In this document: positions 1 through 48,453 of the stretch, piece by piece | How positions within the stretch are numbered: position 1 is the first letter of the stretch | Layout of the letters: each line of letters begins with the position of its first letter | DNA from: Sedimenticola sp. | Lineage (GTDB): Bacteria > Pseudomonadota > Gammaproteobacteria > Chromatiales > Chromatiaceae | Assembly (NCBI GenBank): GCA_026989135.1 | Contig: JALSJZ010000132.1 | Location: forward strand, 1-48,453 | DNA: 48,453 bases | Reading direction: 5' to 3' | The notes under the pieces: generated by a model | Told to the model about the DNA's origin: nothing | Databases searched by the model: none | The model's input: the letters and a program-made list of their open reading frames with translations, nothing else | Position numbers and translations under genes: made by a program

Positions 1-328
1 CCTCTTCAATGCTCTTCATCAGTTCGGCATCGCTGCGATCCATCCGCTCGCGATCTGTCACAAAGTCGATTGGCTTTGGCTCTACTGCAATGGCAATGGC
101 GCCATCCCCCCGGCCCTCCTTGCCATGACAATAGAAGCAGTACTTCATATAGAGCGCCTTGCCATTGTCCAGATTGACCGTCTGATCCGGCGCAGCATAC
201 ACCATCGGGGTAAGGCCTAAGGCAGCCAGCATGCCACAGGCTGCCAGCTTCAGATTTAGATTCAGCGACCATTTCCGTGTGAAAAAGCCATTCAGTCTGG
301 TTATATATCTTCTCTTGTTTAAAGCCAT
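1..328 (-). CDS. cytochrome c, secreted (partial, runs off left edge)
   Basis: Reading the minus strand from an ATG at 328 gives an open frame of about 109 codons with no stop before the window edge. The first ~48 residues are basic and then hydrophobic, ending A-A-P-D-Q, as expected for a Sec signal peptide. One haem c site follows (C-F-Y-C-H), then G-K-E-G-R-G-D-G, typical of a class I cytochrome c fold in which C-x-x-C-H binds haem and a later Met (outside the window) would be the second ligand. The start lies 4 bases after the stop of the haem/FGE-like gene, so the two are probably cotranscribed and act in the same periplasmic electron-transfer process. The partner reductase or oxidase is not in the window. 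Identity as a c-type cytochrome is secure; its specific role is unknown. Confidence 0.85.
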   Translation of the reverse strand, partial: MALNKRRYITRLNGFFTRKWSLNLNLKLAACGMLAALGLTPMVYAAPDQTVNLDNGKALYMKYCFYCHGKEGRGDGAIAIAVEPKPIDFVTDRERMDRSDAELMKSIEE

Positions 329-332
329 CAAC

Positions 333-1457
333 TCAGTCTCTATCCTCTCTGTTTACATCCTGGGCACAACGAAAGCCAAAACTAAAATTCTTTGTCATTG
401 GGTGAAAGAAGATACGGTTATAGGTCGGCGCACTGATACCGCATCGATAGTAGGTGCAGTCATACCAGGAGCCGCCCTTTACCACACGGTACATCTCCCC
501 CTCATTGAGATCCTTGTGGGTATTACCCGGATAGGCCTTGTACCAGCTTGCCGTCCACTCAAAGACATTGCCCGCCATATCATAGAGGCCATAAGGGCTT
601 CTGCCATTTTCAAAAGAGCCCACCTTCATCGCCTTGCCCAGCCCGTGCTGGGGGGTGTTGCCCTTGCTCTTGTCAAACTCATCCCCCCACGGAAAGACCC
701 TGCCATCGGTACCTCTTGCCGCCTTCTCCCACTCATATTCGGTTGGCAGGCGCTTCCCGGCCCACTCGCAGTAGTCACTGGCATCCTGCCAGCTTACAAA
801 GACAACCGGGTAATCTTCCATCCCCTCCGGAATATCATTATTGCTCTTTACCCAGTCATCCGGTAGGCGGTGCCCGGTGGCTTGAACAAAGCGCTTGTAT
901 TTGGCATTGGTCACCTCATAGAGATCAATATAGTAGTCCGGCAGATACTTTTTGTGCGCAGGCCCGGATTTTGGCCACCAATCATCCGTCCCCATAGTAA
1001 ACTCACCCGCAGGCACCAACACCATATCTTCAGGGGCTTTGCGCTCGGTACTGACCGGGGGAGATGAGGGAGCCGCCTTTGCCAGCGCAACCTTGTAGAC
1101 TCTATCCTCCAATGGCACCTTGTAGCGCTCATCAATCTCTAAAAAGCGCTGGCTATAGTCCGCATTGTGGCACCGCAGGCACTCGGTATCGGTCGTGTAA
1201 TCTATGGCGGGACGCTGCTGCTGCGCATGGCAGAGGGCGCAATTTGGCTGGCCGGTTTCCAGATAGTCTGCAATCCGCTCCTGCTGGATCTCCGCCTTCG
1301 ATTCCACCGGAAAAGGCAGCTCTTCCACCTCCCCGTTCTGCACCGCTGAGGCAGCAGCCACAGAGATCGAAACAACGAATGAGCAGAGCAGCAGAAGACA
1401 TCTGCCAGCAAAGAACGTCACAACTCTGCTTGCACAGGGTACAGCTGGATTCAACAT
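333..1457 (-). CDS. diheme-site c-type cytochrome fused to formylglycine-generating-enzyme/SUMF1-like domain
   Basis: The frame is open from 1616. A hydrophobic segment precedes two haem c motifs (C-A-L-C-H and C-L-R-C-H, about 20 residues apart). A C-terminal domain of about 220 residues then shows the FGE-sulfatase/SUMF1/EgtB family landmarks: M-V-L-V-P-A-G-E-F-T-M-G, K-R-L-P-T-E-Y-E-W-E, G-L-Y-D-M-A-G-N-V-F-E-W and a closing G-F-R-C-A. Family members modify proteins or small molecules oxidatively; haem sites in the same chain suggest a periplasmic redox role. The start is uncertain: ATGs at 1457 and 1499 both precede hydrophobic stretches, neither with a clear ribosome site. The most upstream start (1616) is unlikely because its first codons lie in a dispersed 45-bp repeat. 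The next gene downstream encodes a cytochrome c. Confidence 0.8.
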   Translation of the reverse strand: MLNPAVPCASRVVTFFAGRCLLLLCSFVVSISVAAASAVQNGEVEELPFPVESKAEIQQERIADYLETGQPNCALCHAQQQRPAIDYTTDTECLRCHNADYSQRFLEIDERYKVPLEDRVYKVALAKAAPSSPPVSTERKAPEDMVLVPAGEFTMGTDDWWPKSGPAHKKYLPDYYIDLYEVTNAKYKRFVQATGHRLPDDWVKSNNDIPEGMEDYPVVFVSWQDASDYCEWAGKRLPTEYEWEKAARGTDGRVFPWGDEFDKSKGNTPQHGLGKAMKVGSFENGRSPYGLYDMAGNVFEWTASWYKAYPGNTHKDLNEGEMYRVVKGGSWYDCTYYRCGISAPTYNRIFFHPMTKNFSFGFRCAQDVNREDRD

Positions 1458-1575
1458 CAAAATCAAACCTATAACTAGAGGAAAATCAAAGATTTTCATT
1501 CTGCTTAGCGGCAACGTCCATGTCAAGGAACCGGAGGAAGATACCCTTACAGACCCAATAACAGCCAAAAGTTCC

Positions 1576-1620
1576 CCCACAGTTAACTTTAGCCCCTTCC
1601 TGCCTGTTTTCCACATAAAA
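1576..1620. repeat. 45-bp dispersed repeat, copy 1
   Basis: This segment recurs in the same orientation at 9712-9756 with only two mismatches over 45 bases. It lies upstream of the haem/FGE-like gene here and upstream of the ygiQ-like gene there. The shared stretch starts with cccacagttaactttagcc and ends in an A-rich tract. It is intergenic at the second copy, so it is probably intergenic here too, and the apparent coding extension of the neighbouring minus-strand gene into it is an accident. Confidence 0.8.
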
Positions 1621-1657
1621 TAACCGGATCAATAGACCAATAGGTCGCCAAACAGCG

Positions 1658-1695
1658 GACAGATCACGATTATTCCACTTTAATCGAGGTCTGTC
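1658..1695. repeat. REP-like palindrome
   Basis: The imperfect inverted repeat pairs gacaga (1658-1663) and cgatta (1667-1672) with taatcg (1681-1686) and tctgtc (1690-1695) around an 8-base loop. The adjoining ggggacagacctcgatt core resembles a REP-type palindrome common in gammaproteobacteria, usually mobilised by TnpA-REP transposases. A diverged half-copy lies in opposite orientation at 9596-9621. No transposase is present in the window. Confidence 0.7.
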
Positions 1696-1845
1696 CCCTA
1701 TTGCCCCCTGCCTATTGTCTTGAGCTGCTATTGTCCGGGTTAACCGCGAATACCAGGGTTTGCGAAATAAAGTTCTATTCCTTGCGGCCGATAGTACTAA
1801 CCAGACATTTGCGCGGGATCATACAACCTGTTTCAACTCTCTTCT

Positions 1846-1873
1846 GTGTCATGTGCGTATAAGTCAGTGACAC
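1846..1873. promoter_or_regulatory. inverted repeat upstream of the signalling operon
   Basis: Six-base arms gtgtca (1846-1851) and tgacac (1868-1873) flank 16 bases, ending about 20 bases before the ATG at 1895. This is where an operator for the signalling operon could lie. No convincing -35/-10 pair was identified, so the role is a guess. Confidence 0.25.
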
Positions 1874-1894
1874 GGGCTGACAGGAAAGTGAATT

Positions 1895-2707
1895 ATGGAA
1901 CGAACGCTTCTGCTCGTAGACGATGAACCCAATATTCTCCAGGCACTCAAGCGCCTGTTGCGGCGTAGTGGCTACCGGATACTGACGGCGGAGAGCGGCC
2001 AGGAGGGTCTCAGGCTGCTGGAACAGCACTCGGTGCAGGTCATCATCTCGGATGCCCGCATGCCCGGAATGGGCGGCATCGAGTTTCTGGACAGGGCCAG
2101 GGAGCGTTGGCCTGATTGCATCCGCATCATGCTCTCGGGCTACACTGAACTGGAGGCGGTCATTCAGGCAGTCAACCGGAGCGCCATCTACAAGTTTTTC
2201 ACTAAACCCTGGGAGGATGATCGGTTGCGGGATCATATTGAGGAGGCCTTCCGGCAATATGAACTGCAGGATGAAAATCATCGCCTCACCCAGGAGCTGC
2301 ATGCCGCCAATGATGAGTTGGCTCGCATCAATCAGTGTCTGGAAGAGCGCGTGGATGAGAATGCCAAACAGAGTGCGCTGAGCCTGGCGTCACTCAAAAT
2401 TGCCCAGGATATACTTGAGCACCTGCCGATTGGCATTATCGGCATCAGTGAAGACAATCTGATCTCTTCCGTCAACCGATATGCCCTGAAGCTGCTCAAT
2501 AATGGGAAGAGCGGATTGGTCGGTCTTGTGGCAGATGATGTGCTGCCGGCGGAGATCCTCGGGGTTCATTGTGCAGCGGCGGAAGATTGCCAGGTTGCAG
2601 AACAGGTAACACTGGCCGATGGCCGGGTTATTGAAGTAGGGCATTACCGGATGGACGATGGCAGGGTCAATGCCAGCATATTGATTATTCAGCAGCAGAA
2701 GGATTAG
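1895..2707 (+). CDS. response regulator with REC and PAS-like domains
   Basis: Residues 1-120 are a receiver domain of the RpfG-like type: acidic pair D9-D10 in L-L-V-D-D-E, phosphoacceptor D53 in I-I-S-D-A-R-M-P and K104 in F-F-T-K-P-W. A helical linker (about 125-165) leads to a region of about 100 residues (I-L-E-H-L-P-I-G-I-I-G-I onward) that resembles a small PAS domain. There is no DNA-binding or enzymatic output domain, so it probably signals through protein contacts. The ATG has a purine-rich aggaaag 8 bases upstream. It is the first gene of a five-gene signalling operon; the next start lies 2 bases after its stop. Confidence 0.88.
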   Translation: MERTLLLVDDEPNILQALKRLLRRSGYRILTAESGQEGLRLLEQHSVQVIISDARMPGMGGIEFLDRARERWPDCIRIMLSGYTELEAVIQAVNRSAIYKFFTKPWEDDRLRDHIEEAFRQYELQDENHRLTQELHAANDELARINQCLEERVDENAKQSALSLASLKIAQDILEHLPIGIIGISEDNLISSVNRYALKLLNNGKSGLVGLVADDVLPAEILGVHCAAAEDCQVAEQVTLADGRVIEVGHYRMDDGRVNASILIIQQQKD

Positions 2708-2709
2708 CC

Positions 2710-3549
2710 GTGATACCCGTTAATCTGGATGATCTGGATAGCCTGCCGGCACTCAAACCCGGGGTAGCCAGTATCCTGCGCACCATACAGCAGGATGAGA
2801 TCGATGCCGCCGATATTGCAAAGAGCATACAGCTGGACATTGGATTGACAGCTCGCGTTCTGCGAGTTGCCAACTCCTCTTTCTATGGCTTCAGCAACCA
2901 GATTGCATCGGTTAAGGATGCCTGCATATTGCTGGGCAAACATACCGTATGCAACCTGACGCTCTCCTCTGTGGTGGTCTGTCATCTCTCATCCTCCGGA
3001 GAGGGGATGCTTGATTGCCGGGTACTTTGGCAGCACGGGTTGAGAACGGCTGCAGCTGCCATGGTGTTGGCAAAGCAGTGCGGCATGGATGAGGGCAGCG
3101 CCTTTACCGGTGGCCTGCTGCATGATCTTGGCCGGGTGGTGCTGGCCATACACTTCCCTGCGCAGTTTACTGCGGTGCTGGATTATCAGAATGACCGCCG
3201 CTGCCTGACACAGGAGGCGGAGATGGCAGTTTTGGGTATTGACCACTGCATCCTCGGAGCAGAGCTGGCAAAGAGATGGAACTTTCCTGATCACCTCTGC
3301 AGGGTCATCGGCAGCCATCACCGGCCAGAGCCGAGCCATCAAAATAATCTGCCCCGGCTGATCCATGTCGCAGATGTGATCAGCCATGATCTGGCTCCGG
3401 ATAACAAGGGAGAGAGCCTGATTCCGCCGGTAGATGAAGAGGTGGTCAAACAACTGGGGCTGGAGTGGCCGCAGCGGGATGATCTGTTTATGGAGATGGA
3501 GGAGATACATGGTGCCCTCTCCACTCTGCTGGAAACCTCAGGAACATAA
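2710..3549 (+). CDS. HDOD domain protein
   Basis: This 279-residue protein is almost entirely an HDOD domain, a non-catalytic relative of HD hydrolases found in bacterial signalling proteins. Landmarks are L-P-A-L-K-P-G-V, the helical N-S-S-F-Y-G-F segment, the H-D-L-G-R-V-V-L core and E-L-A-K-R-W-N-F-P. The start is a GTG with aagga about 7 bases upstream, 2 bases past the preceding stop, implying translational coupling. HDOD proteins usually act as output or adaptor modules in chemotaxis or c-di-GMP pathways, consistent with the neighbouring kinases and HD-GYP-type regulator. Its partner is unknown. Confidence 0.87.
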   Translation: MIPVNLDDLDSLPALKPGVASILRTIQQDEIDAADIAKSIQLDIGLTARVLRVANSSFYGFSNQIASVKDACILLGKHTVCNLTLSSVVVCHLSSSGEGMLDCRVLWQHGLRTAAAAMVLAKQCGMDEGSAFTGGLLHDLGRVVLAIHFPAQFTAVLDYQNDRRCLTQEAEMAVLGIDHCILGAELAKRWNFPDHLCRVIGSHHRPEPSHQNNLPRLIHVADVISHDLAPDNKGESLIPPVDEEVVKQLGLEWPQRDDLFMEMEEIHGALSTLLETSGT

Positions 3550-3553
3550 CCCA

Positions 3554-3607
3554 ATGAACACCCTCTCTCCAAGTGGAATGGCATCGGGTCGAAAAGGTAA
3601 CGCCTGA
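3554..3607 (+). CDS. possible 17-codon coupled mini-ORF
   Basis: An ATG at 3554, 4 bases after the HDOD stop, opens a 17-codon frame (beginning M-N-T-L-S-P-S-G) whose TGA overlaps the ATG of the histidine kinase. It has an aggaa-like site upstream. It could couple translation across the 57-base gap or simply be chance; no homology is recognisable. Confidence 0.2.
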   Translation: MNTLSPSGMASGRKGNA

Positions 3608-5802
3608 TGAGCACACAGAGCAGAGATACCAAAGAGCTTGAACGGGGCCTGAAGGCATCGCAGGCGCAGATCGAGCATGATTTCCACGTGCAAAAAGCGA
3701 TCAGTGAGATCCTGCAGATCTCGCTGGAGCCGATCACGCTGGAAGAGCAACTGGATAAGGTCATTAGGCTGCTGGTCTCTATTCCCTGGCTGTCAGTACA
3801 GGGCAAGGGTGCCATCTTTCTCTACAACGAGCAGACCAGGAAGCTGGAGCTGAAGGCTCAGCACGGGCTGGCTGAAGCGCTGCTGACAATGTGCGCACAG
3901 GTGCCCCTGGGACACTGTCTGTGCGGCGCTGCGGCGGAGAGTGCAACAACAGTGTTCAAAGGGCATCTGGATAATGAGCATAGGGTGCGCTTCGAGGGGA
4001 TGGCGGATCACGGCCACTACTGCCTGCCCATTATCGCGCGCGAGCGGATGCTGGGCGTGCTAAACGTCTATGTCGATGCGGGCCATGAGCGGGGGATCAA
4101 TGAAGAGGCATTTTTAACCACAGTCGCCAACACCCTGGGCGGCATCATTGAGCGCGCCGTATCCGAGCGGGAGCTGTATTACCAAAAGTTCGCCATGGAT
4201 CAGCATGCCAATGTCAGCATTACCGATGTGGCTGGCAAGATTATCTATATCAATGACCGTTTCTGTGACAGCATGGGCTACGGCCGGGATGAGTTGATCG
4301 GGCAGAGCCACCGTATCCTGAAATCCCCCCACCATACGGATGATTTCTTCAAAAAGATGTGGGAGACGCTGACGGCGGGGGAGGTCTGGCATGGTGAGAT
4401 CTGTAATCGCAGCAAAAGCGGTGAGCTGATCTGGCTGGATGCAACCATCGTCCCCTTTCTCGATCCTGCCGGCAAGCCCTATAAATATGTCTCCATACAC
4501 AACGATATCACGACACTGAAAGCGGTCGAACGGGAGTTGGCAAAAGAGGGCGCCTTCCTGCAGAACCTCACCCACTCTATCGGAGACGGCATCATTGCAG
4601 GTGATGCGGCAGGCAAGATCACCTTTATCAATGCAGAGGCCCGCACCCTGATCGGGCGCAAAGAGGATGAGCTGATCGGGGAGGATATCGGTGAAGTCGC
4701 CTACGGGCAGATGGTAGACGCAGCAGTGGCAGAGCAGCAGGGAAACCCCATACTCAGAGCCCTGCATGGATTCCGCACCTACCGCGAGGAGGATGGCATC
4801 TTCTACCGGCAGGATGGCACCACTCTGCCCATCGCCTTCGTGGTCTCCCCCATGATCGACGACACCGGCTATGCGGGGTCTATCACCGTATTTCGGGATA
4901 TCACCCAACGCAAAGCCATTGAACAGAAGCAGCAGGCATTGATCAAAAAACTTCAGGATGCCCACACCCAGCTACTGCAATCGGAGAAGATGGCCTCCAT
5001 TGGCCAGCTGGCGGCCGGTGTCGCCCATGAGATCAACAACCCAGTCGGCTACATCAACTCCAACATGGGGTCACTGCGGCAGTATGTAACCGATCTCTTT
5101 TCGCTGCTGGAGGGGTACAAAAAACTGGAGGCGCTGATTCCGGAGGAGCATCCGGTACGCCGGGAGGTGCAGAATCTGCAGCAGGAGCTGGATCTCGATT
5201 TTCTGCAAGAGGATATCAAAAGCCTGCTCGAAGAGTCGGATGAAGGGATTCTTCGGGTCAAGCAGATCGTCAATGATCTCAAGGACTTCTCCCGCCTGGA
5301 CAGCACCGAATGGCATTGGGCCGACCTGGAGTCGGGGCTGGACAGCACGCTGAATATTGTCCACAACGAGATCAAATACAAGGCGGACGTGGTCAAGGAG
5401 TACGCAGGCATTCCGCAGGTAGAGTGCATCGGCTCACAGCTCAACCAGGTCTTTATGAACCTGCTGGTCAATGGTGCCCATGCAATTGGCGAGCGTGGCA
5501 CCATTACCATACGCACCGGCACCGAAGGTGCCGACCAGGTCTGGGTGGAGATTGCCGATACCGGAAAGGGCATCGAGTCTGGTGCGCTCTCCCGCATATT
5601 TGATCCCTTCTACACGACCAAGCCGGTAGGTAAAGGCACGGGGCTTGGACTCTCGCTCTCCTACAATATCGTGGAGCGCCATGGCGGCGTGATCACAGTG
5701 GAGAGCAAGGTAGGCAGAGGTAGCTGTTTCCGGGTACGGCTGCCCATCAGGCAGGCCAAAAGAGCTGCGTCAGAAGAGCATGATAAAGACGACCAGAAAT
5801 AA
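3607..5802 (+). CDS. soluble hybrid-sensor histidine kinase, GAF-PAS-PAS-HisKA-HATPase
   Basis: The protein has no membrane segment. Residues about 30-190 form a GAF domain, about 195-305 a PAS domain with PAC (I-T-D-V-A-G-K-I-I-Y-I-N-D-R-F-C), and about 315-435 a second PAS (G-D-G-I-I-A-G-D-A-A-G-K-I-T-F-I-N). A coiled linker leads to the transmitter. The phosphoacceptor is H474 in [12 protein letters not shown]. The ATPase domain shows N (M-N-L-L-V-N-G-A-H-A-I), G1 (D-T-G-K-G-I) and G2 ([11 protein letters not shown]) boxes. The 3' end overlaps the next kinase gene by 23 bases. Its transmitter closely resembles that of the neighbour, suggesting tandem duplication with exchange of input domains. 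Likely targets are the two REC proteins in the operon. Confidence 0.92.
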   Translation: MSTQSRDTKELERGLKASQAQIEHDFHVQKAISEILQISLEPITLEEQLDKVIRLLVSIPWLSVQGKGAIFLYNEQTRKLELKAQHGLAEALLTMCAQVPLGHCLCGAAAESATTVFKGHLDNEHRVRFEGMADHGHYCLPIIARERMLGVLNVYVDAGHERGINEEAFLTTVANTLGGIIERAVSERELYYQKFAMDQHANVSITDVAGKIIYINDRFCDSMGYGRDELIGQSHRILKSPHHTDDFFKKMWETLTAGEVWHGEICNRSKSGELIWLDATIVPFLDPAGKPYKYVSIHNDITTLKAVERELAKEGAFLQNLTHSIGDGIIAGDAAGKITFINAEARTLIGRKEDELIGEDIGEVAYGQMVDAAVAEQQGNPILRALHGFRTYREEDGIFYRQDGTTLPIAFVVSPMIDDTGYAGSITVFRDITQRKAIEQKQQALIKKLQDAHTQLLQSEKMASIGQLAAGVAHEINNPVGYINSNMGSLRQYVTDLFSLLEGYKKLEALIPEEHPVRREVQNLQQELDLDFLQEDIKSLLEESDEGILRVKQIVNDLKDFSRLDSTEWHWADLESGLDSTLNIVHNEIKYKADVVKEYAGIPQVECIGSQLNQVFMNLLVNGAHAIGERGTITIRTGTEGADQVWVEIADTGKGIESGALSRIFDPFYTTKPVGKGTGLGLSLSYNIVERHGGVITVESKVGRGSCFRVRLPIRQAKRAASEEHDKDDQK

Positions 5803-7261
5803 GATACGCGTGGCGTTCATCACGCCCACCATCGTTACTCTGCTGGCGCTGGGGCTCTTCGAGTGGTTCATGCTTGAGACACAGCACGATCATGCCTTTA
5901 TCGGTGCAATAGGGTCGCAGCCCGAGTTGAGCCAGAATCTGTTGACCTTCGCCAACATGGTGCGTATCGGGCAGGAGGAGGATAAAAATGAACTGGCAAA
6001 GAGCATGGCCGCATTCAGCGCCAGGCTGGAGCTGCTGGAGCAGGGTGGCCAATGGATGCAGCAGCATCTGCCGCCCCTGCCGCAAGAGCTGATGCACGAA
6101 CTGGCTGCGGTGAAAAAGATCTGGCTGGATATAAAACCCCGTATAAAGCTGATTATTGAAAAATCTGTGGCAGATACGCAGTGGCAGGCTGCCTATCAGC
6201 ACCTGGTCGGTGACATCCCCAGGCTGCAGGCGGCATCACATAGCCTGATTATGGCCTATGATGAGCGAGACAACAGGCTGCGTACACAGATGCTCTACAG
6301 CCTGGCCGCTGTTGTCCTGCTGACCCTATCTTCCACCATTATCGGCGTATGGGTGGTACGCCGGTATAGCAATGAGCAGCAGATCATAGAGGCCAGGCTG
6401 CGCCAGGAGAAAGAGGAGCAGGAGCAGCTGGTGCAACAGCTGCAGGATGCGCAGGCGCAGCTTTTGCAATCAGAAAAACTGGCCTCTATAGGCCAGTTGG
6501 CGGCCGGCGTTGCACATGAGATCAACAACCCCGTGGGCTATATCAACTCCAATATCGGCTCTTTGCAACGAGCCCTGGATGACCTGTTCAGACTGCTCGA
6601 CCTCTATGAGCGGGCAGAAGAGAAACTCAGTGATGAACAGACCCGGCAGCAGATCCAGGCCCTCAAGCAGGAGGTGGATCTGGAATTTCTTAAAGAGGAT
6701 CTCAAAGAGCTGATCAGTGAATCACAGGAGGGCGTGGGGCGGGTCAAACGGATTGTGCAGGATCTCAAGGAGTTCGCCCACATGGAGGAGAATGAGTGGC
6801 AATGGGCAGATCTGCATCAAGGGCTGAACAGCACGCTCAACATCGTCAACAACGAGCTCAAATACAGGGCAGAAGTGGTAAAGGATTACGGCGATATTCC
6901 AGAAGTGGAGTGCCTCATCTCACAGCTCAATCAAGTCTTCATGAACCTGCTGGTCAATGCGGCACACGCCATAGAGCAGCAGGGAGTCATTACCATCCGC
7001 ACAGGTAGAGAGGGGGATCATGTCTGGATATCAGTGGCGGACAACGGTAAAGGCATGGATGCGGCCACACAAAAAAAGATCTTCGATCCATTCTTCACCA
7101 CCAAAGCGGTAGGCAAAGGGACGGGGCTGGGACTGTCACTCTCTTACACCATCATCCAGAGGCACAATGGCAGCATCAGCGTAAAAAGTGAGCCCGGTAA
7201 GGGCTCGACCTTCTGCATCAGATTACCCATTGCGCAAGCTGAGAGAAAGGCGGAAAGCTAG
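5780..7261 (+). CDS. membrane-bound sensor histidine kinase
   Basis: A transmembrane segment at about residues 8-30 and another at about 175-195 enclose a periplasmic helical sensor of roughly 145 residues, probably a four-helix bundle. A coiled linker ([14 protein letters not shown]) connects to the transmitter with phosphoacceptor H246 in [12 protein letters not shown], then N, G1 (D-N-G-K-G-M) and G2 ([11 protein letters not shown]) boxes. The transmitter matches the upstream kinase over long identical blocks, including [11 protein letters not shown] and [13 protein letters not shown]. The start lies inside the end of the preceding gene, and the stop overlaps the GTG of the next by one base, so all three are translationally linked. 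Ligand unknown. Confidence 0.92.
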
Positions 7262-8619
7262 TGACCAGCTCAGATACAGACCCTGTAACCGAGACTGCTG
7301 ACGGGAGCCTTGAGCAGGTCATCTCATCGGCAACCCTGCTGTTCGTCGATGATGAGAGCAATATCCTTTCATCACTGCGACGCCTGTTCAGGCCGCTTGG
7401 CTACAAGATCCTGCTGGCACCTGGTGGCGAGGAGGGACTGGAAATCATGCGCAACAGCGCCGTTGACCTGGTCATCTCCGACATGCGCATGCCAGAGATG
7501 GATGGCGCCACCTTTCTTGCCAGGGTGGCGGAACAGTGGCCGACGACGATGCGCATTCTGTTGACCGGCTATGCCGATATGGAGTCCACCATTGCCGCGA
7601 TCAATGCCGGCAAGATCTATAAATATATCAGCAAGCCATGGGATGAGAACGAGATCAAAATCTCAGTCCGTCGCGCCCTGGAGCAACGCTTTCTGGAGCA
7701 GGAGCGGCAACGTCTACTAGCTCTGACAAAGAGGCAAAATAGAGAGCTGCAGGCATTCAATGCCAATCTGGAAGAGACGGTTCGGCAGCGCACCCAAGAG
7801 CTGCGCAAGACCATGGAGCTGCTGGAGCAGGCGCACAGATCCCTGAAGGACAACTATGTCGGCTCCATCAAAGTGCTCTCCAACATCATAGAGCTGCGGG
7901 AAAGTGGATCAACCGGGCATGCCCGGCGGGTGGCGGAACTGGCACGCGACCTGGCCGTGAAGATGGATCTGGACAGTGAGACCGTGCAACAAGTGCTGTT
8001 TGCGGCATTATTGCATAACATCGGTAAAGTCGGGCTGCCGGACAGATTGATCAACAAGCCTTTTCATGAACTGCTGGCAGAGGAGCGGGATCAGGTTATG
8101 AAACATCCGGCCATCGGGGAGGGACTCCTTATGGGGCTGGACAATCTCCAGCTTGCGGCCAAACTGATCAGGAATCAGCATGAGCAATTCAATGGCTGCG
8201 GCTATCCAGACGGGCTTGCCAGAGAGGCCATCCCGTTGGGCGCCAGGATCATCGCCCTGGCCAATGACTATGATGAGCTGCTGCATGGCATGCTCCTGCG
8301 CAAGCAGCAGAGCCAAAGTGAAGCACAGAGCTACCTACTGAAACACCGTGGCAAGCGTTATGACCCGGAGTTGGTGGATATCTTTCTGGATATGGTGGGT
8401 GCCGCCAAAGCCCGGCCGACCAAAGAGCGCGTGCATCTTGTCAAATCGAATGGCTTGACTGCAGGCATGATGCTGGCGCGGGATCTGGTAGTTCATGACC
8501 GGGCGCTGCTGCTGTCAAAAGGGCATCTGTTGGATGAAGGGCTGATTCAACGCATACATGAGCTGGAGAGGTCGCTGGATGAAGATCTGGATATCTATGT
8601 CATCGTACCAGGAGGATGA
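7261..8619 (+). CDS. RpfG-like response regulator, REC plus degenerate HD-GYP
   Basis: A receiver domain (about residues 22-145; V-D-D-E, phosphoacceptor D74 in I-S-D-M-R-M-P, I-S-K-P-W) and a long coiled linker precede an HD-GYP domain (about 200-385). HD-GYP proteins hydrolyse c-di-GMP using two or three metals. Here the canonical L-H-D-I-G-K is L-H-N-I-G-K (H252-N253), the usual H-H-E before the G-Y-P loop is Q306-H307-E308, and the later A-D-x-[FY]-D has N335 in place of the first Asp. The G-C-G-Y-P loop itself is present (312-316). Loss of several metal ligands suggests weak or no phosphodiesterase activity, perhaps a binding or adaptor role. The GTG start overlaps the kinase stop. Confidence 0.9.
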   Translation: MTSSDTDPVTETADGSLEQVISSATLLFVDDESNILSSLRRLFRPLGYKILLAPGGEEGLEIMRNSAVDLVISDMRMPEMDGATFLARVAEQWPTTMRILLTGYADMESTIAAINAGKIYKYISKPWDENEIKISVRRALEQRFLEQERQRLLALTKRQNRELQAFNANLEETVRQRTQELRKTMELLEQAHRSLKDNYVGSIKVLSNIIELRESGSTGHARRVAELARDLAVKMDLDSETVQQVLFAALLHNIGKVGLPDRLINKPFHELLAEERDQVMKHPAIGEGLLMGLDNLQLAAKLIRNQHEQFNGCGYPDGLAREAIPLGARIIALANDYDELLHGMLLRKQQSQSEAQSYLLKHRGKRYDPELVDIFLDMVGAAKARPTKERVHLVKSNGLTAGMMLARDLVVHDRALLLSKGHLLDEGLIQRIHELERSLDEDLDIYVIVPGG

Positions 8620-8741
8620 TGAAAATATGCCGCCTGATGATCTTTGATGATGAAGAGCATATTCTGAGAAAAAATAGGGAGAGAAAGAAATTCTGGGGAC
8701 ACGAAACTCAATTCAAGCAATTAAGTTTCGTGTCCCCATAA
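8619..8741 (+). pseudogene. remnant of a response regulator gene (REC N terminus), fused into repeats
   Basis: A consensus-quality ribosome site (aggagg, 8610-8615) serves an ATG at 8619 whose first base is the last base of the preceding stop. The frame begins with a stretch containing C-R-L-M-I-F-D-D-E-E-H-I-L-R, the typical first strand and acidic pair of a receiver domain. After about 20 codons the resemblance ends, the frame enters the palindromic repeat at 8695 and stops at 8739-8741. This suggests a sixth operon gene whose body was deleted, leaving repeat DNA. A short translated peptide is still possible. Confidence 0.5.
8695..8737. repeat. REP-like palindrome with 19-base arms
   Basis: The arm ggggacacgaaactcaatt (8695-8713) pairs with aattaagtttcgtgtcccc (8719-8737) around a 5-base loop, with a single mismatch. 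It lies right after the signalling operon and could form a strong hairpin in the transcript. There is no T-run immediately after it, so it is not a classical terminator. The GGGGACACGAA core resembles a palindrome family dispersed in gammaproteobacteria. Confidence 0.75.
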
Positions 8742-8811
8742 ATCTCTCAATTCAAGCAATTAAGTTTCGTGTCCCCATAAATCTGTGTCCCCATAAATCT
8801 CCCATAAATCT
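8707..8811. repeat. nested tandem duplication of the palindrome 3' half
   Basis: A 39-base unit occurs at 8707-8745 and again, identically, at 8746-8784. It is followed by its last 16 bases (8785-8800) and then its last 11 bases (8801-8811). All four units share the same right end, ccataaatct, and shrink from the left. This pattern suggests replication slippage or repeated end-joining at a hairpin. Confidence 0.85.
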
Positions 8812-8878
8812 ATTCTGGAATAACCCCCGTAATTACATTATAGTTACTTGTCGGTCGTTTTTTCTGAGGTGATTTGAA

Positions 8879-9133
8879 ATGGCTTATTTGGTAAAAATTG
8901 GAAACTCACAGGGTATTAGAATACCAAAGCCTCTAGTGGAGCAAGCCAATCTAGAAGGAAAAGAACTTAAATTACAGTTGGTTAGCGGCGGCCTTCTTAT
9001 AACGCCTGAACGAGATACTAGGAATGGTTGGAAAGAGAAAATAGAGCAGGTTATTGAAGCCAAGGGTCAGGGATTTGTTGATAATGAATGGCTTGATTTT
9101 CCATTAGCTTCTGATAATGAGCTTGATTGGTGA
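8879..9133 (+). CDS. MazE/AbrB-family antitoxin
   Basis: This 84-residue protein has the swapped-hairpin AbrB/MazE signature at its N terminus: V-K-I-G-N-S-Q-G-I-R-I-P-K, then L-E-G-K-E-L-K-L. The acidic C terminus (ending S-D-N-E-L-D-W) is the usual toxin-binding tail. A strong gaggtga site precedes the ATG. The stop overlaps the toxin start (TGATG), the normal antitoxin-first arrangement. It would neutralise the neighbouring MazF-like RNase and repress the pair through an upstream operator. The gene begins 67 bases after the tandem repeat block, in an intergenic zone rich in mobile-type repeats. Confidence 0.9.
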   Translation: MAYLVKIGNSQGIRIPKPLVEQANLEGKELKLQLVSGGLLITPERDTRNGWKEKIEQVIEAKGQGFVDNEWLDFPLASDNELDW

Positions 9134-9450
9134 TGGTGAAGCGGTTTGATGTATGGCTTGTTGATCTGAATCCTGCCAAGGGAGGGGAAATCAATAAGAC
9201 TCGTCCCTGCGTTGTGATATCACCCAATGAAATGTCAGCTTTATCCACCGTGCTCATGGCTCCAATGACAACCAAGGGTTTTGAGTTCCCATGTCGCATA
9301 AAATGTAGATTCAAAGGAAAATCAGGCTTGATTTTACTTGACCAAGTAAGGGCAGTAGATAAGTCTAGATTGGTGAAAAAACTTGGGGTTATAAGCAACA
9401 AGGTTCAGCTAGAACTTTGTTCTTGTTTACAGGAGATGTTTGAATTTTGA
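9133..9450 (+). CDS. MazF/PemK-family toxin (endoribonuclease)
   Basis: The ATG at 9133 overlaps the antitoxin stop and gives 105 residues. The PemK/MazF fold is recognisable from R-F-D-V-W-L-V-D-L-N-P, G-G-E-I-N-K-T-R-P-C-V-V-I-S-P-N and L-D-Q-V-R-A-V-D near the middle. The R-P-C-V-V-I-S segment contains the conserved arginine of the family, which cleaves single-stranded RNA at short motifs. An alternative TTG two codons upstream is less likely given the overlapping stop/start. It acts in the cytoplasm with the adjacent MazE-like antitoxin. The cleavage motif cannot be predicted from sequence alone. Confidence 0.9.
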   Translation: MVKRFDVWLVDLNPAKGGEINKTRPCVVISPNEMSALSTVLMAPMTTKGFEFPCRIKCRFKGKSGLILLDQVRAVDKSRLVKKLGVISNKVQLELCSCLQEMFEF

Positions 9451-9595
9451 AGTACGCAGCTAACAAGGCTCATTAACACGGACATTTTACCGATTATGGG
9501 CAATGTTATACCGAGGAATTCTGGAGGACACAATACATAACTGAAGCTTCCTGAAATCATTAGCCCAACCCTGGGCAGAACCACCCGCTACGACA

Positions 9596-9621
9596 GCAAT
9601 AGAGGACAGACCACGATTTAA
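9596..9621. repeat. inverted, diverged copy of the 1680-1704 repeat half
   Basis: This stretch, containing gaggacagaccacgatttaa, matches the reverse complement of 1680-1704 with a few substitutions and one extra base. Only half of the palindrome is recognisable here, so it is probably a decayed REP-like copy. Confidence 0.6.
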
Positions 9622-9711
9622 TGGCAGAGGCGGTCGGGGCTTGCATCATCAGCAAGACCGATATCCGCTGTGTCACTGATCGCCCTAATGGAGCCACTTG
9701 TTAAACGCTCA

Positions 9712-9756
9712 CCCACAGTTAACTTTAGCCTCTTCCTGCCTGTTTTCCAGATAAAA
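9712..9756. repeat. 45-bp dispersed repeat, copy 2
   Basis: Direct-orientation copy of 1576-1620, with 43 of 45 positions identical. It ends about 50 bases before the ygiQ-like start codon. Confidence 0.8.
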
Positions 9757-9808
9757 CAGTCGCTTCATGGTTTAATTAGCCTCTTCTCCATTTGATAGAC
9801 CCAAGACC

Positions 9809-11932
9809 ATGCCTGACAGCTCCCCCGGCCTCTTCTCCTATCGCAAATTCTGGGCGCACCGCTTTGGCACCGCCCCGGTGCTGCCCATGTCAAAAGAGGA
9901 GATGGATCAACTGGGTTGGGACAGTTGTGACATTATCCTGATCACAGGCGATGCCTATGTTGATCACCCCAGCTTTGGCATGGCGCTGATTGGCCGCCTG
10001 CTGGAGGCGCAGGGGTTCCGGGTCGGCATCATTGCCCAACCGGACTGGCAGGATACCGGTGCCTTCCAGAAACTGGGGCGCCCAAATCTCTATTTTGGTG
10101 TCACAGCAGGCAACATGGACTCTATGGTCAACCGCTACACGGCGGACAGACGCATCCGCAGCGATGATGCCTACTCACCCAACGGTGAAGCCGGTCAGCG
10201 GCCAGACCGCGCTGTCATCGTCTACTCGCAACGCGCCAAGGCGGCCTATAAAGGGGTGCCGGTCGTCATCGGCGGCATTGAGGCAAGTCTGCGGCGTATC
10301 GCCCACTATGACTACTGGTCCGACAAGGTGCGGCGCTCCATACTCCCCGACTCCAAGGCCGATATGCTCCTCTTTGGCAACGCTGAGCGCGCCATCGTGG
10401 AGCTCTCTCACCGGCTGGCCAGGGGTGAAGCGATCAGCAACATGCAGGATATTCGGGGCAGCTGCATCATGTGCAGCTGCGTGCCCGATGAGTGGACGGA
10501 GATCGACCATACTTCACCCGATGGCCCGGTTCCCATTGTCAAACCACCCAACCCCTATGCAGCCAAGCCCGAATGCGGCAACAGTGCCAATCTGGAGGCC
10601 ACGCTGCCCATTCAAAAGCAGCAGCCTGCCGGCAGCGATCCAGCCCGTACCGTACTGCGGCTTCCCTCATACGATCAGGTGGCCGGTGACAAAATCCTCT
10701 TCGCCCACGCCGCCAGGATTGCCCATCTGGAGACCAACCCCGGCAATGCCCGCGCCCTGGTACAACGGCATGGTAAGCGCGACCTCTGGATCAACCCGCC
10801 ACCTCTCCCGCTCAAGACCCACGAGCTGGATCAGCTCTATGAGCCACCCTATACCCGCCGGCCACACCCGGCCTATGGTGCCGCCAGGATTCCCGCCTGG
10901 GAGATGATCCGCTTCTCCATCAACATCATGCGCGGCTGCTTTGGCGGCTGCACCTTCTGCTCCATCACCGAGCATGAGGGGCGCATCGTGCAGAACCGCT
11001 CGGAAGATTCCATCATAAAGGAGATGGAGGCCATTCGTGACGGAACTCCCGGCTTCACCGGCACCATCTCCGACCTGGGCGGCCCCACCGCCAATATGTA
11101 TCGCCTGCGCTGTAAAGATCTGGCCATAGAGGCAGTCTGCCGCAAACCCTCATGCATCTACCCGAAGATCTGCAAGATATTGGGGACAGACCATGCCCCG
11201 CTGACCCATCTCTACCGCCGCGCACGGCAAGTGCCGGGCGTAAAGCGGGTACTCATTGCATCCGGGCTGAGGTATGACCTTGCGATCCGCTCCCCGGAGT
11301 ATCTGCAGGAGCTGATTACGCACCATGTGGGCGGCTATCTGAAGATCGCCCCGGAGCACACAGAGGCTACACCGCTGGATGCGATGATGAAGCCCGGCAT
11401 CGACAGCTATGACAAGTTCAAACGCGAGTTTGACCGTTACTCCAAAGCGGCCGGCAAAGAGCAGTATCTGATCCCCTACTTCATGGCTGCCCACCCTGGC
11501 TCCACGGATAGGGATATGCTGGAGCTGGCCCTCTGGCTGAAAAAGAATGGTTTTCGGCTGGATCAGGTACAGGCCTTTCTGCCCACGCCATTCGCCATCG
11601 CGGCCGATATGTACTACACCGGGCAGAACACCCTCAAACCGATACGCCAGGAGAACACCCCCATCTTTGTCGCCAAGGGGCTGCGTCAGCGGCGTCTGCA
11701 AAAGGCCTTTCTGCGCTACCATGACCCCAAAAACTGGCCCATGCTGCGCGATGCCCTGAAAGAGATGGGGCGGGCAGATCTTATCGGTAACGGAAAGCGC
11801 CATCTTGTCCCCTCCTGGCAGCCGGGTGATAAAAGAGTCGGCTCCGGGGCAAGAGACAGGACGCCCGTAAAGCGGAAAATAGTGGTTAAAAGAGGTTCGT
11901 CATCCAGGGGGCAGCGTCGCCACAGGCCATAG
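9809..11932 (+). CDS. ygiQ: YgiQ-family radical SAM protein
   Basis: At 707 residues it has the usual length of YgiQ. The N-terminal region ([17 protein letters not shown]) is a B12-binding-like segment typical of the family. The radical SAM cluster motif is [11 protein letters not shown] (C-x3-C-x2-C) at about residue 375-385. Downstream are [11 protein letters not shown] and I-A-P-E-H-T-E, also characteristic. Family members bind a [4Fe-4S] cluster and SAM; the reaction is not established. The basic C-terminal tail is variable. It converges on nnrS with a 2-base gap and no obvious terminator. Confidence 0.95.
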
Positions 11933-11934
11933 GC

Positions 11935-13128
11935 TCAGGCTTCAAACAGCAGCTTCAAATACCGCAGCGACCAGAGCAGGAACAGCAGCATCCATAAACC
12001 CGCAGAGAGCAGGATCAGATTCAGGTACCAGGCCGTATCCAGATTCAGGCTCAGCCCGCTCAGCGCCCGGGTCACCACCACCAGTTGCACCAGCATGAAG
12101 AGCCCAACCGTGTAGCGGTCGGCTGCGGGCTTGCGCCCGGAGTGACCCAGGATGATCCTCGAACCAAAGCCGAGGGCAATCGTTGTAAAGTAGCCTATCG
12201 CGATCAGATGCAGCGGTGTCTGCTCAAAAAACCACGATGCCCCATCTGTAAAATAGCGTGCGGCACCTTCCAGAAAAAAGAGAAAAAAACCGGCCGGAAT
12301 CCACAACAGCGCCAGATAGAGCACCCATAGAATAGACTCCACCTTAAAAAATGGCAGCCGCCATTTGATGATCTCCGACAGCGTGACGAGCGCCAATAAG
12401 AGATCCACCACAAAGCCGTAGCTGCCCAGCTGCAGGGTCTCCAGCAGCACCTTGATCACCAGCAGCGCAAAAACAGCCTCCAGAAAGTAGCGGCTTTTAC
12501 AGGCTCGATACCCCTCTACCTTCCCCTCAGTGAAGAAGGGGATCATCTTTCGGCTCAAGGTCAACACCACCATAAAAAGATAGAGGAAGAATCCAATATC
12601 TATCGCTGCCTGCTGCCAAACCCCTCCTGCCACACCCAGCCAGCAGAGCAGGAACAGAAGATGGGAGAGCCCCCCCAGGGCAAAAGCCAGCAGTATCCAG
12701 TTGGTATCGTATCGGTTCTCCACCATGCTTTGGCGGTTTGCCGTCATTAACACCCCGCACACCATGAGATAGGCCGCAAACAGCCCCACCCCGGCTATGG
12801 CCAATAACGAAGTTGAGCTGTACAGCGACAGGGCAAAGATCAGGGATGAGAGGTTAAGGATCAGAAAAACAGCAAGGTATTGGGTACGTGGCACCGGTGG
12901 GGTAGCAAAAAACCGGGGTGCCATGGTAAACAAAAATGCCGTAAAAAACTGCGTAAACACCATAAACATCATGGCATAGGCATGATACAGCGGAAGTGCA
13001 ATCAGCGACGATGCCCACCCGGCATAGTGCGCTGCCAGCAGCCCCATGTAGATGAGGGCATTGGCAATGCCGCCAAGGAAAAAGAGTTTATGAGGTTTGG
13101 CAGTAAGGTTTACAAACAGATGATTCAT
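11935..13128 (-). CDS. nnrS: NnrS-family membrane haem protein
   Basis: The 397-residue protein is almost wholly hydrophobic, with about 12 transmembrane segments. Family features include the N-terminal K-P-H-K-L-F-F-L-G-G, H-A-Y-A-M-M-F-M-V-F, R-K-M-I-P-F-F-T and the late H-L-I-A-I-G-Y-F-T-T followed by I-L-G-H-S-G-R. NnrS proteins bind haem and copper and protect cells from nitric oxide, often in denitrifiers. The frame extends upstream to 13173, but that would run into the tpx terminator, so the ATG at 13128 is preferred. The gene lies downstream of tpx on the same strand but behind its terminator, so probably has its own promoter. Confidence 0.9.
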   Translation of the reverse strand: MNHLFVNLTAKPHKLFFLGGIANALIYMGLLAAHYAGWASSLIALPLYHAYAMMFMVFTQFFTAFLFTMAPRFFATPPVPRTQYLAVFLILNLSSLIFALSLYSSTSLLAIAGVGLFAAYLMVCGVLMTANRQSMVENRYDTNWILLAFALGGLSHLLFLLCWLGVAGGVWQQAAIDIGFFLYLFMVVLTLSRKMIPFFTEGKVEGYRACKSRYFLEAVFALLVIKVLLETLQLGSYGFVVDLLLALVTLSEIIKWRLPFFKVESILWVLYLALLWIPAGFFLFFLEGAARYFTDGASWFFEQTPLHLIAIGYFTTIALGFGSRIILGHSGRKPAADRYTVGLFMLVQLVVVTRALSGLSLNLDTAWYLNLILLSAGLWMLLFLLWSLRYLKLLFEA

Positions 13129-13157
13129 AGAGACAGAGATTGTCAAACGCCAGACAC

Positions 13158-13195
13158 AAAAAAAGCACAGCACTGCCTAAGCGGTGCTGTGCTTT
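13158..13195 (-). terminator. rho-independent terminator of tpx
   Basis: On the minus strand a 12-base perfect stem (aaagcacagcac with gtgctgtgcttt) around a 10-base loop is followed by a T-run, starting 12 bases after the tpx stop. It is a strong intrinsic terminator. Confidence 0.92.
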
Positions 13196-13206
13196 GGATC
13201 GTGCAG

Positions 13207-13752
13207 CTATTGGCAGGTTCCGCAGCAGCTGGCACCCTGAGAGCTGGCATCCTTTGCCCCTTTAAGAGCCGCTTCGTAGTTTGGCTCGTCGGTAATCTCT
13301 GGGACGATCTCTTTATAGGCGACCCGGCCATCTTTATTTACAACAAAGACGGCTCTACAGGTGAGGCCTGCCAAAGGGCCATCCGCCAGCAGAACGCCGT
13401 AGGCATTGGCAAAACCCTTGCTTACGAAATCACTGACAACCGTCAGATTATCAATACCCTCTGTGGTGCAGAAGCGGGTCGCTGCAAATGGCAGATCCAT
13501 AGAGACCACAATCACCTCAACATCGGCAATCTTTGCTGCTTCCTGATTAAAGCGCCGGGTCTCTGCGGCGCAGACCTCTGTATCCAGTGAAGGAACCACC
13601 ACAATCAGCTGGGTGTTGTCGCTGGCTCCACCGACGACCTTGTCCGCCAACCCTTTTGAATTGACCAGGGTGACCTGCGGTGCCACATCACCCGTCTTGA
13701 TTTCAGTGCCACTCAGGGTGCATGGATTACCTTTCAGTGTAACGGTTGTCAT
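13207..13752 (-). CDS. tpx: thiol peroxidase (Tpx, atypical 2-Cys peroxiredoxin)
   Basis: Tpx reduces hydroperoxides, with thioredoxin as reductant. The peroxidatic Cys is in S-L-D-T-E-V-C and the resolving Cys in R-F-C-T-T-E-G. Counting from the second of two adjacent ATGs (13752) they are residues 61 and 95, the E. coli Tpx numbering. That ATG is also better spaced (7 bases) from the gaggag ribosome site. The chain extends beyond the usual C terminus with a tail ending S-C-C-G-T-C-Q, which adds three cysteines and may bind metal or act as an extra redox site. It ends at a strong terminator. The ~230 bases upstream, shared with an oppositely placed kinase gene end, contain its promoter. Confidence 0.95.
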   Translation of the reverse strand: MTTVTLKGNPCTLSGTEIKTGDVAPQVTLVNSKGLADKVVGGASDNTQLIVVVPSLDTEVCAAETRRFNQEAAKIADVEVIVVSMDLPFAATRFCTTEGIDNLTVVSDFVSKGFANAYGVLLADGPLAGLTCRAVFVVNKDGRVAYKEIVPEITDEPNYEAALKGAKDASSQGASCCGTCQ

Positions 13753-13980
13753 CATTTTCTCCTCATTTGTAAGCTAACCATCAGACGCCTTTCTGCACAC
13801 CCAAAACCTTCGGGATAACCTAATAACCATCTTTATTATCAAACAGATAAATAAAAAGAGATGTTTTGTGCTGCGGCAAACGACAAGAGACCCGACGCCT
13901 GTTCTTATAGCCCTACACCATACCAGTCAGACCAGGTCAGAGCAACCCTTTGGGGCAGGATCAAACCAAGGCTCCTAAAG

Positions 13981-14697
13981 CTAAAAAGCGATATGCAGAG
14001 CCTCGTCGCTGGGCAGATAGATACGAAAACAGCTCCCTTTCAGATCACCCTGGTTTGTCATGCGGATAAAGCCCGTTTTACCATTCAATTGGTGCAGCTC
14101 CGCCACGATCTGCGAAAAGTAGTTGCCCAACCCTGTCGTGCTGCTGGAGAAATCCACACCCGTGCTGCGGTTTCCCTGCTGTAGATTCTCCTCCAGCATC
14201 TGCTCGGGATAGCCGCTCCCGTCATCCTGTACGCTTATTACCAGAAAGCCATCCTCTTCAAACGCCTTGAGCACTATTTTCGACCGGGTATAGCGAACCG
14301 CATTATTGATTGCATTATCAAGCACTCCGTAGACCAGCCCTCTGTCCATCTGGCAGGCCAGATCATCCTGACAATCAATGATCAATTCAATATTTTTATC
14401 CTGCAAAACAGCCGCATACTCAGCACCAATATCGGTTAAAAAGTCATCGATATAGTGAAGATCATCTTGCAGTGCAAAATCCTCAGCGCCCACTTTGTAC
14501 AGCGCCAGCAGACGTATTAGATTATTATTGATGCGCTTGATCTCATATTTGAAACCACCATATTTTTTACCCGCAATTTCATCATCCGCCTGAATCACCT
14601 CTACACGATCCAAAAACATCGCAAGGGAGTTTTTAACATCATGAATGGTCAGCGCAAGCGCCGCTTCGAAATGGGTTTTGGATGAATGGGAAGTCAT
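13981..14697 (-). CDS. small soluble histidine kinase
   Basis: This 238-residue protein has no membrane segment and no input domain. A short dimerisation region contains a possible phosphoacceptor, H19 in T-I-H-D-V-K-N-S-L, reminiscent of H-D-L-x-N kinases. The ATPase domain shows an N box (D-N-A-I-N-N-A-V-R-Y-T), a G1 box (D-D-G-S-G-Y-P-E-Q) and a G2 box (S-T-T-G-L-G-N-Y-F). It starts 11 bases after the stop of the REC-TPR gene, with agagagag upstream, and they are clearly an operon. It probably phosphorylates, or is regulated by, that partner. Confidence 0.87.
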   Translation of the reverse strand: MTSHSSKTHFEAALALTIHDVKNSLAMFLDRVEVIQADDEIAGKKYGGFKYEIKRINNNLIRLLALYKVGAEDFALQDDLHYIDDFLTDIGAEYAAVLQDKNIELIIDCQDDLACQMDRGLVYGVLDNAINNAVRYTRSKIVLKAFEEDGFLVISVQDDGSGYPEQMLEENLQQGNRSTGVDFSSSTTGLGNYFSQIVAELHQLNGKTGFIRMTNQGDLKGSCFRIYLPSDEALHIAF

Positions 14698-14708
14698 TCT
14701 CTCTCTTG

Positions 14709-16370
14709 CTATCTTTTTAGCGATTTGAGCATCTTTGTCAGTTCTGCATGACGTTTGTCCGCCTTTCCTGTTCTCTCAACACGATCCAGGTAGCGTCTTG
14801 CCTTGCATAGAAGCTGATCGTCTACACCATTTTTTTTCATCAGCATAATAGAGGCCAACGCAGCATTAAGATTGAATGCCTTGCTGTTGGGCGCCTTCTC
14901 GGATGCCCTCTCAAGCAGCTCCAGTGACTCCTTCAGCTGACCCGACTCTGCCAGCCGGATGCCCTCTTTATTCAATGCGCGCAACTCTTGCGTCGATTTG
15001 CTGATGATCTCTGTCAACTCACCGGCGTGACCTGTCCTCTCCCCCACCTCTCTCAGTCTATCCAGCAGCGCCTCATCATCATGGTTGTTCTCTGCCAGGT
15101 TGCCAACTATGGCGCTGCCAAGCCTCACATCGTCAAGCGTTAGTGCGGTTTCAGCAAGCTTTAGTGAGGCCTCATCTGGAACGACCCCCTGGTTCTCCTG
15201 ATATATTTTTTCCGCCTGACCCAAAAACCTGTTGGCCTCTGCCTTCCCACCTTTACCGGCATGCAGATCAGCCGTTGCAGTCACCACCTGAAGCAGGTCT
15301 ACCGCACTCTCTTTCAGTTGGCCCCTGGCCTCTTTGAGATTGGTTAACGCCTTAAGTGTATCCCCTCTCTCAAGCAGTACCTCATTCATGCCAAGATACT
15401 CTTTGGCTGATTTAAAGCAGGAGTGCGCACCATATTGAATCGCTGACCGATAGGCGCTTGCCGCAATATCCAGCTCTCCATTCTCTTTGGCCAGCTCACC
15501 TAGCGCACACTGGCGAGAGATGGTTTTTGGGGAGATTCTCGAAGCCGTTACCAGTTTTTCCTGCGCCTGTATCTTCTCTTTTAAAGCCAAGTAACATTTG
15601 GCGGACCAATCATAGGCCTCCATGTAATACTGGTTCTCAGCTATTAATTCATCAAACACCGCAACCGCTTTGCCATAGTCTTTCAAATGATAATAAGCCT
15701 GCCCCAAACCAAACCTGGCCCATGGCACCTCTTTCTGTGCCAGTATCTTTTGAAAAAATTCCACTGCTTTTTCATAGCGTTCTGTCTTTAGGTAAAAGCT
15801 GCCCAACAGCTTAGCTACATCAAGCGTGTAGCGGGACTTGCTGAGCAGCTTCTCCTCTGCAATCTTTATTGCATCCGGGTATCGCTTGTCAAACATGGCC
15901 TCATAGATAGCCATCAACTCCTCTTTTTTCTTGATCGCCTTGGTGATGCGGAGCTGCAACAGCTCTTTGGTAAATGGTTTTGCAATATAGTCATCCGGCT
16001 GACACTCAATCGCACCCAGTACACGATACCTCTCTGTTTCGGCAGTGATCATTATGAAGATGCAGCTGGGCTTGATCAGGCCCATGTGATGAGCCTCTTC
16101 CAATATCTGATGCCCATCCTTGCCATCACCCAGGTTGTAGTCGCACAGCACGATGTCGTAGGCATTGTGCCGGATCTTCTCTATGGCTCCTTTACCATTG
16201 CTGGCGAAGTCGGCATTCTCCTCTCCCAGATCCCGCAGCATGCGGCGTACAGCCAGCCGCATGTCAGAAAAATCATCCACAATCAATATCTGGCGCTCAT
16301 TCTCAGACGCTTGCAATCCAACCCGCTCCTTTCGGAACTTTGCCCCTACCAGTATATCGACGCTACTCAT
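14709..16370 (-). CDS. response regulator with C-terminal TPR repeats
   Basis: An N-terminal receiver (about residues 26-145) has the acidic pair D32-D33, phosphoacceptor D77 in L-C-D-Y-N-L-G and D-D-Y-I-A-K-P-F. The remaining ~400 residues are helical with tetratricopeptide repeats, for example L-L-G-S-F-Y-L-K-T-E-R-Y-E-K-A and G-L-G-Q-A-Y-Y-H-L-K-D-Y-G-K-A. It has no DNA-binding domain, so phosphorylation probably controls a protein-protein interaction. The cognate kinase is the next gene. The start ATG lacks a clear ribosome site, and a start a few codons downstream is possible. It is transcribed divergently from the rhodanese gene. Confidence 0.88.
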   Translation of the reverse strand: MSSVDILVGAKFRKERVGLQASENERQILIVDDFSDMRLAVRRMLRDLGEENADFASNGKGAIEKIRHNAYDIVLCDYNLGDGKDGHQILEEAHHMGLIKPSCIFIMITAETERYRVLGAIECQPDDYIAKPFTKELLQLRITKAIKKKEELMAIYEAMFDKRYPDAIKIAEEKLLSKSRYTLDVAKLLGSFYLKTERYEKAVEFFQKILAQKEVPWARFGLGQAYYHLKDYGKAVAVFDELIAENQYYMEAYDWSAKCYLALKEKIQAQEKLVTASRISPKTISRQCALGELAKENGELDIAASAYRSAIQYGAHSCFKSAKEYLGMNEVLLERGDTLKALTNLKEARGQLKESAVDLLQVVTATADLHAGKGGKAEANRFLGQAEKIYQENQGVVPDEASLKLAETALTLDDVRLGSAIVGNLAENNHDDEALLDRLREVGERTGHAGELTEIISKSTQELRALNKEGIRLAESGQLKESLELLERASEKAPNSKAFNLNAALASIMLMKKNGVDDQLLCKARRYLDRVERTGKADKRHAELTKMLKSLKR

Positions 16371-16461
16371 ATATTTTATAATTTCATATAGTTACGGACT
16401 AATACCGCATTAACCTGGAAACCTTTCGGCACATTTTGTGCGCAATTTTCAGTCTGACCTC

Positions 16462-16480
16462 TTGGCCAGTTAACGGCCAA
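16462..16480. promoter_or_regulatory. inverted repeat in divergent promoter region
   Basis: ttggcc (16462-16467) and ggccaa (16475-16480) flank agttaac between the divergently transcribed REC-TPR and rhodanese genes. It could be an operator, but no regulator is linked to it. Confidence 0.25.
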
Positions 16481-16639
16481 AAGCAGAAATTCTTGAATCT
16501 GGAACACCCTGTTAAATCGTAGCGATGGCTGATGATCTTGAAGATCATTATCGGGGTATAAAAGCCCTTTCGTTGCCACACATGTTCATGCATCATGCCT
16601 CTATTGCAACAAACCAACCAAACGACATGGAGACCCACA

Positions 16640-16951
16640 ATGAAGAGACTGCTACTTATTCTTATCACCCTGCTTTCACTCGCAACCGCCGTGCAGGCCG
16701 GAGGGGCTGCTGAGGGTATATGGATTGATGTGCGCGGCGCTGCCGAATACCAGCAGGGGCATAAGGACGGTGCCATAAATATCCCGCATACCGAGATCGG
16801 ACAACGAATCCAAAGTATTACAACAGACAAGGCCGCAACCATACACCTCTACTGCCGCAGTGGAAATCGAGCAGGCATTGCCAAGGCTGCACTGATGCGC
16901 ATGGGTTACTCCAACGTCATCAATGAGGGTGGTTTTACCGATCTGCAGTAA
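16640..16951 (+). CDS. periplasmic rhodanese-like protein (PspE type)
   Basis: This 103-residue protein has a signal peptide (M-K-R-L-L-L-I-L-I-T ... A-V-Q-A-G) and a single rhodanese domain. Landmarks are W-I-D-V-R, H-K-D-G-A-I-N-I-P and the active-site loop C72-R-S-G-N-R-A-G. Such proteins transfer sulfur from thiosulfate or other donors to thiols; size and export match PspE. The ATG at 16640 has ggag 8 bases upstream and begins the signal peptide directly, so a longer frame from 16595 is rejected. It stands alone and converges on a lipoprotein gene. Confidence 0.9.
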   Translation: MKRLLLILITLLSLATAVQAGGAAEGIWIDVRGAAEYQQGHKDGAINIPHTEIGQRIQSITTDKAATIHLYCRSGNRAGIAKAALMRMGYSNVINEGGFTDLQ

Positions 16952-16990
16952 CCGCCATTCCGCTCTCTACCAGGCTCTGCTGTCTGCGGA

Positions 16991-17602
16991 TTACTTTCCA
17001 TCCCGTGGCAGCAGCTTTGGTTTTTTGGATCTGTCTTCACTTGCCCACTTGGCATAATACTCTTTGTGCTTTGATTGAATAGCTGCCATCTCACTCTCTT
17101 CCTCACCGGCAGGGGCGGCTGTTTTTTCTACCTCTTCACACTCTTTTAAGCTCCCCTTGAAGCGGGCCGAGTAGAGCATGTTGATCGGCATTGGGGTGAT
17201 CTCAAACCGCCCTATCCACTTCCCCATTATGGGTGCGATGCGAACGTAATAGGTCTTGTTGGGTCTTAGCTCCGCTGACAGATAGTCTGCATTATTGCCA
17301 GCGACCATGAACAGATGTTTTCCCGGTTCCAGCTGGTAAGCAAGTTTTTGCTTTGCCACCAGGGTTCCGATCAGCGAAGGGGTATCTCCTTTAATCTCGA
17401 ATATGCTGGATTCAATGGCGACGCCAAAGGCTGATGGGCGCATGAACACGACCATTGATTGTCCTCTCTCTGGTGCAACAGCAGCCCGCTCAGGTGGCAC
17501 CACTCGCATGTTTTTTACCCCACCGGCGCACCCGGACAGGAGCAGCACTATTGCCAAATAGGACAAAAAACGTTCTCTTTTATTGATCATCTTCTTTTTC
17601 AT
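16991..17602 (-). CDS. lipoprotein, DUF2846-like
   Basis: The N terminus is basic, then hydrophobic, with the lipobox L-L-S-G-C25, so it is probably lipidated and membrane-anchored in the envelope. The central region (M-V-V-F-M-R-P-S-A-F-G ... L-E-P-G-K-H-L-F-M-V ... L-R-P-N-K-T-Y-Y-V) resembles the beta-rich DUF2846 family, whose function is not established. The charged C terminus is low in complexity (E-E-E-S-E ... K-K-P-K). An internal ATG four codons in is an alternative start. It is transcribed divergently from hda. Confidence 0.75.
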   Translation of the reverse strand: MKKKMINKRERFLSYLAIVLLLSGCAGGVKNMRVVPPERAAVAPERGQSMVVFMRPSAFGVAIESSIFEIKGDTPSLIGTLVAKQKLAYQLEPGKHLFMVAGNNADYLSAELRPNKTYYVRIAPIMGKWIGRFEITPMPINMLYSARFKGSLKECEEVEKTAAPAGEEESEMAAIQSKHKEYYAKWASEDRSKKPKLLPRDGK

Positions 17603-17675
17603 AACTATTGCATGGCCTTGTATATGTTATATTCTGCCCCATCAATCCCCCTGTTATCCAACTATTTTTCAAGCC

Positions 17676-18401
17676 ATGCAGCAGCTCCCTTTGGGCATTC
17701 GCCTTAACCCAGGCATCAGTTTCAACAGCTTTATTCCCGGCAGTAACGCACAGGCACTGGCCGCTCTCCAGTCTGCTGTTCCGGGGCATGAAAATAGCTT
17801 CCTGTTTTTATGGGGAGGCAAAAGCACGGGCAAGTCCCATCTGTTGCAGGCGGCCTGTCGCCAGGCAGACGCCCTCAATCTACAGGCAGCCTATATCCCA
17901 CTGTTGCAGGCTCACTCCTTTTCCGCAGCCATTCTTGAGGGGCTGGAACAGTTTGACCTGGTCTGCCTAGATGATATCGAGCAGATTACCGGACTGCCTG
18001 ATTGGGAGCAGGCTCTGTTCAACCTCTTCAACTGCCTGCGTGATAATGGGGCGCGGCTGTTGATTAGCGCCAGCTGTAGCCCAACGGCTTTAGAGGTGAC
18101 ACTGCCGGATCTGGCCTCTCGCCTCAGTTGGGGGTTAAGTTACCGGCTCTACCCCTTGAGCGAAGAGGAGATCATTGAGGCGCTGCTACAGAGCGCAACC
18201 GAACGTGGCCTGAAACTGCCTATTGAGACCGCACACTATCTGCTGAAGCACTGCCCTCGGGATATGGGGAGTCTGCTGGAGATTCTGGATCAGCTGGATC
18301 GCGCCTCCCTTGCCGCTCAGCGCCGGTTGACCATCCCTTTTGTGCGCACTCAGCTGGAGTCGGAGTTGATTGCCGCCCGGCGGCTCCAGACCCAGACATA
18401 G
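17676..18401 (+). CDS. hda: Hda, regulatory inactivator of DnaA
   Basis: Hda is a short DnaA paralogue that, with the DNA-loaded beta clamp, stimulates ATP hydrolysis by DnaA after replication starts. The N terminus Q-Q-L-P-L-G-I-R-L carries a clamp-binding motif. The AAA+ core has Walker A G-G-K-S-T-G-K-S (47-54), Walker B L-V-C-L-D-D-I-E and the sensor stretch L-L-I-S-A-S-C. The length, 241 residues, fits Hda and there is no DnaA DNA-binding domain. The frame extends upstream to 17583, but only the ATG at 17676 puts the clamp motif at the N terminus. Its 3' end overlaps the convergent phosphatidyltransferase gene by 52 bases. Confidence 0.92.
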   Translation: MQQLPLGIRLNPGISFNSFIPGSNAQALAALQSAVPGHENSFLFLWGGKSTGKSHLLQAACRQADALNLQAAYIPLLQAHSFSAAILEGLEQFDLVCLDDIEQITGLPDWEQALFNLFNCLRDNGARLLISASCSPTALEVTLPDLASRLSWGLSYRLYPLSEEEIIEALLQSATERGLKLPIETAHYLLKHCPRDMGSLLEILDQLDRASLAAQRRLTIPFVRTQLESELIAARRLQTQT

Positions 18402-18904
18402 CCCACTCCGCTCATCACCGTAGTGGCAAACGTAGTCCAGATCAGCCACTCCAGCAGCTCAGGCGGCAGCGCCATGGCCCCCTTGTCCAGCACCACGAAC
18501 AGCACCAGCATGATCTGCACAAAGGTGTTGAGTTTGCTGATCAGACTGGGGGCGGCATCCAGGCGGGAGACCTGAAAGTGGTAGGCGGTGGCCCCTGCCA
18601 CAATCAGCAGATCACGAAACACCACAACCGCGACCAGCCAGTAGGGGATATGCCCCAGCCAGCCCAGCGCAAAGAAGCAGGAGACCAGCAGCACCTTGTC
18701 TGCCAGCGGGTCAAGATACCCACCCAGACGGCTTTGCCAGCCATAGTGTTTGGCAAGAAAGCCGTCCAGCCCATCCGACAACCCGGCAATGGCAAACAGC
18801 AGCAGCGTCACCCCGTACCATTCGTGCAACAGCCCCCAGACCACCGGGATGGTGATGCATATCCGCAGGATGCTGATCAGATTGGGGATGTCTTTGGCTT
18901 GCAT
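18350..18904 (-). CDS. CDP-alcohol phosphatidyltransferase family protein
   Basis: This 184-residue integral membrane protein has about five or six hydrophobic segments. The family motif D-G-x2-A-R-x8-G-x3-D-x3-D is present as S-D-G-L-D-G-F-L-A-K ... L-G-G-Y-L-D-P-L-A-D-K. Enzymes of this class transfer a phosphatidyl group from CDP-diacylglycerol to an alcohol such as glycerol 3-phosphate. It resembles PgsA, but the usual pgsA location beside uvrC is absent, so the substrate is left open. It lies 30 bases after the DUF2066 gene in the same direction, and its 3' end runs antisense into hda. Confidence 0.9.
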   Translation of the reverse strand: MQAKDIPNLISILRICITIPVVWGLLHEWYGVTLLLFAIAGLSDGLDGFLAKHYGWQSRLGGYLDPLADKVLLVSCFFALGWLGHIPYWLVAVVVFRDLLIVAGATAYHFQVSRLDAAPSLISKLNTFVQIMLVLFVVLDKGAMALPPELLEWLIWTTFATTVMSGVGYVWVWSRRAAINSDSS

Positions 18905-18934
18905 TTCAAGATGCGTTTAATCCAAGGATACCAC

Positions 18935-20107
18935 TTAGGGCTGTAACCGATAGCGCAGCAGCGTCTCTCCGCTATCGGCCATCACCTCTGACGGAGGCGT
19001 GGGCAAGGTCTGGTCGCTTATCTCTTCCGGGCGGTCGGGAACCAGCATCCTTGAGAGCGCAATGCCCTGCTCCAGCGCACGCTGCCCGCCGCGAATATGC
19101 AGGGCATAGGTGACCGCCTCTGGCTCCACAAATACCAGCGAAAGCTGCTCCACAATATCCTGCCCCGACAGCTGCCTCTGCAGCCGGGCAAAACTGTAGA
19201 GATCATCGACCCCTGCCACACGCAGATAGATGGCATCGCTGCTGCTCTCAGCTGCTGAAGGGGCATAGTGGGATGCCAGCAGATCCATCCCGGCATGGAT
19301 GCCCGCCTCAACCGTCATCGCCAGGCTCTCCCCCTCGCTATCCCACAAAAACTCCTTTTTATCCAGCAGGAGCGTCCAGCCTGCCCGCCACAGCTCCGGC
19401 CCAAACTCCACCAGGCGGGCGGTCATCACCGCATCCGGGCCATAACGTGCCGAGGCACGCAAGAGGGTATCGGAAAAACCGCCCCAGAGGTCGCTGACCC
19501 GCAGGCTGGCCTGATCCTCAAGATCCATCAACGGGAAGAGGATGGGGACACCACGGGTATCCATGGCATCCAGAAGGGTGGCGTAGAGCTGCTCATCCGA
19601 ATCGGGCATCACCAGGCTGCGTCGACCATTGCGTTCGGTAGCCAGCCACACCAGGGTTGCGGGCCGCCGACTTCCCCATACCGCCACGCCGCGCTCACGC
19701 AACATGCGGTTGACTGCCTTCTCATCAAACATGACACGCAGCATACGCACCTGTTTGGGTAAAACCGGCAAAGAGGGCGCTGGCGCTGTTTCACCGGCCT
19801 CTGGTTCCGTCTGCGGCTCGGCGGGAGACACCTTCATCGTCGCCATACGGTAGCGATACTGCCGCACATAACGCGGGGCATTGCGGATCTCAGCCGCCAG
19901 TTGTGGCTGCCGGATGATCTCCCGACTCCCCGTAACCTTGACCAACACCTGGCGAAAGGCCTCAACAATCGCCCGGTTGCGCTGACCCGCCTCTTGCCCC
20001 TCAGCGGGAACCTCCGCCCCATACAGCCCCGAAACCTGGGCTGAAAACGCGGGTGATGCGACTGTCATCACCATCAGAAGCAACCACAGACTCATACTCC
20101 GATGCAT
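18935..20107 (-). CDS. DUF2066 protein, secreted
   Basis: The 390-residue protein begins with a signal peptide (M-H-R-S-M-S-L-W-L-L-L ... A-F-S-A-Q) and continues with the DUF2066 pattern: G-L-Y-G-A-E-V-P, A-F-R-Q-V-L-V-K-V-T-G and Y-V-R-Q-Y-R-Y near the N terminus. The function of the family is unknown. The ATG at 20107 has aagga at good spacing, whereas an in-frame ATG ten codons upstream (20137) has none. In many gammaproteobacteria this gene lies, as here, divergent from purM and near hda, a conserved order of unexplained meaning. Confidence 0.87.
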   Translation of the reverse strand: MHRSMSLWLLLMVMTVASPAFSAQVSGLYGAEVPAEGQEAGQRNRAIVEAFRQVLVKVTGSREIIRQPQLAAEIRNAPRYVRQYRYRMATMKVSPAEPQTEPEAGETAPAPSLPVLPKQVRMLRVMFDEKAVNRMLRERGVAVWGSRRPATLVWLATERNGRRSLVMPDSDEQLYATLLDAMDTRGVPILFPLMDLEDQASLRVSDLWGGFSDTLLRASARYGPDAVMTARLVEFGPELWRAGWTLLLDKKEFLWDSEGESLAMTVEAGIHAGMDLLASHYAPSAAESSSDAIYLRVAGVDDLYSFARLQRQLSGQDIVEQLSLVFVEPEAVTYALHIRGGQRALEQGIALSRMLVPDRPEEISDQTLPTPPSEVMADSGETLLRYRLQP

Positions 20108-20138
20108 TAAAAAGTCCTTAATAGATGGGATATTCATA

Positions 20139-20161
20139 TTGGCGCGATTCTAACGCGCCAA
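20139..20161. promoter_or_regulatory. GC-rich hairpin between DUF2066 gene and purM
   Basis: ttggcgcg (20139-20146) and cgcgccaa (20154-20161) form a perfect 8-base inverted repeat with a 7-base loop, 32 bases upstream of the preferred DUF2066 start. It could be an operator in the divergent promoter or a leader hairpin. It does not match the classical PurR operator. Confidence 0.4.
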
Positions 20162-20256
20162 CCCGTCGCTGTCTAAAATCAGCACAACCGATTCCCCACC
20201 TTCGCCATCATTGATAGAATCAGCTCCCAATACTCACCCCTCCACCGGAGCAGACT

Positions 20257-21318
20257 GTGGCCGAAACCAAAGATACCGATTCACCCCCTACCCTGAGCTA
20301 TCGTGATGCCGGTGTCGATATCGACGCGGGTAATGCCCTGGTCGAACGCATCAAGCCGGTGGTAAAAGAGACCTTCCGCCCCGGTGTATTAACCGGGCTC
20401 GGTGGTTTTGGGGCGCTCTTTGAGCTGCCGCTGGATCGCTATAAGCAGCCGGTACTGGTCTCTGGAACCGATGGCGTGGGCACCAAACTCAAGCTGGCAC
20501 TGGCGCTGAACAGGCACGATACCATCGGCATTGATCTGGTCGCGATGTGTGTCAACGATATTATTGTGACCGGCGCTGAGCCACTCTTTTTCCTCGACTA
20601 CTACGCCACCGCCCATCTTGAGTTGGATATTGCCACCGATGTCATCAAAGGGATTGCCGAAGGCTGCAAGCAGTCCGGTGCCGCCCTGACCGGCGGTGAA
20701 ACCGCCGAGATGCCCGGTATCTACCGCGACGGCGATTATGACCTGGCCGGCTTCTGCGTGGGTATCGTGGAGAAGGACAAGATCATTGAGCCCGCCCGTG
20801 TCCAGCCGGGCGATGTGCTGATCGGCCTGGCCTCCAGCGGCCCCCACTCCAACGGCTACTCACTGATTCGCAAGATCCTGGAGGTGAGCGGTGCTGATCT
20901 GAATCAGGCCCTGGCGGACGGGCAACCGCTGGGAGAGGCGCTGCTCACCCCCACCCGTATCTATGTGAAACCGCTGCTGGCGCTGATCGAGCAGGTTGAG
21001 GTACATGCCCTGGCTCACATCACCGGCGGCGGCCTGCCAGAGAATCTTCCCCGCGTACTGCCCCAGGGCACCAAAGCAGTTATTGACATCTGCTCCTGGC
21101 AGCGCCCGGCCCTGTTCGATTGGCTGCAACAGCAGGGCAATGTCGAAGAGTCCGAGATGTTGCGCACCTTCAACTGTGGTGTCGGCATGGTGGTCTGCGT
21201 TGCCGGGATCGATGCCGATCAGACCATCGAGCTGCTCAACAGCCTAGGTGAACAGGCCTGGCGATTGGGGCAGATTGAGGCCTCCGACGAGGCGGCCTGC
21301 GTCGAGATCATCTCCTGA
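20257..21318 (+). CDS. purM: phosphoribosylformylglycinamidine cyclo-ligase
   Basis: PurM converts FGAM to AIR with ATP in step five of purine synthesis. Landmarks are [11 protein letters not shown] near the start, [35 protein letters not shown] and [10 protein letters not shown]. Its length of 353 residues is normal. The start is GTG with ggag 7 bases upstream. The stop overlaps the purN start by one base, a coupled two-gene operon as in most gammaproteobacteria. Confidence 0.98.
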
Positions 21319-21983
21319 TGAGCCGTCAACCCCTCTCTGTTGTTGCATTGATCTCCGGAAGTGGCAGCAATCTGCAGGCCATCATTGACGCTACCGCCAA
21401 TGACCCCGCAATAAAGGTCGCCGCCGTCATCAGCAATCGCGCTGAGGCCTACGGCCTGGAGCGCGCCCACACCGCAGGCATTGAGACCCGGGTGCTGAAC
21501 CACAAACCCTACCCCAGCCGTGAAGCATATGACCGGGCACTGATCGAGCTGATCGACAGTTTCCAGCCCGGTCTGGTTATCCTGGCGGGCTTTATGCGCA
21601 TCCTCTCACCGCTTTTTGTCCAGCACTACCCAGGGCGCCTGCTTAATATTCACCCCTCCCTGCTGCCCAAATATAAAGGGCTACACACCCACCAGCGCGC
21701 CCTGGAGGCCGGTGACACCCTGCACGGAGCCAGCGTCCATTTTGTAACCGAGGAGCTGGATGGCGGCCCCGTGGTACTGCAAGCCCAGGTGGCTGTAGCG
21801 GCAGACGATACAGAGGAGAGCCTGGCGGCTCGCGTGCTACAGCAGGAACATATCATCTACCCCCAGGTGCTGCGCTGGTTTGCCGAGGGGCGGCTGGCCA
21901 TCAACGGCAACCGATTGGAGATGGATGGCAAACCCTTGGGCAGCCCCATTATCATCAGCCCGTCACAGGCAGGCAGTGAATGA
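21318..21983 (+). CDS. purN: phosphoribosylglycinamide formyltransferase
   Basis: PurN transfers a formyl group from 10-formyltetrahydrofolate to GAR in step three of purine synthesis. It shows I-S-G-S-G-S-N-L-Q-A-I-I near the start, the folate-binding and catalytic N-I-H-P-S-L-L-P-K-Y-K-G, and H-F-V-T-E-E-L-D-G-G-P-V-V. At 221 residues it is of normal length. Its ATG overlaps the purM stop (TGATG). It converges on a small lipoprotein gene 16 bases away. Confidence 0.98.
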   Translation: MSRQPLSVVALISGSGSNLQAIIDATANDPAIKVAAVISNRAEAYGLERAHTAGIETRVLNHKPYPSREAYDRALIELIDSFQPGLVILAGFMRILSPLFVQHYPGRLLNIHPSLLPKYKGLHTHQRALEAGDTLHGASVHFVTEELDGGPVVLQAQVAVAADDTEESLAARVLQQEHIIYPQVLRWFAEGRLAINGNRLEMDGKPLGSPIIISPSQAGSE

Positions 21984-21999
21984 GCATTTTGCAAGAGCC

Positions 22000-22371
22000 T
22001 CAACGGTTATCCAGCTTTTCATAATAGAGATCATGAAAATAGTCTTTCAGAACACCTTCGCCATTGAGCCTGAGGTATACCCTCGCCACCCCCACACCAT
22101 GCTCAGGGTCACGGCTGGGAAGCCTGATGATGCCTGTTGAGCGATAACCATTGGCACAGGGCGCTATCTCCTCTACCAGCGCCATCTCACAGTTGCTGTA
22201 GATCTGTAGATGGTGGTTGTGTTTCTGGAAAAATGTGCGGGTATCTTCTGCACTCATCTCCAGCCTGAGCTCTTCCAACACCGTTTCCAGATACTCGGCA
22301 TCTTCATGCGCAACATCTTTTGAGCAACCTACAATCATCAGCAGTGGCAGCAGTACGGTTAGTAATCTCAT
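22000..22371 (-). CDS. small lipoprotein of unknown function
   Basis: The 123-residue product has a signal peptide ending in a lipobox (L-M-I-V-G-C16-S-K). The mature part of about 107 residues contains two further cysteines (N-C-E-M-A and A-P-C-A-N-G) that might form a disulfide, and the pattern H-G-V-G-V-A-R-V-Y-L-R-L. No family is recognised. It is alone on this strand, convergent with purN. Confidence 0.7.
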   Translation of the reverse strand: MRLLTVLLPLLMIVGCSKDVAHEDAEYLETVLEELRLEMSAEDTRTFFQKHNHHLQIYSNCEMALVEEIAPCANGYRSTGIIRLPSRDPEHGVGVARVYLRLNGEGVLKDYFHDLYYEKLDNR

Positions 22372-22713
22372 TCGTTTTTATCCCACTTCTGCGACTTTGG
22401 AAAGCCATTCCGCCTGTCAGTGCCCGGTAACACCTGTCGCATACCTCACACAGCAAGCACAAAAAGGCTTGTTTTTTCAAGATCTTAACACCAGGCAATG
22501 GTTTTGGTGAATATAGACTCCTGCTTTAAATCTGTCATCCACTTGAATGGCTGTTCATTCTGCATTGACGGTGTTAGTATTCGCAGGGCAACCTACATGC
22601 TTTATGGATTGCCACATGACAATCTTGCTTATGCGCTGATTGTAACCAAACTAAATGAGAGTGCTACTTACCTATAAAATAAATCCTGCATTCACCGGGA
22701 GGGTTGGCTTAAA
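22372..22713. other. divergent intergenic region between lipoprotein and octahaem cytochrome
   Basis: No gene is seen. A weak hairpin followed by six Ts lies at 22454-22477 (5-base stem, caagc/gcttg), and a small inverted repeat gaatg/cattc lies at 22545-22560. The cytochrome's ribosome site (gggagg) is near 22698, about 10 bases from its ATG. No convincing promoter or FNR-like site was found. Confidence 0.45.
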
Positions 22714-24270
22714 ATGAATAAATTACACTTACCTATTATCAGCTTTATACTGCTGGCAAGCCTATCAATGACAGTCTGGGGAGCCATTCCACCACCACCT
22801 GTCAACCAGAATCTGGGCATCCCTGATACCCAGTTTAACCTGCTGGAACAAGAGGCTTGCTGGCGCTGCCACAAGCCTGCAGCAGTTGGGGAAGTTGATC
22901 CGCCAGCAGGCGTACCCGTCAAAACCACCTACCTCGCAGACAGGCACCACCAGCACCTGTTTACCGCGATTGCAGGTGGGCCAGAACAGCCTCCTTTTAT
23001 GGATGCCAACAATGACGGCACTGCAGACACAACCTATACCTGCCTCAACTGCCATGAGCTAGCGGCTGGACCCAACGGTGCACAGGAGCTGGTTCCAAGC
23101 TTCAAGGACTGCCTCTTCTGCCACGTCGTGGAAGGTGGAGAGCGCACCGTTCACCACGATACACCTCTGGCCTTTGAGGCCGAGTGCGGCACCTGCCATG
23201 GCAGCCTGGTTCGAAGCCTTGATGCTGGCGTACCACCACCAAGCTACAGCCCAAGCATGATTACCCCATGGCGCAGCGGAAAACCAAACGGTGACTCCAG
23301 CATAATCAGCTCAGCTGGCACCAATCCAGGCAACTGCGACTTCTGTCACAACAGCGCAGATGGTGAAACGACCGGCACCCCGGACGTACCCAGCGGATTT
23401 GGCCCGATCACCGTATTCACCAACAAGCAGAATCATCATGGAACCGGCGTACCTACCATTACTGATACGACCAAGGGATCACCCTGCCAATGGTGCCACA
23501 ATGTAGACCAGCCAGAAGCAGAAGGAATCCGGGCTTGCCAACGTTGTCATGATATTGCAACCTTGCACAACATCGAATATGACGCAGATGGTGACGGCAT
23601 TGTCCCCGGCGCTGAAACCGCCTACCTGGGGCATATTGGCAACAATGATAACTGCTGGGGCTGCCACGGCAACGATGGAGAGGTTGGTTCCTTGTCATTT
23701 GTCGAAGCCACACCTGGTGCCATCATCCCGCAGCTGGACAACATCAACCTTTCAACCTGGAAAGCCGGCACCACATTTGAGATGAGCCTGTTCGGTAACG
23801 GCTTTATCAACCAGGGTGACTTAGGCAACGCAACCACCTACAGACCGTCTGTGCAGTTGACTGATAGTGCAGGCAACACCACGGTTCTGACGCCTCTTTC
23901 AGAGTCTGTAAACAGTGTCCAGGTAGCTATCCCAGGAACACTGCCTGCTGACAACTACTGGATACAGATCAAGAAAGACAGCGTACTCAGCAACCCTATT
24001 GCGGCAACCATCACACCAAGCATAATTCTTGGCACCGCACCACTATGCCTGCAAAGGTTCAATATTGTCTTCCTTCGAGGCGAGGGCTTTAGCATGCACC
24101 TGCCTGGCTCAAACACCGGAACCAGCATCACCGGCGACGGCGTTAGCCCCGATTTTCTTTACTTCTGGAAAGACGACATGATCGCAGCCATATTCTATGG
24201 TGGATGCCCTAGCGAGGTTACAGTAACCAACATATTTGACTCAATCACGCTGGAGCCGGTTATTTGGTAA
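22714..24270 (+). CDS. secreted octahaem c-type cytochrome with beta-rich C-terminal domain
   Basis: A signal peptide (about residues 1-24) precedes eight C-x-x-C-H haem sites, with first cysteines at residues 49, 110, 133, 158, 208, 258, 275 and 314, and many extra His residues (H-H-Q-H, H-H-D, N-H-H-G) that could be axial ligands. The last ~190 residues lack haem sites and look beta-rich, resembling IPT/TIG-like or carbohydrate-binding-like modules. Such proteins carry electrons in the periplasm or outside the cell. No known octahaem reductase signature (such as a C-x-x-C-K haem) is visible. The gene is monocistronic, ending in a strong terminator. Function beyond electron transfer is unknown. 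Confidence 0.88.
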   Translation: MNKLHLPIISFILLASLSMTVWGAIPPPPVNQNLGIPDTQFNLLEQEACWRCHKPAAVGEVDPPAGVPVKTTYLADRHHQHLFTAIAGGPEQPPFMDANNDGTADTTYTCLNCHELAAGPNGAQELVPSFKDCLFCHVVEGGERTVHHDTPLAFEAECGTCHGSLVRSLDAGVPPPSYSPSMITPWRSGKPNGDSSIISSAGTNPGNCDFCHNSADGETTGTPDVPSGFGPITVFTNKQNHHGTGVPTITDTTKGSPCQWCHNVDQPEAEGIRACQRCHDIATLHNIEYDADGDGIVPGAETAYLGHIGNNDNCWGCHGNDGEVGSLSFVEATPGAIIPQLDNINLSTWKAGTTFEMSLFGNGFINQGDLGNATTYRPSVQLTDSAGNTTVLTPLSESVNSVQVAIPGTLPADNYWIQIKKDSVLSNPIAATITPSIILGTAPLCLQRFNIVFLRGEGFSMHLPGSNTGTSITGDGVSPDFLYFWKDDMIAAIFYGGCPSEVTVTNIFDSITLEPVIW

Positions 24271-24344
24271 CCCTCCGATACGTTAACCGACGCCACTGTC
24301 TCGTCGGTTAGCGTTTTCAGGAACAAAAGAGGTAATAAGGAAAA

Positions 24345-24377
24345 CAGAGGGGCTACTTGGTAGCCCCTCTGTTTTTT
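24345..24377 (+). terminator. rho-independent terminator after octahaem cytochrome
   Basis: cagaggggct (24345-24354) pairs perfectly with agcccctctg (24362-24371) around a 7-base loop, followed by six Ts. It lies 75 bases after the stop codon. Confidence 0.95.
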
Positions 24378-24462
24378 GCCCGACACGCATTGAAACCTAT
24401 CATTAGAGTGTTAAAGAGTTCTACAATGGCGCGCAAACATGGGCGCAACCACAACGGGCACA

Positions 24463-25335
24463 ATGACAAATCAGAAAATAAGCATCATTATCCCGGCTAA
24501 AAATGAGGCTCACTCACTCCGGGCACTTCTACCTGAGCTACAGGATCGTCATCCTGAGGCAGAGATCATCATAGTCAACGATGGCTCCACAGACGATACG
24601 GCACAATTAGGGGATGAGATTCCCGGGGTCAAAATACTAAACCTGCCCTATAACCTGGGCAACGGTGGCGCAGTAAAATCAGGAGCTCGTGCTGCCGCAG
24701 GTGACACCTTCATCTTCATGGATGCCGATGGGCAACATCAGCCAAAGGATATCGCACCACTCCTCCAGCGTTTTTATAGAGACGGCCTGGACATGGTGGT
24801 CGGCGCACGGACAAAAGGCTCCCAAGCCAGCATTGGGCGATCCATCGCCAATCGCCTATATAACAAGCTCGCAAGTTGGATGACAGGGCACACCATTCTG
24901 GATCTGACCTCTGGATTTCGAGTGGTTAAAGCCGACAAATTCAAATCATTTCTACACCTGCTGCCCAATGGTTTCTCCTACCCAACAACCATTACCATGT
25001 CCTTTTTCCGCTCCGCTTATACCGTAGCGTATGAGCCAATAAACGCCGAGCCCCGCCATAGCAGAAAGAGTCATATTCGCCCCATAAAAGATGGCATGCG
25101 TTTTCTTCTGATTATCTTTAAGGTTGGCTCTCTCTATTCACCCTTGAAGCTGTTTCTGCCGATCAGCATTTTTACTTTTCTCTCGGGCATAGGGCTTTAT
25201 GCGCACAACTACATCACACAAGGGCGCTTCACCAACATGAGCGCCCTGTTATTGACCACCTCGCTACTGGTCTTTCTGATCGGCATGGTGTCGGAGCAGA
25301 TAACCAACTTGATGTTTTCACGGCGGGAGCGATAG
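24463..25335 (+). CDS. family 2 glycosyltransferase with C-terminal membrane segments
   Basis: The GT-A domain starts I-S-I-I-I-P-A-K-N-E-A, with I-V-N-D-G-S-T-D-D-T and the metal-binding D-A-D-G-Q-H motif. This matches the dolichyl/polyprenyl-phosphate sugar synthase-like group, which transfers a sugar from a nucleotide donor to a lipid phosphate. Two hydrophobic segments near the C terminus (L-F-L-P-I-S-I-F-T-F-L-S-G, L-L-L-T-T-S-L-L-V-F-L-I-G) anchor it in the membrane. The frame is open from an ATG at 24439; neither start has a good ribosome site. It begins the polysaccharide locus and is followed in the same direction by the VanZ-repeat gene. Confidence 0.88.
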   Translation: MTNQKISIIIPAKNEAHSLRALLPELQDRHPEAEIIIVNDGSTDDTAQLGDEIPGVKILNLPYNLGNGGAVKSGARAAAGDTFIFMDADGQHQPKDIAPLLQRFYRDGLDMVVGARTKGSQASIGRSIANRLYNKLASWMTGHTILDLTSGFRVVKADKFKSFLHLLPNGFSYPTTITMSFFRSAYTVAYEPINAEPRHSRKSHIRPIKDGMRFLLIIFKVGSLYSPLKLFLPISIFTFLSGIGLYAHNYITQGRFTNMSALLLTTSLLVFLIGMVSEQITNLMFSRRER

Positions 25336-25397
25336 CGCCTATACACAAAAAACAGCATAGCCCACTAACTAAACATGCAGACTTAAAACAGGGACTC

Positions 25398-27803
25398 ATG
25401 GTTCATAAAAGTACCATCCTAAAATGCCTGCTACTTTATCTGGCCTTTGTCATCTATGGCAGCCTGGTGCCCTTAGAGTTCCGCATGCTACCACTTGAGC
25501 AGGCCCTGGAAGCATTCCGCAACATCTCTCATCTAAACCTTGGCATTCAATCACGGGCAGATTGGGTTGCTAACATACTGCTATTTATTCCTCTTGCATT
25601 TCTTTTTAACGGCTATCTTTGGCTCCGGTGCAATGCAAAAAAACAGATTTTCAGCCCATTAATAGTAGTAGCACTATGCCTGATCTTAAGTGCAGGAATT
25701 GAGTTTACCCAACTCTATTTTCCACAACGGACTGTATCTCAGAACGACATTATAGCCGAGGGCATAGGAGCAATAATTGGGGTTTTCATTTGGCGGCGTC
25801 TAGGGGCTCATTTTTTACTATGGCTGTCACAGTGGCAAGAACACCATTCATCATCCTCAATTTCACAGCGGCTGTTGTTGCTATATATAGTAGTACTCTA
25901 TGGCTATAACCTTCTACCTCTAGATCTTACAATCAGCCCTGTAGAAATCTACCGCTCATGGCGTGAAGGCAGGATAATCCTAATACCATTCTCTTCACTA
26001 AGCACTAGTTGGGTAGAAAACCTCTACCACTTAACAATCGACTGCATTATCTGGTCACCCATATCCTTTCTCCTGTTGTCAACAACCAGAAAAACACTTC
26101 TCAGTGCATGGGGACTTACCTTTAGTGCCGCTTTGCTTTTAGAGCTCATGCAACTGTTCATATACAGCCGCACAACAGATATTACTGATTTAATCACAGC
26201 AGCAGCAGGCGCCACAATTGGCATTATTTTATGGCGCATCTCAATAAAATACTGGCCACAGAATGCAACAAAAAACACTTTTTCAAGTGAGCAATCTGGC
26301 ATTTCCCGTCTATTAATTGCGGGTGCTTCATTTGTAATCTGGACGGCTATCCTGGGGGTTGTTTTTTGGTATCCCTACAACTTTAGCACTGATAGAGCAT
26401 ACATATTAGATGCTGTCTCCACTCTGAATCAGGTTCCTTTTCATGCTTATTATTATGGAACTGAATTTCGTGCAATTACCGAGGTATTCCATAAGGTTTT
26501 ATTTTTTATGCCATACGGAATATTGTCAGTCATTATATTTCACACCAATAAAACAGACACACCACCTCAATCTATTGGGATACTCACGCTTATTGTTGGG
26601 GTAATTGCAGGGTTAATCATAGAATCTGGGCAGCTGTTTCTTCCCGGAAAACATGCCGACATCACCGATTTAATGCTAGAAACACTAGGTGTGTTTCTTG
26701 GCTATTGGGGGGCATCCGCAGTTACTGCCACAATGGCAAAACGGCATAAGAAAGCACCCCAACTTCAACCAGGTAACAGTGATGCGCTTACACCTCTAAA
26801 AAAACACATACTAACCCAGCCACTCATAGCAATGGCTCTCGGCATGGCAAGCATGATAATCATAGGAACCATTGCACTAAGGTCAACTGGCATTCCTTAC
26901 AATATTCGGGAACTTTTTTCAGATGCAAGCCAATTATCCGGCTTGATATATATATCCTTTGCTTTCTACTGGGGTCTAGGAGCACCTGCCTACCTGAGCC
27001 GCTGGCTTATGGGGGGGGGAGAAGGGGAAAAAAGGGCAATAATATTTCCTTTATTGATCATATGCCATGCAAGTTTGATGTATCTTTTTATAAGGGTTGC
27101 TGTCCCCATAGAAAGCATTCATGACATTCTTGGATACCCTATCCTGGATTGGCCTTGGGAGTGGGAACTTTTATGGCGATTTATAGCGCTATTTGGAGCC
27201 ATTTCACTGCTATTAAGCTGTGCTGCTGCAATATGGATCGCAGCACCGCCATTTTATTCAGTAAGAAACAGAGGGCGCATGCGATGGCTTATTGCTGCAT
27301 TTCTAGTTTTACCATTTTCTCACTGGGTAGTAATTGAACAAGCATCTACAGATAATCTAACTGAACTCATGCTATATCAAAGCAGCTGGCTATCTAGCAT
27401 ACTCATTGCAATCTGGTTAATCATTTTAGGTGCAGCAGCATCATTACTTTCTGCTTCATTTGCAAACTTTCTCCCCAGCAGAATTTTGAGCATTATTATT
27501 GCATTACTTTCTATTTTACCTGCCTATTTAGCTCTTTATTTAGGCACGGCATCCGCTATCCAGAAATATGGAATTACTTTTTCAGCACTTCAATTTCTCT
27601 TAAGCACAGATCGTTTGCACCTGTCAGATGGCATTAATCTGTTTATCAGGTACGCTATTGCTCAAGCAACGTTCATGGGGATTATTGCTTTAGCACAGCT
27701 TCCAGTTTGGATATTTCTGGCAAATCAACGTAATAAATGGGGTTCTTCCAGATCTAAGCTTCCTAAAGCACACCATCCAACATCCGCAAGACTACCCTCA
27801 TGA
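25398..27803 (+). CDS. large membrane protein with three VanZ-like repeats
   Basis: An 801-residue polytopic protein. The first ~440 residues contain three VanZ-like units, recognisable by the recurring pattern near residues 101, 249 and 408: I-E-F-T-Q-L-Y-F-P-Q, L-E-L-M-Q-L-F-I-Y-S and I-E-S-G-Q-L-F-L-P-G. Each is followed by a D-I-x-(A/D) helix and G-x-x-x-G. The remaining ~360 residues hold about nine further membrane segments of no recognised family. VanZ-like proteins are common in polysaccharide and exosortase-associated loci; their biochemical role is unsettled. The gene is richer in A+T than its neighbours, a possible sign of transfer. Confidence 0.82.
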   Translation: MVHKSTILKCLLLYLAFVIYGSLVPLEFRMLPLEQALEAFRNISHLNLGIQSRADWVANILLFIPLAFLFNGYLWLRCNAKKQIFSPLIVVALCLILSAGIEFTQLYFPQRTVSQNDIIAEGIGAIIGVFIWRRLGAHFLLWLSQWQEHHSSSSISQRLLLLYIVVLYGYNLLPLDLTISPVEIYRSWREGRIILIPFSSLSTSWVENLYHLTIDCIIWSPISFLLLSTTRKTLLSAWGLTFSAALLLELMQLFIYSRTTDITDLITAAAGATIGIILWRISIKYWPQNATKNTFSSEQSGISRLLIAGASFVIWTAILGVVFWYPYNFSTDRAYILDAVSTLNQVPFHAYYYGTEFRAITEVFHKVLFFMPYGILSVIIFHTNKTDTPPQSIGILTLIVGVIAGLIIESGQLFLPGKHADITDLMLETLGVFLGYWGASAVTATMAKRHKKAPQLQPGNSDALTPLKKHILTQPLIAMALGMASMIIIGTIALRSTGIPYNIRELFSDASQLSGLIYISFAFYWGLGAPAYLSRWLMGGGEGEKRAIIFPLLIICHASLMYLFIRVAVPIESIHDILGYPILDWPWEWELLWRFIALFGAISLLLSCAAAIWIAAPPFYSVRNRGRMRWLIAAFLVLPFSHWVVIEQASTDNLTELMLYQSSWLSSILIAIWLIILGAAASLLSASFANFLPSRILSIIIALLSILPAYLALYLGTASAIQKYGITFSALQFLLSTDRLHLSDGINLFIRYAIAQATFMGIIALAQLPVWIFLANQRNKWGSSRSKLPKAHHPTSARLPS

Positions 27804-27949
27804 CCGACAAAGCCAGCTTTATACCATGGATACCCGATATCGACCTCCTTAGGATAATTTGTAATGACTGCTATAATTCTTTGCGCCTCATACACATTGA
27901 AGGGCAGATTGAGCTACTCCTTAAAACCATAAGTGGGTTATCAGCATAA
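27800..27949 (+). CDS. possible small protein of 49 residues
   Basis: An ATG overlaps the stop of the VanZ-repeat gene (ATGA) and opens a 49-codon frame rich in Ile and Leu (I-P-D-I-D-L-L-R-I-I-C-N-D-C-Y). No ribosome site or family is evident. It may be a coupled small gene, a gene remnant or chance. Confidence 0.25.
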   Translation: MTDKASFIPWIPDIDLLRIICNDCYNSLRLIHIEGQIELLLKTISGLSA

Positions 27950-28007
27950 TCTGTCATTAAAATCATTACACACGAAACCACATACCATTACTAAGAGCTC
28001 ATCAGTT

Positions 28008-29582
28008 ATGTCAGGGTTGATCCATTATTTTATAGAAAAACAAGCTGCCAACACCCCAAATGCAGCGGCGCTAATTTACAAGAAAGCAACATTCACCTAC
28101 TCTGAACTCGCCTCACATATCAGCCAAACAGCCGCTGGATTTATCTCACTGGGATTACAACCATCTGAGCGAATAGCCACCTATCTCCCGAAGCTCCCCG
28201 AGACTGTATTCAGCATCTTTGGTACGCCCAAGGCTGGCGGTGTCTTTGTCCCAGTCAACCCACTACTCAAACCCAACCAGGTGAGCTACATCCTGAAAGA
28301 CTGCAATGTCCGCATTCTGGTCACCTCATCAGATCGACTCCGGCTGTTAAGTGATGCACTTGCAGAATGCCATGACCTCAGAGCCATCATCCTGATTGAT
28401 AACAAAAAAGCATCCGTACAAGAACTACATGCCATAGAGGTTCTCAACTGGGATCAGCTAACCGGTAACCCGCCAAATCACAAATACCACCGGCGCATCG
28501 ATAGCGACATGGCCGCCATCCTCTACACCTCCGGCAGCACAGGCAGCCCAAAAGGTGTAGTGCTCTCACATAAAAATATGGTCACCGGAGCCAATAGCGT
28601 CGCCCAATACCTTGAAAACAGTGCCGAAGACAAACTGCTGGCCGTCCTTCCCTTCAGCTTTGATTACGGCCTGAGCCAGCTCACCACAGCCTTTTCAGTC
28701 GGTGCCTCCGTTGTGCTGATGGATTACCTTCTGCCACGGGATGTGGTGCGCGCCATCGCCCAGCACCAGATCACAGGGCTGGCCGCTGTCCCCCCACTAT
28801 GGAATCAGCTGACCCAATTCGAATGGTCAGAAGAAGCTGTAACATCTCTGCGCTACATGACAAACTCCGGCGGTGCCATGCCGAAGGCGACACTCAACAG
28901 CCTGCGTGCGACACTGCCCAACAGTAAGTTTTATCTCATGTACGGCCTCACCGAGGCCTTTCGCTCAACCTACCTGCCCCCAGAGGAGATAGACAATCGC
29001 CCCGACTCCATGGGCAAAGCGATCCCCAATGCTGAAGTGATGGTCATCCGGGAAGATGGCAGCCACTGCTCACCCGGCGAACCCGGCGAACTGGTGCATC
29101 GCGGCTCACTGGTCTCACTGGGCTACTGGAATGACCCGGAAAAAACCGCCAAAATCTTCAAGCCAACCCCGGGGCAGGAGAAGGCACTCACCCTGCCAGA
29201 GATCGCCGTCTGGTCCGGTGATCGGGTAAAAATGGATGCAGATGGCTATCTCTATTTTATCGGGCGCAAGGATGAGATGATCAAAACCTCCGGCTATCGG
29301 GTCAGCCCGACCGAGATTGAAGAGGCGATCTACTCCAGCAGACTGGTCAGTGAAGCCGTAGCGCTCGGCCTTCCCCACCCTACTTTAGGGCAGGGGATCC
29401 TGGTTATCGTCACATCAGAGACCACTTTGGATAACGATGCCCTTCTTGCCCACTGCAAAAGAGAGCTGCCCAATTTTATGGTACCGCATGCCATTAAAAA
29501 AGCCGACAGCCTGCCAAGAAACCCCAATGGCAAGATTGACCGCAAGCTATTAGGCTTAAAATACCAAAACATCTTCAGTTAA
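28008..29582 (+). CDS. acyl-CoA/AMP-forming ligase of exosortase-A-associated type
   Basis: An ANL-superfamily adenylating enzyme of 524 residues: ATP-binding loop Y-T-S-G-S-T-G-S-P-K-G, A5-like Y-L-M-Y-G-L-T-E-A, the hinge region V-K-M-D-A-D-G-Y-L-Y-F-I-G-R-K-D-E and the catalytic lysine in N-P-N-G-K-I-D-R-K. It activates a carboxylate as an adenylate for transfer to CoA or a carrier protein. The adjoining PLP decarboxylase, plus an acyl carrier protein and hydrolases elsewhere in the locus, match the set linked to exosortase A/PEP-CTERM loci (TIGR03098-like). The frame is open from a GTG at 27933, but the ATG at 28008 begins at the conserved domain edge. The next gene follows after 3 bases. 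Confidence 0.9.
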   Translation: MSGLIHYFIEKQAANTPNAAALIYKKATFTYSELASHISQTAAGFISLGLQPSERIATYLPKLPETVFSIFGTPKAGGVFVPVNPLLKPNQVSYILKDCNVRILVTSSDRLRLLSDALAECHDLRAIILIDNKKASVQELHAIEVLNWDQLTGNPPNHKYHRRIDSDMAAILYTSGSTGSPKGVVLSHKNMVTGANSVAQYLENSAEDKLLAVLPFSFDYGLSQLTTAFSVGASVVLMDYLLPRDVVRAIAQHQITGLAAVPPLWNQLTQFEWSEEAVTSLRYMTNSGGAMPKATLNSLRATLPNSKFYLMYGLTEAFRSTYLPPEEIDNRPDSMGKAIPNAEVMVIREDGSHCSPGEPGELVHRGSLVSLGYWNDPEKTAKIFKPTPGQEKALTLPEIAVWSGDRVKMDADGYLYFIGRKDEMIKTSGYRVSPTEIEEAIYSSRLVSEAVALGLPHPTLGQGILVIVTSETTLDNDALLAHCKRELPNFMVPHAIKKADSLPRNPNGKIDRKLLGLKYQNIFS

Positions 29583-29585
29583 TTC

Positions 29586-30830
29586 ATGGAATCAAAAGTG
29601 AAAAAAAGACCTATACATGCACCCATGGATCAGCTCCCAATTATCAATGGAGAACTATATATTGGCGGAATCCCCATAACACAACTAGCAGAACGGGCAG
29701 GCCAAACTCCATTTTATGCCTATGACAGAAAGCTGATTACCGAGCGGGTGCAGCATCTTCGGAACTCACTGCCAGAAGAGATTCATATCCATTACGCGAT
29801 TAAAGCCAACCCAATGCCTGCCATAGTGCAGCACTTGGCCGGGCTAGTAGATGGTTTTGACCTCGCCTCAGCAGGCGAAATGAAAACTGCGCTCGACACC
29901 ACCATGCCAGCAACCAAAATCAGCATAGCTGGCCCCGGAAAAACCGATAAAGAGCTGCGCCAAGCTATAGCGGCAGGCATCACTATAAATCTGGAATCAG
30001 AGGAAGAGATGCGTCGAGCCGCACAGATGGGTGAATCGCTGGGCATTATCCCTCGCGTAGCCGTGCGAATAAACCCTGACTATGAGCTCAAATCCTCCGG
30101 CATGAAAATGGGCGGCGGCTCCAAACAATTTGGCATAGACGCAGAGCGCGTGCCGGCCATGTTAAAAGAGCTGAACAGGTTGGGATTGGACTTTTTTGGT
30201 TTCCATATCTTCTGGGGCTCACAAAACCTCAACCCCGAAGCTATCATGGAGGCGCATAAAAAGACCTTTGACCTAGCGGTTCGACTAAGCGAACAGGCTC
30301 CAGGCAAAGTGCAATCCCTAAACATCGGTGGCGGACTGGGCATCCCCTATTTCCCTGGCGAGAAAAGGCTCGATTTAACGCCTATTGGAGAAAACCTCAA
30401 CAACCTGCTACCCGCACTAAAATCTGCTCTCCCGGAGGCTGAAATCGTTACCGAACTTGGCCGTTATCTTGTGGGAGAGGCTGGAATTTATCTCTGCAAA
30501 ATAATCGACATCAAAGCATCGCGCGGAGAAAAATTCCTGATTACCGATGGCGGCCTCCACCATCACCTGGCCGCATCCGGCAATTTTGGGCAGATAATAC
30601 GCAAAAACTACCCCGTCGCAATAGCCAACAGAATGGATCCCGAGGCATCTGAAACAGTAAACATTGTCGGCTCACTCTGCACTCCACTGGATATACTTGC
30701 GAACAAGATGGAACTACCTCAATCTAAAATTGGAGATCTGGTGGTCATCTACCAATCAGGCGCATACGGTTATACCGCCAGCCCGGAGCGTTTTCTCAGC
30801 CACCCATATTGCATGGAATTGCTTGTCTAA
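29586..30830 (+). CDS. PLP-dependent decarboxylase, exosortase-A-associated type
   Basis: A fold III decarboxylase of the DAP/ornithine decarboxylase class with PLP lysine K73 in H-Y-A-I-K-A-N-P. Further family motifs are G-F-D-L-A-S-A-G-E, the glycine-rich phosphate site N-I-G-G-G-L-G-I-P, and the substrate-side S-L-C-T-P-L-D. The C-terminal Y-G-Y-T-A-S-P-E-R-F-L-S-H-P matches the exosortase-A-associated subgroup (TIGR03099-like). It probably decarboxylates an amino acid whose product, with the ligase and carrier protein, becomes a polysaccharide substituent; the substrate is unknown. It forms an operon with the ligase and converges on the amidotransferase-like gene 7 bases away. Confidence 0.92.
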   Translation: MESKVKKRPIHAPMDQLPIINGELYIGGIPITQLAERAGQTPFYAYDRKLITERVQHLRNSLPEEIHIHYAIKANPMPAIVQHLAGLVDGFDLASAGEMKTALDTTMPATKISIAGPGKTDKELRQAIAAGITINLESEEEMRRAAQMGESLGIIPRVAVRINPDYELKSSGMKMGGGSKQFGIDAERVPAMLKELNRLGLDFFGFHIFWGSQNLNPEAIMEAHKKTFDLAVRLSEQAPGKVQSLNIGGGLGIPYFPGEKRLDLTPIGENLNNLLPALKSALPEAEIVTELGRYLVGEAGIYLCKIIDIKASRGEKFLITDGGLHHHLAASGNFGQIIRKNYPVAIANRMDPEASETVNIVGSLCTPLDILANKMELPQSKIGDLVVIYQSGAYGYTASPERFLSHPYCMELLV

Positions 30831-30837
30831 AAAGATA

Positions 30838-32670
30838 CTAATAGCCATGAGCCTGCATCCACGCCTCCAACATGGCAATCCTCCATAACATGGTGCCATA
30901 GAATGTTGCATGCTCCTCAGCATGACAACGCTTTACCTCTGAAAGATACTCTGGGCGAATGATCCCACGCGCCATAAAGGCCTGGGTCAACCTCTCCACC
31001 TCTGCGTTTAATGATGGATGAGACAGCGCCCACTCGCCAAAAGGAAGCCCAAAACCATGCTTTTTCTTCTCAATAATCTCCTTGGGCAGAAAACCTTTTA
31101 ATGCCTCCTTATAAAACCAACGCAAGTGCGAACCACGCACCTTATAGTCTGGCGGCAACTCTGCCGCAAACTCGACCAGTGCCTCATCTAACAATGGATA
31201 ACGCACCTCAATACCTGCGGCCTCACAGGTACGAGAGACCTTTCGCAGATCATTGTCAGCCAAAGTAAACTTCATATCCAAATGCAGCATCCGGTTTATA
31301 GGATGCTCAGAGTGCGCACGATTATAAGTCTCTCGCAGCATTGCAATCGGTTGATCCCGATTAATCTTATCCAGAAATTCTGGCTCAAAGACAGTATCCA
31401 GCGATGTTCGATACAGGTGGTTATAGCTTTCCAACCTGTCTGGCAGCGGTACACGCGCCTGTTCAATATAGCTACGCACTTTGCGAATTGGCCATAACAT
31501 CTTCCCACCAGGGAAACCAAAAACAAGCGGCTCTAATATCTTTTTAGAGAACACATCAGGTATCCGGGCATAATGCTCAAAAACCATCTGCTTCGAATAC
31601 CGCTCATTACCACCAAAAACCTCATCGCCACCATCCCCCGCCAGCAACACCTTTACACCATCTCTCTTTGCATGACTGGCACATAGATAGGAGGAGACGG
31701 CCGACTCATTACCAAAAGGCTCATCATAGGCACTGGCAAGGATAGGCAATGTATTAAGAACATCCTCTGGTGTTACATAAAATTCATGGGGGATAGCACC
31801 AAAATGCCGGACAGCCGTTCTGGCATACTCCATCTCATCAAAACCTTCGACAGAGAAACCCATCGAATAGGTATGCACCGGCTCTCCAGCAACACGCGTC
31901 AACATACCTGTCACAGTAGAACTATCTGTGCCGCCACTCAGAAATGCTGCTGCGGGCGCTTCGTCATAACTACGGCGCACTGCATTTTCAAGTGTTTCAT
32001 GAAAACGTTCCTTCAGATTTGCGAATGGAGGGGCACCTGCATCTACATATTTTATATCCCAGTAAAAATCCCGATGCAGGTTGCCATTGAAGTACTCTAC
32101 ATACTGCGCTGGCTGCAACTTCTCAACACCCGGATAGACAGAACCTGGACTGGGGACATCTGAAAAAAAGAAAAAGTGAAAAATGGCCTGCGGATCCAGA
32201 TCCAGGCTAAAGGCAGGATGGGCTGCCACGCTACGGGACGATGAACCAAATGCAAAGACGCCATCTTTTAAACCGTAGCTCAGCGTATGGACACCAAGGC
32301 GATCTACAGCCAAAAAAACCTTATCGTCAACTGTTGCCAGCACAGCAAAAGAGCCGTGAATCTGCTGCAGGATGTTAGACCCCATCTCCTGATAGCCTTT
32401 TGCAAAAGCAGCTGCCTGCCCTTGTTCATGGGCTATCTTTGCATACAGCTCACTGCGCCACTCAGGTGAACCTAACACAATGGCCGCTACTCCATTTTGA
32501 TTCCAGGCATCAATGGGGTATAGCCCTTTACACAAGACAAGCTGCCCAGTAGCACCAGCAGAATCGAGTATTACCTGCTCACCTTCCCAGCCCAAGGTTT
32601 GACTGATTGTCTCCACAACGGCCTTTGAGTCCCACCGCTCTGAACCACTCCATCCACAGAATCCGTACAT
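30838..32670 (-). CDS. asparagine-synthase-like amidotransferase lacking the Cys2 nucleophile
   Basis: The 610-residue chain has the two-domain layout of glutamine-dependent asparagine synthase. The C-terminal synthetase half is intact: PP-loop S245-G-G-T-D-S-S and L-L-A-G-D-G-G-D-E-V-F-G-G. The N-terminal glutaminase half begins M-Y-G-F-C-G-W, so the catalytic Cys2 of M-C-G-I is Tyr. The start is firm: ggagga lies 5 bases before the ATG. The enzyme should activate a carboxylate with ATP but probably cannot take ammonia from glutamine; it may use free ammonia or another amine. Related genes occur in exosortase-A-associated loci. It is divergent from the flippase and convergent with the decarboxylase. 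Confidence 0.9.
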   Translation of the reverse strand: MYGFCGWSGSERWDSKAVVETISQTLGWEGEQVILDSAGATGQLVLCKGLYPIDAWNQNGVAAIVLGSPEWRSELYAKIAHEQGQAAAFAKGYQEMGSNILQQIHGSFAVLATVDDKVFLAVDRLGVHTLSYGLKDGVFAFGSSSRSVAAHPAFSLDLDPQAIFHFFFFSDVPSPGSVYPGVEKLQPAQYVEYFNGNLHRDFYWDIKYVDAGAPPFANLKERFHETLENAVRRSYDEAPAAAFLSGGTDSSTVTGMLTRVAGEPVHTYSMGFSVEGFDEMEYARTAVRHFGAIPHEFYVTPEDVLNTLPILASAYDEPFGNESAVSSYLCASHAKRDGVKVLLAGDGGDEVFGGNERYSKQMVFEHYARIPDVFSKKILEPLVFGFPGGKMLWPIRKVRSYIEQARVPLPDRLESYNHLYRTSLDTVFEPEFLDKINRDQPIAMLRETYNRAHSEHPINRMLHLDMKFTLADNDLRKVSRTCEAAGIEVRYPLLDEALVEFAAELPPDYKVRGSHLRWFYKEALKGFLPKEIIEKKKHGFGLPFGEWALSHPSLNAEVERLTQAFMARGIIRPEYLSEVKRCHAEEHATFYGTMLWRIAMLEAWMQAHGY

Positions 32671-32772
32671 CTATTCCTCCCAAAGAATATAGCCAGATGT
32701 TAATCTTATTTCATTAAGCAACAACATACTAATACATCCGTTTTCAGCTACCACAAATAAGCTACTGACACT

Positions 32773-34215
32773 GTGACTCCAGATCTACGCAGATTAGTCC
32801 TTCAAGCTCTCGCCTGGTCGGGTGGCGTTAAAGTTATCGGACAAATATTAAGCTGGGCAATGACGCTGTATATCATTCGCCTGCTCAGCCCACAGGATTA
32901 CGGAATCATGGCACTGGCCATGCTGTTCATCTCCCTGCTCTCCCCGCTAACAGAATTTGGGCTGGGTGCAGCATTGATAAAAGCTGAAACTCTATCCAAA
33001 ACATTTATACGACAGATTCTCGGTTTTACACTTACCATTGCAGCCACCCTGGGGTTGATCCTTGGCACCTCCGCCCATATTATTGCCAATTTCTTCAATA
33101 CCCCTGCACTAACACCTGTACTTTTTGCACTTGCTTTTACACTCTTAATAAGTGGATTCACAGTTGTTCCAAGGGCACTATTACTGCGCAAACTCAATCT
33201 ACGCACAATCTCGCTTATTGAGCTTGCAGGCACACTGGGGGGCGGAATACTAACCCTTGTATTGGCCTACCTTGGCAAAGGCGTATGGGCTCTGGTTTGG
33301 GGTATGCTCTTTACACATGTTTTAAACGCCATACTTTTTGCATGCTTCACTACCTTGCCTGGCTGGCCATCATTTAATTTCCAGGGTCTCCGCAAAACAC
33401 TTGCCTTCAGCTCATGGGTGACATTGGAACAGATGCTTTGGAAGCTATGGTCTCAGGCCGATATTTTTATTATTGGTTTAACTCTGGGCGGCACACAATT
33501 AGGTAATTATTCTGTCGCAAAAGAGCTTGCCCAACTCCCTCAAACCAAGGTGCAGGGAACACTAAATGCCATCGCTCTGCCCGCCTATGCTAAGGCACAT
33601 CATTCAGGCAGCTCACCGAATTATTACCTCTGTAAATATATCCGTTTAAGTGCCATGCTCTCATTTCCGGTTTTCTGGGGCATAGCCATTACCGCACCTG
33701 TTTTTGTACCACAGCTACTGGGCGAACAATGGCTTGATGCTGTGCTGCCACTTCAAATCATCTCTTTTGCCATGCCCGTTCGAGTCGCACAAGCCGCCAT
33801 CTCACCTTTTCTACAGGCGCTCGGCATGGCTCGTCTTTCATTTGGCAATATGGGTATTGGCCTCATTCTGATGGCAGCAGCGGTTGCCATCGGGTCACAA
33901 GCAGGGCTGGTTGGCGTCAGTATGGGATGGAGTCTTGCAGCCTGTGCTATTTTATTGGTTGTTATCTTTCGGACAGCTCAGGTTGCAGATATCTCTGCTC
34001 GAGAGGTGCTCATACAGCTTTTTCGCTCGGCCATTCCAACGGTATTGATGGCGCTCTGTATTATATCCATTGACTCCGCTATCAACCTTGAGGGGGTCGC
34101 CAGACTGGTCGCTCAAATACTTATCGGCATAGCCAGCTATGTTGCGGCTGTCTGGTTGTTGAATCGTCATGATGCTCAGGAACTACTTCATATTTTCAGG
34201 CGATCCAGCGCCTAA
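32773..34215 (+). CDS. Wzx-like oligosaccharide flippase
   Basis: A 480-residue membrane protein with about 12-14 hydrophobic helices and the polysaccharide transporter layout: G-G-V-K-V-I-G-Q-I-L-S-W near the start and L-L-S-P-Q-D-Y-G-I-M-A-L in the first loop. It would translocate lipid-linked oligosaccharide units across the inner membrane. The start is GTG without a strong ribosome site. Its last 33 bases overlap the convergent glycosyltransferase gene. It is the only plus-strand gene in this half of the locus. Confidence 0.92.
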   Translation: MTPDLRRLVLQALAWSGGVKVIGQILSWAMTLYIIRLLSPQDYGIMALAMLFISLLSPLTEFGLGAALIKAETLSKTFIRQILGFTLTIAATLGLILGTSAHIIANFFNTPALTPVLFALAFTLLISGFTVVPRALLLRKLNLRTISLIELAGTLGGGILTLVLAYLGKGVWALVWGMLFTHVLNAILFACFTTLPGWPSFNFQGLRKTLAFSSWVTLEQMLWKLWSQADIFIIGLTLGGTQLGNYSVAKELAQLPQTKVQGTLNAIALPAYAKAHHSGSSPNYYLCKYIRLSAMLSFPVFWGIAITAPVFVPQLLGEQWLDAVLPLQIISFAMPVRVAQAAISPFLQALGMARLSFGNMGIGLILMAAAVAIGSQAGLVGVSMGWSLAACAILLVVIFRTAQVADISAREVLIQLFRSAIPTVLMALCIISIDSAINLEGVARLVAQILIGIASYVAAVWLLNRHDAQELLHIFRRSSA

Positions 34216-35466
34216 AACCACTTGATCAAGCAACTGTGCAAGCTCTGCTGTGCGGCTCCGTCTCGAATGCAACGCAACAGCCTCATCAGCCGCTATTGGT
34301 AAACATCCAGCCTGTAACTTCATGAGAATATCAGGAAGAGCCGCCACTATTGCAGCTTCATCATCGAGCGGCAGAATCGTATCTGCGGCCAGCTCTCGTA
34401 GTAATGCGGCACTATCACCCTCAACATCAGTGAGTCCGATAATAGGGCGTCCCACTTTAAGATACTCGTAAAGTTTTGCTGGAATCTGATGGTTGCAGCA
34501 TGCACCTTGCAATAACAGCAAAGCCGTTGCTTCTCGCATTTCAGCAAGTGCTTCATGATATGGAAGTGGTGGCGCCACCTCCACAATATCATCTATCTCC
34601 AATGCATGAATCCATGACCGCAGCTCATCATCCAATCCAGATGCACGAAACACAACTCTCAGCCCCTGCGGCTTAATATCTTCAGACCGCTTAAGCCGGG
34701 ATAGCGCAGCAAGAAAATGACGCGGATCACGATCAACAGGATCGACCAAGCCACTATGCAGCAATGTCAGTTTTCCTGAAGAGCTATCAGCCACAGCAGT
34801 CATTTCAAAATACTTGCAGAAATCCTCTTCATCATAACCATTCGCAATCAGCACCCAGTGATCCTTAGGAACTTCAGGATATCGCTCAGCATACATTCGC
34901 AGCGTGCCTGGGGTAGTAAACACTACGCGTATAGCAGAGCGAATCACGCGCCGTTCGATCCAGGCATGGATCCTGCGTTTTAACGGGTCAGCCGGGTAGA
35001 CATCATCCAGCATGCTGTCACGGCAATCGGCAATCCATGGCAGCCCCGTTAAGCGATGCAGTAAAAGGCCAACAAGATGCGCTGTCGGCATAGGATAGGT
35101 AGACCAGAGAATAGAAGGTCGCTGCTGGCGTATCATCTTTAATCCAGCAGGAATGGCCCCCAACAGCCAGCTTACCCAACGATCCGGCAGTGCAAAGCAG
35201 CGTGGATAACGCCCAGCCAGCGCCATATGACGTGCTGCATCAAGGGCAAAAGCTCTGACCACAGGCACATCTTTGGGAACCTGTGCAAGCTGGCTGTCAG
35301 ATAGACGCTCATAGGCTCTCGGGTGCACCGTTAAAACAGAGGGCTGCCAACCAAACTCAGGAAGGTATCGTACAAACTTCAGCGTCCTCAATACACCACT
35401 GCTCCCTGCAACAGGCGGGAAATGATAGGCGATAAGTAGTACTCGCTTTATGGCTTTAGTACCCAT
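34183..35466 (-). CDS. glycosyltransferase, GT4-like
   Basis: The 427-residue protein starts with the GT-B motif V-L-L-I-A-Y-H-F-P-P-V-A-G-S-S-G and has I-A-D-C-R-D-S in the N-terminal domain, I-A-N-G-Y-D-E at the domain junction, and Y-E-Y-L-K-V-G-R-P-I-I-G in the nucleotide-sugar-binding domain. Sugar and linkage cannot be told. Its start overlaps the end of hydrolase 1 by 19 bases, so it is the last gene of the long minus-strand operon. It resembles the glycosyltransferase at 38595 in layout and opening motif. Confidence 0.88.
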   Translation of the reverse strand: MGTKAIKRVLLIAYHFPPVAGSSGVLRTLKFVRYLPEFGWQPSVLTVHPRAYERLSDSQLAQVPKDVPVVRAFALDAARHMALAGRYPRCFALPDRWVSWLLGAIPAGLKMIRQQRPSILWSTYPMPTAHLVGLLLHRLTGLPWIADCRDSMLDDVYPADPLKRRIHAWIERRVIRSAIRVVFTTPGTLRMYAERYPEVPKDHWVLIANGYDEEDFCKYFEMTAVADSSSGKLTLLHSGLVDPVDRDPRHFLAALSRLKRSEDIKPQGLRVVFRASGLDDELRSWIHALEIDDIVEVAPPLPYHEALAEMREATALLLLQGACCNHQIPAKLYEYLKVGRPIIGLTDVEGDSAALLRELAADTILPLDDEAAIVAALPDILMKLQAGCLPIAADEAVALHSRRSRTAELAQLLDQVVLGAGSPENMK

Positions 35467-36293
35467 TCAAGTGTCCAGTTAGCAACTTGGTCGCGCCAAC
35501 GTCTTCGGGAGAAGGTATGGTCAGCCTCTGGCAGCTCTTTGATATCCAATTTTTCCGCTATCAGTGCCTTCCAGCGTAAAGAACCCATTATCTCATCTTT
35601 AAACTCAGCCGCAGTCAGGTCATCACCACTCAAAATCACCAGAGCCGACCCGGGGAAAGATTCCAGCCCATCGGCCATGCGATCTGGCAGCTTTGGCAAG
35701 CAATCACTCTCACCTGGCTCTATTGTCCCGGTATTGAACGCCCTTTTGCTATACCTCAGCAGGGATCTAATAGCCTCTCTTGGCTGGAATTGGCCTGCGA
35801 TCAGTTTCTGCCAAAAACCCTTGCTGAATATCCGGTGCAGATAGTAGTGTTTCAGATAAGCCTTTGCCTCACCCTCCTCCGTCCTGACCCAGGGGTTTAG
35901 CAAAACAAGGTGGACAACTCGCCGATCCGTTGGCGCATAAAAACAGGCCGCAGTAGCGGCATCACACAGCCCCCAAAGTACAGCCTCCTCTACTCCCGCC
36001 TCAGATATGAAAACATCCATTGCTGCCCGAATATCATCGGCAATTGTTTCAAAAAACCGCATCTCTCCTTCACTATCTCCCATACCACGATAGTCAAAGC
36101 GGAACACAGCCACCCCGCTCTGAGCCAATGACCTGGCCAGAAGCAAAAATTGACGATGGCTCCCCACTCGATACTGCGGACCGCCCACCACCACCAGAAC
36201 GCCCCTTGGTGCTGGCTTTTCCGGGATATGAACTACTCCAATAAGCGACTCACCCTGGCAAGGAAACGTGATAGCTCGCTCCTCAACCATCAC
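35448..36293 (-). CDS. alpha/beta hydrolase, exosortase-A-associated type 1
   Basis: A 281-residue hydrolase with G-G-P-Q-Y-R-V-G-S-H-R-Q near the N terminus and D-Y-R-G-M-G-D-S-E-G. The nucleophile elbow is W-G-L-C110-D-A-A, placing Cys where serine hydrolases have Ser. Plausible partners are D224 or D225 (L-S-G-D-D) and H259 (A-D-H-T-F), so a Cys-His-Asp triad is possible. The sequence matches the hydrolase 1 group of exosortase A loci (TIGR03100-like). It may act as a thioesterase or acyltransferase with the carrier protein. The GTG (36293) or adjacent ATG (36290) start follows a gggag site, 3 bases after hydrolase 2. Confidence 0.88.
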   Translation of the reverse strand: MMVEERAITFPCQGESLIGVVHIPEKPAPRGVLVVVGGPQYRVGSHRQFLLLARSLAQSGVAVFRFDYRGMGDSEGEMRFFETIADDIRAAMDVFISEAGVEEAVLWGLCDAATAACFYAPTDRRVVHLVLLNPWVRTEEGEAKAYLKHYYLHRIFSKGFWQKLIAGQFQPREAIRSLLRYSKRAFNTGTIEPGESDCLPKLPDRMADGLESFPGSALVILSGDDLTAAEFKDEIMGSLRWKALIAEKLDIKELPEADHTFSRRRWRDQVANWTLEWVLKP

Positions 36294-36296
36294 TTA

Positions 36297-37199
36297 TTAA
36301 TCTCCCTCAGGCTGACTGCATTGAAAAGGGGATGATACCGAACTCCAAAGCCCCAGAGTCTTGCTTAACAGCTCAGGCATCGGTTCAGTTATCCGCGATT
36401 GCCAAAACGAGGAGCCACTCACCTGGGCAATGCCAAGATTGCAACCAGATAACCGCCAATCATCTGCAATAGCCTGCGATGCAGGAAACAATTGAACATC
36501 ACGCTCTATAACAGGCAAATCAGCTATTGGTTTAGCAACACCTCTAATTTCCAGCCACGCCACCCTGTTAACCTCCGTCATCCCCAGCAATAAAAAGCTG
36601 CAGTGGTCAATTTCATGCACCAGCAGGGGTGAAATTTCATAACCACCAATCTCCAACGGCTCCTCTGCTGCCAATCTTAACCTTAGGCTCTGCACCGTCT
36701 CCTTACCACCTCTACCAATGGCTCCGGCTGCAACCTGTAATCGCAAGAATTGATCAATCGCCAGCCTGCCATCAAGGACAGGTTGCCAGAAAAGCAGCCC
36801 TTCAAGCTCTTTTGCTCTTTGTCTTGCAAAGTCGAATGCCAGCAAGCAACCCAGTCTCAGACCCCAGAGTGAGATACGCTCCACTCCCTCCTGCCTGAGC
36901 CACATCACAGCAGATGCCACATCGTCCTTCCAGGCAGACCAGGTGGCATCCTTGAAATCACCCGCACTATCACCTGTACCAAACAGGTCTAAGATGAGCA
37001 CCCCAACACCTTGTTGTGCAAAAGCACGTGCTTGCAATGCAACCACATGCCGCGCTCTATTCATCTCCTCAGCAAAAGCAGGGATGTGAATCAGATACTG
37101 ACGGCATGAGGTTGGTACTACAGGTGGGAGATGGAGGGCAAACAGCTGTCCAGATGAGCCAGGAAGGAAAAGCGGATGTGGAGCAATAATCTTACTCAC
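36297..37199 (-). CDS. alpha/beta hydrolase-fold protein, exosortase-A-associated type 2
   Basis: A 300-residue alpha/beta fold protein with I-P-A-F-A-E-E-M-N-R-A-R near the N terminus and D-L-F-G-T-G-D-S-A-G. At the elbow, W-G-L-R115-L-G replaces the serine of G-x-S-x-G with Arg, so it is unlikely to be an ordinary hydrolase. It resembles the hydrolase 2 group of exosortase A loci (TIGR03101-like). It may bind a substrate or partner hydrolase 1, with which it is paired. The start is GTG, overlapping the acyl carrier protein stop by one base. Confidence 0.85.
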   Translation of the reverse strand: MSKIIAPHPLFLPGSSGQLFALHLPPVVPTSCRQYLIHIPAFAEEMNRARHVVALQARAFAQQGVGVLILDLFGTGDSAGDFKDATWSAWKDDVASAVMWLRQEGVERISLWGLRLGCLLAFDFARQRAKELEGLLFWQPVLDGRLAIDQFLRLQVAAGAIGRGGKETVQSLRLRLAAEEPLEIGGYEISPLLVHEIDHCSFLLLGMTEVNRVAWLEIRGVAKPIADLPVIERDVQLFPASQAIADDWRLSGCNLGIAQVSGSSFWQSRITEPMPELLSKTLGLWSSVSSPFQCSQPEGD

Positions 37200-37450
37200 T
37201 ACTGGGCAAGCTTGTACTGCACAAAATCTACAAGCGAACCCACTGTCTCAAACGCCTCTGCATCGATCTCATCATCGCTAACCATGAACCCATATTGCTC
37301 TTCCAGAGATGTAATGACAGTGATTACAGCCATTGAATCAAACTCAGGCAAACTGCCGAGCAGCGGTGAACTTTCTTCCAGCTCATCTGCCCGGTTTCCC
37401 AATTGAAGTGCCTCTCGCAGCACTTCTCTAACTTCATCCACAACAGCCAT
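37199..37450 (-). CDS. acyl carrier protein
   Basis: The ATG at 37450, preceded by an aggag site, gives 83 residues, the usual ACP size. The phosphopantetheine attachment site is S39 in F-D-S-M-A-V-I, followed by typical acidic helix residues (E-E-Q-Y-G, S-D-D-E-I). It would carry an acyl or aminoacyl group as a thioester, loaded by the ligase at 28008 and released or transferred by the adjoining hydrolases or GNAT-like enzyme. A longer frame from 37588 overlaps the preceding gene and has no ribosome site. Confidence 0.92.
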   Translation of the reverse strand: MAVVDEVREVLREALQLGNRADELEESSPLLGSLPEFDSMAVITVITSLEEQYGFMVSDDEIDAEAFETVGSLVDFVQYKLAQ

Positions 37451-37473
37451 ATGGTCTCCTGAAACCTGTGATG

Positions 37474-38565
37474 CTAAATCCGCCTTACATGTGCATCTAT
37501 CTTGCCCGCAGCATATGAATAGAGCTTTTCTCTCAGAGCCAGCGCCCTTCCACACCATGTCCCCTGATTCATCGCTAATATACCCCATAACTCAGATCGA
37601 TGAGACATCCAGTCAGATTTATACGCATCATCACCCGTCAAAAAATCTACTTTACGCACACCTTCTTTATCAATAGCCTGCTTCATCATCCACCCCATCA
37701 ACAGAGTACCAGGTGAATATTTTTGATAACATTTTCTATAGGCCAGCTTGTAGATGTATGCCGTATCTCCAGCGATAAACCAGAGATGCGAGGCTGCCGG
37801 TTCACCATCAATGTACAATAAGCCCAGCCGAAGCCACCCCTTATGCGCCGCCATAGTCATCAATCTTTTCATGAAATTCGGGTATGGTTCTTGCCGTTTC
37901 CAACTTTCACGATAGATAACATCATAGGCTTCAGCGGCTACCGAAACATCCGCAGGTTTAGTCACCAATTGGTAATTTGATTCTTTTTCCCTATCCAACC
38001 GACGCCCCTTACGAACCAAGGTGTGCCGTAATTGCGATGGCAATTCACTCATATAATCTTTATAGCTTTGCCCATTGAGCAACAGATAATGATTACCAAA
38101 ACGAAAATATGCCTTAGATGAAAATCCCGCCTCACTCATTGCCCTTTGGTAAATCTCAAAAGCTGATTCAGCTCTCAGCATAGGCCCAATATCCACTGCA
38201 TCTATTGAACAGCCTGTGGAAGAGAGATGGTACGCAATTGCTATCATCCCCTCAATGCCGACTGCCCCAGCCCGCATCAAGGGTCTGAAATCGGGGGTAT
38301 AGAAATTTTGCAACGCACGTAATCGTTTTACGGACACTAAATGAGCAGAGCTTCCGGGGCGAAACAACGGTAAAATGCATGCTGCATTTCCTTCATCAGT
38401 AAAAGCAACAATGAGAAAAAGCTCATCACCAATATCCAGCACATGAGCAGCCAAAAGCTCAAACCACTCTCTGGAGAGAAACGGACTCTCAGCTGCAGCT
38501 GACTCAAAAAGCGCATTACACGCCGATGGCAGATGCTCAAATTGTAAGAATAATTTTACTTCCAT
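37474..38565 (-). CDS. GNAT/FemAB-like acyl- or aminoacyltransferase, exosortase-associated type
   Basis: The protein of about 363 residues has the double GNAT layout of the Acetyltransf_6/FemAB group: S-P-F-L-S-R-E-W-F-E-L-L near the start, Y-R-E-S-W-K-R-Q-E-P in the middle, and Y-K-L-A-Y-R-K-C-Y-Q-K-Y-S-P-G-T-L-L toward the end. Such enzymes transfer an acyl or aminoacyl group, here probably to a sugar in the polysaccharide or its lipid-linked intermediate. A TTG six codons upstream is an alternative start. The acyl carrier protein starts 23 bases downstream, which suggests that it is the donor. Confidence 0.85.
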   Translation of the reverse strand: MEVKLFLQFEHLPSACNALFESAAAESPFLSREWFELLAAHVLDIGDELFLIVAFTDEGNAACILPLFRPGSSAHLVSVKRLRALQNFYTPDFRPLMRAGAVGIEGMIAIAYHLSSTGCSIDAVDIGPMLRAESAFEIYQRAMSEAGFSSKAYFRFGNHYLLLNGQSYKDYMSELPSQLRHTLVRKGRRLDREKESNYQLVTKPADVSVAAEAYDVIYRESWKRQEPYPNFMKRLMTMAAHKGWLRLGLLYIDGEPAASHLWFIAGDTAYIYKLAYRKCYQKYSPGTLLMGWMMKQAIDKEGVRKVDFLTGDDAYKSDWMSHRSELWGILAMNQGTWCGRALALREKLYSYAAGKIDAHVRRI

Positions 38566-38594
38566 TGGCGCTACAGTTTGCAAGTGAAATACCG

Positions 38595-40028
38595 TTAACC
38601 CTGCACAGACGTTGGTTCATCAACAACTTGATTGAGTACCTCTGCAAGCCGTTGCACTAATTTGCGGCGCTCAAATCCACCAACAAAATCACTATCTGGA
38701 GAGCATAACCTAGTACCATTCTCTACAAGATTCTGTAACACGGTTTTCAAGGATAAAATATCACCTGGCGGAATAATCCAACCGAGTCGTCCTCGCTCTA
38801 TAATTTCTGACGTAGCCCCCTCTAACGCAAGACAGAGAATTGGTGGGCCGGCAGCGATATATTCAAAAAGTTTTCCGGGGATAACGCCAGATGTCGTTGC
38901 ACCACCATCCACAATAAGTAGCAATACATCCGCGCCTTTCTGCAAGGCCTTGGAGCGGGCATACGGAACATCTGGAAAAAAGTTGAACACCCCTTCTAAC
39001 TCATGCTCAGCTATAAGCTCACTCATTCTTGCGCTGATTTCAGGGGTTACGCCACCGTAATATTCAAAGCGTATACGTTGTCGTGCCTTAGGATTTTCCC
39101 GTAAAAGTCCACCCATGGCTTCAAGCAGCTCATAGCCACGACGGTTTTTAAAAAGACGACCGGCATATACGACTCGCACCATATCAGGCTCACCACCTTC
39201 TGCAATCACTCCATCGAATTCCTCAGGATCATAACCGTTGGTAATGGTCACAAATCTCTCTTCAGCAAGTAATGACAGCCTCTCCCGAACTACCCGGGTT
39301 TTTGGCTCTGATACTGTGATAACAGCACTGGCTGTAGAGACATAATGCCGCTCCAGCAGAATCTCCAGTCGCCGCCGCCAGGGAGGAACCCACTCACGGA
39401 GCACATCACCCGTCCATAGATCCCGGTAATCGGCCACCCATGGAACCCCTGTTTTTTGAGACAAGCGTGCACCAACGATAAGATCCGTAAAATAGGGCGC
39501 TGTGGCAAGAATGACATCAGGCTGAAAATCTCGCACAGCCGCTTCACCCACTTTAACCGCCGGACTACTCCATAGGATGAGATCATCAGGAATGAGCAGA
39601 TAACGATGGGCAATCCGATCAATGACACCCAGCATACTACCCAATATTGTACGCAAACGGCCATGTGATGAAGGGTTTTGATTGAAACCCGCGCTATTTT
39701 CAGTAGTAATTGAGCTTGCCGCTGGCGAAGCGTCTACCGGCTTCTGCTTACTGCCTTTCAAAAACCGCACAAGCCGATCCTTGGGCTTGGGAAGCTTCGC
39801 TCTGTATATCGGCGTACCTTCAGGGATCTCATCCAAAGTATTCAGGTCTACCGGATCCATATCCCCCTGTGACAGCGTCAATACTGCAGCGTCCCAGCCA
39901 AATGTGGGCAAATGCTGACAGAACTTGAGCGGCCGCATGCGGCCGATACCTTTCACCGGAGGGAATTCAGCTGCGACAATCAAGACGCGACGACGAGTAT
40001 TGCCATTCATAATATAGTTATTGGGCAT
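38595..40028 (-). CDS. glycosyltransferase, GT4-like
   Basis: The 477-residue GT-B enzyme opens with V-L-I-V-A-A-E-F-P-P-V-K-G-I-G-R and has V-A-D-Y-R-D-L-W in the N-terminal domain, I-T-N-G-Y-D-P-E at the domain junction, and G-V-I-P-G-K-L-F-E-Y-I-A-A-G in the donor domain. The ATG at 40028 lies inside the left arm of the 150-bp inverted-repeat element; an internal ATG at 40010 is the alternative. It transfers an unknown sugar. It continues into the GNAT-like gene. Confidence 0.88.
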   Translation of the reverse strand: MPNNYIMNGNTRRRVLIVAAEFPPVKGIGRMRPLKFCQHLPTFGWDAAVLTLSQGDMDPVDLNTLDEIPEGTPIYRAKLPKPKDRLVRFLKGSKQKPVDASPAASSITTENSAGFNQNPSSHGRLRTILGSMLGVIDRIAHRYLLIPDDLILWSSPAVKVGEAAVRDFQPDVILATAPYFTDLIVGARLSQKTGVPWVADYRDLWTGDVLREWVPPWRRRLEILLERHYVSTASAVITVSEPKTRVVRERLSLLAEERFVTITNGYDPEEFDGVIAEGGEPDMVRVVYAGRLFKNRRGYELLEAMGGLLRENPKARQRIRFEYYGGVTPEISARMSELIAEHELEGVFNFFPDVPYARSKALQKGADVLLLIVDGGATTSGVIPGKLFEYIAAGPPILCLALEGATSEIIERGRLGWIIPPGDILSLKTVLQNLVENGTRLCSPDSDFVGGFERRKLVQRLAEVLNQVVDEPTSVQG

Positions 40029-40173
40029 CCTTCATTTCCCTTTTTACACTTCACCTGTCATTCAGAAATAATCGGAAGCAAAACCTCAGTCCCGCAGGAA
40101 GTCGCTAGATCTGGCAGGACTAAAGTCCCGCTTCCAAAGTGTAAAATACTTTTTGGACGATATGAAGGATGCC
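40024..40173. repeat. 150-bp element with nested inverted repeats
   Basis: Terminal 12-base arms are perfect: ggcatccttcat (40024-40035) with atgaaggatgcc (40162-40173). Inside them ttttacactt (40042-40051) pairs with aagtgtaaaa (40137-40146), and ggaagc (40074-40079) with gcttcc (40130-40135). A small ggact/agtcc hairpin lies near 40117-40128. The element fills the gap between two minus-strand glycosyltransferase genes and contains the start codon of the downstream one. It resembles a MITE or REPIN-type element, or an extended intercistronic RNA structure. No target-site duplication was identified. Confidence 0.75.
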
Positions 40174-40175
40174 GG

Positions 40176-41375
40176 TTATTGATAGAGTGTGCCAGGTAGA
40201 TCAGCCCAAAGAAGTTCGTCAAAGACCGCTTGAATAAGACCCGCATGCCTATCTATTGCATAATTTTGCAGTGCATCCTGACGGGCGGCATGACCAACCT
40301 GCGCACGGAAATCCGGATCATCAAGAATCTTATTTAAAACTTCCGCCAATCGTTCAGGATCACTTGGCGGCACCAAAAAACCCGTCACACCATCCTTTAC
40401 AATTTCAGGAGGGGCACCGATAGATGTCGCCACAATGGGAGTACCCATCACCATGGCCTCAATCACCACCCTTCCAAAAGGTTCCGGTGATATAGAAGCA
40501 TGAACCACTGCATCAGCAGCCTGGGCATAGAGTGGAATATCATCTCGGTACCCAATAAACTCAATAGCCTCTCCAAGCCCCAATATCTCCACCCGATCCT
40601 GCAATTTATGCAGATACTCCTCCCTACCCGGTGGCGTCTCACCAATGATCACAAATCGCGTATCCGGATGCCTTGCCAAAATCTCTTTTGCGGATTCGAC
40701 AAGCACATGCTGCCCTTTCCACTCCATGATCATCCCTACCATCACAATAAGTCCCTGCCCTGCATCTACCCCCATCTTCTCCCGCAAGGCTGCAACCTCC
40801 TCTGCCGGCCGCAAATGGTAAAGGTTCAAATCAAGCCCTTCCGGAACCATGGTGATACGTTCAAGCGGCACCCCCATATCAAGCAGCGCCTGCCGGACTG
40901 GCCCTGAAATGGCCAGAAACCGTTCCGTCCAACGAATCAACCACTGTGCCAATCGCGAATGTGGGGCAGGAATATCCCGCTCATGAATAACAACAGGCCG
41001 ACCAATCATCCATCCAGCGATCACACCCGATAGATTGGCGATAAAATCATTATTGAGATAGAGCAGATCAGCCTTCTGCTCCCGCGCAACCTTTGCCAGT
41101 TTAAAAGCATAGACCAGTACATCGAGATTCAGCCCTTTTATCAGGGCAGCCAACAACCTATTGCCAGAGTATCGCCAGCGGGAAACATGCACGGTTTCAG
41201 CCACCCCATCAAAACTGGCAAATTTTTCATCCTCCAGTGAATGCACCAGGACTGATCGATAACGATCCCGATCCACATGCTCCAGAAATGTCCTAAGGCT
41301 GATTACCGCACCACCAAACCCTACACCATTCTCCACATATAATACCGTCGCCGGAGGCGGCATCTCAATTAACAT
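40176..41375 (-). CDS. glycosyltransferase, GT4
   Basis: The ~400-residue enzyme starts L-Y-V-E-N-G-V-G-F-G-G-A-V-I-S-L and shows Y-L-N-N-D-F in the N-terminal domain, M-V-P-E-G-L-D at the junction, V-G-M-I-M-E-W-K-G-Q-H, and the GT4 motif P-E-P-F-G-R-V-V-I-E-A-M in the donor domain. The ATG at 41375 is chosen because aagga lies 9 bases upstream and the duplicated fragment at 43288 starts at the same residue; two ATGs just upstream also exist. It is probably the first gene of the operon running to 34183. Its first 64 codons are duplicated at 43097-43288. Confidence 0.9.
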   Translation of the reverse strand: MLIEMPPPATVLYVENGVGFGGAVISLRTFLEHVDRDRYRSVLVHSLEDEKFASFDGVAETVHVSRWRYSGNRLLAALIKGLNLDVLVYAFKLAKVAREQKADLLYLNNDFIANLSGVIAGWMIGRPVVIHERDIPAPHSRLAQWLIRWTERFLAISGPVRQALLDMGVPLERITMVPEGLDLNLYHLRPAEEVAALREKMGVDAGQGLIVMVGMIMEWKGQHVLVESAKEILARHPDTRFVIIGETPPGREEYLHKLQDRVEILGLGEAIEFIGYRDDIPLYAQAADAVVHASISPEPFGRVVIEAMVMGTPIVATSIGAPPEIVKDGVTGFLVPPSDPERLAEVLNKILDDPDFRAQVGHAARQDALQNYAIDRHAGLIQAVFDELLWADLPGTLYQ

Positions 41376-41464
41376 CTGCATCATTCCTTATTATATTTTT
41401 ATGGCGCTTGTAGGTACGTGAATAAAACAAGTTGAACGTTCTCTCGCCTGATATCGTTGCAAAT

Positions 41465-41511
41465 AACCTGACCCTTTTCGTGAGCAGCGCGAACGAAAAA
41501 TGAGGCAGGTT
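41465..41511. repeat. imperfect palindrome downstream of the PIN toxin gene
   Basis: aacctg (41465-41470) pairs with caggtt (41506-41511), and ttttcgt (41475-41481) with acgaaaa (41493-41499). It lies between the PIN toxin stop and the glycosyltransferase promoter region, and could act as a terminator-like hairpin or mark an island boundary. Confidence 0.5.
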
Positions 41512-41519
41512 GATTCGCC

Positions 41520-41951
41520 TTATGCCTTCCCATGTTGATTAATTGTGACTATTCCACACAACTCATCAGGTGTGTAGATAGGCAAATTAGTATTTTTATA
41601 ATCTTTTGTATTTCTAGTTACAAGACCTTCAACTTTGCAGCATTCACCAGAATAATATTGAACAGCATCTTCAAAATCACCAAATGCTGAGTTTACAGAT
41701 AGCTCTAGAACAATTGAATTAACTTCAGCAATATTGAAGATAGTTAACAGCTTTTTTATCTCAATATTTGCCTGCTTTCTGTTTACTGCTTTTACAATGA
41801 GATAATCTAAAGTTGCGATTGTAGTAGCACATAAATAACCTTCAATCTTTTTACTTTCTACCATTCCCACAAGATTTGAAGAAATCTCAACAAACTTTTT
41901 TCTGTTAAGCAGAACATCAAGAATAATGTTTGTATCAAATAGAATTCTCAA
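41520..41951 (-). CDS. PIN-domain toxin (VapC-like ribonuclease)
   Basis: A 143-residue PIN domain protein beginning I-L-F-D6-T-N-I-I-L-D, with further acidic metal-ligand candidates D92 and D95 in F-G-D-F-E-D-A-V-Q and the closing V-T-R-N-T-K-D-Y. PIN toxins cleave RNA with Mg or Mn ions. Its ATG overlaps the stop of the antitoxin gene by 4 bases. It is A+T-rich compared with the surrounding glycosyltransferase genes, consistent with acquisition as part of a module. Confidence 0.9.
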   Translation of the reverse strand: MRILFDTNIILDVLLNRKKFVEISSNLVGMVESKKIEGYLCATTIATLDYLIVKAVNRKQANIEIKKLLTIFNIAEVNSIVLELSVNSAFGDFEDAVQYYSGECCKVEGLVTRNTKDYKNTNLPIYTPDELCGIVTINQHGKA

Positions 41952-42184
41952 AGGTATTTTTCCTCTAAATGCCTTTTATAATCATCTTCTTCAATCTGAC
42001 TTGATTCCAAAACCCCAATCAAAGATCGAGTGATAGGCGGTGTTTCTGATTTTTTACCTTTCTGAGTCAATATTTTAAAATAATCAGATACAACCTGCGA
42101 AAGAGACTTATCATGTTGTTTTGCATAAGTTTTCGCTTGCTGTATCAGTGCATCTTCTAACCTAAGTGTCAATTTTGTTTGCAT
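41948..42184 (-). CDS. antitoxin of the PIN toxin (DUF6364-like, ribbon-helix-helix type)
   Basis: The ATG at 42184, with ggagag upstream, gives 78 residues. M-Q-T-K-L-T-L-R-L-E resembles the beta strand of a ribbon-helix-helix DNA-binding fold, followed by A-K-T-Y-A-K-Q-H-D-K-S-L-S-Q-V-V-S-D-Y; this pattern matches DUF6364-type proteins. The acidic C terminus (Q-I-E-E-D-D-Y) is a likely toxin-binding tail. It overlaps the PIN gene by 4 bases. A longer frame from 42208 lacks a ribosome site. Confidence 0.82.
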   Translation of the reverse strand: MQTKLTLRLEDALIQQAKTYAKQHDKSLSQVVSDYFKILTQKGKKSETPPITRSLIGVLESSQIEEDDYKRHLEEKYL

Positions 42185-42196
42185 AACAGCTCTCCG

Positions 42197-42237
42197 CGTG
42201 ACGTGCATTTATTATTTAATAATACGTCGCGATCACG
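42197..42237. promoter_or_regulatory. palindromic operator candidate of the PIN module
   Basis: A 13-base palindrome attatttaataat (42211-42223) lies inside outer arms cgtga/tcacg (42197-42201 and 42233-42237), immediately upstream of the antitoxin start. Toxin-antitoxin operons are usually autoregulated at such sites, but binding here is inferred. Confidence 0.4.
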
Positions 42238-42441
42238 TGTGCGTCAACAACCCGAGGGCAGGATATCGTGGATTATCCGCATCAAAGGCTCCGGAATTTC
42301 ACCCCATCAGGGAGGGGGCGGCAGGATTGGTGTGGAATAGACAGCAACAACCGGCATTTTGTAGTGATGTTTTTGTCATGCCAGGCTCTTTTAGCACCAC
42401 AAAAACACTGCAAAAAAATATCCGAGGTGTTTTTATTACGC

Positions 42442-42726
42442 CTATTTACGTTCATCTGCTTTGGTATAGATTAGCCCTCGATCCCTTTTACCAACAGCAA
42501 TTACGTAAACAACTATTTCATTATCGTTCACTTCATACACCAAGCGATAGCCTACCGAACGCAGCTTGATTTTATACACACTTTTAAAACCGTGTAACTG
42601 GCTTGCTGAGTTATGTGGGTTTTCTGCTCTCTCCTCTAGCTTCTTTTTGAATTGTTTTCGTATTGGCGGAGCTAGTTTCTTCCACTCTTTCAAAGCGCTT
42701 GGCAAAAACTTGATTCTATAACTCAT
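42442..42726 (-). CDS. RelE/ParE-family toxin
   Basis: A 94-residue RelE-fold protein: Y-R-I-K-F-L-P-S-A-L-K-E-W-K-K-L, the A-S-Q-L-H-G-F-K-S-V-Y-K-I-K-L-R-S turn, and G-Y-R-L-V-Y-E-V-N with V-G-K-R-D-R near the end. RelE toxins cleave mRNA in the ribosomal A site. The ATG at 42726 overlaps the antitoxin stop by 11 bases, the normal order for this class. It lies in the same island as the PIN module and on the same strand. Confidence 0.92.
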   Translation of the reverse strand: MSYRIKFLPSALKEWKKLAPPIRKQFKKKLEERAENPHNSASQLHGFKSVYKIKLRSVGYRLVYEVNDNEIVVYVIAVGKRDRGLIYTKADERK

Positions 42727-42967
42727 CAAGATTTACTTCTATCGCATTTTCTTTTTCCCCTGCCCGGTCTCTCACGGTTTGGGCCAACTCAGAATCTTCC
42801 AACTTGTCCATTAGCCATTCATAGGTTTCTGCAGGTATGAGATACGCTGCTGGAACATTGTGATTGAGTATTGCGATAGGGGCACCCTCAGCCTCATTAA
42901 GGAGAGCCGTTGGGTTTTTCTTTAATTCTGAAATACTTGCGGAGCAACTGGACAGTACTTGCCTCAT
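42716..42967 (-). CDS. Phd/YefM-family antitoxin
   Basis: An 83-residue antitoxin with the family layout: S-I-S-E-L-K-K-N-P at the N-terminal DNA-binding fold, then A-P-I-A-I-L-N-H-N-V-P-A-A-Y-L-I-P and Y-E-W-L-M-D-K-L-E-D, and an acidic tail (I-E-V-N-L-D-E-L). It would neutralise the RelE toxin and repress the operon. A tgaggtg ribosome site precedes the ATG, and its end overlaps the toxin gene. Confidence 0.9.
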   Translation of the reverse strand: MRQVLSSCSASISELKKNPTALLNEAEGAPIAILNHNVPAAYLIPAETYEWLMDKLEDSELAQTVRDRAGEKENAIEVNLDEL

Positions 42968-43027
42968 TAGAACACCTCAAAAACAAACCATATTTAGAGC
43001 TTAATATAGCCCTCATTTTTGGTTTTT

Positions 43028-43288
43028 TCAAGATTTCTTTAGATTTAAGGGTATACTGATCTCAGTTTTCAAAATTGATCTTGGTACAGAGGTCAAAATA
43101 TGCGCGGTCTCAGCTATCCCATCAAAGCTGGCAAATTTTTCATCCTTCAGTGAATGCAAAAGAACTGACCGATAACGATCCTGATCTACATGTTCCAAAC
43201 ATGTCCTGAGACTAATGACGGCACCACCAAACCCTACACCATTCTCCACATATAATACTGTCGCCGTGGGAGGTGACTCGATCAGCAT
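43028..43288 (-). pseudogene. duplicated 5' fragment of the 40176 glycosyltransferase gene
   Basis: The first 64 codons (43097-43288) align without gaps to codons 1-64 of the complete glycosyltransferase gene at 40176-41375, with 55 of 64 residues identical. After A-E-T-A-H-I the similarity ends and the frame runs 22 unrelated codons to a stop. A ribosome site (aaagga) is retained. With the intact gene on the other side, it brackets the two toxin-antitoxin modules. It cannot make a functional transferase. Confidence 0.92.
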
Positions 43289-43371
43289 ATCCTTTAATCC
43301 TTCTAGAAATAAGTTTCACAAACTATGGAGACAAAACCAAAGCATCAACGCCCTAACAATATCTTTTTGAT

Positions 43372-44370
43372 TCATCGGTACGTATCTGGCTGCACCTCAG
43401 GCTCACTTGCCGATTTCTGTCCCCCAACATGTTTTTCCACGAAATACCGTGGCCTATTCTTAGCTTCAGCATAAAGCTTTGCAACATACTCACCGAGAAT
43501 CCCTATACTCAGTAATTGCACACCCCCGATAAAATAGATAGGGAGCACTGATGACGCCCAACCCGGTACAGCTTGCTCCGTGAATAGCCTTATCCAGAGT
43601 ACCCACCCCATTATCCCCACACTCATCAATGATACGAATATGCCCAACACCGCTATATGTCGTAGTGGTGCAGCACTAAAAGAGGTAATTCCGTCTACAG
43701 CCAACGACAGCATACGTCGAAGCGGGTACTTTGACTCACCGGCAAACCGCTCTGTTCGAGCGTAATACACTGAAGTAGAACGATGCCCTAATAGAGGAAT
43801 GAGCCCCCTGAGGAAAAGATTAACCTCACCATACTGCCGAAGCGCCTCGACAACTCGTCGACTCATCAACCGAAAATCTGCATGATTAAAAACAACATCC
43901 ACTCCAAAAAAACCTAATAGCCGATAATAGCCCTGTGCACTCAACCGTTTGAAAGCCGTATCTGCCTCCCTGGCACTACGCACACCGTAGACGACATCGT
44001 AACCATCATGATAGCGATCCACCATCTCTTCAATTGCGTTTATATCGTCTTGCAAATCAGCATCAATGCTGACCAATGCATCACCATCCACACTCAAAAG
44101 CCCCGCTAGAAGCGCATTCTGATGCCCCCTGTTCCGGGACAGCTTTAGCCCTTCAAACCAAGAATCACGGGCAGCCATCTCCTCAATCAAGGTCCAGGTA
44201 CGATCCCTACTGCCATCATCCACAAAGACGATTTTGCTATTGGCGGCAACCTTGCCAGACTCGGTTAAGCGAGCTAAGAGTACTCCCAAGCGTTGTGCAG
44301 TCTCAGGGAAAACCTCTTCTTCGTTGTAACATGGAACCACGATCGACAATTGCACTTCAAATACCTCCAA
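43372..44370 (-). CDS. GtrB-like family 2 glycosyltransferase (polyprenyl-phosphate)
   Basis: A 332-residue GT2 enzyme: L-S-I-V-V-P-C-Y-N-E-E, V-F-V-D-D-G-S-R-D-R-T and the D-A-D-L-Q-D metal site, then two transmembrane helices near residues 235-300. It matches the bactoprenol glucosyltransferase (GtrB/DPM1-like) group that charges undecaprenyl phosphate with a sugar. The GtrA homologue starts upstream in the same operon, so the two probably make and flip a sugar-phospholipid that modifies the surface polysaccharide. Confidence 0.92.
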   Translation of the reverse strand: MEVFEVQLSIVVPCYNEEEVFPETAQRLGVLLARLTESGKVAANSKIVFVDDGSRDRTWTLIEEMAARDSWFEGLKLSRNRGHQNALLAGLLSVDGDALVSIDADLQDDINAIEEMVDRYHDGYDVVYGVRSAREADTAFKRLSAQGYYRLLGFFGVDVVFNHADFRLMSRRVVEALRQYGEVNLFLRGLIPLLGHRSTSVYYARTERFAGESKYPLRRMLSLAVDGITSFSAAPLRHIAVLGIFVSLMSVGIMGWVLWIRLFTEQAVPGWASSVLPIYFIGGVQLLSIGILGEYVAKLYAEAKNRPRYFVEKHVGGQKSASEPEVQPDTYR

Positions 44371-44437
44371 TATTACTCTGTTTCTTAATTGCCAGACTAA
44401 TAAGCCGTTCCAGGTTGAGCAGCACTTTATCCGACAC

Positions 44438-44851
44438 TTATTCCGATGTACGAAATGACCATAGACGATTCGCTAAAAAATTCCACACCAGCACAATGCC
44501 AGTTGTCAGCAATTGAGCCAAAAGGTAATAAATTTGCATCTTGTTTATAAATAATTCCATCAATATGGCGTTAAGGGCCAAGCCTGTCCCCGCCACTGCC
44601 GCAAACTTGGGAAAGGCGCGATGGTGCGCCGAGTTGCTACGAAAGGTGTATCGGTAATTGAGAAAATAGTTCAACAACGCGCTTATGGCAAAACCAATCG
44701 ATGAACTCACCACTGCGGACCATCCCAATAGTTCCACTAGAGCCAAGAGGATAAGATACTGAACGGCCGTAGCAATCAGCCCCACTCCCAGAAATGAAAT
44801 GCCTTGGCGCAGTAGTTCCCGCAAACTCGAGGAGACCATACCTTGCATCAT
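44438..44851 (-). CDS. GtrA-family membrane protein
   Basis: A protein of about 138 residues with four transmembrane helices and GtrA landmarks: F-L-G-V-G-L-I-A-T-A-V-Q-Y near the start, A-L-L-N-Y-F-L-N-Y-R-Y-T-F-R after the second helix, and N-F-L-A-N-R-L-W-S-F near the C terminus. GtrA is thought to flip the polyprenyl-linked sugar made by GtrB. The start is uncertain: the frame extends to 44920, and ATGs at 44848 and 44839 are other options. None has a clear ribosome site. It lies 67 bases upstream of the GtrB-like gene. Confidence 0.88.
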   Translation of the reverse strand: MMQGMVSSSLRELLRQGISFLGVGLIATAVQYLILLALVELLGWSAVVSSSIGFAISALLNYFLNYRYTFRSNSAHHRAFPKFAAVAGTGLALNAILMELFINKMQIYYLLAQLLTTGIVLVWNFLANRLWSFRTSE

Positions 44852-45001
44852 GAGGGGCTTCCTTGGCACCCACGTAACCATAGGGAGTAGGCACCATCTC
44901 GACACATATCGACTATCCACATTTCACGTACCTCATTAGCTGTTTAGCAAGCAGAATCTAAGCATCAAGGCAAACCAGATAAAGGGTTATTTATACCACA
45001 T

Positions 45002-46516
45002 TTATTCTAAAGCCATAATATACAAGCGGCATATTCGATGGTCCAACCGATCACTGCCAACCACAGCACGCACCTTCCCTGCAACATCGAATAACTCCGG
45101 AATTCGCTTAGTATGAAATCCCTTAAGCTCTTTGACCACTAGAAAGATAGGCTTATCTGAAACACCGTTGACGCTGTCCAGTTCTTTAAGGTGAATGTGG
45201 GTCAGTTGAGGCCACTCTTCCGAGTTGACCTGAAACGTACCCGGTGAGCCACTTGCCACAATTGCTGGTGTGCCACCAGTCATCTTGGATATCACCCTTG
45301 CAGCCTCTTGATAATCTAGGCGATCACCATCGATGAAGGCTGTCGAGATAAATGTGGGCAGAACCGTAGCAACAATAAGGAGCCCAGCAACCACTCGCAC
45401 CACTACAGGATGCCCATATCCAGTTAACGGCCGTTTGAACTGTGCCAAAAACAGAGCTGTGAGCACTATGAAACATGGAAGCAATCCACTGACATAATCA
45501 GGCCGAAATATTGAGTGTTTCACAAAAACAAGTCCGATGGTCGGAATGATCGCCACCATTAACGCAAGCGACAGAAATCTGATTTCCGTTTCCTCCTCAG
45601 ATAGATCTCCCTCTGATTTAAATCGCAGACTCAAAAACCATGCAGCCAAAGCAGCCAACACAAGCCCCGGACCAAAGTTAAATACAATCGAAAGTAGCGA
45701 GTGTAAAACTGAGGTTGACATGATATTCACTGCTTGACCCGGATCACCAAAGCTCCTTACGTAGAGAAAGAATACGGCCTTTGCGACAGGCACAACCCCC
45801 AAAAGAAATGTCGCTAAATAGTAAATGCGAGCATGCAAGCTAAAACGCAAGTACAGTGCCGACAAGGTAAAGAGGGAAACGCTAACAACTGCGCCTCCGA
45901 GGTGGACCGTGCTGGGTGCAAGCGTCACTATCGCCATAAACAGTAGAGCCATAACCTGGAGCGTGGTGATGGGCAATTTGGCGGCACTCCGCGCCGACAA
46001 CCAAGGAAGTAGCCAGACAGCAGCTGCATAGCCAATGGCAGAAGCAAAAACGAGAAGGGAATAGAAGCGAATGTAGGCCCCATAAAAGTGAAGTAGTGGG
46101 TGAATAAGTGCCAGTAAAACAGCAACAACCGCAACCCATCTTCCAAATCGTAGTGCAAACAGGCCGATTACAGGCACGGTAAGCACAGACCACAGCAACG
46201 AAAACTCACGGAGACTTTTCCAAAGGTTATCACTTCCCTGGCTCATCCAGATTTTGGCAGCAACAAAATAAGTTGGAAACGAATGAAATATGTCGTTTGC
46301 TAATGCTCCTGCATCCAAATGACCTTTTGTTGTCAGATTCTTCAAGAGGATATAGTCACTAGTGAGCTGTGCAGCATCCAGGGCTAACAGCTTTTTTCCG
46401 GTATCAGTCTCATCATAATTGACACCCCAAGACTCCCACCCATGCATCCGGACAAAAAAGGCCGATAACAATGCAAGGCCCAGCAGTATGATCCCAAAGT
46501 TGCGCCGACTAATCAT
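45002..46516 (-). CDS. GT-C type glycosyltransferase (GT39-like)
   Basis: A 504-residue polytopic protein with about ten to twelve transmembrane segments. After the first helix comes an acidic loop with N-Y-D-E-T-D, the position of the catalytic acidic residues in GT39/ArnT-like enzymes, which use polyprenyl-phosphate sugars as donors. That fits the neighbouring GtrA/GtrB pair, which could supply its donor. The ATG at 46516 is preferred over a TTG at 46558. It follows the 46651 gene and precedes gtrA in one operon. Confidence 0.82.
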   Translation of the reverse strand: MISRRNFGIILLGLALLSAFFVRMHGWESWGVNYDETDTGKKLLALDAAQLTSDYILLKNLTTKGHLDAGALANDIFHSFPTYFVAAKIWMSQGSDNLWKSLREFSLLWSVLTVPVIGLFALRFGRWVAVVAVLLALIHPLLHFYGAYIRFYSLLVFASAIGYAAAVWLLPWLSARSAAKLPITTLQVMALLFMAIVTLAPSTVHLGGAVVSVSLFTLSALYLRFSLHARIYYLATFLLGVVPVAKAVFFLYVRSFGDPGQAVNIMSTSVLHSLLSIVFNFGPGLVLAALAAWFLSLRFKSEGDLSEEETEIRFLSLALMVAIIPTIGLVFVKHSIFRPDYVSGLLPCFIVLTALFLAQFKRPLTGYGHPVVVRVVAGLLIVATVLPTFISTAFIDGDRLDYQEAARVISKMTGGTPAIVASGSPGTFQVNSEEWPQLTHIHLKELDSVNGVSDKPIFLVVKELKGFHTKRIPELFDVAGKVRAVVGSDRLDHRICRLYIMALE

Positions 46517-46650
46517 AGTTGATCTCAATCGATAGTATTGGATTTTACCAGCGGTCAATTCCAGAAACAGCTTAAAAAGTCATTTTGACATGTAATTTAT
46601 GCAGTGAAATGGCTTTATCAATCAGTATTTATGCAATTGGAGAGTTAAGC

Positions 46651-47796
46651 TTAATTATTGGCAATAATTGCCTCTTCCATAATCAAAGCATCCGCAAAGA
46701 ACTTGGCTGCCCAATTAGGGTACTGCCAGGGATGGTACCCACCATTGATAGGATGCGACCCTTTGATCCCACCTAACTCATTCTGAATACCATTCAACTT
46801 CTGGGTAGATTTGGTAAACCGGTTGATACGAGGTACCGCATCGCAAAATCGAGATTCACCTGTGATCTGATAGAGGCGCCCCCAGTTGATTGCCATCTGG
46901 GCATCACCCGTCAGGCATGACCAACGCACGGTTGGTTGCCATTTGGCGTCAAAACGTCCTGGAAGGAAGCCATTTTCAGGTAAGGCTCGTAGTACAGCAT
47001 CACCAACCTTTACAGCAGCAGCCAACAGATCCTCGCGTTGGGCATAATCACCAATCTCCAGAAACCCCCGCATCGCATAAGCAATGGTATGGACAAAGGG
47101 CTGCGCATCATCTTGTAGGCAATTATGTGGAAACCACCCATTATCCTGCTGTTGCGCCAAGGCCCACTCCAAATTCCGCACAGCAGCATCAAGAAAGCGT
47201 TTCTCTTCAGTAATTCGATGAACCTCTGCCAACCCCCAGGCAGACCGGGTGTTGTATAGATTTATATTACGGGTAGTCAGGGGTGAGCCAAACTGGCGCC
47301 AACAACCATCATCATCCTGCACATCACACAGCCAGTTCGCTGCCTTGGCAGCTGCATCTCGGTAACGCTCATCCTTTTCCTCTTGAAAGGCTCGTACCCA
47401 ACCAAACAGCACTTGTCCGGTGTTGAAGATGGTGGGCTGATCAGAATCACCCAACGCGCCAGCAAGCACTCCGCCATCAGGGAGCTGAATATCACACTCC
47501 CAGTCTGTCATACGAATAGCTCGATCACGGCAATCAGCATCGCCACTCAGCTTCCAGTAGTCATAGAAGGTTGGAATAATGTAACCCGTGGTCTCTGGAT
47601 AGGAGGGCGCCCAGCGATGGCTTCGCACCAGATACGTTTGCGAAACCCCATCATCTGGCGTCATATCCTGGGCATGCTTCAGCCATTGGATGGCGGCCTC
47701 CAGATGCATCTGATGATCACGCAATTCAGTACGACCAAGCCCAGCGCTCTCACGAAACACCCGCAATTTTTGAGCAACTACATTAACGAAGGACAT
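46651..47796 (-). CDS. uncharacterised protein, probable alpha/alpha-toroid fold
   Basis: The 381-residue protein has no signal peptide or membrane segment. Repeating helical hairpins with W, G and D/Q-D-D-G-x-W patterns (V-Q-D-D-D-G-C-W, Q-Q-Q-D-N-G-W-F) resemble alpha/alpha-toroid enzymes, as in prenyltransferase/terpene-cyclase repeats or glycoside hydrolase and lyase families. Acidic and aromatic residues such as R-W-S-C-L-T-G-D-A-Q and P-N-W-A-A-K-F could line an active site. No family is assigned with confidence. As the first gene of the GT-C/gtrA/gtrB operon it probably acts on the polysaccharide or its precursors. Confidence 0.72.
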   Translation of the reverse strand: MSFVNVVAQKLRVFRESAGLGRTELRDHQMHLEAAIQWLKHAQDMTPDDGVSQTYLVRSHRWAPSYPETTGYIIPTFYDYWKLSGDADCRDRAIRMTDWECDIQLPDGGVLAGALGDSDQPTIFNTGQVLFGWVRAFQEEKDERYRDAAAKAANWLCDVQDDDGCWRQFGSPLTTRNINLYNTRSAWGLAEVHRITEEKRFLDAAVRNLEWALAQQQDNGWFPHNCLQDDAQPFVHTIAYAMRGFLEIGDYAQREDLLAAAVKVGDAVLRALPENGFLPGRFDAKWQPTVRWSCLTGDAQMAINWGRLYQITGESRFCDAVPRINRFTKSTQKLNGIQNELGGIKGSHPINGGYHPWQYPNWAAKFFADALIMEEAIIANN

Positions 47797-48060
47797 TATA
47801 TTTCATCACCTAAGTACCAAAATTAAAAATAGATAAATGCTGCGTAACTCTTGAATAACCAGATAAAACCCCTGAGTTAATGGGCCTTGTTGCTGCTTAA
47901 TTTTGGGTCTATGCCATATTGAGTGGGGAATACAGCCATTTTTCATAGACACGGAGACCACTGAGAACACAGAGCTATAATTATAGTTTGTAACGCTTAA
48001 TTCCATTGACCAACCTGGATTCATTAAAATTCATCAGCAACTCCGTAGAGATATGCATTA
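47797..48060. other. intergenic region upstream of the 46651 operon
   Basis: No gene is recognised. It should contain the promoter of the leftward operon. A stretch near 47947-47980 has the cacggagaccactgagaacacagag pattern that often borders GxxExxY-family genes, consistent with the pseudogene nearby. Confidence 0.4.
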
Positions 48061-48072
48061 ATTGTGAATACT

Positions 48073-48196
48073 CCACCGGCTAAAGCCGGTGGCTTCAAAT
48101 TACGGCTAAAAGCCGGATTGATCGGCCATACGGCCGATTGTTCCCTCTCCCAAAACTGGGAGAGGGAGCAAAAGCAACTATGCCGCCTAAAGGCGG
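48073..48196. repeat. run of five short hairpins
   Basis: Five perfect hairpins follow one another: ccaccggc/gccggtgg (48073-48092, TAAA loop), cggct/agccg (48103-48115), atcggcc/ggccgat (48121-48138), tccctctccc/gggagaggga (48142-48167) and ccgcct/aggcgg (48183-48196). They look like clustered REP-type palindromes. They abut, and probably truncate, the pseudogene to the right. Confidence 0.8.
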
Positions 48197-48453
48197 GGGA
48201 TTTACGGATCCCTTATCAAGGACTATTAAACAGGTCAATATCTGTGCCTTATGAACCTTCAGTATTTTTCAACCGATTTAAGTTCTAAAACCAGACATTC
48301 ATCCGCCAGGAAATCAAGCCTGTAGCCACATTCAAGCTTAATACCCTTATACTGTATCGGAATAAACGCCTGAACGATAAAGGGTATATCCTTCATGCTT
48401 AGTCATAAGCCAAATATTTCTCATAGGTGTTTTCTAACAATCCAGCACCCAAT
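48197..48453 (-). pseudogene. GxxExxY-family protein, frameshifted and truncated (partial)
   Basis: Reading leftward from the window edge, one frame gives L-G-A-G-L-L-E-N-T-Y-E-K-Y, the family signature, then stops at 48401-48399. A second frame (48396-48259) continues the family sequence with I-P-I-Q-Y-K-G-I-K-L-E-C-G-Y-R-L-D-F and L-V-L-E-L-K-S-V-E-K, then stops. A third frame resumes with I-L-K-V-H-K-A-Q-I-L-T before diverging near the hairpin cluster. At least two frameshifts are therefore present. The family is a PD-(D/E)xK-like nuclease fold of unknown role. Its 5' end lies outside the window. Confidence 0.85.

Follow-up and report, generated by a model that had tools for sequence, protein, structure and literature searches.

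Organization of the GT1-GT2 junction

The window, the whole 48,453-nucleotide stretch of Sedimenticola sp. DNA analysed here, carries two glycosyltransferase genes that are both read from the minus strand, hereafter named GT1 (upstream) and GT2 (downstream). Their locus also encodes the exosortase A associated hydrolases 1 and 2 (TIGR03100 and TIGR03101). A nested repeat element lies between the two genes, and the features of this junction are as follows.

38595-40010, minus strand: GT2, downstream gene, glycosyltransferase, given from its probable ancestral start (the longest ORF reaches 40028)
40016-40023, minus strand: target-site duplication, GT2 side, CAATAACT, 7 of 8 positions identical to 40174-40181
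40024-40051, minus strand: MITE short arm, a 12-bp terminus and then TTTCCCTTTTTACACTT; contains the ATG at 40028-40026
40074-40095, plus strand: REP copy 1, degenerate, GGAAGC..AGTCCCGC; the version of the sister species is more canonical
40114-40135, minus strand: REP copy 2, GGAAGCGGGACTTTAGTCCTGC; with copy 1 it makes up a 62-bp REPIN-like doublet, 40074-40135
40136-40173, minus strand: MITE long arm, GGCATCCTTCAT, a spacer and AAAAAGTATTTTACACTTT
40174-40181, minus strand: target-site duplication, GT1 end, CAATAACC; includes the stop codon TAA at 40178-40176
40176-41384, minus strand: GT1, upstream gene, glycosyltransferase (Glycos_transf_1); its locus also holds exosortase A (XrtA) associated hydrolases

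The first-pass annotation of this DNA had described perfect terminal arms, inner paired segments and an ATG inside one arm, and all three were confirmed. Positions 40024-40035 and 40162-40173 form perfect 12-bp inverted repeats (15 nt at 93%), the inner arms 40042-40051 and 40137-40146 match at 10 of 10 positions, and the ATG lies at 40028-40026 on the minus strand. From their perfect ends the arms extend, with indels, to about 28-38 nt. The element measures 150 bp with the doublet and 88 bp without it, both sizes lying in the 70-300 bp range of MITEs, and it is without coding capacity. On the minus strand, GT1 ends in CAATAA (stop), followed by CC, the element from 40173 to 40024, CAATAACTATATT and the ATG of GT2. 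An 8-bp direct repeat with one mismatch (40016-40023 and 40174-40181), absent from the earlier annotation, flanks the element and includes the GT1 stop codon.

Inverted pairs with arms of at least 10 nt are about as frequent in the window as expected (15 observed, around 11 expected), while those with arms of at least 12 nt number 3 against 0.68 expected. Of the 15 pairs, the 150-bp element alone is immediately bordered by a direct repeat of 6 bp or more, its own being 7 bp long. Simulating the window 60 times under a Markov-1 model produced a single pair with a repeat of 7 bp or longer (0.017 per window). No Rfam match was found within the window.

Two toxin-antitoxin-like modules were also observed, one at 41520-42208 (a PIN domain with a DUF6364 partner) and one at 42442-42967 (ParE/RelE with Phd/YefM). 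Beyond them, at 43028-43288, the N-terminus of GT1 is present a second time in truncated form, as recognised by eye. With both modules placed between it and GT1, the layout of 41520-43288 looks as if GT1 had been duplicated around insertions.

The outer arms define a MITE family present in other genera

A BLAST search with the whole element in six genomes of the genus returned the orthologue and REP parts only, and among 116 genomes of the family the outer arms gave no match beyond their own locus at E <= 1e-6. When the arms were joined without the REPIN and searched at E <= 1e-3, 4 of 210 genomes of the order matched: the genome of the window itself, that of a sister species (G003), and G077 and G030, which belong to two other genera of the same family. 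This query gave 149 first-look candidates in G077, of which 4 were scored, and two matches in G030. In the copies of both genomes, the two termini are the same 12-mer or a near match to it. Subterminally, one side has AAAAGTAnTTTACAC and the opposite side TTTCyyGTTTACAC, which reproduces the long/short asymmetry seen in the window.

Thirty contig stretches of G077 (317,292 bases) contained 18 arm pairs, 12 of them non-overlapping and shorter than 200 bp; of 20 trials with shuffled arms on the same stretches, 15 gave no pair and none gave more than 4. A targeted search added four loci in G077 and one in G030, and ten further G030 contigs (94 kb) held no arm pairs. These five loci and 11 of the 12 non-overlapping G077 copies make up a set of 16 copies, the pair left out as doubtful being a 63/100-bp pair at L228 with flanks that match at 1 or 4 of 8 positions. 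Across the 16 copies, the subterminal long arm scored 10.1 (shuffled -4.4, sd 2.2, maximum 2.9) and the short arm 5.1 (shuffled -1.1, sd 1.7, maximum 4.5). Among 15 other family copies with both flanks available, the 8-bp target duplication is exact in five, matches at 6 of 8 positions in one and at 4 or fewer in nine. It matches at 7 of 8 positions in the window (CAATAACC and CAATAACT) and likewise in G003. Because the copies in other genera share both arms, their asymmetry and the 8-bp target duplication, we consider the element to be a REPIN-like doublet nested in a MITE. The insertion that had been put down to a MITE or a REPIN thus turned out to be both.

Apart from the G003 orthologue, no further copies with MITE arms were found among the matches listed for the genome of the window and its genus. 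When the own genome was scanned with a 16-mer of the arm, allowing 3 mismatches, 199 weak matches came up and the reversed control had 22; we ascribe this excess of single arms to a putative codon bias. Among the fetched loci L001-L075 and L155-L193, arm pairs were limited to the element locus and the G003 orthologue, plus a weak pair in L052 that has 4 mismatches, measures 393 bp and lacks a duplication. A 19-mer long-arm match in G009 (2 mismatches) is a lone arm for which no partner was seen. Other copies thus exist for both parts of the element, those of the REP part in its own genome (see below) and those of the MITE part in other genomes only.

No parent IS with the same ends was seen in the 30 contig stretches of G077 and 12 of G030, which represent a minor part of both genomes and in which arms at contig ends are not judgeable, and the sampled DNA gave no DDE-type transposase for the MITE. 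Plasmids showed no match to the element, and viral contigs gave none to two arm patterns and a full-arm pattern.

The centre of the element is a dispersed REP doublet

Searched in the own assembly (2.6 Mb in 189 contigs) with no more than 2 mismatches, the 18-mer GCGGGACTTTAGTCCYGC gave 37 matches over the two strands, and the reversed control gave one. As counted from the listing, these matches correspond to 22 places. With the rule relaxed to 4 mismatches to a 19-mer, and with loci sharing an identical core counted once, 37 sequence-distinct REP clusters were obtained from the loci fetched in four genomes of the genus. Eighteen of them are in the own genome, where 15 lie outside ORFs of at least 120 aa in the fetched loci; one cluster inside an ORF, with 4 mismatches (L035, position 2078), is probably a chance match. 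Many REPs are arranged as head-out pairs, GGAAGC...GCTTCC, of 51-66 bp; the rest comprise single REPs, head-in arrangements and doublets collapsed into a single palindrome. In the window, two inverted REPs and their spacer form a hairpin at 40074-40135, one of the REPs being degenerate. Of 398 sampled genomes of the phylum, one, that of the window, contains the exact REP 19-mer.

None of the 26 Y1_Tnp loci of the genus carries the REP of the element within flanks of up to 1.5 kb, as far as the contig reaches. The own genome has a single clear RAYT (NF047646, 200.7 bits; a second scores 75.6, below the cut-off of 80), and its flanking palindrome is a different one; a RAYT gene of this genome at L166 (C67) stands between GTGGGCAC..GTGCCCAC palindromes. 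The REP bears no terminal GTAG (or CGTC) tag and ends in GGAAG instead; untagged REP-like families are acknowledged in the available text of PMC3733652. Since no cognate RAYT flanked by the same REP was found, we retain the label “REPIN-like”.

Several further observations concern these repeats. Four loci of the own genome (L002, L003, L015 and L024) have in common a larger repeat around the REP doublet, with a left flank GAGAATCyGCCCC... and a right flank ...TGATGAGAG.CTGTC in three of them, altered in L002; in two of the four, the doublet is collapsed to one palindrome. One viral contig holds the exact 19-mer of the genus's REP (L194:5328-5346). Repeats containing GTGGGCAC also turn up among the G077 matches listed. 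A pair of loci from G004 and G005 (L190 and L067) was considered as one locus without and with the doublet. It is not relied on because the right flank alone aligns well, the left doing so over little more than a dozen bases.

History of the junction and start codon of GT2

The sister species G003, which matches JAJRWL010000205 (MAG Dive96_bin2.191), has an orthologous nested element between GT1 and GT2, both genes being 93% identical to those of the window; among 210 family genomes, it alone has a close GT2. In G003, a module of a MazE/AbrB-type antitoxin and a Fic/Doc toxin lies between the element and GT2 (L039, 753-1509). This module fills precisely the space from the MITE to GT2 and is bordered by TAAC at either end; the G003 junction has received two insertions that are unrelated to each other.

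In two more distant relatives, GT1 and GT2 are neighbours without the element between them. In Ectothiorhodospira shaposhnikovii (L077; GT1 61% and GT2 62% identical), stop and start are separated by 8 nt, and in another gammaproteobacterial MAG (L078; 57% and 61%) by 1 nt. Removal of the element and one duplication from the window leaves TAA, 7 nt and ATG. An empty arrangement is thus seen in relatives at the level of gene order; no alignable empty DNA site was found in them, and the ancestral junction is for this reason a reconstruction.

It had been suggested that the element supplies the start codon of GT2 and now controls its translation. Read from 40010, the GT2 product begins with MNGNTRRRVLIV, which aligns at equal offset with MTARPHRRVLIV of Ectothiorhodospira and MNSNTRRRVL of the sister species; the L078 protein starts four residues later in this alignment. 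These alignments make the ATG at 40010, 18 nt downstream of the arm ATG, the probable ancestral start, and the arm ATG (40028) is probably not the real start of GT2. An ATG is present at 29 of the 32 ends of the 16 other MITE copies and is thus intrinsic to the MITE end; the 12-mer is perfect at 17 of these ends. The longest ORF leading outward from such an ATG has 67 aa, one reading frame in this survey having left its contig after 1 codon. In G003, the same arm ATG reads into the antitoxin frame (121 codons) and not into GT2. We therefore do not support the proposal that the element provides the start codon, nor that its ATG governs translation. No Shine-Dalgarno match of at least 4 nt was found within 20 nt before 40010 in the window, nor at the equivalent place in the reconstructed junction, G003 or Ectothiorhodospira; L078 has one match, and the arm ATG has one of 4 nt.

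Predicted RNA structure and alternative explanations

The minus (mRNA) strand of the element folds at -67.4 kcal/mol (z -7.48, none of 200 shuffles as good), and the plus strand has a z of -4.77. In this prediction the arm ATG has an unpaired probability of 0.00 in the free mRNA, so the earlier statement that arm pairing hides this codon agrees with the model. Given that the arm ATG is predicted to be fully paired, it may at best act as a possible added start. Between the two species compared, no RNA structure is conserved. Sense and antisense folds are -67.4 and -51.9 in the window and -57.3 and -64.1 in G003, so that the better-folding strand switches. Fifteen pairs of the window fold have changed between the two species, of which 10 still pair and 5 break, and the structure was not kept on the mRNA strand in the two sequences compared. 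Selection on mRNA-strand pairing, with six G-U pairs and no REP-stem mismatch in the window, was considered and dropped because G003 shows the reverse. This two-species sequence comparison does not show selection for an RNA switch. A sigma-70-like match on the plus strand does not rise above chance, and nothing resembling a terminator was detected.

The same structure could still be read as a control device in which the arms hide the arm ATG and a ribosome ending GT1 opens the upstream arm, so that GT2 would be translated only with GT1. The GT1 stop codon is 2 nt from the arm, and holding open the 13-15 nt after it raises the modelled unpaired probability of the ATG to 0.34; the arms, moreover, are perfect in the window, whereas in G003, in which GT2 does not directly follow, each arm carries a single change. 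In the same model, however, the accessibility of the candidate binding site AGGGAA drops from 0.48 to 0.11. The arms are the ends of a mobile element, both equally perfect in 5 of the 16 other copies at unrelated sites, pair conservation is not strand-specific in the two species, and the probable native start lies outside the arm. We therefore regard such a device as improbable. An action of the stem on mRNA decay or processing rather than translation, by stabilising the GT1 mRNA or through RNase cleavage, is less improbable but still unlikely. Some REP and MITE RNAs are known to act in this way, REPs can stabilise mRNA, and REP effects near stop codons are known in E. coli. The intercistronic hairpin is very stable, and the element differs from its G003 orthologue at 19 of 168 sites against 59 of 194 (GT1) and 35 of 231 (GT2) fourfold sites. 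By these raw counts, the element decays no faster than fourfold sites, but its structure is not retained on one strand.

The outer arms could finally be due to chance or be part of a REPIN with long flanks and no MITE. REP doublets are indeed dispersed in the genome, and a REP locus of the genus (G005) has an upstream AAAAAGnATTTTACAnTT with 1 mismatch. Against this, arms without the REP occur in many copies in G077 and G030, some with target duplications of their own, which makes this explanation very improbable.

Copies of one MITE scaffold carry different palindromic cores

The MITE copies of G077 have different centres. Five short copies (92-98 bp) carry a ATCGTTCCCACGC..GCGTGGGAACGAT palindrome near the position that the doublet has in the window. 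Copies of 129 bp have this palindrome plus a second one, and copies of 131-132 bp have a quite different core without it. This palindrome is not confined to the MITE. In the G077 sample, 45 clusters match one 13-mer half of the ATCGTTCCCACGC palindrome at up to 2 mismatches, some of them representing another repeat; counted from the listing, 20 have both halves, and 6 lie between both MITE arms. A second MITE-like family, which has TTCTACTTTGTCA ends and is unrelated to the first, also holds the palindrome in four of seven copies. One G077 locus (L220:15930-16050) is a hybrid, at 15949, in which the palindrome joins a GGCATCC-type arm to one of the TTCTACTTTGTCA type, suggesting an arm exchange between two MITE families through REP-like cores.

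REP-type palindromes in MITEs thus recur in two genera, and the same scaffold holds different ones in G077 and in the window. They may have come in by REP transposition, by recombination or through shared descent. We tentatively propose that this mobile element may be modular, the GGCATCC-arm scaffold repeatedly taking a host REP-like palindrome as an interchangeable core (the GGAAGCGGGACT doublet here, ATCGTTCCCACGC in G077), and that shared palindromes could let unrelated MITEs exchange arms.

Discussion

A MITE, which now has a REPIN-like doublet nested in it, was very probably inserted at the stop/start junction of GT1 and GT2, and the arm ATG belongs to its end. The interpretation as a MITE/REPIN holds, with a richer structure than first proposed, and the reading as a start-codon control is not supported. 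Before the insertion, GT2 would have started 7 nt past the GT1 stop and lacked a Shine-Dalgarno match, an arrangement that fits the expectation for translational coupling. Judging by the common site and flanks, an 88-bp MITE, with 12-bp ends in longer asymmetric arms and an 8-bp duplication, would have landed at this junction in the common ancestor of this Sedimenticola species and its sister, presumably moved in trans by a DDE-type transposase. Its centre is occupied by the 62-bp REPIN-like doublet, made of a palindrome dispersed in the genus, which may have arrived earlier or later than the MITE insertion. The two genes would since have been separated by 165 nt bridged by a strong RNA hairpin. 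The duplication would leave a TAA 7 nt ahead of the native ATG, and the arm ATG would add at most a possible, base-paired upstream start of six codons. The most likely effect, as we infer it, is that the close coupling of GT1 and GT2 was lost through the insertion.

As a class, bacterial MITEs show target duplication and an intergenic position, and the element has both. In the available text of PMC3733652, bacterial MITEs (RUP, NEMIS, ERIC, Nezha and others) are described as having 70-300 bp, terminal inverted repeats and no coding capacity. By that text, the element is like them in all three respects. It is unlike them in its asymmetric long/short arms and in a centre filled by other palindromic repeats. 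REPINs, in the text available of Bertels and Rainey 2011 (PMC3116915), consist of two inverted REP palindromes and a spacer, form a hairpin and are dispersed. As compared with that account, the doublet likewise has inverted REPs, a spacer, a hairpin and a dispersal mostly outside long ORFs, whereas it ends in GGAAG and not GTAG, lacks a cognate RAYT among the loci found, and is nested in a MITE with a target duplication. The available text of PMC3733652 also describes double inverted repeats of Pseudomonas, which flank two RAYT-type genes and contain degenerate REP units and unrelated stem-loops. As portrayed there, these resemble the element in joining a REP unit with an unrelated palindrome. 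Unlike it, they flank transposase genes and recur in hundreds, whereas the REP of the element lies inside a MITE with an 8-bp duplication. Among the literature matches listed for the arm and palindrome strings, no title was that of a paper on bacterial repeats, and a literature search for nested MITE/REP elements found no description.

At this locus, a transposition history takes the place of a tempting regulatory story, and a MITE end with a chance ATG can produce a false upstream start in gene calls. That REP-type palindromes are nested in MITEs in two genera of the same family is relevant to the recombination and spread of small repeats. If the proposed modularity is true, REPs that insert or recombine into the middle of a MITE would offer a general way of forming new nested elements able to move as a whole.
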